Virus record (IMG/VR): IMGVR_UViG_3300011113_000736
Span: 1 to 64,000 of that record
Direction: 5' to 3' (one strand)
DNA from: a virus
Length of the DNA stretch: 64,000 nucleotides
Shown: piece by piece, positions 1 to 64,000 of the stretch
Layout of the letters: the number at the start of each line of letters is the position of its first letter
Numbering within the stretch: position 1 is the first letter of the stretch
Made by a program: the position numbers and the translations under genes
The notes under the pieces: model-generated
The model's input: only the letters and a program-made list of their open reading frames with translations
Database searches by the model: none
What the model was told of the DNA's origin: nothing

Positions 1-2072
1 GCATAACTACAAGAATTTGATCTGATTTGTCCAGCATAACAATTAGCTGGGAATAATTTTCTCTTAGAGCATATACATGCCACATTTGTCAAACAAGGCA
101 AACCGGGAGTATCACATACTGTCGGCGAACATACAATTATAGGTGATTCATACATCGCCACTGTTAAAAATTCAGTCGCTATTGAAGAAACTATTTCTTG
201 ACTTAATGCCTCAATTAAATTGTTTACAGCAAAAACAAGAACAAATATTTGTGACCTATTAGTCAATCCTTCAAGAACTTGATCCATATTGCTTGTGGAA
301 TTATATAATGTTTGAGTAATTCCATCATTTCCACCTTTAATAATAATCACTTGCTGCACATTGGTCTCATAACTAGTATCATTGCCATAAGTCGTTTTAT
401 AAAAAACACCATATGTTTCTCCATAAACAGATATGTCGAAATATCCACTTCCTGCATTCAAATTACTAGATCCACCTGTTATACTTATTTGATCAATCGA
501 AATATTGCTTGCACCCATTACAAACAAACCGGGATACTGATTTGTAAAATAAGAACTATTTGATCCAAAATAAGAGTTTGCATTGACAACTTCACCATCC
601 ATGTTTGTGGGACTATAATCGTAATCGTCAATTCCTATGTCATAAGCTGTAAAATCAATTCCTTCACCATTGCTACTATAAAACAAAACGCTATGAGTGC
701 TTGGAAGTGATAAATTCAAAGATATAGAGCCATATGGCTGATTAACATTTGTGTTGATGTATAATCCACTGTTAAACATGTTTCGTTCGCCATCAGAAAT
801 ACCAACAGGGAACAAATCTTGATGCAAAGGTAGCCCAAGCAATTGACCAGTAGGACTTAACTTTGCAACACCACCAGATTGTTTTGAATTTATGTAATTA
901 AAATTTTCTGTGCAAGGACTGCCATTGTAAAAATAGAAAAACCCAGCTGCAAATATATTTCCTTCAGCATCAATATCCAAACCTTGAACTCTATCATTAA
1001 AACCAGATCCTGTTACAAAAGATTCGTCTCTAGTGCCATCATTATTCAGCCTTACAATGGCTTTTTGTAATGTGTCGTTGTAACCAACAAACCATCCAGC
1101 AACTATAATTTTTCCATTACTTTGTAACTTTACTGCCTGAACATTCATCCAACCTTGCCATCTATTCAAACCTGTTCCATCGGTCGTAAATGATGAATCC
1201 AAATCCCCATTTGTTTCCAAACGCACAATACCGTGATTGCAAGGTTGACCTTTATATGTGGTAAACCAGCCGCCCACTATAATCTTGCCATCATTTTGTA
1301 TTTGTATAGATGTAACTCTATTATCAAATCCACTCCCTACATCAAATCCGTTATCTGTTGTGCCATCAGAATTTAATCTTGCAATGCCATTGCTAATATT
1401 GCCACCGACATAAACTTTTCCTGCATTGTCTATATTTATAGCATAAACATTGCTGTTTACAGCTGTGACATTGCTGCAAAACGCCGCATCTATTGTTCCA
1501 TCAGATTGCAATTTCACAAGTTCCGTGGTATTGGTTCCACCATATCGTGTAAATATACCACCAACAAATATGTTGTCGCTGCTGTCTACATGACAGCATA
1601 AAGCAACATTGTTAAATCCACCAGCATTGTTAAATGTTTCATCCAAACTGCCATCAGTATTTAATCTTGCAATCCTCCTATTCAAATTTTCATCCACATA
1701 TGTAAAGTGCCCTACAATAATATATTTTCCGCTTGATTGCTGTCTTATAGATCTGATATGACCATTACCATTACCGTGAAACTTAATATTGGTAAAAGTG
1801 TTGTCCAAATTTCCATTAATATTAAAACGCTTCACTAAAGAATAATTTTCATCCAATCCAGCATCATATAATCCCGATGAACCTCCAACAACAATCTTAT
1901 CGCCAGAATCGATAAAAACTGACTGCGCCCAACCAAACCAATTAAAGTCTGTCACATCTGGTTCTGTGTAATATTCAGGTTCATTCGCAAAATTATATTT
2001 ATTGGAAATTAAACTAATTATAGAGGAATATCCATTATTTAAACTCGAAAGTATTTCATTTAAATTTTTCAT
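1..2072 (-). CDS. Tail-fibre/adhesin-like protein with delta-60 repeats (C-terminus off the left edge)
   Basis: The minus strand is open from the ATG at 2072 to the left edge, at least 690 codons without a stop, preceded by the ribosome site GGAGA. The first ~450 residues hold about eight copies of a repeat of the type 'GKIIVGGWFT...RLNSDGTxDxxF', which is the delta-60 repeat pattern that forms beta-propeller-like folds in secreted and adhesin proteins. The part nearest the left edge is rich in Cys (CDTPGLPCLTNVACIC). A receptor-binding or tail-fibre role is inferred from the repeats and the phage context. Nothing else in the window resembles it, and the C-terminal domain that would settle its role is missing. 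Confidence 0.75.
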   Translation of the reverse strand, partial: MKNLNEILSSLNNGYSSIISLISNKYNFANEPEYYTEPDVTDFNWFGWAQSVFIDSGDKIVVGGSSGLYDAGLDENYSLVKRFNINGNLDNTFTNIKFHGNGNGHIRSIRQQSSGKYIIVGHFTYVDENLNRRIARLNTDGSLDETFNNAGGFNNVALCCHVDSSDNIFVGGIFTRYGGTNTTELVKLQSDGTIDAAFCSNVTAVNSNVYAINIDNAGKVYVGGNISNGIARLNSDGTTDNGFDVGSGFDNRVTSIQIQNDGKIIVGGWFTTYKGQPCNHGIVRLETNGDLDSSFTTDGTGLNRWQGWMNVQAVKLQSNGKIIVAGWFVGYNDTLQKAIVRLNNDGTRDESFVTGSGFNDRVQGLDIDAEGNIFAAGFFYFYNGSPCTENFNYINSKQSGGVAKLSPTGQLLGLPLHQDLFPVGISDGERNMFNSGLYINTNVNQPYGSISLNLSLPSTHSVLFYSSNGEGIDFTAYDIGIDDYDYSPTNMDGEVVNANSYFGSNSSYFTNQYPGLFVMGASNISIDQISITGGSSNLNAGSGYFDISVYGETYGVFYKTTYGNDTSYETNVQQVIIIKGGNDGITQTLYNSTSNMDQVLEGLTNRSQIFVLVFAVNNLIEALSQEIVSSIATEFLTVAMYESPIIVCSPTVCDTPGLPCLTNVACICSKRKLFPANCYAGQIRSNSCSY

Positions 2073-2156
2073 TATAATTTCTCCATTATATATATTTACA
2101 CTTTGTTTTATGTTTTAAATATGTAAACAAACACATCTCTAATTTCAAGGATACTT

Positions 2157-2402
2157 ATGGAAATTTCAAAAAAAGTATTTGACAAATACAGAAGTATTGT
2201 TGTCGAAGAATATTTTAAAAATGTTGATATCAACACAATAACTGATGAAATGATAATCGCCGAAATGCAAAAAGGATATGTTTATTATAAAGAAAATAAA
2301 AAATTATTATGTTTAAATTGCGGCTTTAACACAAGAGTCAAAGAAAGCAATTTGAAAGAAGAAAAAGTTTGCACAGTATGCTTGAATGAATTTGTCATTT
2401 AA
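2157..2402 (+). CDS. Small zinc-ribbon-like protein
   Basis: An 81-residue protein starting after AAGGA. The C-terminal half has two Cys pairs (CLNCGF near residue 53 and CTVC near 72), spaced as in a zinc ribbon. The N-terminal half is charged and probably helical. It lies 84 bp from the divergent adhesin gene and 20 bp before the next gene, so it probably heads the plus-strand run to 5.4 kb. The function is unknown; a small nucleic-acid or protein-binding zinc protein is the most that can be said. Confidence 0.6.
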   Translation: MEISKKVFDKYRSIVVEEYFKNVDINTITDEMIIAEMQKGYVYYKENKKLLCLNCGFNTRVKESNLKEEKVCTVCLNEFVI

Positions 2403-2422
2403 ATTTTTTACTAATTTAGTTC

Positions 2423-2872
2423 ATGGACAATTCATATTGGGCAAAAGAATTACCACACCCACTTTCTCCTTCACTTGATGATTTCCAAGTGTATAAAGAC
2501 AATCTTATCTCAGGAACAACACTCCTCCTTGGTTGCACCCATAAACTCATTTCAATAAGCACCAATCAAATGGATATAGATCCTTGGTACACATCCCAGA
2601 CCATGATTATCCAAGATTGGCGTGAAAATACCAAATATTATGACAATATCATCGGAGATGGTGTTCTCAACTTCACAAAAGATTTGACAGACTCAGTTTT
2701 AAACATGTGTAAGAAAAATTGTGGTCTTTTTCTTACAAGAACTTTTAAACACAAGCTCCCAATAATGAAAATTGCTGATTATTTCCCGAAAGATAATGAT
2801 TTTAATATCAGACCAGACCTAGTGCTGGAATATGATGATTACAACTTCTTTCTCTGGAGATTCTATGATTAG
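2423..2872 (+). CDS. Class I methyltransferase-like protein
   Basis: A 149-residue protein with a Rossmann-type methyltransferase outline: a glycine-containing first strand (TLLLGCTHKLI, about residues 32-42), an acidic second-strand end (MDIDPW, about 50), then YDNIIGDGVLNF (about 73), which fits motif IV. It is short for a class I enzyme, so the C-terminal sheet may be reduced. It overlaps the next gene by 8 bp, implying coupled translation with the PaaK-like enzyme and a shared pathway, probably small-molecule or surface-glycan modification. The substrate cannot be told. Confidence 0.55.
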   Translation: MDNSYWAKELPHPLSPSLDDFQVYKDNLISGTTLLLGCTHKLISISTNQMDIDPWYTSQTMIIQDWRENTKYYDNIIGDGVLNFTKDLTDSVLNMCKKNCGLFLTRTFKHKLPIMKIADYFPKDNDFNIRPDLVLEYDDYNFFLWRFYD

Positions 2873-3896
2873 CCCCGAAAAAGATGTTGTAAACCTAATC
2901 AATCAATTTGACCAATTACAATGGAATCATAAACCTAATTTTGACCATATTAAAAATTTCCCAATTATTACAAGAGAAGATTTAAGAAAAAAAGAAATGA
3001 AAAAAGGAATGTATTCAACAACCACTTCCGGTAGCACAGGCGAAACACTCACTATTCAAAAAACTTATGGCGATTATGTTTGGTATTATGCAACAAACAT
3101 AAGAGAACTTTTATGGCGAAAATGGGATGCAACAAAAAATTATGCAATCATAAAACCCTTATCAAAACCTGCAATTCACCCGTCTTGGGGAATACCTAAA
3201 ACAATTTTTCCCAAACAAGGTAAAATATTTCGCAATGGACACTTACCAATCAAAGAACTACAAACTTGGCTGGAAGAAAAAAATCCCCATTACCTCCACG
3301 CCAGACCAAGCATCATCAAAGAACTTGATTTAACCAAAATAACAAATTTCATAGATGCTAAAAGCACAGGCGAACTTGGCGGCACTATGTATTCATCAGA
3401 AGAAAATGGAACAATCGCCATATCTTGTCCAGATAACCCTAGCGTCTACCATGTCATGGAAAACCAAATAGTCGAAACAGATGAAAACAACAATATGATC
3501 ATAACCACTCTAACAAACCCATATGTTAGACGATACAAAAATGGTGATTGCATCGAACTAGGAACTTGTCATTGCGGAAGAAGCCTCCAAACAATAACAA
3601 AAATACACGGAAGAGTTAGAAACATGTTCGTATTGCCAAATGGTGATAAAAAATGGGCTTTATTCGGAACGCATTCCTTTTATTCTCAATTCAAAATTAA
3701 AAAATACAAACTCGTTCAAACTGACATCAACAACCTTGAAGTCAATATAATTGCAGAAAAATTGGATGAAGAAGAACTTAAAAAACACATACTTAGCTTT
3801 CTGCAATCTCCGATAAATATCAAAATTAATTATGTTGAAAATTTCCCCAATTATAAACATGAAGAATTCATAAGTTTAGTAAAAATTCATCAATAA
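2865..3896 (+). CDS. PaaK/CapK-like adenylate-forming enzyme
   Basis: A 343-residue protein with the P-loop TTSGSTGE (near residue 36) of the ANL superfamily of adenylating enzymes, in the compact PaaK/CapK style where the first domain is short. The later segment with STGELGG and the C-terminal CHCGRSLQTITKIHGR followed by a small domain fits the A8 hinge region of PaaK relatives. Such enzymes activate carboxylic acids as acyl-AMP, and CapK relatives occur in capsule loci. The ATG at 2865 is chosen over 2832 because TGGAGA sits 7 nt before it and it overlaps the upstream stop. The substrate is unknown. Confidence 0.72.
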   Translation: MISPEKDVVNLINQFDQLQWNHKPNFDHIKNFPIITREDLRKKEMKKGMYSTTTSGSTGETLTIQKTYGDYVWYYATNIRELLWRKWDATKNYAIIKPLSKPAIHPSWGIPKTIFPKQGKIFRNGHLPIKELQTWLEEKNPHYLHARPSIIKELDLTKITNFIDAKSTGELGGTMYSSEENGTIAISCPDNPSVYHVMENQIVETDENNNMIITTLTNPYVRRYKNGDCIELGTCHCGRSLQTITKIHGRVRNMFVLPNGDKKWALFGTHSFYSQFKIKKYKLVQTDINNLEVNIIAEKLDEEELKKHILSFLQSPINIKINYVENFPNYKHEEFISLVKIHQ

Positions 3897-3967
3897 TTCA
3901 TCAAACATTATCCATTTGTAATATTGTTATTTCATAAAACATCCCTAAATAATAATGTGAGGTGTTT

Positions 3968-4921
3968 ATGATCAGACGCACTTTAACAGCAGCGCAAAAC
4001 GATGAAGCTAAACTCTATGTCGTAACACCAATCATAAATCCAAGAAGATACGAAAGCAGATACAAGCTTTACGAAAAATTTCAAAAAATGATTGCAGATT
4101 CAGGCGCTTCTCTTTACACAATAGAAGCAGCTTATGGTAATAGACCATTCCAAATAACAGATCCCACTAATCCTCAAAACATCCAAGTCAGAACACAAAC
4201 AGAACTGTGGCATAAAGAAAATCTAATTAATATCGCCGTACAAAGACTCCCAGCAGATTGGGAATATTTCGCTTGGATTGATGCCGATGTCTCTTTCGCT
4301 AGACCAGATTGGGTCGAAGAAACTATTCATCAACTCCAACATTATAGCTTCGTACAAATGTTTAGCACCGCTGTAGATCTTTCACCATCACATAATATGA
4401 TAAAATCCCATAGAGGCTTTGTTCACAGTTATTATAATGAAGAACATCCCAAATGCAAAGGATATGATTATTGGCACCCCGGCTTTGCTTGGGCAGCAAC
4501 CAAAACAGCCTTTAATGCAGTTGGCGGTCTAATAGAAGAAGCAATTCTTGGATCAGGCGATAGACATATGGCTTTCGGACTTATCGACAAAATGGAATTA
4601 ACAATAAATAAAAAATTCACCCCAGCCTATAAGCGTGTTCTTAAAAAATGGGAAGATTTAGCCAACAAAAATATTAAACGAAATATTGGTTATGTAGATG
4701 GTACTTTACTTCACTTCTGGCACGGCAAAAAGAAAGATCGTGGATACAACTGGAGAACAAATATCCTCATCAAAAATCAATATGACCCAGACACTGATAT
4801 CAAAAAAGATTGGCAAGGAATGCTTGCACTTACTGGCGACAAGCCAAGACTCAGAGACGAATTAAGAAAATATTTCAAATCACGCAACGAAGATAGCATC
4901 GATGTGGAACATAATTCTTGA
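3968..4921 (+). CDS. GT-A-type glycosyltransferase
   Basis: A 317-residue protein that opens with a strand typical of GT-A folds (KLYVVTPIINPRRY) and carries WIDADV (Asp105-x-Asp107), a DxD metal/nucleotide-sugar motif. Later HPGFAWAATKTAF and the GSGDRHMAFG segment resemble the acceptor side and base of family 2-like enzymes. The ATG at 3968 is used because GTGAGGTG lies just upstream; a GTG at 3962 in the same frame is the alternative. A TAAATA late-type box lies 16-21 nt upstream. The target (virion protein, host glycan or DNA) is unknown. Confidence 0.75.
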   Translation: MIRRTLTAAQNDEAKLYVVTPIINPRRYESRYKLYEKFQKMIADSGASLYTIEAAYGNRPFQITDPTNPQNIQVRTQTELWHKENLINIAVQRLPADWEYFAWIDADVSFARPDWVEETIHQLQHYSFVQMFSTAVDLSPSHNMIKSHRGFVHSYYNEEHPKCKGYDYWHPGFAWAATKTAFNAVGGLIEEAILGSGDRHMAFGLIDKMELTINKKFTPAYKRVLKKWEDLANKNIKRNIGYVDGTLLHFWHGKKKDRGYNWRTNILIKNQYDPDTDIKKDWQGMLALTGDKPRLRDELRKYFKSRNEDSIDVEHNS

Positions 4922-4951
4922 CTTAAAAATAAAAAAATATAAAATAACTCA

Positions 4952-5392
4952 ATGAACGAATATTTGCTACAAAGATGCGTTCGCATCATGTTAGCTGATT
5001 GGAATAATAAAAAAGAAAGACCATTTTATCATTACGCCTTCGCTATAAGAAAAAATAAAATTATAGCAATGGGTAAGAACAACCCAATTATGACCTCTGC
5101 TAAAGCTTATCGCCTAGCTATGAAGTTTAATATCAAACATTGGCAGAAATACCCCTTCCTTCACGCAGAAGCAGCCCTTTTACTTAAACTTGATGAAAAG
5201 CACTATAACAAAAGAACAACGATTCTAAGCCTAAAAATCAATAGACATGGACAATTCAGATTAGCCAAGCCGTGCTACAAATGCCAAATAGCTTTAGATG
5301 CATTAGGGCTAACTAAAGTCTATTGGTGCCTTACTGATGAAGAAAATCGTCCCCTACCAATTCTGGAGGGGACGATGGATGCTGTAGCGTAA
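4952..5392 (+). CDS. Cytidine/dCMP deaminase-fold protein
   Basis: A 146-residue protein with the zinc-dependent deaminase signature: His71-Ala-Glu73, then Pro107-Cys108-x-x-Cys111. In this superfamily the His and two Cys bind zinc and the Glu shuttles protons. It may act in nucleotide metabolism (dCMP to dUMP) or on modified bases, but the substrate loop does not decide. It follows the glycosyltransferase by 30 bp. TATAAAATA lies a few bases before the ATG and there is no Shine-Dalgarno sequence, a layout also seen at the cargo genes. Confidence 0.7.
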   Translation: MNEYLLQRCVRIMLADWNNKKERPFYHYAFAIRKNKIIAMGKNNPIMTSAKAYRLAMKFNIKHWQKYPFLHAEAALLLKLDEKHYNKRTTILSLKINRHGQFRLAKPCYKCQIALDALGLTKVYWCLTDEENRPLPILEGTMDAVA

Positions 5393-5399
5393 ATTTTAA

Positions 5400-6539
5400 T
5401 TAAACTTCGCCATTCTTTATTTTTTCAATGAATGAATTCATATTTTTCTTATTGTAAACATGACCAAACAAATCCATTTCTGTCCAAACTTCAAACCCAT
5501 AGCCAAGTTCATACGCTTTTGTTTTAGCGGATTCCATTTTAGCTTGTACGACCGAATCTTCTAACATTTTTTCGGGTTTAATTTCTATTAGTTTTTTAGA
5601 TCCATCATAGTATTCCACCAATATGTCAACCAAATATTGTGATGTTATTTCTTTATTAGGGTGTACATAATCAATTGACATTTCTTCAACAAAATATGTT
5701 TTTACATTTTTGTCTTCATCTAACTTTAGATAAGCTTTCTTTTCATATGAAGAACGGAAATGAATATTTCCTGCTTTAGGTGATTGATGTCTGCCTTTTA
5801 AATGATGAGTATTAGGATCAAATCCTTCTTTATATTGTTGGATTGTTGCTTTAGATATCTTTTCACGATGTTCTTTGCTGAATCCACCTTGTTTTTCTAA
5901 CATTTTTTTACGACCGGAAGAAATATTGGCTCGATGTTCTTCAGAATATGTTCGACCAGATATTCTTTCAGAATGTTCTTTTTTCCATTCTGCTGTATGA
6001 TGTTTCCCTAGCATTCCATTTGAACAATGATTGGCAAGTAATATTTCTGTTGCTTTTTTTCTATGTTCTGGATTATTCTTCATATAATCGCTTAATTTTT
6101 TCTTAAATTCTTCACTACGCTCAATACCTGTAAGCTTGGCTCTTATTTTCTCTCTTTGCTCTTGGCTTATTTCTTTGTCTTTTTGTACACAGCTTTTGCA
6201 ATCTTGTGTGTAAGGCTCTTCTAATTTGCCAAAATATGCACTCATCTTTATTTCTCGATAACGATCACCTTCATGTTTTGGATGAGCGCAATACACTTTA
6301 ATTATTTCGTTGTTTTGCCTTCCGTTACCAATTTTGTTCATTGGATTATTATATCTCATAGAACAATCACGACAAATAAATTGTTCTCCATTGTTTTTCA
6401 TTATGTTTCTTTTAGCTGGTTGCTTTCCGATACTAATTATTTCTCCAATTATTTTATGATTAGGACAATCGCATGTTATTTGTATTTTATCCGCATCTTT
6501 GAAAGATGCATATTTTTGATTGAACTCATGAATGTTCAT
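5400..6539 (-). CDS. Free-standing homing endonuclease with NUMOD3-like repeats and a PD-(D/E)xK-like domain
   Basis: A 379-residue protein with a strong AAGGAG site. The N-terminal third has Cys/His clusters (CDCPNH, CRDC, CAHPKH, CKSC) resembling repeated zinc fingers. The middle holds short repeats of the kind 'sEEHRaniS', 'SKEHREKISKA', 'TAEWKKEHSERISG', typical of NUMOD3 DNA-binding modules. The end (residues ~265-350) contains FRSSYEKK, YLVDILVEY and KLIEIKPEK, which fits a TnsA/Vsr-like PD-(D/E)xK nuclease. It lies directly downstream of the major capsid gene terminator, a usual site for phage homing genes. It is selfish DNA rather than a phage function. Confidence 0.72.
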   Translation of the reverse strand: MNIHEFNQKYASFKDADKIQITCDCPNHKIIGEIISIGKQPAKRNIMKNNGEQFICRDCSMRYNNPMNKIGNGRQNNEIIKVYCAHPKHEGDRYREIKMSAYFGKLEEPYTQDCKSCVQKDKEISQEQREKIRAKLTGIERSEEFKKKLSDYMKNNPEHRKKATEILLANHCSNGMLGKHHTAEWKKEHSERISGRTYSEEHRANISSGRKKMLEKQGGFSKEHREKISKATIQQYKEGFDPNTHHLKGRHQSPKAGNIHFRSSYEKKAYLKLDEDKNVKTYFVEEMSIDYVHPNKEITSQYLVDILVEYYDGSKKLIEIKPEKMLEDSVVQAKMESAKTKAYELGYGFEVWTEMDLFGHVYNKKNMNSFIEKIKNGEV

Positions 6540-6673
6540 TTCCCGACTCCTTAGTTGAATGTTTAATTAAATTACCATCAACTTAATATAGAATCAAGCT
6601 TAAAATTTTTTTTCTTTCCACATTATTTTTTTAAGTTCTATGCTCGTCTCTCTATGGCTAACTTTTCCATAAC

Positions 6674-6711
6674 ATATAAAAAAAGAAACCCGACCTTAAA
6701 GGTCGGGTTTC
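6674..6711 (-). terminator. Intrinsic terminator after the major capsid gene
   Basis: A perfect stem of 11 bp (GAAACCCGACC with GGTCGGGTTTC, arms 6685-6695 and 6701-6711) is followed on the minus strand by a run of seven T. It lies 30 bp beyond the stop of the capsid gene and separates the head operon from the homing endonuclease gene. Confidence 0.88.
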
Positions 6712-6741
6712 TGGGATCTATTTGAGATAGATCTAATATTT

Positions 6742-8208
6742 TTACACACGGAAATTGGCTATCGACAATCTTGCATAAAATTTTGCGCCTTCTCGTAATA
6801 GTTTTTTTCCGTATCGAACAAGTAGACCACGCCTTGGGCAGAATGACTCTGGATCAAGGACAACTGGAGTCTGAGTTAGGGGGACATATGGGCAGTAGAA
6901 ATAACCACTATCCATGTATGAATCTCCCTTATATCCCATGAGAAGCTGGTTGGTTGGGAAGAGGGGATCCTTATAGAGACGGTAGCGGTTAGCCACGGTT
7001 CCGACATACTGCACACCCAAGGAGGAGGTGAAGGTTTCGGAAGGAGCAGGAGCGAAGCCAGCGGTAGCGGTTTCGAAGATTGAAGCAACTTCAGGTGAGG
7101 TCACGATGAAGTTAGCGCCGCCACGGAGGGTCTTCCTATGGATCACATTGGAGACCTCAATGATCTTCACATAGAGGGCTTCGTACTTTTCCTTGATGGT
7201 CTGACCGATAGCGGTGCTGAAGTCCCAAGCGGAGACAGTACCGGCGTTGTTGCGGAGGTCGCCCAACACTTCACGGTCGATTTCGAGGTTGATTTCCTGA
7301 GCGAGAACAGCGGTCAACTCAGCTTCAGCGTCGAGGTTGTGCTGTGAGCGGAGGTCTTGCTGTGCTTCGTATGACCACACTGCCTTGAGCTTACGGGTCT
7401 TGGCAATGATGTCTTCTGATTCAACGACGAGGTTGATTTCAGGAAGGTCTTGGTTGCACTCCATATTGTACTCATAGGAGAGTACGCAGTAGTTGCTACC
7501 GGGGGTTCCGCCGGTCCAAGCGAGGGTGAACTCACCAGTGGTGAGGTCGATGCTGGTGCCGGAAGTGGTGCCCTTAACAGTAGGTGAACCAATATCGGTG
7601 AAAGTGAAAGAGCCAGCTGATGAGACGACGAATGTCTGGATAGCTGTGCCAGCGTTGTAAACAGTACCAGTAATGGTGCCAGCGAGGATTGGGGTATGTT
7701 CCAATGGGCTGAACACGCTGGTAGCAACGCCACCGCTGTTGGTGCTGGTAGTTTCGTTGTTTACAAACTGTGAAGAGTAGTAAACATCGAGGTTTGCAGT
7801 ACCATCAGCCAACTGCTGGAGTGAGTTCACATCATCGGTGGGGAAGCCGCCGTTATTGGAAGCGCCACGGACTGAACCCTTGTTTGAGGAGTACCTAAAG
7901 CGGAGGTAGTACACCAAGCCGGTAGGACCGAGTAGTGGCTGAACGCTAACAATCTTGTTGGCGATCAACTGGGGATAAATACGACGAACAAGGGGAATTG
8001 AGATCCTCTTGAACTGTGCGACATCGGCGGTGTCGGTTGACACTTCGTTGAAAAGCTTTTCTCTTTCGAGCATTAGGCGTTGGTTCTCAAGGAGAACTGC
8101 GGTAGCAGCACGGGTATGAGTGTCATCGATACCCTTGAGAAGACCAGTTTTAGCCCAACGGCTCTCTAGTTCTTTAGCTTCGTTAAGATAAGCTGCATTA
8201 AGACTCAT
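6742..8208 (-). CDS. 23: Major capsid protein, T4 gp23-like
   Basis: A 488-residue protein, close to the 521 residues of T4 gp23. The start (SLNAAYLNEAKELESRW) and the stretch from about residue 65 (AQFKRISIPLVRRIYPQLIA, then VQPLLGPTGLVYYLRFRY) follow the gp23 pattern, including the conserved 'GPTGLIYAmR'-like segment. It is the last gene of the portal-protease-scaffold-capsid series, ends before a strong terminator and has AAAGGTG upstream. GC content and codon choice are clearly higher than in neighbouring genes, as expected for the most expressed virion protein. The N-terminal ~60 residues are probably removed by the protease. Confidence 0.93.
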   Translation of the reverse strand: MSLNAAYLNEAKELESRWAKTGLLKGIDDTHTRAATAVLLENQRLMLEREKLFNEVSTDTADVAQFKRISIPLVRRIYPQLIANKIVSVQPLLGPTGLVYYLRFRYSSNKGSVRGASNNGGFPTDDVNSLQQLADGTANLDVYYSSQFVNNETTSTNSGGVATSVFSPLEHTPILAGTITGTVYNAGTAIQTFVVSSAGSFTFTDIGSPTVKGTTSGTSIDLTTGEFTLAWTGGTPGSNYCVLSYEYNMECNQDLPEINLVVESEDIIAKTRKLKAVWSYEAQQDLRSQHNLDAEAELTAVLAQEINLEIDREVLGDLRNNAGTVSAWDFSTAIGQTIKEKYEALYVKIIEVSNVIHRKTLRGGANFIVTSPEVASIFETATAGFAPAPSETFTSSLGVQYVGTVANRYRLYKDPLFPTNQLLMGYKGDSYMDSGYFYCPYVPLTQTPVVLDPESFCPRRGLLVRYGKKLLREGAKFYARLSIANFRV

Positions 8209-8231
8209 TTTATCACCTTTCTAAAGTAAAA

Positions 8232-9113
8232 TTACTTAGCCTTTTTAATACCTGAAAGAACGAGAAGATCGTTGTCTGCATTTACTGAAGTTGATTCAGA
8301 GATAACCTGAACATTTTCAGTAATTAACTGACCTCTCCCGCTTACGCTCTTTGCTTTCTCGCCACGCTCTTTCTGCTCACTGATGACTTTCTTGGTGTTG
8401 TTAACACGGCTTTCACCAATGACTTCAGAAGCTCTGCGAACGCTCTCATTCAACTTGGTGTTTTCGGTTGAAAGACGAATGTTGCGAGCTTCCATCATAC
8501 GAAGCTGACCCTTAAGATCTTCGACAGACTTACGGGCTTCTTCAAGCTTGCCGGAAGTGCTGAAGAACTGCTCATCGCCAGAGATGTAATCAGAAGCGAT
8601 GTTGACAATCTTATCGAGTGCAACTTTGTGTTCCACGATACGAGGATCAGCCATGAGGTCTCTCTTGGCTTGCTCGTAGATTTCCACGCCCTTGACTTGG
8701 AGGAACTCGTCAACCTTGTCAACGATGTATTCCTTCATTTCCTTGAGCTTGGCATCATACTCTTCATAGAGGTCGCTTTCGACGCTGTTCTTGCTGTTTC
8801 TTTCGGCAAGAATCATTTGATAAGCTTCCTCATAGCCTTCTTCGAGGGTGTTTTCGAACTCAGCCTTCTGAGTGGAAAGTCTCTCTTGAAGATCGGCAAT
8901 GATCTGATAAGCTTCGTTGTAGCCCTGATAGGCGGTTTTTTCAGCTTGGGAAAGCTCGTTGGTAAGCTGGGCATAAGCTTCTTCAAGATTCTTATTGAAT
9001 TCAGCTTCCATTTCCTTCTTGGACTCTTCCAACATTTCATTGACAGCCTGAGCAACTTCGTTGATTTGATCAGCTGGAAGAAGATTCTTCAAAGAATTTA
9101 AAATCTTGTTCAT
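8232..9113 (-). CDS. 22: Prohead core/scaffolding protein, T4 gp22-like
   Basis: A 293-residue, highly charged protein made mainly of predicted coiled coil (residues ~20-130 rich in Glu/Lys/Ala heptads, and ~185-240). It lies between the protease and the capsid genes, exactly where gp22 lies in T4. The family forms the internal core on which gp23 assembles and is then degraded by the protease. Its ATG overlaps the protease stop as TAATG, so translation is coupled. The identification rests on position, composition and coiled coil rather than on catalytic motifs. Confidence 0.85.
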   Translation of the reverse strand: MNKILNSLKNLLPADQINEVAQAVNEMLEESKKEMEAEFNKNLEEAYAQLTNELSQAEKTAYQGYNEAYQIIADLQERLSTQKAEFENTLEEGYEEAYQMILAERNSKNSVESDLYEEYDAKLKEMKEYIVDKVDEFLQVKGVEIYEQAKRDLMADPRIVEHKVALDKIVNIASDYISGDEQFFSTSGKLEEARKSVEDLKGQLRMMEARNIRLSTENTKLNESVRRASEVIGESRVNNTKKVISEQKERGEKAKSVSGRGQLITENVQVISESTSVNADNDLLVLSGIKKAK

Positions 9114-9751
9114 TACAGTCTCCCTATTATGTTACTGGTTTTGTTCTTAATTAACCCGCCTAAGCAAGCTATAAGTGCATCCTTATTAACACTATGTATG
9201 CTTCTGCTTTCATTTCTTGCAGAAAAATTATCAGGAATATAGTTTTCCTTGGTAATTTTCCTTTGAAATGCCTGATAAGTTGAAGGATCAGCAACTGCGT
9301 CAAATGTAATAAGTTTGTATGATTCAGTGATCATCAATATGCCTTTATCATTTGTAGCGCCATTGCCAACGCCTCTTGAAGAAATGCCTACACGCACACC
9401 ATCGTTGATAAGAGCCTTGAGGATCTTGCCATGAGGAGTGTTGAGAATTTCACCTTCTCCCATCAAGGATTTTCCTTCCCACCATAATTTTGTGACGACA
9501 TGGGAAGCTTTTTCGAAATGGATAATGGAGTCAGATGGGTGGTCGAGTTCACCGACTAAACCTCTTGCGTTAACGCACTCCACTAAGTCACGAACATTTT
9601 TGTCTAGAACATTAAAACTGTAGCATCTATTATTTTTGTTAACTTCGTCGGCTTGTTGAAATTTACCACGAAATCTGGTGAGTCCACCATTGGTGGACTC
9701 ATTCAGATCCATGTGAATTCCGCCGTGAGAACAGCAGTCCACAAGTAGCAT
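9113..9751 (-). CDS. 21: Prohead maturation serine protease, T4 gp21-like
   Basis: A 212-residue protein with the herpesvirus-assemblin-like phage protease pattern: the histidine in GELDHP (His71) and the serine in VGISSRG (Ser124/Ser125), followed by ITFDAVADPS. In T4 this enzyme cuts scaffold, capsid and internal proteins after (L/I)xE. The ATG at 9751 is preferred, with AAGGGG upstream; a GTG at 9775 in frame would overlap the previous gene. It is the likely processing enzyme for the many tagged cargo proteins listed here. Confidence 0.93.
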   Translation of the reverse strand: MLLVDCCSHGGIHMDLNESTNGGLTRFRGKFQQADEVNKNNRCYSFNVLDKNVRDLVECVNARGLVGELDHPSDSIIHFEKASHVVTKLWWEGKSLMGEGEILNTPHGKILKALINDGVRVGISSRGVGNGATNDKGILMITESYKLITFDAVADPSTYQAFQRKITKENYIPDNFSARNESRSIHSVNKDALIACLGGLIKNKTSNIIGRL

Positions 9752-9758
9752 ACTCACA

Positions 9759-11531
9759 TCAACCCCTTTCGCCACCCTTAAGTAGCTTAAAGCTGTTAGC
9801 CAAAGTCATGCCATTAGCAGGAATGTAAGGATTCTTGAGCTTGTCCCAAGTATCGGGACCGTCATCATGACCAAGCACATCGCTATCGGATTCGATAGCC
9901 TTCTCGCCATGAATCTTGAAATCGCCAGCCTTGGGCACATATGGATTCTTGACATTGGGATAGACATCGTTGCCATCCTGAGTCAAATAGCCCTGCTTAA
10001 GATCTTCAACGCCTTGCTTGTCATAAGACTTGCCATCGCTGACGAAAGGTGAACGGGTAGAAGCGTACTTGCCGGGAGTGCCGTCAATTTTGGCATACTT
10101 AGCAATTGCTTCGACATCTCCAGTCACAGTGTGACCAACTTTGTCAGAAACATGCCAGTCGCCACTCATTGGAAGATTGGCAGCAGCCTTGAGCATTGCG
10201 GCAGCTTCTTCAAGAACATCAAGATCAAAAGCCTTCTTGCCAGTTAGAGCGTTCTCAATGTCGCCCATAAAGCCAGCAATTTCATGCTTGATTGAGGTAT
10301 CACCGAAGTGTTCGGCAAGACCAGCAAGGCTGTTAAGAGCCTTGTAGGTGTCTTCAAAAGCCATCTTTTCGGTGTTGGCAACTTCGTCAAGCTTTTCAAT
10401 CATGACTTCAGAAGCTCTCTTGAATCCTTCATAGCTGTCGGATTCAAACATATCAGCTAGCTTGAATATCTGGTTGACCTTGTCCTTGTAGTTCTCGTAG
10501 CAAGTACGAAGAACGCCTTCAGCCAAGAAAGAGCAAGAATCGTCATCGAAATTCTTAACGCCTTCCTTAACCAAGGTGTCGCTGATCAACTTGGCAATTT
10601 CGCCTTCGGTGAGATAAATCACGCTGGGGAAAGCAGCGACGACATTCTCAATGGTTTCCTGTAGCTTAGAAGCATCGCTCATGGCGTTGCACTTCTTCAT
10701 ATCCTTGCAAGCAAGACCCCAGTGGGCATTGTGTGCAAGCATCTTCATGAGATCTCTTTGGTGCATAACATTGGTATTAAGAGTCTTCCAATTGAAGGAA
10801 AGCATCTTGGCTTCGTTCTTAATTTGAGAACGAGGAATAGCAATGGCAACAACATTGCCAAGCTTGTCCTTAACGGTTTCGCTCAAGGTTGGAGCGCCGA
10901 ATGTTCTGAAATCAACATAATCAAGAACATTCTTAGAAACTGATGCCCATTCCTTAACCATCTTGGCGGTAGCCTTCTTGGAAAGGTTCATCATCTTCTT
11001 GGAAGAATGCTTTTTCATTAGCTCTTCACGCTTGTCATCTTTCTTGCCATGAGATTTCTTAGCAGCTTTCTTCTTGAAGTAAGCGAGAAGCTGGGGAGGC
11101 ATTTTGCCCTTGCCGTGCTTCTTGGCTTCGTTGATAACACCTTCCTGAAGGTTTACACGAATGTAAGGAAGGCTGAAGTAGCTTGAGAAAAGATCGCTTG
11201 CTGCGTTCTTATTGTCATCAAGAATTGAATCAACCATTTTGTCAAGAATAGATTTACCTTCATTGATTTGAGAGGTTTCATCGACAACCAACTCTTCAAT
11301 GTTTTCAAGCAAAAGCTTGGTATCATCTACAATATAGGTAGCGTGAACAAGTGTTCCTTGATCAGTAGCAAAAGTAGCTTCATTTTCTGTGATGCCGAAA
11401 AGAGCCATGTTATCTTTGCCAAGTGCAGCAGCAATAGCATCGGTGGCTTCACTTAATTCTTTTTCGGCGGTCTGGAGAAACTTACGCTCAATCTGCTTGA
11501 AGACATCATAGTCGATGAGTTTTCTCTTCAT
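9759..11531 (-). CDS. Head-module virion protein of unknown role
   Basis: A 590-residue protein between the portal side and the protease gene, with GGGAG before its ATG and the same raised GC content as the capsid genes. It is Lys-, Ala- and Asp-rich, with a very basic stretch around residues 140-200 (AKKHGKGKMP, KKKAAKKSHGKKDDKREE) that could bind DNA, and a C-terminal tail with repeats of the form 'KNPYVPKAGDF' and 'KNPYIPANGM'. Several L/IxE sites could be cut by gp21. A prohead core or internal protein is inferred; no family is recognised. Confidence 0.6.
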   Translation of the reverse strand: MKRKLIDYDVFKQIERKFLQTAEKELSEATDAIAAALGKDNMALFGITENEATFATDQGTLVHATYIVDDTKLLLENIEELVVDETSQINEGKSILDKMVDSILDDNKNAASDLFSSYFSLPYIRVNLQEGVINEAKKHGKGKMPPQLLAYFKKKAAKKSHGKKDDKREELMKKHSSKKMMNLSKKATAKMVKEWASVSKNVLDYVDFRTFGAPTLSETVKDKLGNVVAIAIPRSQIKNEAKMLSFNWKTLNTNVMHQRDLMKMLAHNAHWGLACKDMKKCNAMSDASKLQETIENVVAAFPSVIYLTEGEIAKLISDTLVKEGVKNFDDDSCSFLAEGVLRTCYENYKDKVNQIFKLADMFESDSYEGFKRASEVMIEKLDEVANTEKMAFEDTYKALNSLAGLAEHFGDTSIKHEIAGFMGDIENALTGKKAFDLDVLEEAAAMLKAAANLPMSGDWHVSDKVGHTVTGDVEAIAKYAKIDGTPGKYASTRSPFVSDGKSYDKQGVEDLKQGYLTQDGNDVYPNVKNPYVPKAGDFKIHGEKAIESDSDVLGHDDGPDTWDKLKNPYIPANGMTLANSFKLLKGGERG

Positions 11532-11631
11532 TTTATACTCCCAAAAAAAACATGTTTAATTCACATAGAGTGAGAATTTTTAGAATCCTAACTCATATCT
11601 ATGCAGGAGCTTTAAAAAAAAGAAGGTAAAC

Positions 11632-11958
11632 ATGCAAACATTTGCTGATTTCATCAATAAAAGATTTGGTTTAAATGAAAATGAAGATCAAAATCAACAG
11701 GCTGTTCCTTTTAAAATGCGAAAAAAATCAGCTGAATTAGAAAATATAATTCATTTAATTTTAGATAATCCAAATTATTTTAATAAATTTTTTGAAGCTA
11801 TAAAAGAATTTGTTAAAGATATTCAAGATAATGATTTGAATAACATGATTGATGAATTAGAAGAAAATATAAAGCAAGATGATAAAGATAAAGGTCTTGG
11901 ACAATTAGATGGTGAGTCTCATAAACCAAATAATCTGCCACCTAATATGGGTGGTTAA
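11632..11958 (+). CDS. Small tagged protein, probable capsid cargo
   Basis: A 108-residue protein beginning MQTFADFINKRFGLNENED: Phe at 4 and 7, and a GLNE site that fits the (L/I)xE cleavage rule. The rest is acidic and helical, ending with KPNNLPPNMGG. The gene diverges from the head operon by 100 bp and has AGAAGG as ribosome site, unlike most tagged genes further right. The body has no recognised domain, so the cargo role rests on the N-terminal tag and location. Confidence 0.55.
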   Translation: MQTFADFINKRFGLNENEDQNQQAVPFKMRKKSAELENIIHLILDNPNYFNKFFEAIKEFVKDIQDNDLNNMIDELEENIKQDDKDKGLGQLDGESHKPNNLPPNMGG

Positions 11959-11973
11959 TTTTTAAATATTTTT

Positions 11974-12009
11974 ATTCAATGCTATAATCTTGGCTTTCCA
12001 TGTCTTCTT
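11974..12009 (-). repeat. 36-bp copy of the portal gene 3' end
   Basis: This 36-bp segment is identical to 12519-12554, which encodes the last residues of the portal (EDMESQDYSIE and stop). The upstream sequence differs, giving in this copy a short open frame ending NKEDMESQDYSIE. The two copies bracket the 117-residue tagged gene, which suggests insertion or unequal recombination at the portal tail. Confidence 0.85.
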
Positions 12010-12118
12010 TGTTTACAAACCTAATTGTAGGTGTAACGAGCTTTCCCTGCATGTTTGAGACATGTGGTTCTTTGCTTATTGTTTAACCTCAATTCGGTCT
12101 TATAACCACGCTGTAACT

Positions 12119-12472
12119 TCACATTTCCTCGTATGCCTGTTGGTAATTGTTAGTCTTTGAGTTCAAAAGCCTGAGCAAAACTTTTTCGTTACCTGTTTGG
12201 ATTACATCACTGTCTTTTGCCATCGCTAGACAATTTGCCTTGTCTCCAGATAGCCACGCCGCAGTTCCTAAGTAGTATTTTGCTTCCCCCGGACTTTCTT
12301 CCCATGCTTGTTGTGCAGCCTTTTGCATCATGCTGACTGCAAGTTGTGTGTTGCCTGAAGATGCGTGTTTTTGTGCTTCGTGCCAAGTGTCAACCCAAAT
12401 ATTACTCATAGGGTTGCTGTCACCTTGATACTTTTGTTGTTTGTTTTCAATGTATTGTTTCCATCTTAACAT
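12119..12472 (-). CDS. Tagged small helical protein, probable capsid cargo
   Basis: A 117-residue protein starting MLRWKQYIENKQQ, where Trp4, Tyr7, Ile8 and Glu9 match the tag pattern. The body (WHEAQKHASSGNTQLAVSMM...) looks like a short TPR-like helical protein, with 'AYEEM' at the end. GGAGAG precedes the ATG. It lies 44 bp after the portal stop on the same strand and is flanked by two copies of the portal 3' end, as if it had been inserted there. The function is unknown. Confidence 0.6.
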   Translation of the reverse strand: MLRWKQYIENKQQKYQGDSNPMSNIWVDTWHEAQKHASSGNTQLAVSMMQKAAQQAWEESPGEAKYYLGTAAWLSGDKANCLAMAKDSDVIQTGNEKVLLRLLNSKTNNYQQAYEEM

Positions 12473-12516
12473 TTTCTCTCCAGTTTTTTCTTTTTGTTAT
12501 TCTGACATTTTTAACC

Positions 12517-15045
12517 TCATTCAATGCTATAATCTTGGCTTTCCATGTCTTCTTCAGAGGCATAATCTTGAATACCAAGATCATACTTTTCGATATCTTC
12601 TTCTGAAGGTTCTGGAAGTGGTGGACCACCCCCTGTTGTTGTCGGTGTAGGACCACCAGTTTCTGAAGTTGCCGGTGCGCCACCCGCTGCTTCTGGTGAT
12701 CCCTCTGGTGGTGCTTCTGTTGGAACTTCGGGTGATTTGTTTGGTCCTTCTTCTGTAGCTCCAATTTGTTCTTCGTCGGATGCAGGTATGCCAACACCAA
12801 GAAGTTGTGGGTTCTGTTGCAACACTTGCAATCTTGCATCTTCAAGTTTTTGCAGTTTGTTTCTAGCAAGCATATCTTTTGTTTCTTCTTCAGTGTAATG
12901 CATCCAGAATCGCAACAAATCGTAATCGCTAATCAAACCAGCAGATTTAAGACCTGTTACATTTTGGATTCTGTTGTTGACGATTTCTGCTCTGCTAAGC
13001 TCTCTCCATTCGCTTGGAGGAGTCATTGTGATCTTTAAATCATCATAAGTCTCAGGTGGATAACCACGCATATGAAGATGTCTTTGAGCAATCTCATAAA
13101 TACCATCTTCCAATGAAGACTGATAACGCTCAACAGTTCTGGCAAACTTTACATCTTGTGAACTCAAGGTTATCTTGGTTTGAGCAGGATCATCGACATT
13201 AAGATAATTCTTGGGGAAGTTCAATGCTGTCATCAACTTCAAACGGAAGTAAATAGCATCGTCAATTTCGCCGAGATTTTGGGCACCGGGAAGTGTTTCA
13301 ATCTTTGTGTTAGAATTTGGTCTAGTTGGAATCCAATAATCTTCTTCGACGGCTGGTGGTTGATATCTTTCTTCCACGGAAGAAGATCCAGAGAATCCGT
13401 TTTGGTTCAAGCTGACCTTTCTCTTGCGGAATTGGTCTTTCATTCTTTCAATGAAAGCTTCAGCTTTGAAACCGGGAAGTTGACCAACATCAATATAAAA
13501 CACCCTTCTTTCGGGCGCACGGGCAAGGCGGTATGTCAACATGCTGTCTTCCATGAGTCTTAATTGATAAGCTGGTCCTCTGGCTGGTTCAACGATTGAA
13601 GAACCGTAAGGATAAAACTGCCTTCTATCCTCATTAACTCTTACATGAACAATTTGTTCAGGGGCGAATCTGATTGCTGTTGCCATTTGAATTTCTTGAT
13701 CGCTAGCAACAGTGACAGGCGCACGAACCAATGATTGATAATCTGGTCCTTCTTTGGACTGCTGGAATTCAATGACTTTGCCCTTGGTTGTTTCAATGCG
13801 ATAAATACTTTCGGGAGGAAGTCTTTGAATCTTCAAGATTCCCTCATTAGGAGAATCAAGATCGGTGATAAGCTCATAGAACAAATCACCATAAAGAAGC
13901 AAGCTCTTAAAATCTGCCCAAATTCTCTTATTGAAGTTCAACATTTGGCGTGACATAAGGAGGAATTCAACTTCCTTTTTCACATCATCGTTTTCTGTTT
14001 GAATTTTCAAAACATTGCCATATTCGTCCTTTTGACAATTGTGAACAATTGTATGGTCTGTGGCAAAGTTATGATGCTCTTCAACAGTCAAGTCATACAC
14101 ATCTTGTGTGATACCTTTAAATTTGCCAATTACTTTTCTTTTATCATTCTTGCTTCTGGACAAGTGTTTTAGTTCTTTGTATGTGTAACCAAATTTCTTC
14201 AATCTTGCTTTGATAGTGATCCAAGTTTCCTCAACCATAGCAAGTATATTTTCCATAGACAGACCTTTATTTATAAGTCTGGTATATTGGTTTATAACTT
14301 GATATTTCTCTATGGGTTTTCCAGCTTTCCATTCTTCGACAAGCTGTCTTTCAGTCACCCATCCATTATTAAATGTAAAGATTCTGGGGAATTGACCGCT
14401 AATTAGACTGTTGTGTTCTGAGTCTGGCTTTTCACGATAGAATGGCATTAAGTCATCGCCAATTTTAATCTTTTCGGCTTCTATCCATTCGCCTGAACGG
14501 AGCAAGATTTTATGATCTGGAGTACATTCCAACTTGCCACCATTATCAAAAATTAATTCTACAGTCTCTGATGTTTTGGTTTTTCTTGGATGATGTGCCC
14601 AACCAAGCGTGTAATCTCTCTTGCTAAAATCGTAGCAATAAACCAAGAATTTATCGTTAGCGTTTTCTTCAGCAAGTGTTTGAATTGTTTTAAATCCAAA
14701 TGGTGTTGCCACCTTTGTGTTGCCTGCAACGCAAGCTTCATCAGCAAAAATGGTCAAGCATGTTTCGATTTCTGGAACTGCCCTAAGTCTTTCGTATTCT
14801 TTATATCGTGAAATTCTGTTGCTTACAGTTGATAGGTCGATAAAATCTTGGCTCTCACGAAGGCGGATAAGTCTGTTATCTTGACCATTCCAATAAGAGC
14901 CATCGGGAGAAATGCTGGGGATAGAATCGGGACTGATGATACCAGCACCGACAATATCTTTAGATTGCAATCTTCTACTTAGCGGATCTTTTTCAAACGC
15001 ATAGGTAAAAGTTTTAAAAATATCAGACCAAAGTGGCGTAGGCAT
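12517..15045 (-). CDS. 20: Portal vertex protein, T4 gp20-like, interrupted by an intein
   Basis: The 842-residue precursor contains an intein at residues 105-336, leaving a 610-residue portal (T4 gp20 has 524). The extein has gp20-like features: an N-terminal clip and wing (YERLRAVPEIETCLTIFADEA, interrupted by the intein), YGDLFYELI, RLPPESIYRIE, then PYGSSIVEPARGPAYQLRLMEDSML and a later FPKNYLNVDDPAQTKITLSSQDVKFA. The C-terminal ~100 residues are Pro/Gly/Glu/Thr-rich and low complexity, an extension beyond the usual portal. GAGGA precedes the ATG. The protein forms the dodecameric DNA channel that binds the terminase. Confidence 0.92.
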   Translation of the reverse strand: MPTPLWSDIFKTFTYAFEKDPLSRRLQSKDIVGAGIISPDSIPSISPDGSYWNGQDNRLIRLRESQDFIDLSTVSNRISRYKEYERLRAVPEIETCLTIFADEACVAGNTKVATPFGFKTIQTLAEENANDKFLVYCYDFSKRDYTLGWAHHPRKTKTSETVELIFDNGGKLECTPDHKILLRSGEWIEAEKIKIGDDLMPFYREKPDSEHNSLISGQFPRIFTFNNGWVTERQLVEEWKAGKPIEKYQVINQYTRLINKGLSMENILAMVEETWITIKARLKKFGYTYKELKHLSRSKNDKRKVIGKFKGITQDVYDLTVEEHHNFATDHTIVHNCQKDEYGNVLKIQTENDDVKKEVEFLLMSRQMLNFNKRIWADFKSLLLYGDLFYELITDLDSPNEGILKIQRLPPESIYRIETTKGKVIEFQQSKEGPDYQSLVRAPVTVASDQEIQMATAIRFAPEQIVHVRVNEDRRQFYPYGSSIVEPARGPAYQLRLMEDSMLTYRLARAPERRVFYIDVGQLPGFKAEAFIERMKDQFRKRKVSLNQNGFSGSSSVEERYQPPAVEEDYWIPTRPNSNTKIETLPGAQNLGEIDDAIYFRLKLMTALNFPKNYLNVDDPAQTKITLSSQDVKFARTVERYQSSLEDGIYEIAQRHLHMRGYPPETYDDLKITMTPPSEWRELSRAEIVNNRIQNVTGLKSAGLISDYDLLRFWMHYTEEETKDMLARNKLQKLEDARLQVLQQNPQLLGVGIPASDEEQIGATEEGPNKSPEVPTEAPPEGSPEAAGGAPATSETGGPTPTTTGGGPPLPEPSEEDIEKYDLGIQDYASEEDMESQDYSIE
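12519..12554 (-). repeat. 36-bp portal 3' end, original copy
   Basis: This is the functional 3' end of the portal gene, repeated exactly at 11974-12009, 545 bp away in the same orientation. Confidence 0.85.
14038..14733 (-). other. Intein inside the portal protein (232 residues)
   Basis: The intein starts at Cys105 (CVAGNTKVATPFG, block A) and ends at His335-Asn336 before Cys337 (TIVHN, block G). Block B is LECTPDHKILL with the conserved Thr-x-x-His, and block F is VYDLTVEEHHNFAT. These are all the residues needed for standard Cys-type splicing. The region between (residues ~205-305) has no LAGLIDADG motif; it holds a helical segment with a possible helix-turn-helix (TERQLVEEWKAGKPIEKYQV). 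It is therefore either a mini-intein or carries a degenerate homing domain. It sits beside FADEA, a conserved portal segment, as inteins usually do. Confidence 0.9.
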
Positions 15046-15122
15046 ATTCCTCTATTTCTTGACCTTTTCCGTAGGTGTGCCACCATAATTGGATAAGCGA
15101 CACCATGAACAATCTAATCAAG

Positions 15123-15130
15123 TTATTTAG
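15123..15130 (-). promoter_or_regulatory. Possible late promoter for the portal operon
   Basis: CTAAATAA on the minus strand resembles the T4 late box TATAAATA and lies 78 bp before the portal ATG. It is the only good box in the 136-bp gap between the portal and the divergent flavoprotein gene. AT-rich sequence makes chance matches common. Confidence 0.3.
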
Positions 15131-15181
15131 TCTTTTTTTTGAAAATTTGCGTCTTCTCTTTCAAACAAACTAAATTAAAAC

Positions 15182-16063
15182 ATGGAAAGCTTCAACAATT
15201 ACATAGAATCCAAATCAACCGTTATAGAAAAAAACAGAATTGTTATAATTCAAGGATCACCCAGAACAAGAAAGTCTTGTTCTGGAGGCGATTCTAAAAC
15301 AAGCATGCTGATAAACAAGATATTGGACAAATTAGACAAAAGCATAAAAGTTGATTTGTTTGACCTATCTGTGAGAGATAATCAACCTAAAGTGCAACCA
15401 TGCAAAGGTTGCATATCTACATCAAATGGCTACCAATGCCATTTTCCTTGTTCCTGCTATAGCAAAAACAATGATCAAGAACCAGATTACATGCATGACA
15501 AAGATGTCTATAAAAAAATGCAAAAAGCCAGTGGCTTTGTAGTTTTTTCTCCTGTAAATTGGTATGCGGTTACGACTCAGGTGAAAGCTTTTTTTGACAG
15601 ACTTGTTTGTGTAAATCTAACTTTGACTGTTGATCAAGCTGAAAAATATATGGGTGACGATATAAAAAACCCAGAAATTACAAGAAAATTAGAAAAAAGT
15701 GGTCAATATTCGAATTTGTTAAAAAATCATTATGAAGGAAAAGTGGGCGCTTTTTTTATTCATGGAAATGATGGGGCGAATGATTATGAAAATAAAAAAT
15801 TACCATTATCATTGATAGAATACCACGATCAAGAAAAAAACTTTTCTATTAAAGATTGTATCATGCCGATTGTACATCAATGTAGATATTCTGGCATATT
15901 TGTACCTGATAACTTAATACAATGCCATCACATAGGAGAAAATGATTCTTATGCCGAAGGAAATGATAAATTTAAAGAAGATGAGGAAGAAATTTTTGTA
16001 AACAAAGGATTAGAATTAATAAAAAAACTAATGGAAGAAATAAATGCTATAAAAACTAAATAA
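15182..16063 (+). CDS. Flavodoxin-fold NAD(P)H-dependent FMN reductase-like protein with capsid tag
   Basis: A 293-residue protein. From residue 20 it follows the iron-sulfur flavoprotein/FMN-reductase family: IVIIQGSPR (FMN phosphate loop), PCKGCIST with a Cys cluster (CHFPCSCYS) and GFVVFSPVNWYAVTTQVKAFFDRL, the classic flavin-binding and dimer segment. Family members normally begin at the first strand. Here 19 extra residues, MESFNNYIESKSTVIEKNR, are added with Phe4, Tyr7, Ile8 and Glu9 of the cargo tag. This suggests an enzyme carried in the capsid. No ribosome site is obvious; ACTAAATTA lies just upstream. Confidence 0.72.
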   Translation: MESFNNYIESKSTVIEKNRIVIIQGSPRTRKSCSGGDSKTSMLINKILDKLDKSIKVDLFDLSVRDNQPKVQPCKGCISTSNGYQCHFPCSCYSKNNDQEPDYMHDKDVYKKMQKASGFVVFSPVNWYAVTTQVKAFFDRLVCVNLTLTVDQAEKYMGDDIKNPEITRKLEKSGQYSNLLKNHYEGKVGAFFIHGNDGANDYENKKLPLSLIEYHDQEKNFSIKDCIMPIVHQCRYSGIFVPDNLIQCHHIGENDSYAEGNDKFKEDEEEIFVNKGLELIKKLMEEINAIKTK

Positions 16064-16067
16064 TAGT

Positions 16068-16625
16068 ATGGAAAGTTTTTTTGTTGTAAGTTATCATGGT
16101 TCCACTCACAACAAATTAGACAAAACTCTTTCGTCACATCCCAAACTTCAAAAAGTAATTAAAGACACAAGTACAAAACACATTTATTTAAATTGCCATA
16201 ATGTTATAGAACTTCAAAAGAACCATAAGTATAAATTTGGCGGTTCTTGGTTTTATGATGTTTGTCTTGATAACTATGAAATGGCATCAAAAGATGTAAT
16301 GAAGAATCATTTCTTTATATTTTATTTTGATGATGTTGTTGGTCATAATAATTTTTCTTATATAAATTATAGACTAAGAAGAATATACGAAATGCTTCAT
16401 CACTGTAATGATTATGTTATATTTTTCAATAATGGTAAAAATTTTGATTTAATTCTTAATAAAATAGAAAATAGATTGCAACTTGATGAACCATTAGTGC
16501 CATCAAAAGAATATTCTGTTAAAATAGAAAAATGTTTTGACAACAAAAGCGATTATTATTTCTCGCTAATAAAAAATAAATTTTCTAATAAAATTTTAAC
16601 CGATCAAAAATTGATCGTTGTTTGA
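16068..16625 (+). CDS. Unknown protein
   Basis: A 185-residue protein that follows the flavoprotein gene by 4 bp and so is probably cotranscribed. It begins MESFFVVSYHGSTHNKLDKTL, where a strand-loop (FVVSYHGST) leads, so this does not fit the cargo tag well. It is rich in Asn, Tyr and Phe. A possible nucleotide-binding fold is hinted at by the first strand, but no family is recognised. The last 30 bp overlap the convergent next gene. Confidence 0.5.
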   Translation: MESFFVVSYHGSTHNKLDKTLSSHPKLQKVIKDTSTKHIYLNCHNVIELQKNHKYKFGGSWFYDVCLDNYEMASKDVMKNHFFIFYFDDVVGHNNFSYINYRLRRIYEMLHHCNDYVIFFNNGKNFDLILNKIENRLQLDEPLVPSKEYSVKIEKCFDNKSDYYFSLIKNKFSNKILTDQKLIVV

Positions 16626-16907
16626 AACAGGATTATTTTCAGGCTTTTTTAGTTTATTATTTTCCAAAGCTATCAATCTATCCAATTCTCTTAAAGCCAA
16701 TTTGGCTGCATCTGCATCCATGTACGAAGATTGTCGATTCATTTGCTGTTGGGCAATTTCTCTTTTATTTCTTTTGCTTTGAATTTCTTTCATCTCATTT
16801 ATTGCTTTGCGGAAAAATACCCTTGCATTTTGCAATGCAAAGTCATCCGGTATTTCAAAATAAAGCTTTTCTAGTTTGCTTATTGTTTCACTAATGTTCT
16901 TTTTCAT
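16596..16907 (-). CDS. Small helical protein
   Basis: A 103-residue charged protein predicted to be nearly all helix (ETISKLEKLYFEI, FFRKAINEMKEIQSKRNKRE, LALRELDRLIALENNKL). It overlaps the previous plus-strand gene tail-to-tail by 30 bp and the next minus-strand gene by 4 bp (ATGA type), so it ends the minus-strand run that starts with the AAA ATPase. No function is recognised. Confidence 0.5.
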   Translation of the reverse strand: MKKNISETISKLEKLYFEIPDDFALQNARVFFRKAINEMKEIQSKRNKREIAQQQMNRQSSYMDADAAKLALRELDRLIALENNKLKKPENNPVSNNDQFLIG

Positions 16908-17656
16908 GCTCTTCCTATATGAGTAACATAGATTGGTTCATTAGTTATAGAGAATTCGTTCTGTTCATCACCCACTGTCTGGTTTCCAAGAAATTTTAGT
17001 TTAAACTTTCCGGGGTTTTTAGATAAACTGGTAATTCCATCAAGAGGAATTGTTTTCATGAAAACTAATCTTCTTCTATTATCTTTTTCATTAGGCAACT
17101 CATCAAGATATCCAGTTTTTATAAATTTGCTGATCATCCTTTTTTGAAAATAATCAGCCATATTGTCATTCCCATCTACTTTCAAACCACCACGAATAAT
17201 TGTGGTTTTGCATGTTCCATCTTTGCAAATCATTTTAAATTTCTTGATTGGCAAATATGTATCATCTTCTTTTTCTGGTAACGGATAAATATTAAATGTT
17301 CCAAAATTCCTAGTATTATAGCTAAACTCATTGATTAATTTTTCTAAAATGCTAGCATAATAAGATGTTTGTTGATAAACTTCTTCAATATTTTTCTTTA
17401 CAAAATCATTTTTGTTTTTTTGAAATTCTATTACTTTTTCAGGAACACAAGGTAAATTATTTTTATTTTTGTATTTAATAAGATTTTCGACTAACAAATT
17501 GTCTGAAATCACATCAATATTATGTTTTGTTTCAAAATAAGACTGAAATATTTCTGGATATTTAATGGAATTATAAATCCATTGTTCATCTTTAGATGAT
17601 GCCAATAGAGCTAGATGATAATCTTCTAAAAATATTTTTATTTCATTTGATCGCAT
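16904..17656 (-). CDS. Unknown protein in the AAA ATPase operon
   Basis: A 250-residue protein directly after the AAA ATPase (3 bp gap) and overlapping the next gene. The N-terminal half is helical, and the second half has KMICKDGTCKTTIIRGGLKV and FKLKFLGNQTVGDEQNEFSI, suggesting beta structure. A virion or assembly protein working with the ATPase is possible from gene order only. No family is recognised. Confidence 0.45.
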   Translation of the reverse strand: MRSNEIKIFLEDYHLALLASSKDEQWIYNSIKYPEIFQSYFETKHNIDVISDNLLVENLIKYKNKNNLPCVPEKVIEFQKNKNDFVKKNIEEVYQQTSYYASILEKLINEFSYNTRNFGTFNIYPLPEKEDDTYLPIKKFKMICKDGTCKTTIIRGGLKVDGNDNMADYFQKRMISKFIKTGYLDELPNEKDNRRRLVFMKTIPLDGITSLSKNPGKFKLKFLGNQTVGDEQNEFSITNEPIYVTHIGRA

Positions 17657-17659
17657 AAT

Positions 17660-18868
17660 TTATTTATTCATTTCGTCAAATTGCTGGCAAGCTTTTAGAA
17701 AATCACCATCAGCAGTGCCTTCAATATTATTTATCATACGGTCTTCATATATTTTTTGTGCCAAATCAAAAACTTCTTTTGGTTGATCAAGAGAAAGCAT
17801 TTCAAAAACTTTTGTAATTGTATGCCCTTTGTTTTTAAACTCAGCTATTCGCATCAATTGATCGTAATTAACATTTGTAACATATTTATTCCAAGGCTCA
17901 GGCACAAACCTATCAATTGTTTCTTTGTTTGGATTAGGAAATTCACGAACAATTTTAAACCTAGATGGACGACATTTTAACGAATTGTCTACCTTTTCTA
18001 TATCGTTTGCTGTCATAATAAAAACTGTTTTGTCATATGAGTTATAAACACCATCAAGAGAATTAAGAATTGTGTCAAAGGTAAATCTAACAGTAGATGC
18101 TGTTCCATTTAAATTGTTTTGCATTACGCATTGTCTTTTATCGAAATAACTATCAAAATCTTCAAGGATTACTAATGACTTTGGCGGAATATGAGAAAAC
18201 ATTGACATAATTGAAATATTATCATATTCTGGAGTAAATGTGATATAATATGTTGGCATTTTGTATTTTTCTGCAATATATTTAATAAAACTGGTTTTGC
18301 CATTTCCGGGTGGTCCATAAAGTATGATGCCTAATTTTTTATGCTCTGATTCTAAACAATCTTGTATTTCTGTTTCCATATCTACCCAAATATTCTTTGG
18401 TTGTATGGGACAAATTGATTTTGTTTTAATTTTACCGATGTTATCAACAAAGTTTGGTGTTGTTATATAAACTGGTATTTCTTGTTTATGATTAATTTTA
18501 TATTCACACAAATTTTTTAGGAATTCACACATTTTTTTGTGTTGAAATCTTAAAAAAGTAATCCTTGTAGTATAATCTTTTCCATGCCATCCTGCGCTGA
18601 GCAAACGCTCTCCGTGATTTATATAAAAGTATGGAGATTCTTTATATTTAAGAAAAGCAATAAATTCAACAGATGTTCTATTTTCTATTCTAATTTCTTC
18701 TGCAAAAACAGTTTTATGTGTAGTCAAATCAAGAGAATAATAAATATGTTTAAATACAGCAGGCTCTATCCTTAATTCCATTGTTATTACATATTTCACT
18801 ATAGCCCATGCACTGATTAAACCAGCACCGATTGCAAATAACAAAGTTATTAAATTTTGATCTATCAT
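17660..18868 (-). CDS. BCS1-like AAA+ ATPase, membrane-anchored
   Basis: A 402-residue protein with an N-terminal transmembrane segment (LITLLFAIGAGLISAWAIV, residues 6-24), a middle domain resembling the BCS1 N-terminal region, and an AAA core: Walker A GPPGNGKT (185-192), Walker B LVILEDFD (Glu236-Asp237), and a sensor-like FIMTAND. The SRH-like region (SLKCRPSRFKIVREFPNP) also fits BCS1 relatives, which move folded proteins across membranes or act as chaperones. In phages such proteins are seen in large genomes but the role is unclear. It heads a three-gene minus-strand operon. Confidence 0.78.
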   Translation of the reverse strand: MIDQNLITLLFAIGAGLISAWAIVKYVITMELRIEPAVFKHIYYSLDLTTHKTVFAEEIRIENRTSVEFIAFLKYKESPYFYINHGERLLSAGWHGKDYTTRITFLRFQHKKMCEFLKNLCEYKINHKQEIPVYITTPNFVDNIGKIKTKSICPIQPKNIWVDMETEIQDCLESEHKKLGIILYGPPGNGKTSFIKYIAEKYKMPTYYITFTPEYDNISIMSMFSHIPPKSLVILEDFDSYFDKRQCVMQNNLNGTASTVRFTFDTILNSLDGVYNSYDKTVFIMTANDIEKVDNSLKCRPSRFKIVREFPNPNKETIDRFVPEPWNKYVTNVNYDQLMRIAEFKNKGHTITKVFEMLSLDQPKEVFDLAQKIYEDRMINNIEGTADGDFLKACQQFDEMNK

Positions 18869-18895
18869 ATTGTAAATTAGTTACTATTTTAAAAT

Positions 18896-19210
18896 ATGGA
18901 CGAAACCAAACTAAAACAAAAGCTTGAAGTTGAATTCGGCAATGATGAAAAATTATCTGTTGCTGTGTTAACATTAGTTCTTGTTGCTGCTCAAGTGTTT
19001 TTGTTTTTGCACAAAAATTGCGGATTAATGAGCAAAATGGTCAAACGATCAGCCAAAAAAAAGGGATTTTTATACAGAAAATTCATAAAAGAAAATGTTT
19101 ATCCTAAGTTAAATGACTCTGATCTTACTGAAGAACAAAAAGAATTAGCTATTGAAAAAGTAAGACAATTGATTATAGAAGATAAATTAGACGAGTTTTT
19201 ACCTAGTTAA
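18896..19210 (+). CDS. Small membrane protein
   Basis: A 104-residue protein with one predicted transmembrane helix (LSVAVLTLVLVAAQVFLFL, about residues 20-38), then a basic patch (KMVKRSAKKKGFLYRKFIK) and an acidic helical tail. It is divergent from the AAA ATPase gene by 27 bp and overlaps the following convergent gene by 8 bp. No ribosome site is clear. The topology suggests a cytoplasmic C-terminus. The function is unknown. Confidence 0.5.
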   Translation: MDETKLKQKLEVEFGNDEKLSVAVLTLVLVAAQVFLFLHKNCGLMSKMVKRSAKKKGFLYRKFIKENVYPKLNDSDLTEEQKELAIEKVRQLIIEDKLDEFLPS

Positions 19211-19709
19211 TGTCTTCCCAATCATCGTCTTCAAGCTCTTCACCAGAATAATAATAATCTATATTTTTATCAGCATATTTTGTGGCTAGATTTGTAGCTC
19301 TTGCTAATAATCCACATATAAATGTTGGGTTTCCACTAGCTTCTAATGATATGTTTTCAAAATCGGCATGTTCTACTTTAACAAATGCAAAAGATATATT
19401 TTTTCTCTTTTTTAGTTCTTCCATCATTTGTTCAATTGTCACTAAAGAAAGATCAGGAATAACACCCTCTGGTTTTTTTCCTTCAAACAGTTCTATAAAT
19501 TTGTCATACTGATGTTTGTGAAGACAGAATAACATTCTTGTGCCATCGCTATGCAACGATAAAAAATTATCAGATTGATTTGCTGCATTTGTAATCTTGA
19601 CTACTAATGCCTCTTTTGTGATGATAAAGTAAATTCTGTCTTCTTCGACAGATGTTACAGTTAAGCCTTCAACATTGGAAAACCATTTTGCAAATTCTCT
19701 AGTAGTCAT
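19203..19709 (-). CDS. Unknown protein, probable virion-associated
   Basis: A 168-residue protein overlapping the previous structural gene by 4 bp (ATGA), so the two are cotranslated. The first half is beta-rich (LTVTSVEEDRIYFIITKEALVVKI); the end is acidic (YSGEELEDDDWEDIN). The start MTTREFAKWF looks superficially like the cargo tag but the Phe is out of register. No family is recognised. Confidence 0.5.
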   Translation of the reverse strand: MTTREFAKWFSNVEGLTVTSVEEDRIYFIITKEALVVKITNAANQSDNFLSLHSDGTRMLFCLHKHQYDKFIELFEGKKPEGVIPDLSLVTIEQMMEELKKRKNISFAFVKVEHADFENISLEASGNPTFICGLLARATNLATKYADKNIDYYYSGEELEDDDWEDIN

Positions 19710-20302
19710 ACTGATGTGTTAAAACCTATGATAGTAGCTTCAAAGTCACATGTAATCACATTATTATTGTAGTAAAGCACTTCAATTAATACTGTGTCTC
19801 CAGCGTTTATTTCAAAAACTGGTGTATTAAAATAAATCATGCCATCAAGTGTGGCACTGGTTGTTCTCAATGTGTAATATTCTGTGGAGTTAACTTTTAA
19901 AGTAAATTTAGCTGGCAAATCTCCACTTACTTTCATTCCCTGAAATGAAAATACATTGGACGAAGGTATTGTGTAACTGACTACAGTTGTTGGCGTATTT
20001 GGAGAAACACCTATTTGAGCGTTGAATTCATTTACTGGATTTGCATAAGCTTTAATAATAGGTCTTACTGCAACGCCATATTCATTGCCAACAAGACTAG
20101 CATTTGATACATTGCATATCTCATAAACACCTTGACCAGCAAGAACTATCCTTGACCTGCGTCGATATACTGGTGTGCCTGATGTTAACGGGTATGGGTT
20201 TGGTATTGGAGCAAGGTCGCCGTAGTCAACGGCGGTTTCATCCATGATGGAACCTTGTTCACCTATATTGAGTTGCGTGAAATTATTTGGATCTATTGGC
20301 AT
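19706..20302 (-). CDS. Virion structural protein, beta-rich
   Basis: A 198-residue protein with the strand-rich, Thr/Ser/Asn-rich composition of tail or fibre accessory proteins (for example FTLKVNSTEYYTLRTTSAT and GDTVLIEVLYYNNNVI). It has no catalytic motifs. It starts the minus-strand pair with the 168-residue protein and is divergent from the small tagged gene at 20355 by 52 bp. A baseplate, neck or fibre role is inferred from composition only. Confidence 0.5.
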   Translation of the reverse strand: MPIDPNNFTQLNIGEQGSIMDETAVDYGDLAPIPNPYPLTSGTPVYRRRSRIVLAGQGVYEICNVSNASLVGNEYGVAVRPIIKAYANPVNEFNAQIGVSPNTPTTVVSYTIPSSNVFSFQGMKVSGDLPAKFTLKVNSTEYYTLRTTSATLDGMIYFNTPVFEINAGDTVLIEVLYYNNNVITCDFEATIIGFNTSV

Positions 20303-20346
20303 AAAACTATTTATTGAATCAGACTCATTTTTGAGACTGATTCATA

Positions 20347-20350
20347 AATA
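20347..20350 (+). promoter_or_regulatory. CATAAATA late-promoter box abutting the start of the 20355 gene
   Basis: The box CATAAATA occupies 20343-20350 and is followed by only 4 nt before the ATG at 20355. There is no Shine-Dalgarno sequence between. It is the same layout as at the cargo genes in the 42-58 kb region. Confidence 0.45.
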
Positions 20351-20354
20351 CATT

Positions 20355-20606
20355 ATGCTTTCATTCAAGAAATTTATGCAATTATCTGAAATAGCCACGG
20401 ATTCGTGGCTAGAACCACCACTTCAGCCAACTGCTGGATTGATTGCTGTTTACAATGGTCCAATTCAAGGAATTCATAGAGGTGGAGAGGAACCAATTGG
20501 ATCAGGAAGACATTATATTGATCCAGCAATGGCTCCAGTAAGAAAAGATAGATTTAAAAAGAAGAAAAACAAATTAAATCAATCTTCATCCTCATCATCA
20601 TCATAG
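20355..20606 (+). CDS. Small basic tagged protein, probable internal/capsid cargo protein
   Basis: An 83-residue protein starting MLSFKKFMQLSEIATDSW: Phe4, Phe7 and a QLSE site that obeys the (L/I)xE rule. The middle has PPLQPTAGLIAVYNGPIQGI, and the tail is strongly basic (RKDRFKKKKNKLNQ) followed by seven Ser. Small size plus a basic tail recalls T4 internal proteins that ride with the DNA. The ATG at 20355 is fixed by the tag; longer in-frame extensions upstream run into the divergent gene. The Ser run is antisense to an Asp run in the facing gene. Confidence 0.62.
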   Translation: MLSFKKFMQLSEIATDSWLEPPLQPTAGLIAVYNGPIQGIHRGGEEPIGSGRHYIDPAMAPVRKDRFKKKKNKLNQSSSSSSS

Positions 20607-20773
20607 TAGTCTTCATCTTCGTCATCCCATATGTCATCATCATCTTCGTCATTATCTAAATAATCTTCATCATCCCAAATGTCGTCATCGTCATCGTCAT
20701 CGTAGTTTTCTTCATCATCTACGATGACGCTGAAAATATTATCTAAATATTCTTCAAAGTCGTAACTTTGCAT
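20579..20773 (-). CDS. Small poly-acidic protein
   Basis: A 64-residue protein of which more than half is Asp or Glu (runs such as DDDDDDDIWDDED, repeated 'DIWDDED'). It begins MQSYDFEEYLDNIFS, which weakly resembles the cargo tag. It lies between the peptidase gene and the convergent tagged gene, overlapping the latter by 28 bp. Such acidic proteins may mimic DNA or act as counter-ions, but this is speculation. The repeat-like codons may also reflect slippage. Confidence 0.5.
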   Translation of the reverse strand: MQSYDFEEYLDNIFSVIVDDEENYDDDDDDDIWDDEDYLDNDEDDDDIWDDEDEDYYDDDEDED

Positions 20774-20788
20774 AATTACCTCAACTAG

Positions 20789-22351
20789 TTAAGCTCTTGT
20801 AGTGCTTGAACTAGAGCAAGCACTTGCCCTAGTATTACCACATTTGATAACATAGTTTGGGTTGCAACTATTTTTAATTACAGGTTTAATTTTTTCTTCG
20901 ATTGGAGGACAACCATAAGGTCCACCGCATCCACATCCGCTGATTCTATATTTCCAGCATTTTCCATATTCTGGTTGACCGGGGATAGTGCAGTTATCAA
21001 CAAATCCGTCACAACGAATCATTATTCTCTTTAACAGACCATCTTCAGAAACCATCCAAGTTTTATCAAGAAGATCATTTTGAATAATGTATTTTGCAGC
21101 CTGCTGACCACATTGAATTGATTCATTTATATCTGAACCAATCATGTCCATTTGCCCATCGTTGCCTTGATAAATCAAATCATCAACTGGCAATTTTATT
21201 TTAAGATTCTTGTACTTTTCGTCTTCCACATGAAGAATATCGCTAAGTTTAGCTTGATATTCAAATTTCATCATTGTGAACATATCATCTTTTTCTTCAT
21301 GTAACTTAATCTTGTCAGATGTTTCGTCAAGATTCATCTTAACAGTTGCAGGCATCATGTTCTTAGAAAAAAATACTCTCTTAGCAATTTCTGCCAATTC
21401 AGGATTAAGTGTTTTGCCCAAATCATAAAAAACTTTTGCAAAAGCTGTAAAGAAGCCGGGAGAAGCTGGAACAAGCTTCATGCAACGGAACAATGTGTCA
21501 CGCACGAAATCACGGGCTAATTTAACAGCAGCCACATTTTTACCTTTGGCTGTATAAATTTCAGCAAAAACACGATACAAAGCACCACTCATTACTCTTG
21601 AGAAATTGTGTGGTTCTTTTGTCAAAGCATCAGGATTTGTGCTAACATCAGCCAAAGTGTTTGGGTTGACATAAGCCAAATCATTATCAACATTTCTGAG
21701 ATAACCATTCATGCCCAATCCATTGCCAAACTGTTCAGCCAATTTAGACACTATACTGCTCTCAAATAAATTGCCTTTAGTTTCACCTAGCATAAAGTTA
21801 ATCATTGCATCATGGTGCAGTGAAGCCAAGAAAGCAAACACATCGCCAAATGCTTCATGGAATGCCCAAATTTCAATAGCACCCATTGACCAGAAATCAG
21901 GTCTCAAGAAATCAAGAACAGCGTGACCTAGTTCATGGGTCACAACATCTGCTGATAAAGATGTAAAAATTTTCTGTCCATTTTTGCCTGTAAACCAGAA
22001 AAAATTGAGACCTTTTCTGTCGTAATAAGCATTTGGCATTTGTCCAGCATTTGGATTAACCTGTAGTGTTTTAACTTTTGACCATGCGCTTATTTTGTTT
22101 AAAGCATAATTGTTATAAAAATTGTTCATGGCGAACATAAGTGTGCCAGTTGCATTTGCTGCCAAACCAGCAGGAGTTGTCCAATTTTCATTTGGACCTG
22201 TATAACCAACCACATTGAACAATGTAGAAGGAGAAAAACTAACAACTTCTGTTAATGCAGGAGTTGAGGGATCATTTAAATAATATTTTACATTTTGTTT
22301 TGCTGGTGCTACAGAAGATGTATTAATCATATTCTTTTTTACGCTAGCCAT
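20789..22351 (-). CDS. Thermolysin-like (M4/M36 type) zinc metallopeptidase
   Basis: A 520-residue protein with the gluzincin signature: HELGH (His139-Glu140...His143) and a downstream FHEAFGD (Glu166 as third zinc ligand), the spacing of M4/M36 peptidases. The preceding segment FFWFTGKNGQKIFTSLSADVV fits the strand before the active helix. The C-terminus is Cys-rich (CGCGGPYGCPP, CNPNYVIKCGN). There is no signal peptide, so release by lysis or presence in the virion is likely. GGAGGA precedes the ATG and a CATAAATA box lies upstream. It may cut host surface or other proteins. Confidence 0.75.
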   Translation of the reverse strand: MASVKKNMINTSSVAPAKQNVKYYLNDPSTPALTEVVSFSPSTLFNVVGYTGPNENWTTPAGLAANATGTLMFAMNNFYNNYALNKISAWSKVKTLQVNPNAGQMPNAYYDRKGLNFFWFTGKNGQKIFTSLSADVVTHELGHAVLDFLRPDFWSMGAIEIWAFHEAFGDVFAFLASLHHDAMINFMLGETKGNLFESSIVSKLAEQFGNGLGMNGYLRNVDNDLAYVNPNTLADVSTNPDALTKEPHNFSRVMSGALYRVFAEIYTAKGKNVAAVKLARDFVRDTLFRCMKLVPASPGFFTAFAKVFYDLGKTLNPELAEIAKRVFFSKNMMPATVKMNLDETSDKIKLHEEKDDMFTMMKFEYQAKLSDILHVEDEKYKNLKIKLPVDDLIYQGNDGQMDMIGSDINESIQCGQQAAKYIIQNDLLDKTWMVSEDGLLKRIMIRCDGFVDNCTIPGQPEYGKCWKYRISGCGCGGPYGCPPIEEKIKPVIKNSCNPNYVIKCGNTRASACSSSSTTRA

Positions 22352-22385
22352 AATTCCTCCATAATTACTTTTCTATTACTTATTT

Positions 22386-22910
22386 ATGTTTGCCATGCAA
22401 AACATAGAAGAAAAAATAGCGCAACTAAGACTAGCAGAAGCAGTTCAAAAAGATTTCTTTGGTTCAACAGGGAAAATATCAATAATTTCTAAAGTTTTTG
22501 GTTCAGAAATAATACAAGATAATTTTGCTAATAATTCTATAAGCATGTTATATGAAGATATAGAAGAATATAAGATAAATGAATTTGATGCCAATCACAC
22601 AAGCACCATAATAGGTTATCATTTCGATGGTTTGAGGATGGGCATTCCTCTTGAAATTATTCAGAAAGAATATGATAACAGTTTGAAAGTTATCTGGCAA
22701 GGTCGTATTGTTTATGAAGAAATTGATGGTGAATTAGTTTCTTTTAATCCATTGAATGAATGGGAAAGAAATATTGATTCTTTGTACTTGAAGGCTGAAC
22801 AAAAAATAGAATTAGAAAAACGAAAAAATGAAAAATTTATAAAAGATCAAATGCAAAAAGAAGAAGATAAAGAGATTCAGCGTATTAGAGAAAAATGGGG
22901 AATACTATAA
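22386..22910 (+). CDS. Unknown charged protein
   Basis: A 174-residue protein with either ATG 22386 or ATG 22395 (MQNIEEKIAQ) as start; neither has a ribosome site. The C-terminal third is a long charged helix (KAEQKIELEKRKNEKFIKDQMQKEEDK region) probably forming coiled coil. It lies 9 bp before the glycosyltransferase-like gene and is likely cotranscribed with it. No family is recognised. Confidence 0.5.
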   Translation: MFAMQNIEEKIAQLRLAEAVQKDFFGSTGKISIISKVFGSEIIQDNFANNSISMLYEDIEEYKINEFDANHTSTIIGYHFDGLRMGIPLEIIQKEYDNSLKVIWQGRIVYEEIDGELVSFNPLNEWERNIDSLYLKAEQKIELEKRKNEKFIKDQMQKEEDKEIQRIREKWGIL

Positions 22911-22919
22911 AATACAAAT

Positions 22920-23789
22920 ATGCTTTATGAAAAAGAATTTCTTGATGTAAAAGTTTGGTTATCTCAAACAGAAGGAAATATATTATTTTCTTCTGGTGCT
23001 TTTGGTGATATGTTTCTAGGAATAGACGCAGCTTTGAAATACAAATTTTCAATGGTTTATTGGAGTAAACCATCCACATTTGATTTGTCTGTAAAATTTT
23101 TATCAGCGTTCAATATAAAAAATTATGTGATCAATGTCGGTATACCAATTTGGAAAAACAAAGATACAATTGAGTTTTGTTATAATCTAAAAACTGTTTT
23201 AGAAAACAGGGGTTTCCGAACTCATGGAAATAATAAATGTCACCTTCCAATAATAAAATATTTACCAGATGTTGTTAATGAAGAATATTTTAATTTCAAA
23301 AATTACAAATTAGACTTGCCTCAGAAGTATTGTCTTTTGTGTCCTTGTGGCAGTATGAACGGTCCAAAAGCAAAGAGATTTTTTTATTTAACAGAATTTC
23401 AAAAATTAATTAGCACAGTAATGACGCATGGTATAGAACCAGTAATTGTCGGGACAAATGATCAATTTAAAAGATATGATCCTAAAAAGAAATGTAAATG
23501 GCTTCAATTTGAAAGATTTGAAAACAATCCAATAACTGTTGAATATTTTATCGAAGCAGTAAGATCATCAATGTTTGTTGTGTCTCCAGACACATCTTTA
23601 AAAACTTTATCAGCCGCAATGCATATCCCTACATTTGTATTAAAAAACAGAAATCAAAATAATGAATTTGTTAATGGCACATGGGACAGAATATTCTTAG
23701 ACAAAAAAAAATGGAAAACAATTGAATGCTTTCCATTTAATAAATTAATAGAACGAATAAACTGTTTGAACACTATAAAAATGCTTTAA
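22920..23789 (+). CDS. GT-B glycosyltransferase, family 9 (heptosyltransferase)-like
   Basis: A 289-residue protein with the GT9 outline: an N-terminal ILFSSGAFGDMFLGIDAAL segment (the glycine-rich 'GDxxL' region), a central YCLLCPCGSMNGPKAKRF strand-loop as at the start of the nucleotide-sugar domain, and near the end FVVSPDTSLKTLSAAMHIPTFVL, equivalent to the donor-binding 'GNDSGPMHLAAAL..P' motif. The family adds sugars to lipopolysaccharide core or capsule. It converges with a structural gene, overlapping by 4 bp. Confidence 0.7.
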   Translation: MLYEKEFLDVKVWLSQTEGNILFSSGAFGDMFLGIDAALKYKFSMVYWSKPSTFDLSVKFLSAFNIKNYVINVGIPIWKNKDTIEFCYNLKTVLENRGFRTHGNNKCHLPIIKYLPDVVNEEYFNFKNYKLDLPQKYCLLCPCGSMNGPKAKRFFYLTEFQKLISTVMTHGIEPVIVGTNDQFKRYDPKKKCKWLQFERFENNPITVEYFIEAVRSSMFVVSPDTSLKTLSAAMHIPTFVLKNRNQNNEFVNGTWDRIFLDKKKWKTIECFPFNKLIERINCLNTIKML

Positions 23790-24607
23790 GGCGTAATCAA
23801 ATCACCACTTGCAATCACATGTGGAATTTGGCAAACACCAATCAAATCTGATCCACTGTATTGATAAGTAGTTTTAAATGCTGCATCACCAATCGATGCT
23901 CCAGCAGGATATTTGATTTCTACAGCAATTTGACCACTTGTATAAATTCTCTTAGTGAACATGTATTGATCGTTGCAGCCCTTAAGAAGTTGCCAATCGG
24001 CACTTGGTGATGATGAATTAAATCCAGCAGCATCAATATAATCTGCTTCAATAGAGTTGCCGGTATCCAATAAAAGCAATCTTTCAGATCCCAAGTCAGT
24101 AAAATTAAATCTTTGAGCAATATCATAACGCTTGAAATAACTTGGCAACTCTTGAATTGGAGCAAACTTATTAAACTGAATAACACCTTCAGCACTTGTG
24201 TTATTAACATAAGCTTTGAAATTAGGCTTTGGTTTTTTAGATTTAATTAAAACTTTATTGCCCGTTACCCCAACATTGTTTGTTTTAAAAACAGATGCGA
24301 TGAAAAAAGAAGAAAACAAACTATTTGCATTTAAAGCAGAAACAACTTCTGCTGCCGTTGTGCTTGCGGCAGTTGCTCCAGCAATATTAACTGTAACATT
24401 TGCGTAATTCATTTGCTCTAAATCATAACAAAAAGATAATGTCAAATTTGAAGCGGCAGAAAAATCGTAAGGTTCTACATTCCCACTCAAAATGTAATCA
24501 GGTCTATTGGTATTAGCCTTAATTTTGAAAGTCTGTTGATACTGCCTATCGGCAGATAGCAAACTACCACGAAATTCAAAATCATAAACATTCATGAAAA
24601 ACGACAT
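23786..24607 (-). CDS. Virion structural protein
   Basis: A 273-residue protein beginning MSFFMNVYDFEFRGSLLSADRQYQQTF region, beta-rich and low in charge, with Ala/Thr/Ser stretches (AGATAASTTAAEVV). The pattern suits a tail or neck protein; the ending GVCQIPHVIASGDLITP lacks enzyme motifs. AAGGT precedes the ATG. It is followed on the same strand side by the ferritin-like gene upstream of it and convergent with the GT9-like gene. No family is recognised. Confidence 0.5.
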   Translation of the reverse strand: MSFFMNVYDFEFRGSLLSADRQYQQTFKIKANTNRPDYILSGNVEPYDFSAASNLTLSFCYDLEQMNYANVTVNIAGATAASTTAAEVVSALNANSLFSSFFIASVFKTNNVGVTGNKVLIKSKKPKPNFKAYVNNTSAEGVIQFNKFAPIQELPSYFKRYDIAQRFNFTDLGSERLLLLDTGNSIEADYIDAAGFNSSSPSADWQLLKGCNDQYMFTKRIYTSGQIAVEIKYPAGASIGDAAFKTTYQYSGSDLIGVCQIPHVIASGDLITP

Positions 24608-24616
24608 AGTTATACC

Positions 24617-25063
24617 TTAATAGTTTAGAAGCCTCTTATATTTATCTACATCGGCTCGACTTTTTTCTATTTGCTTCTCATAAAAAACTTCTAACCACTT
24701 ACTTGTTGTTTTGTTTTCTAAATTTTGCACCATCCCAATTCTTTCTACATAATTATCTACTACTTCTTCTTCCATTTCCAACGCATACCTCAAAGCTTCC
24801 CTTGGAGATGTGAAAATTTCATATTTTTCATATCCTTGAGCTTGTAAACAATTCAAATTGCCACCCAAACCAACAATCATGTCTTGGAAATTTGTCACAT
24901 GAGACATTTCTTCTTTGGCTTCCTTTTCAAACATTTCAATATATTCTACCGCATCCATACCCTTTATTGAGCTTGCATTTGTCAAATAAAACAACATGTG
25001 CTTGCGCTCATTACGCAAATCCAAATAAATCAAATCCAAAACATTCTGATCAACTTGTGGCAT
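24617..25063 (-). CDS. Ferritin-like/rubrerythrin-fold protein
   Basis: A 148-residue four-helix protein with carboxylate-His metal-ligand spacing in each helix: RNERKHMLFY, EKEAKEEMSHVTNF, EMEEEVVDNYVERI and FYEKQIEKSRADVDKY. This is the Glu...ExxH pattern of di-iron ferritin-like folds. The ATG at 25063 is preferred because GGAGGG lies directly before it. It is divergent from the terminase gene. The role is unknown: iron storage, oxidative protection, or a purely structural use of the fold. Confidence 0.65.
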   Translation of the reverse strand: MPQVDQNVLDLIYLDLRNERKHMLFYLTNASSIKGMDAVEYIEMFEKEAKEEMSHVTNFQDMIVGLGGNLNCLQAQGYEKYEIFTSPREALRYALEMEEEVVDNYVERIGMVQNLENKTTSKWLEVFYEKQIEKSRADVDKYKRLLNY

Positions 25064-25111
25064 TTTTGCACCCTCCACAATAAATATAGCATTTTTTTAT
25101 TCAAAATGCTA

Positions 25112-25118
25112 CTAAATA
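25112..25118 (+). promoter_or_regulatory. CTAAATA late-promoter box before the terminase gene
   Basis: CTAAATA ends 8 nt before the terminase ATG at 25127, and no ribosome site lies between. With T4-type geometry the transcript would start only about 2 nt before the start codon. Confidence 0.4.
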
Positions 25119-25126
25119 ATTATTGC

Positions 25127-26893
25127 ATGAGTGTTTGGAAAAAAAAGTTTAAGACATTAAAACAATATTATGCCACAGAGTATGATAGTGAATTTTACGA
25201 ATTGGATAAATTTCAATTTGAAATAGATCCAGACGAAACTCTCGATGATGTAAATACTTACGACCAAAAAAAACAAGAAGAAGAAATTTATAAATGCACA
25301 AAATCTTTTTCTTATTTTTGTCACAAATATATTAAAATCTTACACCCAACTAAGGGATTGGTCCCATTTGTTATATTTAAATATCAAAAAAGAGTAATTG
25401 ATGATTATGAAAATCATAGATTTAATATTATTTCTAAGTTTCGTCAGGGTGGTCTTACAACAGTAACTTTGCTTTACGGATTGTATAAAAGTTTGTTCAC
25501 ATTAGATTTTTCTATGATGTTGATTTCAAAGTCAGACCGTGAAGCTGTAGAAGCAGGTTACATTGCAGACAGAGCAGTAGAAAATCTACCTGTTTGGCTT
25601 GCTCCTAAAAAAGATGGCAAATGGAATGACCACCTTAAACAGGTAACAGAAACAGGTGGTAGTCTTAGATTCTATTCGCCAGAAGCTGCCCGTGGTAAAT
25701 CAGTTGCTTTTATCTGTCTAGACGAAGCCGCATTCATTGATGACTTAGACAAACACTGGAGAGCTATGTATCCTGTGCTAGCTACAGGTGGTCGCTGTGC
25801 TATTATTTCTACAGTAAACGGCACAGGAAATTATTATTACGAATTATACATGGGAGCTAAAGAACAAAGGAATAAATTTCATATAATTGATATTGATTAT
25901 CACGAACATCCATTTTACAACTCAAAAAAAAATCCTGAATGGGCAGAAGAACAACGAGCCCAGCTTGGTGAAAAAGGTTTTTTGCAAGAAATACTAAGAG
26001 TATTTTTAGGATCTGGTGATACTTATATTCCCGGCAAAGAACTCGCAAGACTTGATGAAGAACTTAAAAATAATTATCCAAAGAGAAAATTATTTGCCAA
26101 ATATCAAAATAAAAGTAGAAACGATGATCCAGATTTAAACGATGAAAATAAAGGAGCTTTGTGGATCTGGAAAGAACCAGTTCCCGGCAAAGAATATTAC
26201 TTTGGCATAGACTCATCAGAGGGTGTAGGAGCAGACAATTCTTGCATTCAAGTTTTTGAAATAGAATCAAAAGAGCAAGTTGCTGAATTTTATTCTAACA
26301 TAATAACACCATATGAATTTGCACAAGTAATATATGAACTTGCCATATTGTATAATAATGCGTTATTAATTATAGAAGAAATGTCAGCAGGCTTGTCTGT
26401 AATCAATACTTTGCAAAACGAATTATATTATGACAATTTTTATTACGCCAATCCAGACTCCAAAAGCCCAAGAGTTGGAATTAAAACAACTGTTGCCAAT
26501 AGACCACTAATTCTTACTAGCTTTCAAACTGCAATATTACAAAAATCAATTAAAATTAATTCAATTCGCTTGTTACAAGAAATGAAATGTTTTGAATATA
26601 ACAGCGCAACTAAAAAGCCAGAAGCACAAAAAGGCAAACATGATGATGCAATTATGGCTTTATCTATGTGTTTATATGTCATGAGTATGCTGAATAAAAA
26701 TCAACCAGCAGGATTTGATGGAAAGAAAACCACAACTATAAACATATTGGATGATATTAAAAGTGAAATAAGAGATAATATTAAATCTAATATAAAATTA
26801 AAATTTTCTCGTACCAATGAAGACTTGGAACAAAAAGAATTAATAAAAATTTATCGACCAAAGGATTCGCTCTTGCGTGAATTTGGTTGGTGA
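25127..26893 (+). CDS. 17: Terminase large subunit, T4 gp17-like
   Basis: A 588-residue packaging motor. The ATPase domain has FRQGGLTT (residues 105-112) where Walker A is expected, Walker B FICLDEAAF (Asp199-Glu200) and coupling motif AIISTVNGTGN. The C-terminal RNase H-like nuclease has FGIDSSEG (Asp362), LLIIEEMSAG (Glu417) and GKHDDAIMAL (Asp506/507). The Walker A site lacks the usual Lys before Thr, as in some other large phage terminases that use an Arg. Start 25127 is chosen for its late-type box; upstream in-frame ATG at 25106 is possible. It binds the portal and pumps DNA into the prohead. Confidence 0.93.
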   Translation: MSVWKKKFKTLKQYYATEYDSEFYELDKFQFEIDPDETLDDVNTYDQKKQEEEIYKCTKSFSYFCHKYIKILHPTKGLVPFVIFKYQKRVIDDYENHRFNIISKFRQGGLTTVTLLYGLYKSLFTLDFSMMLISKSDREAVEAGYIADRAVENLPVWLAPKKDGKWNDHLKQVTETGGSLRFYSPEAARGKSVAFICLDEAAFIDDLDKHWRAMYPVLATGGRCAIISTVNGTGNYYYELYMGAKEQRNKFHIIDIDYHEHPFYNSKKNPEWAEEQRAQLGEKGFLQEILRVFLGSGDTYIPGKELARLDEELKNNYPKRKLFAKYQNKSRNDDPDLNDENKGALWIWKEPVPGKEYYFGIDSSEGVGADNSCIQVFEIESKEQVAEFYSNIITPYEFAQVIYELAILYNNALLIIEEMSAGLSVINTLQNELYYDNFYYANPDSKSPRVGIKTTVANRPLILTSFQTAILQKSIKINSIRLLQEMKCFEYNSATKKPEAQKGKHDDAIMALSMCLYVMSMLNKNQPAGFDGKKTTTINILDDIKSEIRDNIKSNIKLKFSRTNEDLEQKELIKIYRPKDSLLREFGW

Positions 26894-26948
26894 TGTATTT
26901 ACATGAATCAAGTGTTTGTACACAACACGATATGAAAGGAGTCATGCC

Positions 26949-27704
26949 ATGCCAATTCCCAAGAGAGGCTCTGTTCACATCAAGCGTGGAACAGCAAGAG
27001 AAGACGGCAAAATTTTTTGGGGTTATAAAAAAAATGAAGAATTATGGATTACTAAAGAGCAATATGAGAAAAGAGAAAACACAAGAAGAGAATATATTCG
27101 TAAATGTCGCCAAAGCTATTATGAGCGACAACAAGCAAAACATGAAGTTGAAAGAAATTTCATTGGAAAATATGATTCTGCAAGAAATTTGTATTTCTTA
27201 AGAGTAAGCTCATCAGGTAAAGAAATTTGGGGAACAAAATATCAATTGGAAGAATTAAGAAAAAAGCACACAGGTTATAGAAGAAAAATGTATCAACGCT
27301 TGTTAGAACAACATCCTAAAACAGGTCTAAAAATTGGTGATAAAAATCCAGAGAATCCCAATCAATATGTAATATTTTTTATTGGTAACAAGCCATATTT
27401 TGGTTCAAAACACCAACTTAAAGGAAGACAACAAGGCAGGGCTATATCTTACAGAAAAAGAAACGAAAAGTATAAATTGCAAAGAGAAGCTAAGTTGAAA
27501 AGTATCGATAAAAGAATTAAAAGGGGAACTGAAAACCCTGAAACAGGATTGTTGTTTCTTTACTATACACAAAGTGGAAATGAAAGATGGGTTACTAAAG
27601 AACATTATCAAAAAGTTTTAGAACAAGAAAAAATACGCAAAATAAGACAGAAGGCAAAAGCGTATATACAAGTATGCAAGGATTTAGAAAATACATCGAA
27701 TTAA
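26949..27704 (+). CDS. Protein with four repeats of a W/Y-rich module, possible DNA-binding
   Basis: A 251-residue, very basic protein, started at 26949 (AAAGGA upstream). It contains four copies of a module like 'F-x-Y-x(2-4)-G-x-E-x-W-x-T-K-x-x-Y/L': FWGYKKNEELWITKEQY, FLRVSSSGKEIWGTKYQL, VIFFIGNKPYFGSKHQL and FLYYTQSGNERWVTKEHY, separated by Lys/Arg-rich linkers. The modules look like small beta hairpins plus a helix and may bind DNA, somewhat like NUMOD or AP2 units, but there is no nuclease motif. Its 3' end overlaps the next tagged gene by 31 bp. Confidence 0.55.
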   Translation: MPIPKRGSVHIKRGTAREDGKIFWGYKKNEELWITKEQYEKRENTRREYIRKCRQSYYERQQAKHEVERNFIGKYDSARNLYFLRVSSSGKEIWGTKYQLEELRKKHTGYRRKMYQRLLEQHPKTGLKIGDKNPENPNQYVIFFIGNKPYFGSKHQLKGRQQGRAISYRKRNEKYKLQREAKLKSIDKRIKRGTENPETGLLFLYYTQSGNERWVTKEHYQKVLEQEKIRKIRQKAKAYIQVCKDLENTSN

Positions 27705-28168
27705 ATGAGCAACAGCAACACGCTGGAGAAATGCGTCTTGACGAGCGTCAACAGTTCGGCAAGACAATGCTTTATCCTTTAGGATATGGTGGGTTAGGAA
27801 ACTACCCACCTTCCTATATGATACCTAGCCAAGCTGATGCAATTACTTATTTGACTGACGATGCTCGTTTGTGGTCAATTTGGGAAAAAGCTCCATTCCC
27901 AATTCACCATCTTAAACCTGCTCCCGTTCCGCACAAGGAGCCAAAACTTAAAGGCAAAATTATTCCTTGGAAAGATCACAAGAAATTCCTTGCTAATAAC
28001 ATGGTTGGTATTGATTCCAAACTTCCTCCCGGTGATGTTATTCCTTGGAACAAAAAGGACTGCTTGCCTTGCACAGTTAAAGCTCCAGAAACACTTGATC
28101 CTCGACTTTGCGGTAAGAAAGCCGAGGATTCAGTGTGCAAGCATATGTGGAAGATGCCGCCTTATTAA
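27674..28168 (+). CDS. Tagged protein, probable capsid cargo or virion protein
   Basis: A 164-residue protein starting MQGFRKYIELNEQQQ: Phe4, Tyr7, Ile8 and an ELNE site that fits the (L/I)xE rule. The body is rich in Pro and Gly (LYPLGYGGLGNYPPSYMIP) with a C-terminal Cys cluster (CLPCTVK, RLCGKK, SVCKHMW). It starts inside the previous gene, 31 bp before its end, a sign of a separately added start. The Cys/His residues might bind zinc. No family is recognised. Confidence 0.58.
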   Translation: MQGFRKYIELNEQQQHAGEMRLDERQQFGKTMLYPLGYGGLGNYPPSYMIPSQADAITYLTDDARLWSIWEKAPFPIHHLKPAPVPHKEPKLKGKIIPWKDHKKFLANNMVGIDSKLPPGDVIPWNKKDCLPCTVKAPETLDPRLCGKKAEDSVCKHMWKMPPY

Positions 28169-29922
28169 ACAATTTCAAACCAAGACAAATCTGCCAAAAC
28201 TTTAGTATTAGCAGATGTTGCTGCCATTGCTACTGTCAGTACATCAGATACGCCATTTATGGTTCTGCCTAATTGAAAATTGAATTCACTTATAGATGCG
28301 ATATCCAAAGATCCTTGTTTATTAACATATCCACCAATAATATTATTTCCGCTTAAAAGCGATGTCGCAGAAGTATCATATTGAACATTTCCATTATAAT
28401 GAGTAGCCCAACTAGCACCAGTTAAAGTTGGATTTATAATAATTCTATACTGAATGTCTTGGTTACTAGTTACTATAGCATTTAAATTTGAAGGTACAAT
28501 AATCGAATCCAATCTGCCTGAAGCAAGACGAATTGAAATAATTGGATACAAAACATCAGCGTTTGTTAAGTTTTTAGGTGTTGTTCCTAAATCAACATTA
28601 TATCTTCTGCTAAATCCTTCATATCCTGCTTCTGAGATAACGCTATTACAAATTTGCTTTAGGTTACCAGATCTGGTGACTGCTGTGGTATTTGTAATTT
28701 CATATCTCAAAGGCAGACACGCAGTTGTCATGTAAGTGCCACTAATTGGACTTGGGCTAACTGGTGTATGTTTGAATGTGTGACAATTTACATATTGACC
28801 ATTTAAAACAAAACCAACTCTTACATCACCGACACCAAGCCATTCGATGTCAATGAACAAGATCATTGAACTGCTGAAATCGTTAAGTGTGTAACCACTT
28901 GGACCTGTTCCATTCAAATTGTCAACATTCCATGAACCTTTTGCTACTCTTTCTTCTGTTACAACACCAGAAATGTTTGTTCTTAAAACAAATGTAGGTG
29001 TTGTGCCATTTATCTCAAAATAAATACCGTTTTCAGCGCCAAAATATCCGCATCTTTGTCTTTGTCCTGCTTGACCAGAACACATGGTAAATGTGCTGTA
29101 AATCAACAAAGATTTTCCGGGTTGGTATGGCATAACTCGTTTGGTTTCGCATACTACTTGTGCGCCTGATGCCAAACTTGTGTTGAGGTTAACAAGGCTG
29201 CCATAGAGGTCATAAGAGGTTGATCCTCCGCCGCTTGTGACATAATCCCATTTATCATTTATTTGATATCTGTTTTGGCTGTCAAACAATGTAAATGGAT
29301 TGCTTACCCTAAGTCTGCCGAAAGCGTCAGTGGTGCCTGCTGCAAATGTCACAGGTATGCCGCCACCACCAATTGATCCTGAACTGATTGATACAGGTAA
29401 AGGATTTGTTGGGCTTACTACAGCACCACTATTCATGATTTGAGTCAAGCCAGATGCAACATTTACTACACCAGACATAACATGAATTTCACCTGAATTC
29501 ACATATGCTTTTACTGTGCCTGAATTTATTGTTGCTATAACATTTCCAGAAGTGATATAAGAATTGATATTTCCTGAATTTATATAAGCATTAATATTTC
29601 CTGAGTTAATTACAGCATTGACATTACCAGAAGTAACATAAACATTTCCAGATTGAATATAAGAATTGACTTGTCCAGATATAACATGAACTTCGCCGGA
29701 AAGCAAAGCAAATGTACCTGAAGAAAATGTTATATTAAAAGATCCAGAACTTAGTGTAATGCTTGCCGAACCAATTGTAACAGGAAGAGGATTAGTTGCA
29801 CTTGCTTCAGTGACACTATTGTTATCACCAAAAACAACTTTTGTTTTAAGATATTTGACATCACCTACTTGATCTGCCGCTAATGGCATATCATGGTCTG
29901 TAGCACGAAATGTATCTGGCAT
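28165..29922 (-). CDS. Tail fibre/adhesin-like protein with decapeptide repeats
   Basis: A 585-residue protein. Residues ~60-160 hold about nine tandem copies of a ten-residue unit such as 'NINAYINSGN', 'NINSYITSGN', 'TVKAYVNSGE', a beta-helix-like shaft. After a Gly-rich hinge (SGSIGGGGIPVTF) comes a ~370-residue globular domain. The ATG at 29922 is preferred over 29934 because GGAG sits just before it. An AATAAATA box lies about 40 bp upstream. Fibre or receptor-binding use is inferred from the shaft-plus-head architecture. It converges with the tagged gene, overlapping by 4 bp. Confidence 0.65.
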   Translation of the reverse strand: MPDTFRATDHDMPLAADQVGDVKYLKTKVVFGDNNSVTEASATNPLPVTIGSASITLSSGSFNITFSSGTFALLSGEVHVISGQVNSYIQSGNVYVTSGNVNAVINSGNINAYINSGNINSYITSGNVIATINSGTVKAYVNSGEIHVMSGVVNVASGLTQIMNSGAVVSPTNPLPVSISSGSIGGGGIPVTFAAGTTDAFGRLRVSNPFTLFDSQNRYQINDKWDYVTSGGGSTSYDLYGSLVNLNTSLASGAQVVCETKRVMPYQPGKSLLIYSTFTMCSGQAGQRQRCGYFGAENGIYFEINGTTPTFVLRTNISGVVTEERVAKGSWNVDNLNGTGPSGYTLNDFSSSMILFIDIEWLGVGDVRVGFVLNGQYVNCHTFKHTPVSPSPISGTYMTTACLPLRYEITNTTAVTRSGNLKQICNSVISEAGYEGFSRRYNVDLGTTPKNLTNADVLYPIISIRLASGRLDSIIVPSNLNAIVTSNQDIQYRIIINPTLTGASWATHYNGNVQYDTSATSLLSGNNIIGGYVNKQGSLDIASISEFNFQLGRTINGVSDVLTVAMAATSANTKVLADLSWFEIV

Positions 29923-29954
29923 GGGGGACTCCATTTTGAAAAATGTTATACTAT

Positions 29955-30383
29955 TTATTCGAAATATCCTCTATTTTTTAACTCTTTGATAAAAGAATAT
30001 AATTTAGGCACTAAATTGTATTCTTTGCAATCTTCAAAACTGCACCAAACAAATTTGTCATGTTCTTCATTCAAAATAACTTTGGAACTATTAACTTCTG
30101 CTACATAAAGATAATTTAAATATTCGTTATTGATTTGCGTTTCTAATAATTTTATATCTGATTTTTTTAATTCTATACCTGTTTCTTCAAAGACTTCTCG
30201 TTCTGCTGCATCAAGTGGGCTTTCGCCTTTTTCAACATGTCCTCCCGGCAAGCAATAATGCAAAGGCATCCATTCCGCTGTATTGCTTCTTCTGACTAAT
30301 AAAATTCTTTTTTGTAGATTAAAAATTGCAACAGATGATGCTTTTTTTAGTTTTTTATTAAAAAAATCCTTGAAACTACTCAT
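29955..30383 (-). CDS. Nudix hydrolase with a cargo-tag-like N-terminus
   Basis: A 142-residue protein with a complete Nudix box: GGHVEKGESPLDAAEREVF followed by EETGIEL, so Gly48-x5-Glu54-x7-Arg62-Glu63-x-x-Glu66-Glu67-x-Gly69. Nudix enzymes cut nucleoside diphosphate-linked compounds such as NDP-sugars, oxidised dNTPs, NADH or RNA caps. The first residues MSSFKDFFNKKLKKAS match the tag at Phe4 and Phe7 but no L/IxE site follows, so packaging is less certain. It overlaps the small upstream gene by ATGA and is coupled to it. Confidence 0.82.
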   Translation of the reverse strand: MSSFKDFFNKKLKKASSVAIFNLQKRILLVRRSNTAEWMPLHYCLPGGHVEKGESPLDAAEREVFEETGIELKKSDIKLLETQINNEYLNYLYVAEVNSSKVILNEEHDKFVWCSFEDCKEYNLVPKLYSFIKELKNRGYFE

Positions 30384-30493
30384 TTGTTTTCTTCCTTATT
30401 TTCATTTTTAACTTCTGGTTTTATTGGTTTACGCTTAATAACTCTGCTATTTCCTTTTCTTTTTGATTTTCCTGATGATCTACCGCAACACAT
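30380..30493 (-). CDS. Small basic 37-residue protein with an N-terminal Cys-Cys
   Basis: A 37-residue frame beginning MCCGRSSGKSKRKG, preceded by a perfect GGAGG 5 nt before the ATG. It is strongly basic (KRKGNSRVIKRKPIK) with a Glu/Asn/Lys tail. Its stop overlaps the Nudix start as ATGA, supporting real, coupled translation. The function is unknown; it could bind nucleic acid. Confidence 0.6.
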   Translation of the reverse strand: MCCGRSSGKSKRKGNSRVIKRKPIKPEVKNENKEENK

Positions 30494-30520
30494 TTGACCT
30501 CCAAATTAATATATTAAACT

Positions 30521-31183
30521 ATGAATGTCCTTGTCTCTACTGTGCCACGATCAGGAAGCACATTATTATTTAATATTTGTAGATTATTATTTGAGCAAGT
30601 TTACGGAAAAGACAAAACATACGCAACTTGGTGTCAATTTCACAAGCAAGAAAATGAAAAAGAATATAATGTGATAAAAATACACGATAGAAATACAAAA
30701 TATACTAATTGGTCAAATAAAATAATAACAAGTATAAGAGATATAAGATACATTATAGCAAGTTACGCCGAATTTAATAAAAAATTTAACATAAATGACC
30801 CTAACAATCTAATGAATGTTTGTAAAGGCTTTGTTAGGATAATAGAAAACAACTGTGCTGTAGCTGATTATGTTTTTAGATATGAAGAATATTTTAAAGA
30901 TCAGCATAAAGTTATTATTGATGTTATTAAATGCTTAGAATTGCCACTAGAAAAAATTAATATAAATTCATTGATAAAAGAAATAGAAAAAATAAAAAAA
31001 ACAAAATACAAAAATCTTGATGCAGGAAAAACTCAAATGCATCCCAATCATATTAGTCCAAAGTCATCAGCACATATTACTGAACGCATAACTATAGAAC
31101 AATTGCGTTTTATTGAAACTAATTTTTCTTGGTTTTTTCCAAAGTATGGTTATGAGATAACAAGTTTGATAAAGATGCTATGA
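30521..31183 (+). CDS. PAPS-dependent sulfotransferase-like protein
   Basis: A 220-residue protein that starts with the 5'-phosphosulfate loop of sulfotransferases, VSTVPRSGSTLLFN (Pro9-Arg-Ser-Gly-Ser-Thr14), and has a later ITSIRDIRYIIASYAEF equivalent to the 3'-phosphate-binding 'RxPxxxxxS' strand-helix. FRYEEYF near the middle fits the 'l.YEdL' segment. It opens the plus-strand glycan gene run; transfer of sulfate to a virion or host surface sugar is the natural reading. It is shorter than most members. Confidence 0.7.
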   Translation: MNVLVSTVPRSGSTLLFNICRLLFEQVYGKDKTYATWCQFHKQENEKEYNVIKIHDRNTKYTNWSNKIITSIRDIRYIIASYAEFNKKFNINDPNNLMNVCKGFVRIIENNCAVADYVFRYEEYFKDQHKVIIDVIKCLELPLEKININSLIKEIEKIKKTKYKNLDAGKTQMHPNHISPKSSAHITERITIEQLRFIETNFSWFFPKYGYEITSLIKML

Positions 31184-31189
31184 GGAAAT

Positions 31190-31795
31190 ATGGAATTAGT
31201 CGGAAAAGAACTTTGTGGAAAAAATATCTACTTTGTAAAAAGACCTAACAGATTGTCTATGTATCACCATGAAAAAAAAGTTGGCGAAATAACTCTCAAT
31301 GAAAATGGCAATGTAATTGCCACAAGTGTTTATGAAAAACAATATTTAAAAAATATGATTTACTACATTAACACTAATAAAAATTTAATAATAGATGACA
31401 TAAAAGGGTTTCCTTGTAATTATAAGGATTTAAATAAAATAAAAGAAAGATTACATCCTGATACTTTGTTTCGTTGTGCCATCATAGCCAGTAGCGTGAA
31501 ATTGGCAGAATACGCATTAGAAAGGGAAGCTTTTTTAACAAAAGAAACTCTCATAAGTTCAGCTATTCATAGTGCTAGCATTTTAGCAATACATTTAAGA
31601 ACAATCAATGACCATATAGAAGAAGCAATGGAAGCAGCTTTCGTTAACAAAAATTATGATTCTATAAAAATACTAGCTAAAAGAACAAATAATTTAGAGA
31701 AATATATCAATATGTGCAATCAAGAAGAAAAATATAAAGTCATAAAAAAGATACTTATTGATGCTTTCGTGCAAAGGAATAGTAATGCAAAATGA
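31190..31795 (+). CDS. Unknown protein in the glycan island
   Basis: A 201-residue protein starting 6 bp after the sulfotransferase-like gene, with GAGGAAAT upstream of the ATG. The N-terminal ~50 residues are beta-rich (KVGEITLNENGNVIATSVY). The remainder is helical with a pattern of paired helices (FRCAIIASSVKLAEYALE, SAIHSASILAIHL) that recalls ankyrin or HEAT-like repeats. Its 3' end overlaps the next gene by 11 bp. No family is firmly recognised. Confidence 0.5.
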   Translation: MELVGKELCGKNIYFVKRPNRLSMYHHEKKVGEITLNENGNVIATSVYEKQYLKNMIYYINTNKNLIIDDIKGFPCNYKDLNKIKERLHPDTLFRCAIIASSVKLAEYALEREAFLTKETLISSAIHSASILAIHLRTINDHIEEAMEAAFVNKNYDSIKILAKRTNNLEKYINMCNQEEKYKVIKKILIDAFVQRNSNAK

Positions 31796-32567
31796 ATTAG
31801 TCAGCATAATTATACCAACTTATAATAGGTTTGATAAACTTGAAAGAGCAGTTGTTTCGGCAATTAATCAAAAACACAAAAATATTGAGATAATAATAAC
31901 AAGTGATAATGAAGATGAAATAAATGACAAATTGAAAGAAAAGTATGAAGCTCTAGACAATAGAATAAAATTTTTAGTCAACAAAGGAGAAAAGTGTGTT
32001 GGTAATTGGAATAATGGATTAAATCATGCTAATGGTAATTTTATCAAAATACTTTTTGATGATGATTGGATGAATGAGGATTGCATTAAAATTTGTATTG
32101 AAAAAATAGGGAATCATAATGGCATTACTTTCAAATGTAACAACCATTTATCAGATGGAAGTATTACTTGTGGACCAGAACTAATTGCAGGATCACATGA
32201 TTATGCAGAAACATTAAAATTATTGACTTCGATTAATTTAGATGGATTTTTTGATATGTGTGTCAGTCCATGTGCTTATTTTTTCAAAAACAACAAAATA
32301 AGATTTCAATCTAATTTTAAAGAGGATAATAGAATATCAAATTGGGGCAGCGGATCTGACATAATATATGTTTTAGACACGCTATTAGCAAGTGGAGAAA
32401 AAGAAAAATATTGTCTTTTAGTAATAGAAGATGTTTTAGTAAATTTTGAATCGCATGAAAATAGCACAACAGTGAAAAATTTGAAAGAAGTCATGTCTCT
32501 TACTTTAGCTGGAATGATTTATGCCAAAAAGAAATATATCAAAAAAATAGCAATAGGATTTATTTAA
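31785..32567 (+). CDS. Family 2 glycosyltransferase
   Basis: A 260-residue GT-A enzyme: SIIIPTYNRFDKLERAVVSA (first strand and helix), IIITSDNEDE, then NGNFIKILFDDDW with the metal-binding Asp cluster. GSGSDIIYV later fits the acceptor/catalytic 'ED' area in a variant form. The ATG at 31785 (AAAGGA upstream) is used rather than 31758. It is one bp from the next gene, so it belongs to one operon with the sugar-modifying fusion enzyme. The family transfers activated sugars to glycans, lipids or proteins. Confidence 0.82.
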   Translation: MQNELVSIIIPTYNRFDKLERAVVSAINQKHKNIEIIITSDNEDEINDKLKEKYEALDNRIKFLVNKGEKCVGNWNNGLNHANGNFIKILFDDDWMNEDCIKICIEKIGNHNGITFKCNNHLSDGSITCGPELIAGSHDYAETLKLLTSINLDGFFDMCVSPCAYFFKNNKIRFQSNFKEDNRISNWGSGSDIIYVLDTLLASGEKEKYCLLVIEDVLVNFESHENSTTVKNLKEVMSLTLAGMIYAKKKYIKKIAIGFI

Positions 32568-32568
32568 T

Positions 32569-34074
32569 ATGAATGATATCGCAATAATTGGTTATACAGG
32601 TTTTGTTGGTAGCTTTATTAATGAAAAAATACCACATTCAGACAATTACAATTCATCAAACATTCAAGAGATAAAAAACAAAAAATACGAGACAATTTAT
32701 TGTGCAGGACTTCCTGCTCAAAAGTGGCTAATAAACCAAAATGCTCAAAAAGATTTAGACAATATAAATGAAATAATCACCTGTCTCAGCACAGTTGAAT
32801 GCAAAATGTTTTATTTATTTTCAACAATTGATGTTTACGATAAAGACAATCCAAAAGAAATGACAAAAGAACCTTATGGTAAAAATCGTTATTATTTTGA
32901 ACAATTCATATCAAACAGATACAAAGATTATCGTATAATAAGACTTCCTGCTTTGTTTGGACTTGGACTAAAGAAAAATTTAATATATGATATAATCAAC
33001 AACAATCAGATTGAAAAAATAAATGTAAACATAGACTACCAATGGTACAACATGCATGATTTATGGGAAGACATTAATTTGCTTCCAAAAATCAATGGCG
33101 TGTTTGATTTTTTCAGCACACCAATAAGCACTAAAATCATTGTTAAAGATTGCTTTGGCAATGATAAATTGCAACAATTAGAAAAAAACAATTTTATTAA
33201 CAAATCAAAAAGTTATGATATCGAAACTTTTAGTACAGCCAAAGGAACAAGAAATATAATTAACAAAATGAAAAAGTTTGTTACTGTTGATAAACATAAA
33301 AATCAAAACAACATTTCTGTTTCATGTTTAATGTGGAAGAAGGAGGACGAAGACAAAATTCCCTTCCTATTGGAAAGATATGGAATTAAAAAAGTAGAAA
33401 TAGCACCTACCAGATATTTTAAGTGGGACTCTGACGACACAACAATAAAAAATCAAACAAAACATTTGACTGACTATGGAATACAATTTTATTCTATGCA
33501 ATCATTGTTTAACGGAATTGATGTTAATTTATTTGATCATAATGACAAATTTATTGATCACTTTAAAAGAATAAAAGATATAGCATTATTATTGGGAGCA
33601 AAGCGTTTAGTATATGGATCACCTACTACAAGGTATATAAAAGACGGATCAAACCATGATGAAATCTTCATAGAAACATTTCAAAAGATATCAGATGTGT
33701 TTGACGATACAGACATAGTTGTTTGTGTAGAACCTAATTCAAAAAAATACGGATGTAATTATTTGTATAATTTTGATCAAGTTGCCAACATTGTTAATAA
33801 AATCGATATGCCAAATATAAAAATAAATTTTGATTCTGGCAATGCAATTATGGAAAATGATGAAGAATATAAAATAATTAATCAGTCAAATAAAATATAT
33901 CATGCACACATCAGCAAGCCAAATTTATTTTATGTGGAAAATATTGACTATTTGAGAACTTTCAAAAAACTTATTTGCAAGATGCCTATAAATATAGAAG
34001 CAAAAGAAATAGATTTGAGTTCAATATCAAATGTATTGTATGAAATAATTTCGGAGTTGTATGGCGAAAAGTAA
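32569..34074 (+). CDS. Fusion of an NAD-dependent epimerase/dehydratase-like domain and a xylose-isomerase-like TIM barrel
   Basis: A 501-residue protein. Residues 1-~190 look like an extended SDR: IAIIGYTGFVGSFI (Gly-x-x-Gly-x-x-Gly), FYLFSTIDVYD and YGKNRYYFEQ (Tyr-x3-Tyr in place of the standard Tyr-x3-Lys). Residues ~245-500 resemble the sugar phosphate isomerase/AP endonuclease 2 barrel: VEIAPTRYF, KRLVYGSPT, DIVVCVEPN, IKINFDSGNA and IYHAHISKP with metal-ligand Glu, Asp and His. This pairing could modify a nucleotide sugar in two steps. It overlaps the FAD oxidoreductase gene by 14 bp. Confidence 0.68.
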   Translation: MNDIAIIGYTGFVGSFINEKIPHSDNYNSSNIQEIKNKKYETIYCAGLPAQKWLINQNAQKDLDNINEIITCLSTVECKMFYLFSTIDVYDKDNPKEMTKEPYGKNRYYFEQFISNRYKDYRIIRLPALFGLGLKKNLIYDIINNNQIEKINVNIDYQWYNMHDLWEDINLLPKINGVFDFFSTPISTKIIVKDCFGNDKLQQLEKNNFINKSKSYDIETFSTAKGTRNIINKMKKFVTVDKHKNQNNISVSCLMWKKEDEDKIPFLLERYGIKKVEIAPTRYFKWDSDDTTIKNQTKHLTDYGIQFYSMQSLFNGIDVNLFDHNDKFIDHFKRIKDIALLLGAKRLVYGSPTTRYIKDGSNHDEIFIETFQKISDVFDDTDIVVCVEPNSKKYGCNYLYNFDQVANIVNKIDMPNIKINFDSGNAIMENDEEYKIINQSNKIYHAHISKPNLFYVENIDYLRTFKKLICKMPINIEAKEIDLSSISNVLYEIISELYGEK

Positions 34075-35095
34075 ACCTAAATTTTTAATTATAGGATCAG
34101 GATGGTATGGTTGTCATGCTGCTTCTTTAATAAAGGATAAAGGATATGAATTTAATTTGGTTGATAAAACAAATCAAATATTTGTGGCATCTTCTTCTAA
34201 GAATCAGAATAGACTGCATATAGGATTTCATTATCCCAGAAGTGAAAACACTAGAAAAGAATCTGTTGAAGGATATAAAAAGTTTATAAAAAAATATCCT
34301 AAATTATCTTTTGAAATAAAAGATAACATATATTGTATATCAAAAGATTCTGTTCTGGATTACCCAACTTATTGCAAGATAATGTGTAATGAAAAAAAAT
34401 ACTTTGAAAAAATAGATGATTTGAGCAATTTGCAAAGAAAACTAGATATAAACATAGATTTAATTGATGGTGCTATCAAAACAAAAGAAAGACTAATCAA
34501 TCCTGAAAAAGTCAAAAATCATTTCGACAAATTATTAAAAGGAAGTTTGATTAAAATAAACACGGCACATGATGTAGAAAAAATAACAAAAAATTATGAT
34601 TATGTTTTAGACTGTACTTTTGGACAAAGAGAAAATTTCAATGATTTTAAATATGAATTGTCAATATGTCTCATGTATAAGGCTAAAATAAAGAATTATG
34701 CTTTAACAGTCATGGATGGTCCATTCTTCTCAATTTTTCCTTACGATCTAAAAGAAAATCTTTACACATTGACCCATGTAAATTATACTCCAGTATGCGT
34801 TTCAGATGATATCAATCATATCAATAAAGTAAAAAATAGTTTTAGACAAAAGCATTTAGCTAGAATAATTCGCAACATGGAAAAAGAAACATCTTGCTAT
34901 ATTCCAAATTTCAACCAAATATTCAGTTACAATGGATACTACTTGTCTACAAAAACAAAAACATCACAAAAAAGCGATAATAGATCATTGTTTTGGAATA
35001 TTGATGACAAAAAGATAAGTTTTGCTGGCGGAAAGATTACCGGCATATTTTCAATGGAAGAAGTAATTAAAAATCAAATTATAAAAAACTTATAA
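34061..35095 (+). CDS. FAD-dependent oxidoreductase
   Basis: A 344-residue protein with an N-terminal dinucleotide-binding fold, FLIIGSGWYGCHAASLIKDK (Gly-x-Gly-x-x-Gly) and an acidic strand end (FNLVDK), then NRLHIGFHYPRS, which fits the FAD-contact segment of DAO/UGM-like flavoproteins. The end (KISFAGGKITGIFSMEEVI) has the last FAD-binding strand. It overlaps the fusion enzyme, so it probably acts in the same sugar pathway, perhaps like a pyranose mutase or sugar oxidase. The substrate is not known. Confidence 0.68.
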   Translation: MAKSKPKFLIIGSGWYGCHAASLIKDKGYEFNLVDKTNQIFVASSSKNQNRLHIGFHYPRSENTRKESVEGYKKFIKKYPKLSFEIKDNIYCISKDSVLDYPTYCKIMCNEKKYFEKIDDLSNLQRKLDINIDLIDGAIKTKERLINPEKVKNHFDKLLKGSLIKINTAHDVEKITKNYDYVLDCTFGQRENFNDFKYELSICLMYKAKIKNYALTVMDGPFFSIFPYDLKENLYTLTHVNYTPVCVSDDINHINKVKNSFRQKHLARIIRNMEKETSCYIPNFNQIFSYNGYYLSTKTKTSQKSDNRSLFWNIDDKKISFAGGKITGIFSMEEVIKNQIIKNL

Positions 35096-36085
35096 AAATT
35101 TTATTTTTCTGTCATCATATTCATATTTTTTGTATGCATGAAAGTCCACATGATTGCATTGTCTCAGGCTATAGCTGAAAGTATCAAATTTTCTTGGAAT
35201 GAAACTGCAAAAGTGATCATTTAATATCCAGTTATTTCTTAAATGTTCTCTTATAAATTTTTCTGGATAAATACATTTGTATTTTTTTGCTATGTGGAAT
35301 CCCCATGTAACAAAATACTTATTTGTTTCTGGTTGGAATATCACATTTTTATCATTTGGATGCCATATGGCTAAATTATGGTTTTCCATCCTTTCATATA
35401 TCTCATCTTTATGATCATATATTTCAGAAAGCTTTTTCATAACATTGTAATTGCCATAATTAAAATAATCGCAAATATCATTTGTATGATCATGATGAAC
35501 TCTTTTTTGTTGCAAATACTCTTCTTGACAAGTAAGACATCCCCCTCCTCCACCATAATGCCTGTGATTAGCACCATTGTAACAAAACAAAACATTATTA
35601 TCCAAGTGCCCTTTTATTATATTATATCTTTCTAAATTAAAATCATCTGGGAAAGTGTCAGCCCTGATTTTAAAAACCAAATCATATTTTTTATTATTTT
35701 CTTTTGCATAACTTTCTACTAAATCAAAACATGTTTTTATCTTGTATAATTGAGATACAATATAAGTGCTAAAATCATAAGATTCTACAGAATTTTTTGC
35801 AATTAAAAACCATAATGAATTATTGTTTTTTCTTAATGTGAAGGTTTTATTTTTTTCGTGAACATTCTCTATCAAATAAGATTTTGGTTGGATGATGTCA
35901 GTTATGCGTTTAAAATCTATTTTATTTTCTTGTGAGTCAATCCATTCTGTTTGTGATCTGTTGCCATGATCTTCCCATGTGCTGATAAAAACATCGCATT
36001 TATTATTCGCTAAAAAATGTTTCCAATAACCTTCCGAAATGTGAAAATTTCTAAAGTGACCACATACCATTATAGCTACATTCAT
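35090..36085 (-). CDS. Glycosyltransferase-like protein
   Basis: A 331-residue protein. The opening VAIMVCGHFRNF and CDVFISTWEDHG together with YDLVFKIRADTF (Arg-x-Asp, a DxD-like site) match a family of putative glycosyltransferases in large viruses and capsule loci that start with 'G..R'. There is a His/Gly loop (HRHYGGGGGC) in the middle. AGGTG precedes the ATG. It converges with the FAD gene, overlapping by 6 bp. The enzyme class is an inference from these short motifs. Confidence 0.55.
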   Translation of the reverse strand: MNVAIMVCGHFRNFHISEGYWKHFLANNKCDVFISTWEDHGNRSQTEWIDSQENKIDFKRITDIIQPKSYLIENVHEKNKTFTLRKNNNSLWFLIAKNSVESYDFSTYIVSQLYKIKTCFDLVESYAKENNKKYDLVFKIRADTFPDDFNLERYNIIKGHLDNNVLFCYNGANHRHYGGGGGCLTCQEEYLQQKRVHHDHTNDICDYFNYGNYNVMKKLSEIYDHKDEIYERMENHNLAIWHPNDKNVIFQPETNKYFVTWGFHIAKKYKCIYPEKFIREHLRNNWILNDHFCSFIPRKFDTFSYSLRQCNHVDFHAYKKYEYDDRKIKFL

Positions 36086-36143
36086 TTTTACACCTGTTAC
36101 AGTAATAATTTATTAATCTAGAATCAATATTGACTTGCTGCAT

Positions 36144-36160
36144 TATAAATATTATAAATA
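36144..36160 (+). promoter_or_regulatory. Tandem TATAAATA late promoter
   Basis: Two perfect TATAAATA boxes lie at 36144-36151 and 36153-36160, 12-20 nt before the SWIM-like gene, followed by AAAGGGG and the ATG. This is the exact T4 late promoter consensus. Confidence 0.7.
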
Positions 36161-36172
36161 AAAGGGGATCAA

Positions 36173-36679
36173 ATGAAAGATTTATGGCTAGCAGAAATGA
36201 ATCTCTCAACGCTTTTCAACAATACAGAAGTATTTCATTCTCGACGCATAGATGCTTCCAAAGATGTTCATGTTCTTGAAGTCAAATATGATTTATTACC
36301 ACCAGACGCACTTGTGGTCAAAGGAACAATAGGTGGTTTGACCGATACCTATCAGACAATTATTAAATTCTTAGAAATTAACTTGAAAGGTAAAACCCCA
36401 ATAAACACTTTGAAAGGAATCAAGAAAATTACTAGAATTAATCCGAAAAATAACGATGTGCAAGTTTTTTGTGGATGTACATTTTTCAAATGGGCTTTTA
36501 ATACACCAAACTATCGTGTTGATGCATTGTTTGATCCTGCTAAGAACTTGAGAAAAGAAGAGCCTATTGGTTCTCTCAGAGGACACTCACCAAATCCAAC
36601 TGGAATTCCGGGTTTGTGCAAACATTTAATAGCACTAGCCGATCACTTAAAAAATGAAAAGATTATAAATAATCTATAA
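36173..36679 (+). CDS. SWIM-like zinc-finger protein
   Basis: A 168-residue protein with Cys-x-Cys at FCGCTFF and Cys-x-His at LCKHLIAL about 45 residues later, the CxCx(n)CxH pattern of SWIM zinc fingers. The segment between (TPNYRVDALFDPAKNLRKEEP) and NPTGIPGLCKH resembles a family of virion-associated proteins in T4-like marine phages. It has a strong ribosome site AAGGGG and the tandem late promoter above. A DNA- or protein-binding role in virion assembly is inferred. Confidence 0.6.
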   Translation: MKDLWLAEMNLSTLFNNTEVFHSRRIDASKDVHVLEVKYDLLPPDALVVKGTIGGLTDTYQTIIKFLEINLKGKTPINTLKGIKKITRINPKNNDVQVFCGCTFFKWAFNTPNYRVDALFDPAKNLRKEEPIGSLRGHSPNPTGIPGLCKHLIALADHLKNEKIINNL

Positions 36680-36693
36680 CTTATGGTAAAAGT

Positions 36694-37245
36694 ATGACTA
36701 AACAAATTTTTGATAAATATTTTAATTGGCTTGAATCATTTTCTGATGTTCAAGAAAGAAAATTAAAAATAGCACCTCATGAAAAAAATTTCAAACATGA
36801 TAGTTTGACTCAAAAAATGGATGAGCTTTTAAAGAAAATTAATATTCAATCAATTCTAGATTACGGTGCTGGTTTATGCAGAAATTTACCTTTATTAAAA
36901 AGATATGCTGACAGTATTGATTATTTAGATCTAGAATGTTATAGAGAACATACACAAAATATACGCTATGATAATAAGTTTTACATAGATTTAATTCCAT
37001 ATAATCTGAATAAAAAATATGATCTAATATATGCTTCTGTAGTTTTGCAACACATAGTTGATAAAGAAATAGTTCAAAAAATAATAACATTCATGTATGA
37101 AACAGGAAAATATCTACTAATAGTTCAACATCCTTTAGCACCGATAATTGATATGGATGACAAATTTGAATTAATTTTTTCTGAAAAACATGATGGTCAT
37201 TTTTATAATTTATACAAATCAAAAAATGAATCATTTCAAAAATGA
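36694..37245 (+). CDS. SAM-dependent methyltransferase (class I)
   Basis: A 183-residue protein with motif I ILDYGAGLCRNLPLL (Asp-x-Gly-x-Gly), IDYLDLE as the second strand, and YDLIYASVVLQHI as motif IV, the order of a class I methyltransferase acting on a small molecule or sugar. It starts 14 bp after the SWIM-like gene and ends next to a convergent methyltransferase gene. The N-terminal helix region (LKIAPHEKNF) is a short cap. The acceptor is unknown. Confidence 0.72.
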   Translation: MTKQIFDKYFNWLESFSDVQERKLKIAPHEKNFKHDSLTQKMDELLKKINIQSILDYGAGLCRNLPLLKRYADSIDYLDLECYREHTQNIRYDNKFYIDLIPYNLNKKYDLIYASVVLQHIVDKEIVQKIITFMYETGKYLLIVQHPLAPIIDMDDKFELIFSEKHDGHFYNLYKSKNESFQK

Positions 37246-37253
37246 AAAGATTA

Positions 37254-37886
37254 TTACAACGATTTAAACTTTTTCATTATTAGGCAATCGTTGTTTACAA
37301 TATCTTCTTTTTGACAATATTGTAAAAGAAAATTGATTGCTTTTCTTGTAGTCACATGTGTGCCAACTTCAGACCAATATATATCATCAAAAAATATGTA
37401 ACCACCAATTTTTACCTTTGGCAAATACAATGTTGCATCTTTGTATGCTAAAGCTTCTGAATGATTTCCATCAATGTGTAACAGATCAATACTTTCATCT
37501 TTGAAGTTACTATAAACATTTTCTGCTTTGTCCTTAATAACTTTGCTTATACCTTTCACATCAAACTTTTCCAAGTTAGAAATAAAATGGTTGTATATGT
37601 AACTCATATCCAACTTGCTCCACCAATCGACATGCTCTTTGCCCTGCATATCTTCTAAAGCAGATTCTGTTGACCAAGGGTCAATTCCAATTATTTCTCC
37701 TTTGCCATTCTCTTTAATTGCCAGTGCTTGTGGAATAAAAGAAGATCCACCAAAAACACCAATCTCCACACACAAATCAGGCTTGATAGCATCTATGCAA
37801 TTTATAAGCTTAGTAGCTTTATCAAGGCTACACCAACCCTCAATAGACTTTAGATTTTTCTCCACCACATCAATTACATTTTGCAT
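37254..37886 (-). CDS. SAM-dependent methyltransferase, Methyltransf_24-like
   Basis: A 210-residue protein with LCVEIGVFGGSSFI (motif I of the Methyltransf_24/cephalosporin-hydroxylase-like group), GEIIGIDPWS as second strand, DLLHIDGNHSEALAYKD (metal-dependent 'HIDGxH' site) and GGYIFFDD. Relatives O-methylate sugars in capsule and antibiotic loci. The start at 37886 is preferred with GGAGATGG upstream, and its ATG overlaps the previous gene's stop (TAATG). It is the second gene of a minus-strand operon with the GT2 gene. Confidence 0.75.
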   Translation of the reverse strand: MQNVIDVVEKNLKSIEGWCSLDKATKLINCIDAIKPDLCVEIGVFGGSSFIPQALAIKENGKGEIIGIDPWSTESALEDMQGKEHVDWWSKLDMSYIYNHFISNLEKFDVKGISKVIKDKAENVYSNFKDESIDLLHIDGNHSEALAYKDATLYLPKVKIGGYIFFDDIYWSEVGTHVTTRKAINFLLQYCQKEDIVNNDCLIMKKFKSL

Positions 37887-38950
37887 TACCATCTCCATTC
37901 TTTGCTTTTTCTTAATTGCTCTCTCTCTTGATTCAAATCAAAATTTGGAGTTCCCAACCAAATATTAAGCTTTTCACGATTTGATTCATCTAATATGTCA
38001 AATTTCCTATACTTTAATGTTTCTCTTCTTATGATTTCCAAATGTTTGTCTGTAATGGGATTTGAATTTGCTCTCATTTCATATAATTCCCTACCACACA
38101 ATAACATTCCATAATTTTCTATAGCAATGAAATTATCAATCTTCTTTTTTATCTTGGTAGTATCTTGACAAATTTGCTTTTGACAATCTTCTCCAACTTC
38201 CCAATTAGTTTTCTCTTTGTAATCTGTATAACTTGTGTGATCCAAAATATAAAAAAATCCATTTTTGTCTAAAACAAAATTGACTCCTAATTGAATCAAT
38301 CTGTCCCCGAAATCACAATCTTCCAAACTTTTGCATCCATCCATTTTTTCATTATAACCGTTCAAAATCAATGCATCTTTTAATCCAAAACTTGTTCCTG
38401 CAAAAGCCCAGCTACCATTTCTATGTCTATAAACATCTTGTGATAGATTTTTCAATCTATGATCATTTATATAAATTTCACCACTTATTGGAAAATCAAT
38501 TATACCATTTGATGTTTTGATATTTTTCATTCTCTTATGCATGCCAAGCATGCAATGACCGCTTTTATAATGATCCCAATATCTTTGCAACAAATCATCT
38601 GGAAAAAACTCAGCATCATCACAGCTTATTACTAATTCTCCATCTGCATACAATATGCCTGTGTTTTTGGCAGCAGAAATATAAACATATCCTTTGTCAT
38701 ACCAATATCTGTGATTCTCATGTATAGGAACATGTTTAACTATAAAAGGCAATATTGGAATTATTGAGCTAAATTTTTCTTTATTCTCTTCGTAAAAAGT
38801 ATCAACATAAACAAATTCAAATTCTTTCAATGTTTGTCTTTTAAGATTCTCTATCACTGATAGAAAATAACTGTTTATTCCTTGGTTTTCCAAAAAACTA
38901 TCACAAGATGCTGTGTGTATTATAAAAGATATTCTATGTACATAGTGCAT
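37886..38950 (-). CDS. Family 2-like glycosyltransferase
   Basis: A 354-residue GT-A enzyme: RISFIIHTASC opening, EFVYVDTFYEEN, AAKNTGILYADGELVISCDDAEFFPDD with the Asp-Asp metal site, and GWAF-like GSWAFAGTSFGLKDALILNGYNEKMDG with SLEDCDFGDRL (the acidic 'ED' base motif). The ATG at 38950 has GAGG upstream; 38962 is the alternative. It is coupled to the downstream methyltransferase through TAATG, so it probably adds a sugar that is then methylated. Confidence 0.75.
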   Translation of the reverse strand: MHYVHRISFIIHTASCDSFLENQGINSYFLSVIENLKRQTLKEFEFVYVDTFYEENKEKFSSIIPILPFIVKHVPIHENHRYWYDKGYVYISAAKNTGILYADGELVISCDDAEFFPDDLLQRYWDHYKSGHCMLGMHKRMKNIKTSNGIIDFPISGEIYINDHRLKNLSQDVYRHRNGSWAFAGTSFGLKDALILNGYNEKMDGCKSLEDCDFGDRLIQLGVNFVLDKNGFFYILDHTSYTDYKEKTNWEVGEDCQKQICQDTTKIKKKIDNFIAIENYGMLLCGRELYEMRANSNPITDKHLEIIRRETLKYRKFDILDESNREKLNIWLGTPNFDLNQEREQLRKSKEWRW

Positions 38951-38978
38951 AATTAGCCTCATAGTAATCTAGTTACCA

Positions 38979-39851
38979 TCATACAAATAATTTAAAAGTT
39001 TTTTTACGATCATTCCAAGAAATAAACCATTCTTTTATTGCATCGTAATAATCATTTTTCGGATAGAAATCTGGATTAGTTCTGGGGAATCTTTTTTTAT
39101 CAAAAGTCTTATCGCAAGAATAATGACAAACATAATGGCTATCAACAAGTTTATTTTCGGGAGGAGTGTGTACCCAATCACGATCAATCATTTTAATATT
39201 GTTGTTAGCGCATGCGGCTTGAAAAGAATACATGCCACACCACCAACGAATTAATTCAAAATTGCCACCCAAATGATCATTAACCATCTTTATATGTAAA
39301 TCTGTCCAATTGTTTAATATTTTTTTAAATGTTTTAGCTTTCCCTATGATTGGTACAAATCCTCCTATGTAACCGCAATTATTTGGATTTAAGTATTTCT
39401 GCACAATATGTTTATTTGTTGATAAACTTTTTAAATGCCAATTTTCATAAATTGATGAAACAAAAAATTCATCATCATTTATTTCTTCTTCATGAAAACA
39501 CTTTATATGAAACATATCGCAATCTAAAAGTTCAATAATTTCTTCTTCATCAAACATATCAATAACTTGTGATAATCCAGCTTGAATATTAAGAGGCATA
39601 AAATAATCTTGTGATGACTCAGGCGCATAATCGAAATGGGCTAAACACAATTTGCGTGGTATGTCTATTTTCCATTGAAAACTAGTACATTTGTTTTCTG
39701 TTAACCTGTTCCGTTCTATCACAACAGCTAAGGTTTTTTCATAAGCATCTTTACCATACACTCTTCTATGCTGTCGCCAAAATAAATCAAGTTGCCACTC
39801 AAACAAACCATTATATACTGCTATTGGTATACTTATCATATCAATACACAT
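38979..39851 (-). CDS. Glycosyltransferase-like protein
   Basis: A 290-residue protein with EIIELLDCDMFHIK (Asp-x-Asp, metal site of GT-A folds) and GGFVPIIGKAKTFKKILNNW, plausibly the acceptor region. It may start at 39851 or at ATG 39839 (MISIPIAVYNG); both lie inside the end of the upstream gene, overlapping by 11 bp or less. It joins the same minus-strand glycan operon. The family is not recognised beyond the fold guess. Confidence 0.55.
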   Translation of the reverse strand: MCIDMISIPIAVYNGLFEWQLDLFWRQHRRVYGKDAYEKTLAVVIERNRLTENKCTSFQWKIDIPRKLCLAHFDYAPESSQDYFMPLNIQAGLSQVIDMFDEEEIIELLDCDMFHIKCFHEEEINDDEFFVSSIYENWHLKSLSTNKHIVQKYLNPNNCGYIGGFVPIIGKAKTFKKILNNWTDLHIKMVNDHLGGNFELIRWWCGMYSFQAACANNNIKMIDRDWVHTPPENKLVDSHYVCHYSCDKTFDKKRFPRTNPDFYPKNDYYDAIKEWFISWNDRKKTFKLFV

Positions 39852-40941
39852 CTACCATAGTGTTTATTAAATCTTCTAACTTATATTCTACTATTTTTAC
39901 AATAGAATCATTATCACCATAGCTTATGATAACTTTGTTATTTTCTAACATCATGCCAACTGGAAAATTACAAATTATTTCATTTTCTTTTCTAAAGTGT
40001 TTTTCGCAAGCAGCTTCTGCTGGCAAGTATGTTCTGTTAGAACATTTCAATACATGGAAAGGAGGTTTAGCTGAAAACAAATAGCAACCATTATCATAAT
40101 AACATTTTCCTTTATGCCACATAGTAGTGTGAAATGTGGCAAGATAAAATTCTTCGTTTATTTGTATTGCATTCGTGTTGCCCCTGTGATGCGCTTTAAG
40201 CATCCAAGGACTATTCCAATTTGTTTGATATGCTTTTATACAATTATTCTCATCAGTCAATTGATAAATTTCATGAGGATTAACAGAAGCTATCAAGTAG
40301 ATTTTGTCTTCATAATTAAATGGCATCCAATTTTTTTGCCTACTATTCAAATCAACAGGACTTACTCTAAATGGCTCATTGTCAACAAATCTTCCACTTG
40401 ATCTATCATTAATTATTACACAACCTCTAATGCATTCTCTGTTAAATTCTAATCCATCAATTGATGAGTAAATTAAAATAAGTTGATTTTTATTATCCCA
40501 TATAAGTCTTGGATCAGCACAATCTTTAATTTTAAATTTATAAAAACTATCAGGAATAACATTGTAGTCATTATCTATATAACATGCAATAAAACTGTAC
40601 TCATCTGGTCTATAGACACATATTATTTTGTTTTCATTATAACGAATTATTCCTGCATTAAAAGAACCTTTTTCTGGCAACTCTATTTTATGAAACTTAC
40701 CGTTTACCTTAGTTAAAAATTTATCTATAGGTCGTGGTGTATTTTTATTTTCTCCATATTGCGAACCAATCGATCTAACAATTTTTTCGTCTTTGGTAAT
40801 ACCACGATTCGAATTTCTTATTACAGGTTTCTTTTTTTCTTGGTTGTTGTTGATAATTGTATTTAAATTATTAACATCAATACACGACATACGCCTTTTT
40901 GCGGCGGCAATTAATCTTTCAATTTCTTTTTTGCTAGCCAT
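39841..40941 (-). CDS. GH130-like five-bladed beta-propeller protein
   Basis: A 366-residue protein. After a ~70-residue basic N-terminal region it shows GH130-type signatures: FNAGIIRYNENKIICVYR, KDCADPRLIW ('DPR' motif), RQKNWMPFNYEDKIYLIASVNPH and a final KVIISYGDNDSIVKIVEYKL. GH130 enzymes are phosphorylases or hydrolases of beta-mannosides. Whether the catalytic Asp is kept cannot be confirmed by eye. Start 40941 (AAAGAG upstream) is preferred to 40983. It overlaps the next gene by 11 bp. Confidence 0.65.
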   Translation of the reverse strand: MASKKEIERLIAAAKRRMSCIDVNNLNTIINNNQEKKKPVIRNSNRGITKDEKIVRSIGSQYGENKNTPRPIDKFLTKVNGKFHKIELPEKGSFNAGIIRYNENKIICVYRPDEYSFIACYIDNDYNVIPDSFYKFKIKDCADPRLIWDNKNQLILIYSSIDGLEFNRECIRGCVIINDRSSGRFVDNEPFRVSPVDLNSRQKNWMPFNYEDKIYLIASVNPHEIYQLTDENNCIKAYQTNWNSPWMLKAHHRGNTNAIQINEEFYLATFHTTMWHKGKCYYDNGCYLFSAKPPFHVLKCSNRTYLPAEAACEKHFRKENEIICNFPVGMMLENNKVIISYGDNDSIVKIVEYKLEDLINTMVDVY

Positions 40942-41007
40942 ATACTCTTTATAGTAGATATGAAATTTGCTTTTTTGCAACAAACAATAATATTTATTAA
41001 AATGTTT

Positions 41008-41127
41008 TCACAGTCTATCTTGTTCTGGACTCAATTGATCAATAATAAAAAGAACTAAAAATAAAGGATTCAAAATCGACATAATGATGAAAACATAGAT
41101 CTTGAAAAATCCCATGACATATTTCAT
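41008..41127 (-). CDS. Small membrane protein (39 residues)
   Basis: A 39-residue frame: KYVMGFFKIYVFIIMSILNP then LFLVLFIIDQLSPEQDRL, a single long hydrophobic helix with a charged tail. AGGAGAG lies 7 nt before the ATG, which supports translation. It stands alone between the GH130-like gene and the endonuclease VII gene. A holin-like or membrane-modifying role cannot be shown. Confidence 0.55.
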   Translation of the reverse strand: MKYVMGFFKIYVFIIMSILNPLFLVLFIIDQLSPEQDRL

Positions 41128-41235
41128 GTCTGCTCTCCTGCTTGGTTAACTGCACTCACACATTATGCATCATAACAACCATGTTGTCAACACCAGCTTC
41201 CAAGCAATAGTAGTTTCAAATGACTCATTTAATTT

Positions 41236-41577
41236 ATGTATTTGAAATCATGCAGAAACTGCAAAGAAGAAAAGCCAATAGAAGATTTTCCTCATTTTTC
41301 TACAAGTGAAGCCGGAAGAAAAAATACATGTAAGGAATGCACAAAAAAACTTTCTGAAATAAGAAAAAAATTAAAATCAGATAATCCACTACCTGACCCC
41401 GGCATATGTCCAATATGCAAAACTCATACTGACAAATGGATTTTAGATCACTGCCACTTCTCTAATGACTTCAGAGGCTATATATGCAATAGTTGCAATC
41501 TTGGTCTCGGCAGATTTAATGATGATATAAACATATTAATAAATGCTATATGCTATTTAAATTCCAAACAAAATTAA
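41236..41577 (+). CDS. 49: Recombination endonuclease VII homologue (HNH)
   Basis: A 113-residue protein with the endonuclease VII pattern: an N-terminal zinc ribbon (CRNCKEEK...CKECTKK), then CPICKTHTDKWILDHCHFSNDFRGYICNSCN region with the Asp-His catalytic pair in LDHCH and the RGYIC-NSCN zinc site. T4 gp49 cuts Holliday junctions and branched DNA during packaging. The C-terminal dimer domain of gp49 is shorter here. It has no evident ribosome site. Confidence 0.82.
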   Translation: MYLKSCRNCKEEKPIEDFPHFSTSEAGRKNTCKECTKKLSEIRKKLKSDNPLPDPGICPICKTHTDKWILDHCHFSNDFRGYICNSCNLGLGRFNDDINILINAICYLNSKQN

Positions 41578-41579
41578 AA

Positions 41580-42131
41580 TTATTTTATTTCTGGGAAAAG
41601 ATAATATGGAACTGGTGGCAAATAATTCAAATTGTCATAATCATCGTGACCTAATCTGTTTTTAATGTTTGATAAATAAATTCTTTTTTGCCACATTGGT
41701 ATGTAAGGTCTGCTTACATCATCAAGCTTATCATAAACATATCTGCTTACTCTTATATAATCCTGCATATATTCCCAATATTCTCTTGCTGGTCCACTTG
41801 CATGAAACCTCAGATTGTTTTCAACATAGAATGAGAATTTATCTATAAATAGAATACTATGATAATAAGGACTAGTGTCATTAACATAAATCGCATATTT
41901 ATAAACATATGAATAATGTGGCAAATCTAATCCTCTAACACCAATTAAAGCTCCCATTGAACTAGAAACCACAAAATCTTTACTTGGGTAATTGGTTTCA
42001 TCAAAAAATCCACAATCTTTCAATTCTTCTTTTACCAAATAATAAAACCAATCATAATGAGAAAGCTTTTTTACATAAAAAGAATTGTTTGTCAAAAGAC
42101 AAAACCAAAAAAACAATTTGAAAAAAATCAT
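41580..42131 (-). CDS. Unknown protein with an N-terminal hydrophobic segment
   Basis: A 183-residue protein starting MIFFKLFFWFCLLTNNSFY, which could be a signal peptide or anchor, followed by a Tyr-rich soluble part (YYLVKEEL, LPHYSYVYKYAIYVND, RLGHDDYDNLNYLPPVPYY). The start at 42131 is chosen because a TATAAATA box lies 5 nt before it, mirror-symmetrical with the divergent gene; 42170 would run through the other promoter. No family is recognised. Confidence 0.5.
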   Translation of the reverse strand: MIFFKLFFWFCLLTNNSFYVKKLSHYDWFYYLVKEELKDCGFFDETNYPSKDFVVSSSMGALIGVRGLDLPHYSYVYKYAIYVNDTSPYYHSILFIDKFSFYVENNLRFHASGPAREYWEYMQDYIRVSRYVYDKLDDVSRPYIPMWQKRIYLSNIKNRLGHDDYDNLNYLPPVPYYLFPEIK

Positions 42132-42163
42132 ATTTGTATTTATAATATATAAATACAAATATG
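42129..42163. promoter_or_regulatory. Perfectly symmetrical divergent late promoter
   Basis: A 16-bp perfect inverted repeat with a 3-bp centre (CATATTTGTATTTATA, ATA, TATAAATACAAATATG) spans the gap between two divergent genes. Each arm holds TATAAATA, then CAAAT, then the start codon ATG of its own gene, so both start codons are part of the palindrome. Confidence 0.75.
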
Positions 42164-42397
42164 GAATCATTAGTTAGATTAGTTATTATATTGTTCTTAT
42201 GTCATTTTATTGCGGGATTATGCTCCAGTGGTATTATCTTTCTAATTGACAATCATATAAGTTTTTTGATGAAAAACATACTTTTAATATCTTTACCCAT
42301 ATTAGGTTTGATTCTTATGCAATATCCTCTAAGTTTAGCTTTTTTGATTGGGAATCTTATTCCCAGTTCTTATTATTGGATATCACTTTTATTTTGA
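42161..42397 (+). CDS. Small polytopic membrane protein
   Basis: A 78-residue, very hydrophobic protein with two or three membrane helices (LVRLVIILFLCHFIAGL, NILLISLPILGLILMQY, LSLAFLIGNLIPSSYYW). It is transcribed from the right arm of the symmetrical promoter and has no Shine-Dalgarno sequence. It could be a holin or an exclusion protein, but there is no motif to decide. Confidence 0.55.
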   Translation: MESLVRLVIILFLCHFIAGLCSSGIIFLIDNHISFLMKNILLISLPILGLILMQYPLSLAFLIGNLIPSSYYWISLLF

Positions 42398-42447
42398 TAG
42401 GGAATAAAGTCAAAATTATTTGCAAGCCGTGTTGATAAATAATTATT

Positions 42448-43605
42448 ATGAACTTTAAAGAGTGGCTAATCAACGAAGCTTTAGAATATCAACCAGAAAA
42501 CTGGACGCAATTCATCCGTAAAACTAAAAATAAATTATCTCTAATCGAGAGAGAATTATCTTCCACTCAATTGAATAATTTTTTAAATTATTTAAATAAT
42601 GTCGATAAAGATAATTTCTCATCTCGCATGATCCAATTATTCGATGCGGCATTTTACCTAATAGAAAAATATGCTAAAATACTAGAAAATGTAGAACAAT
42701 GGCACAACAAACCAATCGAAATTGTTGATGATTTGGCAAAAGAAACTTGTAGCAAAATTGATTTCAATAGAACTTTCAAAGCAGCCAAAGACTTAACAAA
42801 AACTACTTCGTTAAAAGATTATTATAATGAATATCTTGACATGTTCATTGAACAAGAAGAAATTTTGAAAAATACAAGCGATGAAGAATCATACCAAATT
42901 ATAAAAAATGTAATAAACAAAGTCGAAAGGATATTCAAACTGGCAGATAAATATATAGAAATAATTGAAAATTTTGAAAACAAGCTTAAATTTAGATGCA
43001 AAATTTTGCTCGGCGCACAAGGACGAATGAGCGATTTGTTTTATACAAGAGATGTCTTTCCACCACATGAAGATTTTGAAATCATGTATCACGCCACTAC
43101 AAATGCTCCCGCAATTATGCGTGAAGGATTCAAAACTAGAGAACAACTTAGAAAACAGGGTTTGGGTGGTGGTTTGGGAGGTGGACCAGAGAATGTAGTA
43201 TCTTTTACAGCCAATCCTAAAATAGCAGAAAAAATAGCCCAATCTATGAAATATACAATCAAAATAGCAAAAGGCGAAATAACTGATCAAGATGTTATAA
43301 AAAAATATAATAGATTCGGAATATTCAAACCAAAAGATTTGGAAGAGAAACCATACAAAGAAGGAACCAAAAAAAAAGCATTATGGTTGTTTAGACTCGC
43401 ACAAGGTAGAATGGACGAAAAAGGACTTGCTTATGATCCTTGGATCGCATTTCCAGACATGGAACTATTAGCAAAACTTGATCCAAACAATATTGGAATT
43501 ATACAAGCAAAAATTGATATGTCAAAAATAGTGCAATATCTTCCGGCAGAAGAAGAATATAGAGTTAAACTAGATGGCATATCTGAAATAAAACGATTCA
43601 TCTAA
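42448..43605 (+). CDS. Tagged protein with a C-terminal ADP-ribosyltransferase-like domain
   Basis: A 385-residue protein starting MNFKEWLINEALEYQPENW: Phe3, Trp6, Leu7 and INE (an exact IxE cleavage site). Residues ~20-195 are helical. From ~210 comes an ART-like start, FEIMYHATTNAPAIMREGFKT, then VVSFTANPKIAEKIAQSMKY and a later LEEKPYKEGTKKKALWLFRL; the 'YHaT..a..I..eGf' opening is shared by ART and KptA-type domains. GATAAATA ends 6 nt before the ATG. Delivery of an NAD-dependent modifier into the host, like T4 Alt, is the working idea. Catalytic residues remain unproven. Confidence 0.6.
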   Translation: MNFKEWLINEALEYQPENWTQFIRKTKNKLSLIERELSSTQLNNFLNYLNNVDKDNFSSRMIQLFDAAFYLIEKYAKILENVEQWHNKPIEIVDDLAKETCSKIDFNRTFKAAKDLTKTTSLKDYYNEYLDMFIEQEEILKNTSDEESYQIIKNVINKVERIFKLADKYIEIIENFENKLKFRCKILLGAQGRMSDLFYTRDVFPPHEDFEIMYHATTNAPAIMREGFKTREQLRKQGLGGGLGGGPENVVSFTANPKIAEKIAQSMKYTIKIAKGEITDQDVIKKYNRFGIFKPKDLEEKPYKEGTKKKALWLFRLAQGRMDEKGLAYDPWIAFPDMELLAKLDPNNIGIIQAKIDMSKIVQYLPAEEEYRVKLDGISEIKRFI

Positions 43606-44500
43606 AATCACCTCTTCTTGTCTTAGGAGGCACATAATCATTTGGTGTAATACCCTTGCTTTGCAAGTAGAAAAGAACCTTCTCATGTACAACCGCTAAG
43701 TGATTGTACACTGACTGCCTGCTTAATGGCTTGCTCGTTTGTTTATTAATATATTTTGCACGATAATCAATATACCACATTGGAACATCTAATCTTCTGT
43801 TTACAAAACTACGCAAAATCATTGCCTCTTGATCTGTCAAACCACAACCCACAACTATATTGTCTATTTCCAAATCAATATTTTCTGTATTAGCTGAATA
43901 ATCTTTATTAATTCCACAATTTTCTAAATTAAAATCTTTGTTTTCAAAATCGCTAACACATTTTACATTAAAACCACCTTTAAGCAGATTTTTGAGCTTT
44001 TCTTTGTGCAACTTACCTCTTAATCGCATGAATATAGCTCTATGAGCATATGTGGTGAATGATGCTTTTATTTTGTATGTCCTGTATTGCCATACAGCTG
44101 AACGAATAGCCATAAAACCGTCTGTAACAAAATCATCATACTTTTCGTAATTGATACGCATTCTTTTCATTATATTATAGACCATAGCACTGTATTGCTT
44201 TATTAGTATTTCTTCAACTTCGGAAGCATAAAACATAATTTTGCAATCTTCGATAAACTTATCTCTACATTTTTTTGTTAGTTTGTTTGCGTATTGATTG
44301 GCATCTTTCAGAATGCTGTATATGAAACGCATATAATGTATTTTTTTGATTTTGAAATGCTTGCACCATTTGTAACAAATGGCATTGCATTTTTTCAACC
44401 TTTCAAAGTCAACAATACTTTTAATATCTTTACGCATAGGATAAACAATCATGCCATTTTCCTCCACCATAACTCCTATGGCGTAATGATAACCATTCAT
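43598..44500 (-). CDS. Sigma-70 family factor, candidate late sigma (gp55-like role)
   Basis: A 300-residue protein. Residues ~100-162 match sigma region 2: MVYNIMKRM, YEKYDDFVTDGFMAIRSAVW, YRTYKIKASFTTYAHRAI ('DLiQeG..gl..A...fd...g..FsTYA' pattern). Residues ~220-285 have a region-4-like helix-turn-helix (LTDQEAMILRSF ... PLSRQSVYNHLAVVHEKVL). There is no region 1.1. The numerous TATAAATA boxes in the window make it a candidate for T4 gp55 function. An internal start after GGAGG near residue 17 is possible. It converges with the ART-like gene, overlapping by 8 bp. Confidence 0.78.
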   Translation of the reverse strand: MNGYHYAIGVMVEENGMIVYPMRKDIKSIVDFERLKKCNAICYKWCKHFKIKKIHYMRFIYSILKDANQYANKLTKKCRDKFIEDCKIMFYASEVEEILIKQYSAMVYNIMKRMRINYEKYDDFVTDGFMAIRSAVWQYRTYKIKASFTTYAHRAIFMRLRGKLHKEKLKNLLKGGFNVKCVSDFENKDFNLENCGINKDYSANTENIDLEIDNIVVGCGLTDQEAMILRSFVNRRLDVPMWYIDYRAKYINKQTSKPLSRQSVYNHLAVVHEKVLFYLQSKGITPNDYVPPKTRRGDFR

Positions 44501-44554
44501 AAAATTTTTTCAAGCATTTTATTATGCAAAATTAATTACGACACAGATCAGAAG

Positions 44555-44797
44555 TTATAAACCAGCTTTATCAAGTTTCTTATAATAATCTTTGTCTTCA
44601 CGCATGTGAGCCACAGCAATTTTCAAAGCTTCCAAATCCGTGCTAATTACTTTTGTATCCTTTCCCATCTTTCCAGAATGCTCTTTCTCTACCTTTAATC
44701 CTTTTTTCAGTTCTGCAATAGGTAATCCATCTATGTCAATTTTGCCATCATCAGCAAGTTTTTTAATATCAGCCCACTCAGTAAATGTAATATTCAT
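44555..44797 (-). CDS. Small protein resembling phage family DUF5661
   Basis: An 80-residue protein with ELKKGLKVEKEHSGK and IAVAHMREDKDYYKKLDKAGL, matching my recollection of a small widespread phage family (DUF5661) with 'G...E.EH...A.aHl.E.pdYY..L'. Its role is not known. The N-terminus MNITFTEWADIKK weakly resembles the cargo tag but with shifted spacing. It lies between the sigma factor and a divergent membrane protein gene. Confidence 0.6.
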   Translation of the reverse strand: MNITFTEWADIKKLADDGKIDIDGLPIAELKKGLKVEKEHSGKMGKDTKVISTDLEALKIAVAHMREDKDYYKKLDKAGL

Positions 44798-44834
44798 AAT
44801 ACTTATTTATAAAATAGAAAAGAGAAATATTATC

Positions 44835-45251
44835 ATGTTTATTAATTTACTCTCATATGGCGGAATAGGATTAGGTCTTGCCCTTGCAGTTCTAACATAT
44901 AGAATCATAGCAATTGAACAAAAAAAACAAAATCCAAATATAAACATAATATTTCTAACTTATGGCTTTATGATCTTGGCAATCACAATGGCAGGGTTTG
45001 GCTTTATTTCCGAAATAAAGAAATCAGATAATTTAAAAGAAGAAAACGAAAAGATTGTTTTTCAAAATGAATTATTACAATCAAAAATAGAAAAACTTAA
45101 AGAAAATAATGACAAGTTCGAAAAAATAAAACATAGCCTTGATTTGCTTTTAGATGTCAAAGGAAGTTTGATAAAAAAGTCTGACACTATATCAAACATC
45201 AAATCAGAATTGATCATTATACAAGAAACAATGAAAAAAGAATTGAATTAA
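44835..45251 (+). CDS. Membrane-anchored coiled-coil protein
   Basis: A 138-residue protein. Two membrane helices lie at the N-terminus (GGIGLGLALAVLTYRIIAI and IIFLTYGFMILAITMAGFGF), followed by a ~85-residue coiled coil rich in Lys/Glu/Leu (SDNLKEENEKIVFQNELLQ...). The start ATG at 44835 has AGAGA upstream and a TATAAAATA box about 20 nt before; longer in-frame extensions run back into the divergent gene. A spanin-like or envelope-linked role is conceivable but unproven. Confidence 0.55.
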   Translation: MFINLLSYGGIGLGLALAVLTYRIIAIEQKKQNPNINIIFLTYGFMILAITMAGFGFISEIKKSDNLKEENEKIVFQNELLQSKIEKLKENNDKFEKIKHSLDLLLDVKGSLIKKSDTISNIKSELIIIQETMKKELN

Positions 45252-45335
45252 TCACCAATCACTAAAAAAAGAACCAATAGAAACTATTGATATCACTACA
45301 AAAAATGCCAACAACAATATCGTTATCGTTTCCAT
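45252..45335 (-). CDS. Possible 27-residue membrane peptide downstream of tRNA-Asn
   Basis: A 27-residue frame, METITILLLAFFVV and then SIVSIGSFFSDW, is one hydrophobic helix. The ATG begins 3 nt past the 3' end of the tRNA, and the tRNA acceptor end itself (GAGGAG) sits where the ribosome site should be. This may be chance, so the call is tentative. Confidence 0.35.
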   Translation of the reverse strand: METITILLLAFFVVISIVSIGSFFSDW

Positions 45336-45337
45336 AA

Positions 45338-45411
45338 CTCCTCAAGCAGGACTCGAACCTACAACATCCAAGTTAACAGCTTGGCGCTACTACCGATTGA
45401 GCTATTGAGGA
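45338..45411 (-). tRNA. tRNA-Asn (GTT)
   Basis: The minus strand folds as a tRNA: 7-bp acceptor stem (TCCTCAA with TTGAGGA, discriminator G), anticodon arm CCAAG-CTGTTAA-CTTGG with anticodon GTT, and T arm GTAGG-TTCGAGT-CCTGC. CCA is not encoded. The D arm is slightly irregular (three pairs plus an extra T). AAC/AAT codons are very common in the phage genes here, which explains its presence. Confidence 0.88.
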
Positions 45412-45468
45412 ATGTAATTTACAATAGTATTTTTAAACTTTTTTGTTCCATCTAAATAAATAATTATT

Positions 45469-46779
45469 ATGAATTTCAAACAATGGCTATTAACCGAAGC
45501 AATAATCAACAAAGAAGAATTTCTCAAAGAAATTGGTTCTACAGAAGATCCACATTTATATTTGCAATTATCACCAGATGGTAAAATATTGATGCCTGAT
45601 CAAGCATATAAAGATGTAATAACAATTGATAAAAAATATAAATCAATGATGCCAGTAGGGTCACTTCAACCATTATCTAAAAATTTTGCTAATGTAATTA
45701 ATACGATTAAAAAAATATACCCTGAAATATTAAACTATGCCGTTTCATCAGCAGGAGTATCAGGATTTAGATCTCCATCAAAAGAATACAGAACAGTGAA
45801 ATATTGGCTTGATCAACAAAGAACAGAACCAAAAGTAAATCTACCTAAATATTTCTATCACGGCACTTCAACTAATCTGTATAATATGTTCATCAAAGAA
45901 CAAGGATTAGTTCCAAGACAAATATCTGGAAGTTCTGGATCTTATGGTGCGTCATCAGTTAGAGCGATATCAAAAGGAATGTTTAATTACATTACAATCC
46001 ATCCTGACTATGCCACAAGAGAAGCAGCAACTCAAGCCGCAAGGAATCATGGCGGCTTGCCACTAATTATTAAGATTGATTCTACTGCAATAGATCCAAC
46101 AAAGCTTTATCCCGATGAAGATGCAGGAGCAGAAACTTGGGAAGAATCAATGCATAAGATAGGGACAGTTGCCTACAAAGGAATTATCCCAAGCTCAAGC
46201 ATTACGCCATATGAAATTAGCAAAGATACTTATAGGCTGAAATGGTTGCCGTATGAAGAAACACCAACAATGGATCACCCTAAATATGAAAATTTAATTA
46301 AAAGAAAAATACATGAAAGTAAAGACGCTATATTCTTTGCTCTTTATGACAAAGAAGTAATTGACAAAAAAGGCAATTTACTCAAACCAATAACTAGCGA
46401 AGAATTTAACGAAATAGTTAAAAATGCTAAATGGGCAACTAATGCGTGGCTAATTTACGAATCAATGGGAGAAGGCGCATTGGGACATACAAGAAACTAC
46501 GCCATTAGTAGAAGCAACTTTGATAAAGAAGCGCAGCAAATTATACTTGATTTGTATAATAACGGAATTCTAGATAATTATCTTGAAATGAAAAGCGAAT
46601 ACATTTATACACATGATGACAAAATACAAAATATAATAAAATATGCTAAAAGCCTTGGCAAAAAATCATGGAAAGAAATAGAACAAAAATTGAGAAGCGT
46701 CTATTTGAAAAACAACAGGGATCAAAACGATTTGTTATATTCGCCAGAAGCTAAAAAAATATTAGGGATTAAAGATTAA
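45469..46779 (+). CDS. Tagged protein with a KptA/ART-like domain
   Basis: A 436-residue protein starting MNFKQWLLTEAIINKEEF: Phe3, Trp6 and LTE (exact LxE site). The centre (residues ~125-235) has KYFYHGTSTNLYNMFIKEQG, GMFNYITIHPDYATREAA and SMHKIGTVAYKGIIPSSSI, which follow the H-Y-E order of KptA-type RNA 2'-phosphotransferases and H-Y-E ARTs (His in YHGTS, Tyr in NYITIHPDYA). The C-terminal ~170 residues are helical and unknown. AATAAATA ends 6 nt before the ATG with no ribosome site. The likely role is an injected NAD-using enzyme. Confidence 0.62.
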   Translation: MNFKQWLLTEAIINKEEFLKEIGSTEDPHLYLQLSPDGKILMPDQAYKDVITIDKKYKSMMPVGSLQPLSKNFANVINTIKKIYPEILNYAVSSAGVSGFRSPSKEYRTVKYWLDQQRTEPKVNLPKYFYHGTSTNLYNMFIKEQGLVPRQISGSSGSYGASSVRAISKGMFNYITIHPDYATREAATQAARNHGGLPLIIKIDSTAIDPTKLYPDEDAGAETWEESMHKIGTVAYKGIIPSSSITPYEISKDTYRLKWLPYEETPTMDHPKYENLIKRKIHESKDAIFFALYDKEVIDKKGNLLKPITSEEFNEIVKNAKWATNAWLIYESMGEGALGHTRNYAISRSNFDKEAQQIILDLYNNGILDNYLEMKSEYIYTHDDKIQNIIKYAKSLGKKSWKEIEQKLRSVYLKNNRDQNDLLYSPEAKKILGIKD

Positions 46780-47363
46780 ATATCCAAATTTGGGTGCATG
46801 ATTTTAATCCAATCAATATACTTGTCGTTGACAATAGCAACTTTATCAACAACGCCTATTTCTTGTATATTCGCTTTTATGTTTCCAGAAGAATCTATTT
46901 CCATTCCCGGTATATGAACGCCTTGTGCCGCAAGACTTTTTAAAATTTCTGGTGGCACAATCTTAAAGCCTTTCTTTTCAGCCATCTTGGATATGCTGGC
47001 TGAAACAGCACCCCATACTGGCAAATCAAGAGAATTAAGCAAATCTATTCCTTTTAAAATAGATTTAGGATTTCCTGCCACTCCTGTTAATTTTACCAAA
47101 CCTGACCTCTGAAATCGCACAGCAATAAAACCAGCTTCTGTATCATTTTCAGTAATTGGAGGAACACCAAAGAATGTCCAATCATAAGCCCTACTGAAAA
47201 AAAGCTGTTTGCTAAAAGCTTCGCCAGTACTTTTTAAATAAGAACTGGTAAAAATATCATAAAGCCATTCGGCATTTTGATTGGTAAGTCTAAATTGCTC
47301 TGCTGATCTAACAGATTCAGATATTACATTTTGCTCAAGCAAATATTTTTTAAACCCTATCAT
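46776..47363 (-). CDS. Tagged protein, possible GNAT-like fold
   Basis: A 195-residue protein starting MIGFKKYLLEQNVISES: Phe4, Tyr7 and LLE (LxE site). The middle has EAGFIAVRFQRSGLVKLTGV followed by GNPKSILKGIDLLNSL and VSASISKMAEKKGFKIV, an order of strand, glycine loop and helix that recalls GNAT acetyltransferases or a related sensor fold. Unlike most tagged genes it has an AAAGGG ribosome site; a CATAAATA box lies ~45 bp upstream. It converges with the ART-like gene by 4 bp. Confidence 0.5.
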   Translation of the reverse strand: MIGFKKYLLEQNVISESVRSAEQFRLTNQNAEWLYDIFTSSYLKSTGEAFSKQLFFSRAYDWTFFGVPPITENDTEAGFIAVRFQRSGLVKLTGVAGNPKSILKGIDLLNSLDLPVWGAVSASISKMAEKKGFKIVPPEILKSLAAQGVHIPGMEIDSSGNIKANIQEIGVVDKVAIVNDKYIDWIKIMHPNLDI

Positions 47364-47449
47364 AATATCCCTTTATGTTTTAACAATTAATGAACTCACG
47401 ATTAGTTATATTTATGCATACAATTTCAATTAATTGCACTAAATAAGTC

Positions 47450-49153
47450 ATGCGTTTCAAACAATGGCTATTACTTTCAGAGAAAATAGAGGTCAACGGA
47501 GTCCAATTCCGTGACAAATTGGATGCATTGAAACACATTTATAATAATCATCCTAATCCAGACAATTTAGTTGTCTCTTACACTTCAATTAACAAAATAG
47601 GTATAAATCCCAAAAGTCAATATAAAACACCACTTGGAATTTATTTCTATCCATTAAAATATGTTATTGATATGAATCTGGGAGTACCATTTGCTGGAGA
47701 TCAACCTTATCTTAATGTATGCGAAATTGTAAGACCAAATAAAATGTGGCACATGAAGTTAAAAACACAACCTCAAATTGGCTTAGATGTTTTGAAAAAA
47801 GCTTTTCCAAAAAAAGAAGTAGAAAATGCGATTGCTCAAATAAACACTAAAGGACTCGATATAAGAAGTAATTATTCAACTGTCTGGCTTGTAACACAAT
47901 TGATTTCTAATGAAAATCCAATATCATGGAATACTAATTTGAGAAAATTGGGCATAGATGGTTTTTTTGATCATGGCACAGGAACCATTCATACTGGTGA
48001 GCCAACACAAGGTGTTGTTTTCACTGCTAATGCTTTAAAAGTAATACATGTAATTGAAAATATTAAACAAGTATCAGATGAATCAAAATTCACAGAAGCA
48101 TTACAAAAAGGAAACATTGCTGCTGTTGATTATTTCATACAAAATAAAAATGTAAGCCTTGATTACGCAATTGAAATTGCAGCAGAAAATGGGCATCTTT
48201 CTTTAGTAAAACATTTAATTGAAAAATATGATGCTGGAATATATGATGCAGTTAACGATGCTGCTAAAAATGGACACTTTGATATTGTTAAATATCTCGT
48301 TGATGAACAAAAAGCAAATATAGATAGTTTTGCTGTAGTGGAAGCAGGATCAAAAGGATATCTCGATATAGTAAAATACCTTATTGAAAAGGGTGCAAAA
48401 ATAAACAAATATGCTGTGGAATCAGCAGCTAGTCAAAATCAATTTGATGTTGTTAAATATTTACTTGGCGAAGAAGTTACTCTAAATGGTCAAAAAATAA
48501 AATTACCAGCAAATGTAGAAATTGGAACAATAGGCGATTCAGCAATTAAAAATGCAGCTAGAAACGGAAATTTTGATATTGTTAAATACCTTGTTCAAAA
48601 AGGAGGTAAAATAATAGATTTAGATATAAAACACATGATTGAAAAAAATTATATTGATATCATAGTTTATTTTCTTAGCACTGGAAAATTATCATCATAT
48701 TATGTTGCCGAAGAAGCCGCCAAAAATGGAAGTTTGAATTTAATCAAAAACATTGTAAACATGGGATTTAAAATAGATGAAGAAGTATTTGTTAAAGCAG
48801 CCGATTTTGGAAACATCAAAATTGTAAAATATCTTTTGGAAGAATTAAAATTAAATGTTGGTATTGCTGATATCCAAAGATCTATTTTACATGCGGCTAA
48901 TCGTGGCGTTTTTAATACTGTTTTATATCTTGCAGAAAAATACCCCAAATTAGGAGCTTTGGCAATTACTGATGCTGCTAGACATGCAAGAATAGATGTC
49001 ATAAGACATATTATTGATAATTTAAAATCACCAACTAGCCAATTTCAGCTTAATGATGCAGCAGACAAAGCAAAAGAATATGGTAACAATGATATTGTTG
49101 ATTATCTTGTATCCAAAGGTGCAAAAAGACCAGTAGACAATGCCGCAAAATAA
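47450..49153 (+). CDS. Tagged effector-like protein: shared N domain plus ankyrin-type repeats (paralogue 1)
   Basis: A 567-residue protein. It starts MRFKQWLLLSEKIEVNG (Phe3, Trp6, LSE site). Residues ~12-203 form a domain shared with the next two genes (VVSYTSINKIGINPKS, TPLGIYFYPLKYV, NYSTVWL, GIDGFFDHGTGTIHTGEPTQ), possibly ART-like but unproven. From ~210 to the end are about ten ankyrin-type repeats in the style NGHFDIVKYLVDE, KGYLDIVKYLIEKGAK, like those abundant in giant viruses. CACTAAATA ends 4 nt before the ATG with no ribosome site. The repeats probably choose a host protein target. Confidence 0.62.
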   Translation: MRFKQWLLLSEKIEVNGVQFRDKLDALKHIYNNHPNPDNLVVSYTSINKIGINPKSQYKTPLGIYFYPLKYVIDMNLGVPFAGDQPYLNVCEIVRPNKMWHMKLKTQPQIGLDVLKKAFPKKEVENAIAQINTKGLDIRSNYSTVWLVTQLISNENPISWNTNLRKLGIDGFFDHGTGTIHTGEPTQGVVFTANALKVIHVIENIKQVSDESKFTEALQKGNIAAVDYFIQNKNVSLDYAIEIAAENGHLSLVKHLIEKYDAGIYDAVNDAAKNGHFDIVKYLVDEQKANIDSFAVVEAGSKGYLDIVKYLIEKGAKINKYAVESAASQNQFDVVKYLLGEEVTLNGQKIKLPANVEIGTIGDSAIKNAARNGNFDIVKYLVQKGGKIIDLDIKHMIEKNYIDIIVYFLSTGKLSSYYVAEEAAKNGSLNLIKNIVNMGFKIDEEVFVKAADFGNIKIVKYLLEELKLNVGIADIQRSILHAANRGVFNTVLYLAEKYPKLGALAITDAARHARIDVIRHIIDNLKSPTSQFQLNDAADKAKEYGNNDIVDYLVSKGAKRPVDNAAK

Positions 49154-49174
49154 AACAACTGCACTAAATAATTT

Positions 49175-51040
49175 ATGCATTTCAAACAATGGTTATTACT
49201 TTCAGAGAAAATAGAAGTCAACGGAGTCCAATTCCGTGACAAATTGGATGCATTGAAACACATTTATAATAATCATCCTAATCCAGACAATTTAGTTGTT
49301 TCTTACACATCAATTAACAAAATAGGCATAAATCCCAAAAGTCAATATGGCACACCACTTGGAATTTATTTCTATCCATTAAAATATGTTATTGATATGA
49401 ATCTGGGAGTACCATTTGCTGGAGATCAACCTTATCTTAATGTATGCGAAATTGTAAGACCAAATAAAATTTTGCATATGCAAAAATCAACTGAACCACA
49501 ACTTGGCATAGATTTGCTTAAGAAAACATTTTCAGAAACAGAAGTAGACAATGCAATTGCTCAAATAAACACTGTAAACACTGAAGGACTCGATATAAGA
49601 AGCAATTATTCAACTGTCTGGCTTGCAACTTACATTATTTCCAATGAAAATCCAATATTATGGAATACTAATTTAAGAAAATTAGGCATAGATGGTTTTT
49701 TTGATCATGACACAGGAACTATTCACACCAATGAACCAACTCAAGGTGTTGTTTTCACTGCTAATGCTCTAAAGGTAATAAATGTTATAGAAAATAAAAA
49801 AAATAAAGAAAATGAAGAAACATCTGAGCAAAGTGTTTTAAGTTTGCTTCAAAAAACAACAACAAAAAATGAAGGCAAATTGGTAAAATCTATTGTTACA
49901 AACAAAAAACAAACGCTAAGTGATCAAGATATTGTTGATATAATGGGACATGTGGAAAACAAAGACAAAATAGCAAAAATTATAATTCAAAATAAAACAG
50001 AACTTTCTGATGCTAATGTTTGGATTTTACTTCATCAATCAAATAACAAGAAAGAAATTGCAAATCTTTTAGGTTCTGAAAATATAAACAAACTTTCTAG
50101 TGATCATGTTGCTTCTTTGTTTCATCTAGACCAAAAACAAGAAATGGCAACTATTTTAGGCTCTGAAAATATAAACAAACTTAATGATCAAGATATTTAT
50201 GATTTGCTTAAATGTGGATATGACAAGCAAGAAATGGCAAAAATTTTAGGTAAAGAAAATATAAACAAACTTTCTAGTGGTAATGCTTCTAGTTTGCTTT
50301 ATTACGCATATGACAAGCTAGGAATGGCAAAAGCTTTAGGTAAAGAAAATATAAGTAAAATGGATGATAGTGTTATTATTAAATCTTTTGCTGATACAGC
50401 TAACAAGGAAGAAATGGCAAAAGCTTTAGGTAAAGAAAATATAAACAAATTCATCAGTGATAATTTTTCTGGTTTGCTTTATTATGCATCTGACAAGCAA
50501 AAAATAGCAAAAATCATAATTCAAAACAAAACAGAACTTTCTGGTGATAATGTTCGTTCTTTGCTTCTTTATGCAGATGACAAGCAAGAAATAGCAAATA
50601 TTTTAGGTTCAGAAAATATAAATAAAATCAACAATCATAATGTTTTTAGTTTGCTTAATAACGCATCTGACAAGCAAGAAATGGCAAAAATTTTAGGTTC
50701 TGAAAATATAAACAAACTTAATGATCAAGATATTTTTCTGATGCTTCATCGGGGTAACAATGACCCATCAGAAATGGCAAAAATTATAACTCAGTATAAA
50801 ACTGAACTTTCTGGCAAAGATATTTCTAACTTACTTCAAGTTACTCATGACCCGCAAGAGATGGCAAAAATTTTAGACAAAGAAAATATAAGTAAAATGA
50901 ATGATTATCATGTTTCCGAATTGATCAAATATAGGTCTAACAAACAAGAAATAGCAAAAATCATTGATCAATATCACGCCAATAAAACACCAGAAATTGA
51001 AAAACTAATTCAACCATTTTGCAACAAAACAACTAAATAA
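49175..51040 (+). CDS. Tagged effector-like protein: shared N domain plus novel 30-odd-residue repeats (paralogue 2)
   Basis: A 621-residue protein, starting MHFKQWLLLSEKIEVNG. The first ~200 residues are nearly identical in DNA to paralogue 1 for long stretches, so the copy is recent. From ~225 the repeats differ: about twelve units of 31-34 residues with a core like 'KQEMAKILGSENINKLND', 'DQDIYDLLKCGYD'. They are not ankyrin and no family is recognised. CACTAAATA ends 4 nt before the ATG. The tail IEKLIQPFCNKTTK closes 3 bp before the next gene. Confidence 0.58.
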   Translation: MHFKQWLLLSEKIEVNGVQFRDKLDALKHIYNNHPNPDNLVVSYTSINKIGINPKSQYGTPLGIYFYPLKYVIDMNLGVPFAGDQPYLNVCEIVRPNKILHMQKSTEPQLGIDLLKKTFSETEVDNAIAQINTVNTEGLDIRSNYSTVWLATYIISNENPILWNTNLRKLGIDGFFDHDTGTIHTNEPTQGVVFTANALKVINVIENKKNKENEETSEQSVLSLLQKTTTKNEGKLVKSIVTNKKQTLSDQDIVDIMGHVENKDKIAKIIIQNKTELSDANVWILLHQSNNKKEIANLLGSENINKLSSDHVASLFHLDQKQEMATILGSENINKLNDQDIYDLLKCGYDKQEMAKILGKENINKLSSGNASSLLYYAYDKLGMAKALGKENISKMDDSVIIKSFADTANKEEMAKALGKENINKFISDNFSGLLYYASDKQKIAKIIIQNKTELSGDNVRSLLLYADDKQEIANILGSENINKINNHNVFSLLNNASDKQEMAKILGSENINKLNDQDIFLMLHRGNNDPSEMAKIITQYKTELSGKDISNLLQVTHDPQEMAKILDKENISKMNDYHVSELIKYRSNKQEIAKIIDQYHANKTPEIEKLIQPFCNKTTK

Positions 51041-51043
51041 TTT

Positions 51044-53221
51044 ATGCGTTTCAAAGAATGGCTATTACTTTCAGAGAAAATAGAAGTCAACGGAGTCCAA
51101 TTCCGTGACAAATTAGATGCATTAAAATACATTTATAACAACCATCCCAGTCCAGAAAATTTAGTTGTTTCTTATACAGAAATAAACAAGATCGGCATTA
51201 ATCCAAAAAGTAAATGGGCAACACCAATTGGAATTTATTTCTATCCATTAAAATATGTCATTGATAGGGAACTAAATGTGCCATTTGCTGGAAATAAAGC
51301 TTATATCAATGTGTGTGAAATTGTAAGACCAAATAAAATTCTTCATATGCAAAAATCAACTGAACCACAACTTGGGATTGACTTGCTTAATAAAACATTC
51401 ACACATGACAAAATAGAACAAGTTATGGAGGAGATCGGCAAATCAGGTTCTGAATATAGAAGCAATTACTCAACTGTCTGGCTTGCAACACAATTGATTT
51501 CTAATAAAAATCCAATATCATGGAATACTAATTTGAGAAAATTAGGTATAGATGGTTTCTTTGATCATGGCACAGGAACTATTCACACTAACGAACCAAC
51601 TCAAGGTGTTGCTTTAACTGCTAACGCTCTAAAAGTAATACATGTCATAGAAAATGTAATGTCTCCAAAAGAAAAAGATATTGTGCCTTATGAAATTCAA
51701 CAAAATATTTTACAACATGTTAAAAACAACAACATAAACAATTTGTCGAAATTGCTTAAGAAATTCCCAATACCAGAAAATGCTGTGTATTACGCATCAG
51801 AATTAGGTAACCTTGATATGGTTAAATTTTTAGTTAATAAAAAAGCATATATAAGTGATGAAGCGGTTTATGCCGCAATAAAAATTAATAATTTGGAAAT
51901 AGTAAAATATTTAGTCGAAGAATTGCTGGCAAAAGGTCGAAAAATACCAATTGATTCTGTAGAACTTTCAAATGAATATGCTGAAAAAGATGTGCAAGAA
52001 TTCCTTGTATCAAAAGGTGCAAAAATAACTAGCTCAGCTGTAAAAGATGCTATCGATTCTAAAGAATTTAGTACCGTTAAATATTTCATAGATAACAATG
52101 CTGAAATTGATTATAAAATAATGGAGCATCTGTCTTCCCTTATAAAAAATAATCCTAACTCTGAAGAATATATTGATATTTTCAAATATATTGTAAAAAA
52201 CTCAAAAGATATTAGTATTAAACAAGATGCAATTGCTTATGCAATTCAATCTGAAAATGAAAATTTATTAAATAATATTCTCGAAGATGAAAAATTTGAA
52301 ATAAATAGTAACACAGTAATTGATTATAAAACAATGGAGCATTTGTCTTCCCTTATAAAAAATAATCCTAACTCTAAAGAATATATTGATATTTTCAAAT
52401 ATATTGTAAAAAACTCAAAAGATATTAGTATTAAACAAGATGCAATTGCTTATGCAATTCAATCTGAAAATGAAAATTTATTAAATAATATTCTAGAAGA
52501 TGAAAAATTTGAAATAAGTAGTAACACAGTTTATTACGCAATGAAACAAGGAAAATTTGATGTAGCCAAGTATCTTTTAAACAAAGTAGGAGACAAAGGT
52601 CAGTATGATGCATCTTTAAAGATAGCAGCAGCATCTGGCAACAAGGAAATGGTAGATATTCTTGTTGACAAATCTAATACTCCAGACGCTGCGATAGATG
52701 CAGCAGAAAATGGTCATTTTAATATTGCTAAATACATTGTAGATAAAAAAGGTATACCATCGTATGCCAGTTTGATTGCAATGGCTTTAAATTATGCCGA
52801 AAAAGAAAAAATAAAAGATTATAGTGATGTTTTCAATTTTATTAAACACCTTGTGGAAGAAAAGAAATATCCAATAAACCGTGGCAATGTAACATCAGCA
52901 ATTTTGACAGGAGAAGTCGATTTAGTTAAATACCTGCTTGATCATCTTGACAATAGTGTTAAAATAAATGAATCAGAAGCAACAAAGTATGCAATAATTT
53001 CAAAAAATATTGATATGATAAAATATCTCGTAGAAGATAAAAAATTCAAATTATCAGATGAGGCAATAGGATGGGCTGTAAATGGCGGCGATATTAACAT
53101 CATACGATACCTGATTAATAATGGTGCAAAAATATCAAAACAAGATGTTCAATATTACGCCAAAGAACTAGGCAAAGAACATTATATCGTAAAATTATTG
53201 GAGAAAAATATAAATCAATAA
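51044..53221 (+). CDS. Tagged effector-like protein: shared N domain plus ankyrin-type repeats (paralogue 3)
   Basis: A 725-residue protein, starting MRFKEWLLLSEKIEVNG. The shared N domain is more diverged than between paralogues 1 and 2 (for example PSPENLVVSYTEINKIG, KWATPIGIYFYPL). Ankyrin-type repeats (LGNLDMVKFLVNKKAY, INNLEIVKYLVEELLA, NGHFNIAKYIVDKKG, GGDINIIRYLINNGAK) run from ~225. A 71-residue block is duplicated in tandem in the middle. The TAAATA box overlaps the stop codon of the previous gene. The function is unknown; target binding by the repeats is likely. Confidence 0.6.
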   Translation: MRFKEWLLLSEKIEVNGVQFRDKLDALKYIYNNHPSPENLVVSYTEINKIGINPKSKWATPIGIYFYPLKYVIDRELNVPFAGNKAYINVCEIVRPNKILHMQKSTEPQLGIDLLNKTFTHDKIEQVMEEIGKSGSEYRSNYSTVWLATQLISNKNPISWNTNLRKLGIDGFFDHGTGTIHTNEPTQGVALTANALKVIHVIENVMSPKEKDIVPYEIQQNILQHVKNNNINNLSKLLKKFPIPENAVYYASELGNLDMVKFLVNKKAYISDEAVYAAIKINNLEIVKYLVEELLAKGRKIPIDSVELSNEYAEKDVQEFLVSKGAKITSSAVKDAIDSKEFSTVKYFIDNNAEIDYKIMEHLSSLIKNNPNSEEYIDIFKYIVKNSKDISIKQDAIAYAIQSENENLLNNILEDEKFEINSNTVIDYKTMEHLSSLIKNNPNSKEYIDIFKYIVKNSKDISIKQDAIAYAIQSENENLLNNILEDEKFEISSNTVYYAMKQGKFDVAKYLLNKVGDKGQYDASLKIAAASGNKEMVDILVDKSNTPDAAIDAAENGHFNIAKYIVDKKGIPSYASLIAMALNYAEKEKIKDYSDVFNFIKHLVEEKKYPINRGNVTSAILTGEVDLVKYLLDHLDNSVKINESEATKYAIISKNIDMIKYLVEDKKFKLSDEAIGWAVNGGDINIIRYLINNGAKISKQDVQYYAKELGKEHYIVKLLEKNINQ
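52106..52531 (+). repeat. Tandem 213-bp duplication inside the third paralogue
   Basis: Two in-frame copies, 52106-52318 and 52319-52531, encode nearly the same 71 residues (IDYKIMEHLSSLIKNNPNSE versus IDYKTMEHLSSLIKNNPNSK, and so on). Differences are only a few bases, so the duplication is recent. Confidence 0.9.
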
Positions 53222-53240
53222 TTGTTTTTAACTAGGTTAA

Positions 53241-53702
53241 TCAACCTATATCAACAATCTTGCCACCCGGATGACTGCTTTTATAAACATCAACGCCTTT
53301 ATTCAAACCAATCGAAACAGGATCTGCTCTATCCCACAATTCCAACGGATGTTTTCCTACAGTCGGACTATTCGCATAAGTGCTATCACCATATATCTTA
53401 TCCAGACCAAATTTCCCCAAACCCTCATTCCAAGAAATCAAATACACTTTGCCACCACTTAATACCAACCTCTTCTTTCTAGATGATGATGAACCCCACA
53501 TACCCACTTCTTTCGCAAACTCTCCATTGATAAACACAGTCTTGGCACTGCGCTCCTTCTCACCAACATCTGATGGAGAATGACCAATATGACTAGCCTT
53601 AAATCTAATTGTTGTCCCGTCATCAAACAAAGTATATTGACTTCCTTGTGCAGTCTTAAATGTCAGATTAGTGTTCTCTAACCATAAACGAAAACTTTGC
53701 AT
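53241..53702 (-). CDS. Tagged protein of unknown function
   Basis: A 153-residue protein starting MQSFRLWLENTNLTFKT: Phe4, Trp7, Leu8, Glu9. The body is beta-rich and basic (YTLFDDGTTIRFKASHIGH, SSSRKKRLVLSGGKVYLI), with DIYGDSTYANSP-like loops near the end. TATATAAT lies just before the ATG and no ribosome site is seen. It is divergent from the next tagged gene by 74 bp, within which one copy of the shared intergenic repeat lies. No family is recognised. Confidence 0.5.
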   Translation of the reverse strand: MQSFRLWLENTNLTFKTAQGSQYTLFDDGTTIRFKASHIGHSPSDVGEKERSAKTVFINGEFAKEVGMWGSSSSRKKRLVLSGGKVYLISWNEGLGKFGLDKIYGDSTYANSPTVGKHPLELWDRADPVSIGLNKGVDVYKSSHPGGKIVDIG

Positions 53703-53710
53703 AATAATTA

Positions 53711-53756
53711 TATACTACAAACCAGCGAAACATTATCTCCCCCACCATAAATTAAA
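53711..53756 (+). repeat. Shared intergenic element, copy 1 (diverged)
   Basis: The core GCGAAACATTATC...CCATAAATTAAA (53725-53756) follows a TATA-rich lead and ends 20 nt before the ATG at 53777. It is the most diverged of three copies; the other two are at 55901-55950 and 56891-56938. Confidence 0.7.
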
Positions 53757-53776
53757 AAGACAAGCATAAATAATTC

Positions 53777-54352
53777 ATGAATTTTAAAGAATACATTTAT
53801 AACGAAACATCCTCAAGCCTCGATCTCGTCGGCTACCATTGCCGTAAAACAATCCCATCAACAGATCCATATTTCGGTCAAATAATTATATGGGAAAACG
53901 AAACAGCAGAACCATTTGTCAAAAGATATATCGAAAAACTCATAGACGAAAAAGACTACTACGAATTCAGAGAAAAATATGGCGACGATCCCAAAGAAAC
54001 AAATTCAAAAACCATGACTCCAGACCAATGGAAAATGAACGCCGCCAAATTTCTCAACGAAAAAGGCTACAGAATGCTCTTCTGCGCCGATAAACCTGAA
54101 AGAATTTACGGAAGAAATTGCTACGCAGTCTATGTCGATAAATCCAAAATCATCAACATAACTCGCAGAGACTACCCGTCTTTCACCAACAAACCTAACG
54201 AAATCACAGAAGAAACTGTCATCACTTGGAAAATACCTTACAACCCAACCCTCACAAATATCAAAACACTGCCAAAAACACTTCCACAACCTATCCCACT
54301 AGTCAGACCAAGAAGACGATCAGACCCAGATGGAGATCATGACTTCCTCTAA
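53777..54352 (+). CDS. Tagged ART-like protein
   Basis: A 191-residue protein starting MNFKEYIYNETSSSLDL: Phe3, Tyr6, Ile7, then YNE. It continues directly into LVGYHCRKTIPSTDPYFGQI, which resembles the first ART strand ('YH' plus loop), then MNAAKFLNEKGYRMLFCADKP and NCYAVYVDKSKIINI. The C-terminal tail is Pro/Arg-rich (PLVRPRRRSDPDGD). CATAAATA ends 4 nt before the ATG. An NAD-dependent activity is a hypothesis; the second and third catalytic residues are not evident. Confidence 0.5.
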   Translation: MNFKEYIYNETSSSLDLVGYHCRKTIPSTDPYFGQIIIWENETAEPFVKRYIEKLIDEKDYYEFREKYGDDPKETNSKTMTPDQWKMNAAKFLNEKGYRMLFCADKPERIYGRNCYAVYVDKSKIINITRRDYPSFTNKPNEITEETVITWKIPYNPTLTNIKTLPKTLPQPIPLVRPRRRSDPDGDHDFL

Positions 54353-54383
54353 TACAACGCCGAAACATTTAATTGCTTGTTTA

Positions 54384-55835
54384 CTATATTCCTTCTTTAG
54401 AAAGAATCATCTCAAGAGTATTACAAATATTAAGATCATTCGCATTTCTAAAAAAGTCTACAATTATATTGTAACCAAATAATCCTTCATCAATACACAT
54501 CTGTACCAATTGATTGATTTTTTCCTCGCTAGAAATAAATTCTTTCCTGCTACGACTAATTGATAAAGCTAATTGCTTAATTTTAGCCTCTAAAGACCCC
54601 TTTAAAGGCTGCGTTTCAGTTTCAGCTATCAAACTAACAACTTTCGACCTAATTAATTGCTTCGCTATAATACCTACAAATTTTTTCATTTTGTCAAAGA
54701 AAAATCTTAAAAGATTTCTCTGCTTGTCAGTAATCGGCAAATCTTGCTTCTCAATAGTCTCTTCCACAAATTCCATTGAAGGTGACGCAATTTGTAATAA
54801 CAAATCTTTAAACTTCTCAACTAATTGTTTTTTGTTACAAAAAAGTAACATTACAATTATCCAATCATACATGAATAATTCGTCCCTGAATTTGTTTTCT
54901 CCAAAAACAATCTTGTCATATTCCCTCATGTGTTTACGCAAATCCCTCATATAATCTTCCGATTTATATTCAGGATGCCTATCATTCAAATTGTATGGTC
55001 CGAAAGTCTCAAAATCACCAATCATCTTGGCATGCTCTGGTTTCAAAAATCTTTCAGGAATGTATTTCGCCACGATTTTATCGTATTTAGCAAAAATATC
55101 CTTGCTCATAAAGATCGTATCTTCATCTTCTTCCTTTTCCTCTTCTCTATTTGCAAATATTTGAGACATTCTTGTTGTGTAATCTCTAGGTCTATCTATT
55201 CCAACCTTCGCAGCCTTGGAAAAATCACTATACTGCTTGGCAAATGGACCAAAACCAGATAACCCCATAGCAATCACAAAATCATCCTGAAAAGATTCGT
55301 TATCATCCGTTCGATCAGAAATTAATTTTCTAACCAATTCCTTCCAAGAACTACCACGATTAAATCCATGCTTACTCGCAAACTTCCTCATATTATCAAT
55401 CAATTTCAATGTTTTAGGTCCATTACTTATTCTTATAACATTCCTATACAACGCAATAGGGATACCAAAAACCTTGGCTATTTCATCTTCTGTTGCAATC
55501 GTATTACCATAAAGAAAAACAATATTCAAAATACCTTTTCTAGACTTGTAACAATCTTCAACATCCAATTCGTTTTCCTGCAAATATTGACAAACATACG
55601 CTATCAACAAAGAATAAAATTGCAATTCTTCTAAAATATTAGTAACAGGTTTGGTAATATCGAAATCCCTAATAACCTCTTCTTGAATCTCTCTACAGAA
55701 AAAATATAAACCATCTTTATCTCCAGATTTCTTCTCATACTCTTTATCAATAAAATTTTTAACTTCATTACATATGGCATCACCACTACCACTTGTCTCT
55801 TTCAATATTTGATACATATCATAAAATGATTTCAT
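54384..55835 (-). CDS. Large unknown protein with a tag-like start
   Basis: A 483-residue, helical, charged protein starting MKSFYDMYQILKETSGSGD: Phe4, Tyr8 and LKE (LxE site), so the tag is slightly longer here. It contains KGILNIVFLYGNTIATEDEI and an acidic run (REEEKEEDEDTIFM), and long helices toward the end. TAGGTGG is a good ribosome site, unlike at most tagged genes. No family or catalytic motif is recognised. It is divergent from the ART-like gene at 55972, with one intergenic repeat between. Confidence 0.5.
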   Translation of the reverse strand: MKSFYDMYQILKETSGSGDAICNEVKNFIDKEYEKKSGDKDGLYFFCREIQEEVIRDFDITKPVTNILEELQFYSLLIAYVCQYLQENELDVEDCYKSRKGILNIVFLYGNTIATEDEIAKVFGIPIALYRNVIRISNGPKTLKLIDNMRKFASKHGFNRGSSWKELVRKLISDRTDDNESFQDDFVIAMGLSGFGPFAKQYSDFSKAAKVGIDRPRDYTTRMSQIFANREEEKEEDEDTIFMSKDIFAKYDKIVAKYIPERFLKPEHAKMIGDFETFGPYNLNDRHPEYKSEDYMRDLRKHMREYDKIVFGENKFRDELFMYDWIIVMLLFCNKKQLVEKFKDLLLQIASPSMEFVEETIEKQDLPITDKQRNLLRFFFDKMKKFVGIIAKQLIRSKVVSLIAETETQPLKGSLEAKIKQLALSISRSRKEFISSEEKINQLVQMCIDEGLFGYNIIVDFFRNANDLNICNTLEMILSKEGI

Positions 55836-55900
55836 ATACCACCTAATTCAACAAAAACCACCAAACCTATTGTAACTCATTTATTGAAATCTACAATACT

Positions 55901-55950
55901 TATATATCCAAAACCCCACCGAAACATTACCCCTCTCGCCATAAATTAAA
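55901..55950 (+). repeat. Shared intergenic element, copy 2
   Basis: TATATATCC lead, then CCGAAACATTACCC, CTCTCGCC and ATAAATTAAA (core 55919-55950). Over the 32-bp core it differs from copy 3 at only two positions. It ends 21 nt before the ATG at 55972, the same spacing as copy 1. Confidence 0.8.
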
Positions 55951-55971
55951 TCAACACCAATAAATAACCTC

Positions 55972-56601
55972 ATGACAACTTTTAGACAATTCCTCGAAAC
56001 CATTGAAGATCAATCCAAGATCAAAATACTTGCAGATCAATTGCAATTCCTTGACCTTAACCAGTACAGCGTACTAGGACACGGAACAACATCAGAAGAC
56101 ATAGCAAAAAAAATAGCAAAAGAAGGTCTCAAATACTCCGACCCCAATCTAGACAGACAAGCAATAGCAGTTTTTGATATGACCGAACCAATAGACCAAC
56201 AACCAGAAAACTTAAACAGACTACTCAACTGGATGCACAAAAATAGCAGATTCGTCGTTCTCCTCGGAATACCAAACAAACCAGAAAACATACAAAGAGG
56301 TGGAGAACATTACTTCAACTCCGCTTGGGAAGAAATCCCATCCGAAGAAAGACACGAATTATCATCAGTCAAATGGAAAATACCTCCCCATTATATCATC
56401 GGATGGATTAACGCAAATGACGCAACCTTCCACCCAAATAATCAATTCGACCCATCTATACCAGTCAAAGTAAAACCAACCACCTCATTGCCAGAACCAA
56501 GATCAAGAATGCCTAAAACCCCAAATAAACAAATACCTATACCAAATAGACAAATACCTATACCACAAGCACAACAATCCAACGATCTGGAAATTTGGTG
56601 A
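55972..56601 (+). CDS. Tagged KptA/ART-like protein
   Basis: A 209-residue protein starting MTTFRQFLETIEDQSK: Phe4, Phe7, Leu8, Glu9. From residue ~33 it shows SVLGHGTTSEDIAKKIAKEG, the His-Gly-Thr opening shared by KptA and ART folds, with VVLLGIPNKPENIQRGG and HELSSVKWKIPPHYIIGWI (a Glu and the final strand) later. The C-terminus is a Pro-rich repeat (QIPIPNRQIPIP). AATAAATA ends 5 nt before the ATG. The role is inferred as an injected NAD- or RNA-acting enzyme. Confidence 0.58.
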   Translation: MTTFRQFLETIEDQSKIKILADQLQFLDLNQYSVLGHGTTSEDIAKKIAKEGLKYSDPNLDRQAIAVFDMTEPIDQQPENLNRLLNWMHKNSRFVVLLGIPNKPENIQRGGEHYFNSAWEEIPSEERHELSSVKWKIPPHYIIGWINANDATFHPNNQFDPSIPVKVKPTTSLPEPRSRMPKTPNKQIPIPNRQIPIPQAQQSNDLEIW

Positions 56602-56609
56602 ATATAACT

Positions 56610-56933
56610 ATGACCACCTTCAAACAATTCCTTGAAAATAACAATCAAGAATTTATCGTAACCACTCACATCAACCCAGAATACAATACACCCCAATTCA
56701 TTTTCAAAACACCAGAAAGAAAAGAAATAGGAGAACTACAACTCAAAAGAAGCTTCCTAAGAGGCAAAGATGACTTCGTAGTCGCTAACCTCATCGTCTG
56801 GACAGAATTCCAACGACAAGGTTATGCCACCAAATTCTACAAATATGCCGCCAATTGGATCAAAAAGAACCACCCAAAATCAAACTTATTTATATATTCG
56901 CCACCCGCCGAAACATTACCCATCTCGACATAA
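56610..56933 (+). CDS. Tagged short GNAT acetyltransferase-like protein
   Basis: A 107-residue protein starting MTTFKQFLENNNQEFI. After the tag comes KEIGELQLKRSFL, VVANLIVWTEFQRQGYATKF (Arg69-Gln-x-Gly-Tyr-Ala-Thr74 is the acetyl-CoA pyrophosphate loop) and YAANWIKKN. GNAT domains usually run ~140 residues or more; here the last strands are missing, because the frame ends in SPPAETLPIST, encoded by the shared intergenic element. It may be a truncated enzyme or a minimal one. No late box as clear as at its neighbours is present. Confidence 0.6.
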   Translation: MTTFKQFLENNNQEFIVTTHINPEYNTPQFIFKTPERKEIGELQLKRSFLRGKDDFVVANLIVWTEFQRQGYATKFYKYAANWIKKNHPKSNLFIYSPPAETLPIST

Positions 56934-56938
56934 ATTAA
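56891..56938 (+). repeat. Shared intergenic element, copy 3
   Basis: TATATATTC lead, then CCGAAACATTACCC, ATCTCGAC and ATAAATTAAA (core 56908-56939). The end of the GNAT-like frame is written in this element, which suggests that recombination here cut off the original 3' end of that gene. Confidence 0.8.
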
Positions 56939-56997
56939 AAATACATAAACCTCTTCACACAATTCACCCCAATTCTTCATAAAACATTCCCGCAATT

Positions 56998-57198
56998 ATG
57001 AAGACAAACACCAATCCATACTATATGGATATTTTATTACTATTACTCAAATCACCACCATACCCACAAGTATATCACGAACTTGTAACAGAACTTTTCT
57101 TAAGCAGCTTACTTTTTGGCATCCTCGCCTTATTCACAACCACAGCTTGCGAAATTATCTGGTTCAAAATAAACAGTTTGTTTATAAATAATTCATGA
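56998..57198 (+). CDS. Small membrane protein
   Basis: A 66-residue protein with one strong membrane helix (LFLSSLLFGILALFTTTACEI, about residues 33-53) preceded by a short soluble part. Its stop overlaps the next start as ATGA, and the TATAAATA box of the next gene lies inside its last codons. It has no ribosome site. The unusual overlap suggests that the downstream cassette was joined onto it. Confidence 0.42.
   Translation: MKTNTNPYYMDILLLLLKSPPYPQVYHELVTELFLSSLLFGILALFTTTACEIIWFKINSLFINNS
57183..57190 (+). promoter_or_regulatory. Perfect TATAAATA box 4 nt before a start codon
   Basis: TATAAATA, then ATTC, then the ATG at 57195. It is the clearest case of the late box placed directly at a start codon without a ribosome site. 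Confidence 0.65.
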
Positions 57199-57761
57199 CC
57201 ACTTTCAAACAATTCCTAGAAAATCAAGATCAAATACCACAAAGGAAAATACCTGTCGGTGGTTTCGGCGGCTGGAAAATTCACCTCAGAACCGGACCCG
57301 TTGATAGCAATAGAGACACAGCCTATAACTATGTCCTACAAATAATTAAAGATAATGGAAACAAATGGAAATCAAAAAAACTATCCGGCGGTGAAGCCGA
57401 CCAAAAAGATATTACCATTTACTGCGGACCTAAAGAAGAAGCTAACAAAGCAGCCAGAGCAATTAAAAATAACTTATACCTCTACAATATGCTCTTCCCA
57501 CCAAACACAGATATAGCACAAGATGATATTCAAATATTACCAGATGTCCGTAATGTCTACGGAAGATTCAGCGCCTCTATACTAAACACCCAACCTTACA
57601 CCTTTCACCAATATGGATGCAAAGGTTGGTCCATGCTTGCTTCCGATATGAGCAAAAAAACAATAGCTCGCTATAGCAAAGAAGAATTCGACTCAAAATC
57701 CGCCTGCCAAAAAGCTTACCTCGTATTATCAAAACTATTCGGCAAAGATTTTACAGGTTAA
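57195..57761 (+). CDS. Tagged protein with a LanKC-N/phosphothreonine-lyase-like domain
   Basis: A 188-residue protein starting MTTFKQFLENQDQIPQRK. The rest follows the lyase-like domain of LanL/LanKC and the OspF/SpvC effector lyases: GGWKIHLRTG (Lys28-x-His30), a helix, NKWKSKK (Lys59), KDITIYCG (Tyr76) and ILPDVRNVYGRFSA (Asp117, Arg119, Arg124). In SpvC the equivalent residues, from memory Lys104, His106, Lys136 and Tyr158, are catalytic or substrate-binding, with spacing 30 from His to Lys versus 29 here. If correct, this is an injected enzyme that removes phosphate from host phosphothreonine by elimination. The match is by eye. Confidence 0.5.
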   Translation: MTTFKQFLENQDQIPQRKIPVGGFGGWKIHLRTGPVDSNRDTAYNYVLQIIKDNGNKWKSKKLSGGEADQKDITIYCGPKEEANKAARAIKNNLYLYNMLFPPNTDIAQDDIQILPDVRNVYGRFSASILNTQPYTFHQYGCKGWSMLASDMSKKTIARYSKEEFDSKSACQKAYLVLSKLFGKDFTG

Positions 57762-57787
57762 ATTAAATAAATATGCATAAATAATGC

Positions 57788-57868
57788 ATGACCAACTTCA
57801 AACAATTCTCAGAAAATGAAGAAAAGAATGATGCTGGTGAAACAGCCCAAAACTCATATATAAGTTAA
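57788..57868 (+). CDS. Short tag-only frame (26 residues)
   Basis: CATAAATA, 4 nt and ATG, then MTNFKQFSENEEKND and a stop after 26 codons. It keeps the promoter and tag but has no body, as if a cargo gene had lost its 3' part. It may be a remnant or a very small peptide. Confidence 0.5.
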   Translation: MTNFKQFSENEEKNDAGETAQNSYIS

Positions 57869-57881
57869 GAATAGGAAAATT

Positions 57882-58154
57882 ATGAAAACCTTTAACGAAT
57901 ATCTGAAAGAAAACCAAAATATTTTCCCAAACACTAGAGGAAAATCTGGACCAACTATGGTAAAAGTTACTCAAGATATGTCTGGATATCTTACTGGAGA
58001 ACTTCAGGCTGTATTAGAGCAATGTATTTCTTTTCTTAAAAATGCTGAACAATATGCTTCAGAAGGTGATGAAGCATCTGCCAGAAGGTCTTTAGACGGT
58101 TTTTTTCATCATCTTCCAGAACTTCAAAGATTATATAATTTTATACCAAAGTAA
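57882..58154 (+). CDS. Small tagged helical protein
   Basis: A 90-residue protein starting MKTFNEYLKENQNIFP, the closest match in the window to the T4 tag, with an LKE cleavage site. The body is predicted to be three helices (GELQAVLEQCISFLKNAEQY, EASARRSLDGFFHHLPEL). AGGAAA precedes the ATG. It is followed by a strong terminator and ends the cargo array. Confidence 0.6.
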   Translation: MKTFNEYLKENQNIFPNTRGKSGPTMVKVTQDMSGYLTGELQAVLEQCISFLKNAEQYASEGDEASARRSLDGFFHHLPELQRLYNFIPK

Positions 58155-58191
58155 TGTTTTTTAACATCTATAAACTTATAAATTTCCCCCC

Positions 58192-58222
58192 GGCGCATTT
58201 TTTTAAGATGCGCCCTTTTCTT
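58192..58222 (+). terminator. Intrinsic terminator closing the cargo array
   Basis: GGCGCAT and ATGCGCC arms (58192-58198 and 58208-58214) are followed by CTTTTCTTTT on the plus strand. It lies 38 bp after the last tagged gene and marks the change to the GC-richer right-hand region. Confidence 0.75.
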
Positions 58223-58580
58223 TTCACTACCTTTTTACCCCCAACACCCCCAAACCCATTTCGGCAGTTTTGTAAATCCACCACCACTCGGTACAAAATA
58301 CCTCCACTTATAAATATCTGGCAGTATTCTGTAACCCCAAACATATTAGAAAAGATACACTTTTCAACTCATTTTCAATATGATCGGGGCTTCCACTTGT
58401 TACAAAACGCACATACTTATAAACACCTACCAACATTTCGTAACAAATTATTCCAAAACGCCTAGCGAAAAAAATAAATGAAGAAGAAGTATCAAAGGGG
58501 GTCATGGGGGCGGGAGGATACCGGACTAACCCACTCCTTTAATAGGAATCTCAAGTGCAATTTTGTTATGGCAGCTTTGT
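58223..58580. other. Non-coding junction with TATAAA-type boxes
   Basis: No convincing gene is seen in this stretch. It has a perfect TATAAATA at 58309-58316 and a related ACTTATAAACA at about 58407, each followed by a similar 30-bp segment ending in GTAAC, suggesting an old ~100-bp duplication. Base composition rises in GC from about 58490 onward (GTCATGGGGGCGGGAGGATA). Confidence 0.45.
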
Positions 58581-58618
58581 AAAAAAATACCCAGCAGGTA
58601 GATGAAATCCTGCTGGGT
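58581..58618 (-). terminator. Intrinsic terminator for the small lipoprotein unit
   Basis: ACCCAGCAGG and CCTGCTGGGT arms (58589-58598, 58609-58618) are followed by seven T on the minus strand. Confidence 0.85.
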
Positions 58619-58633
58619 TTCTGGGGGTTTCCT

Positions 58634-58771
58634 TTACTCAAAAGCTATCTTGAAGGTGGCTGAAACCGTTGGTCGATTGTCGGACAAAGTAGCTCCGAGT
58701 TCTAGAGAGCTGTTGCGATAGTGGGCGCAACCGCTGGACAAGAGAACGACAGCTAATAGCATCCTTGCCAT
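58634..58771 (-). CDS. Small lipoprotein-like protein (45 residues)
   Basis: A 45-residue frame, MARMLLAVVLLSSGCAHYRN then a polar part ending ATFKIAFE. The N-terminus is a signal-like helix with a Cys (LSSGC) in lipobox position, although Ser at -3 is not ideal. AAGGAG overlaps the stop of the preceding 33-residue gene, 9 nt before this ATG, so the two are coupled. A membrane protein followed by a tiny lipoprotein recalls lysis or spanin units, but this is a guess. Confidence 0.55.
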   Translation of the reverse strand: MARMLLAVVLLSSGCAHYRNSSLELGATLSDNRPTVSATFKIAFE

Positions 58772-58777
58772 GTCCGG

Positions 58778-58879
58778 TTACTCCTTGATGTTGTCGCCGG
58801 TTCTAGCGATGTCTCTGATAGCAAATAGGATTGAGAAGAAGAAAGTGAACCAAATGAATGGGTTGGTGAAGCGTTCCAT
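58778..58879 (-). CDS. Small membrane protein (33 residues)
   Basis: A 33-residue frame, MERFTNPFIWFTFFFSILFA then IRDIARTGDNIKE: one aromatic membrane helix and a charged tail. GGGAG lies 9 nt before the ATG. A small hairpin (GTGCC/GGCAC, 58895-58910) lies in the leader and CGATAAATA just upstream may be a late-type box. It is coupled with the lipoprotein. Confidence 0.55.
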   Translation of the reverse strand: MERFTNPFIWFTFFFSILFAIRDIARTGDNIKE

Positions 58880-58965
58880 GCTAGTGTTCTCCCGTGCCAC
58901 TATCGGCACAATATATTTATCGGCAATCCAACCGGGAGACTTTAGACTGCCAGAAAGATTTTCAG

Positions 58966-59031
58966 GACGACAAAGTAGTCCACAAGATTGGTGGCAATTG
59001 GTTTCCAGTCAAGACGACAGAGTAGTCCACA
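58966..59031 (+). repeat. Two diverged ParB-type sites
   Basis: GACGACAAAGTAGTCCACA (58966-58984) and GACGACAGAGTAGTCCACA (59013-59031) match the site family at 59846-60116 with one or two changes and are 47 bp apart. They lie between the small membrane unit and the next terminator. Confidence 0.7.
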
Positions 59032-59068
59032 AGAGTAGTCTGCGACTAACTTTGTCTACAATGGGTGC

Positions 59069-59102
59069 AAAAGGTCGCCCCGCTGGAGCTAACCAGCGGG
59101 GC
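59069..59102 (-). terminator. Intrinsic terminator after the 194-residue gene
   Basis: GCCCCGCTGG and CCAGCGGGGC arms (59077-59086, 59093-59102), with TTTT on the minus strand after the stem. Confidence 0.75.
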
Positions 59103-59125
59103 AGGTGGATTAAAGAGTAAACCCG

Positions 59126-59710
59126 TCAGGCTTTCTCAATAACTGCTTTCTTGACCACATTAGCCGAAACCCCGTTGTAGGGTTTCGATTGTCTACAAAC
59201 CGTAGGGGTTTCATCGGTGCCCTCAAGGATACCGGACAACAGGTATTCTGCACCTGTTTCAATCCCTGAAGTAGCACGGTCATCCATGTAGACGACGAAC
59301 GGGGTGCCATTGCTATGCACCAGATTGACAATCCGTTGGGGTTTCCTGAAGCGATTCCAGAAAACCGGAGAAATCCCGGTGCAAATAACCGGGACATTTT
59401 CGATGGCACCGGTTGACAAAGGATTGTTCACCGGGGTGGGCAGGGCGATGGCGGGCTTGCTGGCAACGCTTTCAGCAACGGGGCGGACAACGATGGCACC
59501 GCCGTCGCCCTTGGGTTTCTTGGGAGAAACCGGAGTTGGCGGGGCGGTTTTCTCTCCCAAGTCTCCAATCTTGATTGACGCCAACAATCGTGCTAGTTGG
59601 GCTGAATCCAGCCCTTGAAGGGCTTGAAGAATGACGGCGGTTTGATCCGCCTGAACCTTGCCCGAAACCGTCTTGGAAACCTTGCCAGAAACCTTGATGT
59701 TCTTCGCCAT
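59126..59710 (-). CDS. Unknown protein with a Pro/Lys-rich linker
   Basis: A 194-residue protein starting MAKNIKVSGKVSKTVSGKV, with GAGGGT upstream. A Leu-rich helical part (TAVILQALQGLDSAQLARLL) is followed by a Pro/Lys linker (TAPPTPVSPKKPKGDGG) and a C-terminal beta-rich domain (VNLVHSNGTPFVVYMDD). The codons are GC-richer than in the T4-like part. It has its own sigma-70 promoter and terminator. The SPKKPKG-type linker also occurs in ParB next door (PPTPASGERK), hinting at a common origin. The function is unknown. Confidence 0.55.
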   Translation of the reverse strand: MAKNIKVSGKVSKTVSGKVQADQTAVILQALQGLDSAQLARLLASIKIGDLGEKTAPPTPVSPKKPKGDGGAIVVRPVAESVASKPAIALPTPVNNPLSTGAIENVPVICTGISPVFWNRFRKPQRIVNLVHSNGTPFVVYMDDRATSGIETGAEYLLSGILEGTDETPTVCRQSKPYNGVSANVVKKAVIEKA

Positions 59711-59783
59711 GATCGAAACCCTCATCAACCCCAATCCCCGGCGGGGCACCCGGTTGGGCGGAAACCATATCCACCCATTGAGA

Positions 59784-59812
59784 ATTGTACGGGAAGATGC
59801 AACAGATTGCAA
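59784..59812 (-). promoter_or_regulatory. Sigma-70 promoter of the 194-residue gene
   Basis: TTGCAA (59807-59812), a 17-bp spacer and TACAAT (59784-59789) on the minus strand. The ParB-type site array begins 34 bp upstream. Confidence 0.75.
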
Positions 59813-59845
59813 GCCCAACCAGACACAATTTCCTTGATTCCCTGA

Positions 59846-60116
59846 GACGACATAGTAGTCTACACGATTAGTGGGTAAATGGTTTCCCATTAAGACGACA
59901 TAGTAGTCTACATGATTGGTAGGTAAATGGTTTGCTGATAAGACGACATAGTAGTCTACACAATTAGTGGGTAAATGGTTTGCTGATAAGACGACATAGT
60001 AGTCTACAGTAGAGATCGCTTAAATTAACTACTATGTCGTCTAAGGGGGATTTAGAAAAGTATTAGGAAAGGCTAATGCAAAACCCAGGTCGCCCCGAAC
60101 GACATAGTAGTCTACA
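59846..60116. repeat. Array of ParB-type/iteron sites with 48-bp period
   Basis: GACGACATAGTAGTCTACA occurs at 59846, 59894, 59942 and 59990, exactly 48 bp apart, with a conserved filler (ATT.GT.GGTAAATGGTTT). An inverted copy lies at 60028-60041 and another direct copy at 60098-60116. The core is an imperfect palindrome, GAC-x-AC-xxx-GT-x-GTC, as expected for a dimeric binding protein. The array lies between the ParB gene and the 194-residue gene and is the obvious candidate for a centromere (parS), operator or origin. Confidence 0.88.
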
Positions 60117-60175
60117 AAAAAGGTAGATAGTGTTTAAGACACCGCGGATTTAGTTTGTATTAAATATAAAGAAAA

Positions 60176-60211
60176 TAAAAAAACCCCCCGGAGTGGAATA
60201 CTCCGGGGGGT
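60176..60211 (-). terminator. Intrinsic terminator after parB
   Basis: A 12-bp stem, ACCCCCCGGAGT and ACTCCGGGGGGT (60183-60194, 60200-60211), with a T-rich run on the minus strand after it. Confidence 0.88.
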
Positions 60212-60230
60212 CTGAGAGTTTGTTAGTATG

Positions 60231-61265
60231 TTACTTGGTAGACTTCTTGTCTTCCAAGTGTTGGCAGAGGGTGACAATCACCGCCCGATTGTCGCTTGAC
60301 CGTTCGTCGATCCACTTGGAAAGTGCCCTCAAGAGAGGCACAACGGGGTAATTTACCAGATCTTTGCACAATGAGTTTAGCAAAAGTTGGATAGCTTCCG
60401 GGGAGGCTTTGTCCGACTTGCGTTCGCCGGATGCCGGAGTTGGCGGGGCGGGAATGTCCGTGGACTTCTTGTGTCCACTTTCTCCCTTTTCTCCCTTACC
60501 TTCCGATCCCGGCAGGGGACCGGACAAAGCGGCTTTAGGATCAACCTTTGTCGCCTTTACGGCTTTGGGATCGGCAACCCCGGAACCGGGTTGTTGAGCG
60601 ACTTTAGATACAACTGCGGTATTGATTTTAGACTTTTCCGCTTTGGTCTTAGAATTTCCCATGTCCTTTACCGCTTGTGTAGCCTGAGCTACCAGAGCCA
60701 TCGCTTCCGGCGTTGCGTTCTTCAACGCTATGGCAGCCTTGAAGGTAAACTCTCCGGCATGGATGGATTCTTGAACTTCCTTGGGGAGTTTAAGGAGTCC
60801 CAAGGTCTTTGACACATCCGCCCCATATGTCTTGAATACGGAAGCGACCCTTGTTTGTGTCCAATTAAACTCTTCCATCGCCCTCTTCATGGCGATGGCA
60901 CGGTCGATGAACGACGGTTCTTCCCGTTGTTCGTTCTCAATCACTTGCAAAAGGAACATTTGCTCCTTATCGAGTCCGGTATGAACCATAGCGGGAATCT
61001 TCTTGATCCCAGCCTTTTGCGCTGCCACAGATCGCCTATGTCCGGCGATCACCTTGTGCTTTCCATCAGGGAGTTTAGCGACAATGATTGGCGTTTGAAC
61101 GCCATCACGCTTCAATTCGGCAGCGAATGCCTGAATTGAGACATCATCCATCCCAAATTTACGGTTGTTATCAAGATCCAAAACAAGAGAAGAAACATCC
61201 ACAAACTCGAAAGAAGCTTTAGCATTGTCCACATGAACCATAGCGTTCTTCTTTGAAGTCTTCAT
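60231..61265 (-). CDS. parB: ParB-like DNA-binding protein
   Basis: A 344-residue protein. The N-terminal ParB domain has LVLDLDNNRKFG, ELKRDGVQTPIIV, KVIAGHRRSVAAQKAG (Gly75-His-Arg-Arg, the CTP-binding 'GERRxxA' box with His for Glu) and VIENEQREEPSFIDRA. A helix-turn-helix follows (NWTQTRVASVFKTYGADVSK, residues ~134-153). The C-terminal third has a charged Pro-rich linker and a final helix pair that may dimerise. ParB proteins bind parS and spread as clamps to segregate DNA or regulate genes. No ParA is present in the window. Confidence 0.85.
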   Translation of the reverse strand: MKTSKKNAMVHVDNAKASFEFVDVSSLVLDLDNNRKFGMDDVSIQAFAAELKRDGVQTPIIVAKLPDGKHKVIAGHRRSVAAQKAGIKKIPAMVHTGLDKEQMFLLQVIENEQREEPSFIDRAIAMKRAMEEFNWTQTRVASVFKTYGADVSKTLGLLKLPKEVQESIHAGEFTFKAAIALKNATPEAMALVAQATQAVKDMGNSKTKAEKSKINTAVVSKVAQQPGSGVADPKAVKATKVDPKAALSGPLPGSEGKGEKGESGHKKSTDIPAPPTPASGERKSDKASPEAIQLLLNSLCKDLVNYPVVPLLRALSKWIDERSSDNRAVIVTLCQHLEDKKSTK

Positions 61266-61332
61266 AACAATCTACCTTTCTACTTTCCTAATCCCTTATC
61301 TTCGGCACCATGCTTCCGATTCGGGGATTAGC

Positions 61333-61350
61333 GTCACCACATCGGGTGAC
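61333..61350 (-). promoter_or_regulatory. Leader hairpin of parB
   Basis: GTCACC/GGTGAC arms fold into a hairpin right after the predicted transcript start; a second possible pairing (TAATCCC with GGGATTA) lies nearer the gene. They could stabilise or regulate the message. Confidence 0.5.
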
Positions 61351-61357
61351 TGCGACC

Positions 61358-61386
61358 ATTAAACCACAAACCGCCCGGCATGTCAA
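61358..61386 (-). promoter_or_regulatory. Sigma-70 promoter of parB (proximal)
   Basis: TTGACA (61381-61386), a 17-bp spacer and TTTAAT (61358-61363). Confidence 0.75.
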
Positions 61387-61504
61387 CCCCCGGTTTTTCA
61401 GGGAAAAACAAGGGTTTTTTTGCGTTTCGCTAACACAATTGGCACCGTCTTAGCGTTTCACAAAATCACCACCGGCATCAGTCGCAGATACAACCGACAC
61501 ACAT

Positions 61505-61533
61505 AGTATACGAAAAATCCCCGGAAAAGTCAA
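61505..61533 (-). promoter_or_regulatory. Second sigma-70 promoter upstream of parB
   Basis: TTGACT (61528-61533), a 17-bp spacer and TATACT (61505-61510). Between it and the proximal promoter there is no gene but an inverted repeat (CGCTAA/TTAGCG), so it may give a long leader or a small RNA. Confidence 0.65.
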
Positions 61534-61570
61534 GCATACTTTTTATCTCTAATTCCCACCCCCCACCTAA

Positions 61571-61622
61571 GACGACATAGTAGTTCCTTTTATCTACCGC
61601 TTTTCTCCACTACTATGTCATC
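61571..61622. repeat. Pair of inverted ParB-type sites upstream of the parB promoters
   Basis: GACGACATAGTAGT (61571-61584) and its inverted partner ACTACTATGTCATC (61609-61622) face each other, 38 bp before the distal promoter. This is consistent with autoregulation by ParB. Confidence 0.75.
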
Positions 61623-61804
61623 CAGTTTTAGGTTTTCCTAACAAACATTAAAACATGATTTGACGATGTTTTACTTTTTATAAAAATACAAGGAAGGGTG
61701 CAAAAGGATTAGAGAGAGGTAAATAGAGAGATGAAAAGTAGTAATCTTTTTATATTAGGGGAAATGAATATGAGTATAAGTCAAGATATGAACTAAGTAG
61801 AAAT

Positions 61805-61836
61805 AAAAAAACCCACCTGAGATAACTCAGGTGGGT
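61805..61836 (-). terminator. Intrinsic terminator after the 118-residue gene
   Basis: ACCCACCTGAG and CTCAGGTGGGT arms (61811-61821, 61826-61836), with six T on the minus strand. The ~200 bp to its left (61623-61804) contain no visible gene. Confidence 0.88.
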
Positions 61837-61859
61837 TATGTTTTTAACTAGGTTTATCT

Positions 61860-62216
61860 TTATTGGAGATTAGAAAGATATTCCTTGACTTGTTTAATCA
61901 ACGAATCTGCTTTCTCTTTGTATTGTGGTTTAGCCAAGTTGCAATAACTGTTTTCCAATTCCTGCAAAGATGACTTAACCACTTCAACAATGTTCTCAAA
62001 ACCAGATAAACCAATTCTGTGAAATCCAAAAATTTGCAAACGCCTAAAGTGATTTTCTAAATTATCAACCAATTGGCGATACTCACCAATCTTTACTCTC
62101 TTTTTCTCTATATTAGGCATCGCAAACTCGATCCCACCCGGCAAAACCAGATATTTTACACCTCCTCTCTCCTCTACTCGGACTGAATCCTCCAGAACCA
62201 CATTTTCCTCTGACAT
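61860..62216 (-). CDS. Unknown early-region protein
   Basis: A 118-residue protein. The first ~45 residues are acidic and extended (VVLEDSVRVEERGGVKYLVLP), the rest helical (YRQLVDNLENHFRRLQIFG, SSLQELENSYCNLAK). AAAGGGAG is a strong ribosome site. It has its own promoter, leader hairpin and terminator, the pattern of a phage early gene acting on the host. No family is recognised. Confidence 0.55.
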   Translation of the reverse strand: MSEENVVLEDSVRVEERGGVKYLVLPGGIEFAMPNIEKKRVKIGEYRQLVDNLENHFRRLQIFGFHRIGLSGFENIVEVVKSSLQELENSYCNLAKPQYKEKADSLIKQVKEYLSNLQ

Positions 62217-62234
62217 TTTTCACTCCCTTTTGTT

Positions 62235-62291
62235 ACACCAACAGTCTCCTGCTGGTGTCTCTATTATACCATATGTCTCCTCCCTTGTAAA
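62235..62291 (-). promoter_or_regulatory. Sigma-70 promoter and 5' leader hairpin
   Basis: TTTACA (62286-62291), 17 bp and TATAAT (62263-62268), followed by a 10-bp stem with one mismatch (62235-62244 with 62249-62258) at the very start of the transcript and then the ribosome site. A 5'-end hairpin of this kind protects messages from decay. Confidence 0.8.
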
Positions 62292-62317
62292 TACCAATTC
62301 AAACCCCTTAAAACACA

Positions 62318-62356
62318 ATACCCCGCAGGGTTTTTACTCCCTGCGGGGTATTTTTA
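62318..62356. terminator. Hairpin terminator, possibly bidirectional
   Basis: ATACCCCGCAGGG and CCCTGCGGGGTAT arms (62318-62330, 62339-62351). The T run is better on the plus strand, but the flanking genes are both on the minus strand, so it most likely serves the 81-residue gene. Confidence 0.75.
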
Positions 62357-62365
62357 GTATTTCAC

Positions 62366-62611
62366 TCAACCGATACGCACGACCCGATATGTAACAGGTC
62401 GCACATTTCCACGCCGATCTCGATATTCCTCCCTCTCCCTCGTCAAAACTTCTGTTTCTTCTCCTACTTTTATCTCATTTGGGTCTTTTTTCCTCCCAAA
62501 TGGGATTAGAAAACTAAAAATATCGTCACTTCCCCTTATCTGCTCCTCTATTACCTCCTGACTTTGTGTTTGAACAATACGAAATACCTTTTGTGCGAAT
62601 GAAATATCCAT
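62366..62611 (-). CDS. Unknown early-region protein
   Basis: An 81-residue protein started at 62611 (AGGAGG 7 nt upstream). The first half is helical (SFAQKVFRIVQTQSQEVIEE) with IFSFLIPFGRKK as a short hydrophobic-basic part, and the end is very basic (TREREEYRDRRGNVRPVTYR). It is 11 bp downstream of the 61-residue gene and shares its promoter. The function is unknown. Confidence 0.5.
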   Translation of the reverse strand: MDISFAQKVFRIVQTQSQEVIEEQIRGSDDIFSFLIPFGRKKDPNEIKVGEETEVLTREREEYRDRRGNVRPVTYRVVRIG

Positions 62612-62622
62612 TTTCACACCTC

Positions 62623-62808
62623 CTAATTGTGAAATTTTGTGTTTTCACAAGGAACTCCCTTGAGTTCCCTGCCGTCTGGTAGGCGGAAATCTTGCATTTC
62701 AATTCCATCTACGACATAAGTAACAACCGTCGCCTCAAAAAGCTGCTTCTCCTTGAAATCCGCAAACCCTTTACGGACAACAAAGGTGAACAACGGCATT
62801 GTCTTCAT
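62623..62808 (-). CDS. Small unknown early-region protein
   Basis: A 61-residue protein started at 62808 (AAGGAGG 5 nt upstream), MKTMPLFTFVVRKGF then a beta-rich part (ATVVTYVVDGIEMQDFRLPD). It is the first gene after the strong promoter at 62853-62881. Two other ATG codons (62811, 62799) are possible starts. No family is recognised. Confidence 0.5.
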   Translation of the reverse strand: MKTMPLFTFVVRKGFADFKEKQLFEATVVTYVVDGIEMQDFRLPDGRELKGVPCENTKFHN

Positions 62809-62852
62809 CATTTCCTCCTTGTCGAGTGCTTTATTTTCTCCTCGACATACAT

Positions 62853-62881
62853 ATTGTAACACTTTTTGTCCAAAATGTCAA
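62853..62881 (-). promoter_or_regulatory. Sigma-70 promoter, near consensus
   Basis: TTGACA (62876-62881), 17 bp and TACAAT (62853-62858), the strongest-looking promoter in the window, driving the 61- and 81-residue genes. Confidence 0.85.
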
Positions 62882-62977
62882 TAGAAATTTCTACCTCACG
62901 CATACATATACTAGTGGATAAGCAGTATCTCACATTGTAAAAGGATAAAAAGAGTATCAAATAAGTTGAAATGAGGC

Positions 62978-63012
62978 AGACCCGGTTTCCATCGGGTCTT
63001 TTAGTTTTTTGT
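62978..63012 (+). terminator. Plus-strand terminator without an obvious gene
   Basis: AGACCCG and CGGGTCT arms (62978-62984, 62993-62999) followed by TTTTAGTTTTTT on the plus strand. No plus-strand gene leads to it, so a small RNA or an antisense transcript may end here. The rest of 62882-63187 shows no convincing gene. Confidence 0.6.
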
Positions 63013-63187
63013 GTCTTTGTGTTTACCCAATGCTTCGCACCATTGTTTTCCACAATTCCCCACAATCTCCCACCTGTTAGTAAACGATAATCCTTATATC
63101 TATTGCTGATGATGATTTGTATGTGGTCTTTCGCATATCACTTGGGGGAAATGCGTGGAAGAATCTTCGTGGATTTCTAGAGTGGAA

Positions 63188-63225
63188 ATAAAAAAACCCC
63201 ACTTGGTGATAAGCCAAGTGGGGTT
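63188..63225 (-). terminator. Intrinsic terminator after the 181-residue gene
   Basis: AACCCCACTTGG and CCAAGTGGGGTT arms (63195-63206, 63214-63225), followed on the minus strand by a T run. The arms are identical to those at 63856-63886. Confidence 0.88.
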
Positions 63226-63247
63226 AGGTGGGTTTGTGTTTTGATGA

Positions 63248-63793
63248 TTAGACTGGTCTAACCCAGACTCTTCTTGTGGTTTTCCCCACATTGAGGAAAT
63301 TTTCCTCAGAGTGGGAGAAGTATTGCCATCGGTCATCTTGACCGATTCTCAGCCCCTTGGGGGCGAATTGGGACATTAGGATGGGGATTAGATGTCCCCC
63401 TCCCAGTTCCACAGTCCATCTAGACCAATTCCAATTGGTCTCATCTATTGCCGCCTCATCAGCGAGGCGACGGAGATATCTAATTGTTGCCTCTAGTGCT
63501 ACTTGATAAGTAGCCTTTGTAGTTGGAACGACTACATAATTGCCTGCGTTTCCCATACCCCTTGTATTAGTAAGACGGACTTCCCAATCTCCCACCTTTC
63601 GGGTGATTGATGAAGGGCAATCAAATCCAAACCCGAAAGATGCAAGAACTCCGTGGTTGTGGAATACTGCTTCAAGGATTTCAGCTGCATTGAAATTGGC
63701 TTCAACTTTACGAAAAGCACCCATCTTATAGACTCCTATATGTGCTGATTTGTGTTTTGGTATCAGCAGACCGATTTGGTCTTTCGCAACCAT
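63248..63793 (-). CDS. Unknown early-region protein
   Basis: A 181-residue protein starting MVAKDQIGLLIPKHKSAH, with CAGGTCG before the ATG and a near-perfect promoter 19 bp upstream. It mixes strands and helices (GVLASFGFGFDCPSS, KVGDWEVRLTNTRG, LEATIRYLRRLADEAAID, WQYFSHSEENFLNV). It has its own promoter and terminator, the layout of a monocistronic early gene. No family is recognised. Confidence 0.6.
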   Translation of the reverse strand: MVAKDQIGLLIPKHKSAHIGVYKMGAFRKVEANFNAAEILEAVFHNHGVLASFGFGFDCPSSITRKVGDWEVRLTNTRGMGNAGNYVVVPTTKATYQVALEATIRYLRRLADEAAIDETNWNWSRWTVELGGGHLIPILMSQFAPKGLRIGQDDRWQYFSHSEENFLNVGKTTRRVWVRPV

Positions 63794-63811
63794 TGCAATC
63801 GACCTGAGTAA

Positions 63812-63840
63812 ATTCTAGCAAAAAAAACGAGATATGTCAA
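63812..63840 (-). promoter_or_regulatory. Sigma-70 promoter of the 181-residue gene
   Basis: TTGACA (63835-63840), 17 bp and TAGAAT (63812-63817). Confidence 0.85.
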
Positions 63841-63849
63841 GTGTGAAAA

Positions 63850-63886
63850 TAGAAAAACCCCACTTGGTGGTATGCCAAGTGGGGTT
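63850..63886 (-). terminator. Intrinsic terminator for the gene entering from the right edge
   Basis: AACCCCACTTGG and CCAAGTGGGGTT arms (63856-63867, 63875-63886), followed by a T-rich run on the minus strand. It is the same terminator cassette as at 63188-63225. Confidence 0.85.
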
Positions 63887-63908
63887 ATGTGAGTTTGTGT
63901 TTTGCTAA

Positions 63909-64000
63909 TCAAGCCCCTAATGGGGTTTCATTGATTTGTTCATTGAACTTGGTATTAGCAAGTTCTTCTTTTCTTGTTATTTCCCTTTTGGGAAACTTTT
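63909..64000 (-). CDS. C-terminal end of a gene entering from the right edge
   Basis: An open minus-strand frame runs from the right edge to a TGA at 63909, ending KEELANTKFNEQINETPLGA. It stops 22 bp before the terminator, which supports it. Too little is visible to name it. Confidence 0.5.
   Translation of the reverse strand, partial: KFPKREITRKEELANTKFNEQINETPLGA

Follow-up and report, generated by a model that had tools for sequence, protein, structure and literature searches.

The window, which is the whole stretch of DNA analysed here, comprises the first 64,000 bases of the 70,609-bp virus record IMGVR_UViG_3300011113_000736 and contains a parB gene (60231..61265, minus strand), which encodes a 344-aa protein with a ParB_N domain (CTPase fold), an HTH_ParB domain, a low-complexity linker and a short helical C-terminus. 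Two promoters are located upstream of parB on the same strand: P1 (61505..61533; TTGACT-N17-TATACT) and P2 (61358..61386; TTGACA-N17-TTTAAT). An intrinsic terminator located 3' of the gene (60181..60213, minus strand) parts parB from the control region of geneX (59126..59710, minus strand), which encodes a 194-aa protein with no family match and a structure prediction of pLDDT 34, and which shows a TTGCAA-N17-TACAAT promoter (59784..59812, minus strand). The same strand also contains a gene encoding a 33-aa predicted membrane peptide (MERFTNPFIWFTFFFSILFAIRDIARTGDNIKE, read from sequence; 58778..58879) and a gene encoding a 45-aa predicted lipoprotein with the lipobox LSSGC (58634..58771). The assignment of the record to a T4-type virus, made in an earlier sequence-only reading, is backed by portal, major head and sheath-type families and by a terminase. 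The major head protein of the record shares 78-97% identity with its counterparts in 80 viral contigs and, since some of these contigs have 223-533 kb, the record is probably a fragment of a far larger genome.

Sites around parB

Four exact copies of GACGACATAGTAGTC, assigned to the minus strand in the gene-direction reading GACTACTATGTCGTC, are found at 59846..59860, 59894..59908, 59942..59956 and 59990..60004, with a spacing of exactly 48 bp, and the first of them precedes the geneX -35 box by 33 bp. The inverted and single copies previously noted on both sides of parB are also present: one-mismatch copies start at 60027, 60098 and 61571 and a two-mismatch copy at 61608, those at 60027 and 61608 matching GACGACATAGTAGTC on the minus strand. 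In gene-direction reading, the fourth site of the array is also the forward arm of a divergent pair (pair A), whose reverse arm is at 60027..60041 (plus strand) with 24 bp between the ACTA cores, and the composite unit (59992..60039) is an exact match to CNACATNNTAGT-N24-ACTANNATGTNG. The copy at 60098..60112 (minus strand) stands alone between the terminator of parB and the array. Pair B has its forward arm at 61571..61585 (minus strand), 37 bp upstream of the -35 box of P1, and its reverse arm at 61608..61622 (plus strand); its composite unit (61573..61620) has one mismatch to the same composite, also with 24 bp between cores. The two diverged copies (59013..59027 and 58966..58980, minus strand) are 47 bp apart, upstream of the membrane peptide and lipoprotein genes, and each differs from GACGACATAGTAGTC in one position.

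A search of the whole 70,609-bp record found 10 matches with up to two mismatches, all within 58966-61622; these ten sites span 2.7 kb around parB and the rest of the 70.6-kb record shows none. Allowing three mismatches, the window contains 12 matches, against a mean of 0.55 and a maximum of 3 in shuffled sequences, and two of the 12 are isolated three-mismatch hits at 11499 and 56769. The exact GACGACATAGTAGTC is also found in the viral collection as 29 single copies, which were taken as chance.

The parB locus of contig G036

A direct scan of viral contigs with two peptide-pattern sets found no relatives of the window ParB, and a search for anchor genes among the MCP relatives was negative and uninformative. 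A related contig, G036 (33.9 kb; also L146), was reached via the DUF932 gene at 69097-70077, a neighbour of the parB locus, and it is largely colinear with positions 27-70 kb of the record. This contig shows a parB gene in the same place, with 39-40% identity over the aligned part, and conserves both parB promoters, P1 in sequence and position. It also has a geneX orthologue (10999-11490, 36% identity), likewise with sites upstream. The GC content of the window climbs from about 0.35 to 0.5 at 58.5 kb, which raised the question of a chimeric contig; this was rejected on the colinearity with G036 and, since parB lies at the matching place with a site family of its own in that contig, the locus is native to the lineage.

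G036 contains no copy of the window motif. It shows instead ACTAAAATGTGGATGG, with 19 copies within one mismatch, all between 7516 and 13558, and a weaker copy at 14085. In each of the two parB-bearing contigs, the sites are restricted to the surroundings of parB. Two properties that the sequence-only reading had attributed to the array stand only in part. The period of 48 bp is exact in the window and is not conserved, the spacings in G036 being 56, 57 and 67 bp. The single site is an imperfect palindrome (AGAC.AC...GT.GTCT, 6 of 8 pairs), and this symmetry is not kept in G036; symmetry is conserved at the level of the divergent pair, whose cores are 24 bp apart. The spacings of 47-48, 56-57 and 67 bp are near half-integer helical turns, in a set with too few independent spacings. 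A second tandem repeat, TTTCGTTATCGGCTAACACTATT-like, is found in G036 at 10515-10677 and 11560-11700, ahead of two genes and between terminators and ParB-type sites, and is possibly another control element or an origin.

A divergent unit shared by three lineages

In the gene direction, the site families of the window and G036 align without gaps (ACTACTATGTCGTC and ACTAAAATGTGGAT) and have ACTAnnATGTnG in common. Because the similarity of the two cores alone is borderline (9 matches, shuffle p = 0.06), the argument for a shared site is carried by the 24-bp gap and by a third lineage. Each of the two contigs contains two adjacent divergent pairs, and all four pairs show exactly 24 bp between the ACTA cores. 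The composite CNACATNNTAGT-N24-ACTANNATGTNG, written from the window and G036 phages, is also found as an exact match in L153 and L154, two contigs with about 98-99% identity along most of the length that they share. The L153 pair was first noticed on reading the contig for another purpose and the pattern was formally tested afterwards: within two mismatches, the composite is found in four of 46 related records (window, G036, L153 and L154) and in none of the other 42. In L153 the pair precedes a gene for a small lipoprotein, a homologue of the lipoprotein gene that follows a site in G036. A transposon, suggested by the inverted arms around parB, was rejected, as these arms are paired sites and a pair is also found upstream of another gene in L153.

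The comparison with these two related viral lineages strengthens the proposed link between ParB and the sites, and likewise the placement of sites ahead of sigma-70 promoters and the absence of ParA. It is rather unlikely that the sites are operators of another phage or host regulator, with parB as merely one of the regulated genes. This explanation fits the presence of sites upstream of parB itself, the protein-site link is one that we infer, and the asymmetric core, unusual in a ParB site and unlike parS or KorB operators, weighs against a ParB regulator. However, parB is the only gene of the shared block with a predicted DNA-binding domain. Moreover, the two contigs whose length would reveal both parB and sites do contain both (L153 and L154 are too short to show parB, so the joint occurrence refers to two contigs only), and neither parB nor sites were found in 35 relatives.

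ParB protein and partition functions

The window protein belongs to the ParB family: it matches PF02195 (ParB_N; 2.4e-13) and PF17762 (HTH_ParB; 1.5e-11) above the curated cut-offs, as the G036 protein also does for both domains. Caulobacter ParB matches the window protein by sequence (1e-20), and a Foldseek search with its model, confident in the N-terminal part only, matched ParB, Noc and KorB structures. The stretches corresponding to the CTP-binding motifs of the family (GERRxxA-like Box II and ENxxR Box III) are GHRRSVA and ENEQR in the window protein and GVRRTMA and ENLIR in that of G036; both proteins keep RR..A and EN..R, and the acidic residue of GERR is not kept. The matches to the window ParB in the genome collection are other ParB loci, one of them in a Clostridia contig.

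The sequence-only reading had offered a partition centromere, an operator or an origin as functions of the array, and had found no ParA gene in the window. This last point holds for the whole 70.6-kb record, where the ParA-type family PF13614 is absent in a search that detected it in 14 of 14 control genomes, and PF13614 is also absent from the 33.9-kb G036; both records are fragments, and a distant parA is possible. The ParA-binding motif (LG[KR]GL), defined as (L/F/I)G(K/R)G(L/F/I) (PMC12704722), is absent from both ParB proteins, which is not decisive because P1-type ParBs lack it too. The chromosomal parS consensus TGTTTCACGTGAAACA shows no match with up to three mismatches in the window or in the first 20 kb of G036, and sites of this type were found beside parB of the Clostridia contig used as control; this absence is not decisive either, because plasmid and phage parS sites differ from TGTTTCACGTGAAACA. 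A search for the ParM-type family PF06406 gave no match in the record or in any control genome.

A centromere, in which the arrays would be parS-like sites used by ParB to segregate or position the genome with a ParA encoded elsewhere or by the host, is accordingly quite unlikely. The domain content, the best matches to chromosomal ParB and Noc, and the clustering of sites around parB, as at the bona fide parB/parS locus of the Clostridia contig, agree with it. Against it are the missing ParA family, ParA-binding motif and parS consensus, and the orientation of the sites with transcription, each preceding single genes.

Site-linked promoters

What the DNA shows directly is the parB gene, the sites, sequences that resemble promoters and the conservation of this arrangement. 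The two sigma-70 promoters reported near the site clusters are present, with 37 bp (parB P1) and 33 bp (geneX) between the site and the -35 box. In the 7-14 kb block of G036, most genes show the same order: a terminator, one to three sites, a sigma-70-like promoter and the gene. There, sites precede single genes one by one, in about nine transcription units. The distances from the core to the -35 box are 36, 36, 45, 47, 47 and 73 bp in six G036 units, 56 bp at the first parB promoter of G036, and 47 and 51 bp in the window. G036 also contains misfits, a site 150 bp from its promoter and a lipoprotein gene without a clear promoter after its site, and the lipoprotein unit of the window likewise lacks a good promoter. 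In total, 25 of 29 sites are oriented with transcription, and reverse arms of divergent pairs account for the remaining four. Specific sites are thus found upstream of several promoters on one replicon, as expected of a KorB/VirB-like regulator.

This distribution bears on a role of the sites as origin iterons or as packaging or DNA-marking sites, serving to start replication, to package the DNA or to guide its modification. Repeats in tandem between genes would suit such a role, and one proposal has phage ParB-like proteins guiding modification enzymes while DNA is packaged (PMC6536676). However, the sites recur upstream of successive genes and not in one block, the terminase is about 34 kb from parB in the window, and no initiator gene was recognised next to the arrays, which makes this role very improbable.

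The site-free early genes beside the block show near-consensus promoters (TTGACA-N17-TATAAT or TACAAT), most of them with an extended -10, which resemble T4 early promoters (PMC2988021). At positions 62216-70510 of the record, almost every one of the small early-type genes has a near-consensus sigma-70 promoter of its own, with an extended -10. The median score of the best promoter is about 12.6 bits in the site-linked genes (n = 12) and about 15.7 bits in the site-free genes (n = 26; p = 1.7e-4), a gap that is suggestive of activation and no proof of it, since the promoter matrix is approximate, the two classes were defined after the data had been seen and related genes are not independent.

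The opposite sign of control would make the sites repressor operators from which ParB silences the gene block until late or until some condition, in the manner of KorB, a ParB-family CTPase that represses promoters from near and far sites (PMC11790492). Sites upstream of the promoter of parB itself would suit autorepression. The sites, however, are upstream of the -35 box and not over the promoter, the promoters that they accompany are the weaker ones when compared with the site-free promoters nearby, and no KorA-like partner was recognised; repression in this form is unlikely.

Candidate transcription control by ParB

Among the three functions offered for the array, transcription control is favoured over a centromere or an origin, because the sites run with transcription, precede single genes and go with the weaker promoter class, and because the ParA-binding motif is missing from ParB and neither a ParA gene nor a parS consensus was detected. 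Since this record probably covers only part of a larger genome, the two less favoured functions are retained as options. We give about an even chance to an orphan, ParA-less ParB acting as a KorB/VirB-like transcription regulator in this T4-type phage lineage. ParB would recognise ACTAnnATGTnG sites, whether single, tandem or in divergent pairs with 24 bp between cores, bind them and nucleate there a clamp on the DNA, presumably using CTP. The clamp would act on the sigma-70 promoter just downstream, provided that the site-linked promoters are active, and the genes under ParB control would be parB itself and a block of small early genes, each transcribed separately. As to the probable sign of this control, the weak promoters and the upstream placement of the sites favour activation or anti-silencing, by a modest preference, over KorB-like repression, which is the nearest alternative. 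A more specific proposal, that a T4-type lineage recruited a ParB-family CTP clamp as the activator of a second class of early promoters, in which the clamp is loaded at a divergent site of fixed 24-bp geometry ahead of weak sigma-70 promoters, is put forward only tentatively.

Comparison with known systems

ParB proteins are known mainly as DNA-segregation clamps, and a few of them (KorB and VirB) control plasmid genes. KorB operators are many and are found at several promoters of the same replicon, the promoter of the operon that encodes KorB among them. KorB of plasmid RK2 is a ParB_N and HTH protein, a type recognised in the window ParB by sequence and fold, and acts as a CTP-dependent sliding clamp that represses (PMC11790492). 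It differs in having a ParA partner, IncC, none being found for the window ParB, and in its palindromic operators, whereas the window core is asymmetric and the site-bearing promoters are weak, suggesting activation. VirB of the Shigella plasmid is, like the window ParB, an orphan member of the family with no ParA; this anti-silencer loads at sites that precede its target promoters, on which it acts from there (PMC10770331). VirB counteracts H-NS and acts at a distance, whereas the phage sites precede many promoters by tens of bp, and the phage ParB has no known link to H-NS.

Chromosomal ParB and Noc are the best sequence and structure matches and share the GxRRxxA and ENxxR motifs, but the window system lacks the parS consensus, the ParA-binding motif and ParA, and Noc sites are scattered over the chromosome whereas the phage sites are at promoters. 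MotA of T4 is, as expected here for ParB, a phage-encoded factor that defines a second class of sigma-70 promoters (PMC2988021). However, MotA is not a ParB protein and its box replaces the -35 element at -30, whereas here a -35 box is present and the site is mostly 36-73 bp upstream of it. Phages N15 and P1 carry ParB proteins with several sites, which in N15 are near promoters. Both have ParA and act in a plasmid prophage, unlike the present T4-type phage, where no ParA was found. Searches of open-licence papers found no description of a ParB-based regulon in a T4-type phage; ParB regulators are already known, and such a regulon in a T4-type phage would be the new part. If true, it would extend ParB-based gene control to phage gene timing, at a locus that comes with candidate target genes, and would provide a compact natural system of two diverged protein-site pairs for the study of site specificity and clamp-driven control.

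Neighbouring genes and other proteins

In the window, the order of the membrane peptide gene and then the lipoprotein gene (58634-58879) recalls that of spanin pairs. Small lipoproteins of a similar kind, again preceded by sites, are found in G036 (14134-14358) and L153 (9669-9499).

An N-terminus of the form M-x-x-F-x-x-(F/W/Y)-L followed by an acidic or amide residue is present in 15 proteins of the window and 11 of G036, about two being expected from shuffles. These proteins, otherwise of varied sequence, are encoded between 11632 and 58154 in the window and between 15922 and 27982 in G036, and start, for instance, with MTTFKQFLEN. We take this N-terminus to recall the T4 capsid-targeting signal of internal head proteins, and by analogy these proteins may be injected along with the DNA.

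A 436-aa protein encoded at 45469-46779 of the window is 79% identical in G036 and 73% identical in L153 and L154, and shows only a weak match to an unnamed PHROG; its YFYHGTS stretch suggests an ADP-ribosyltransferase. The region 47450-53221 contains three consecutive long ORFs whose first 24 residues are nearly alike, and which are apparently paralogues.
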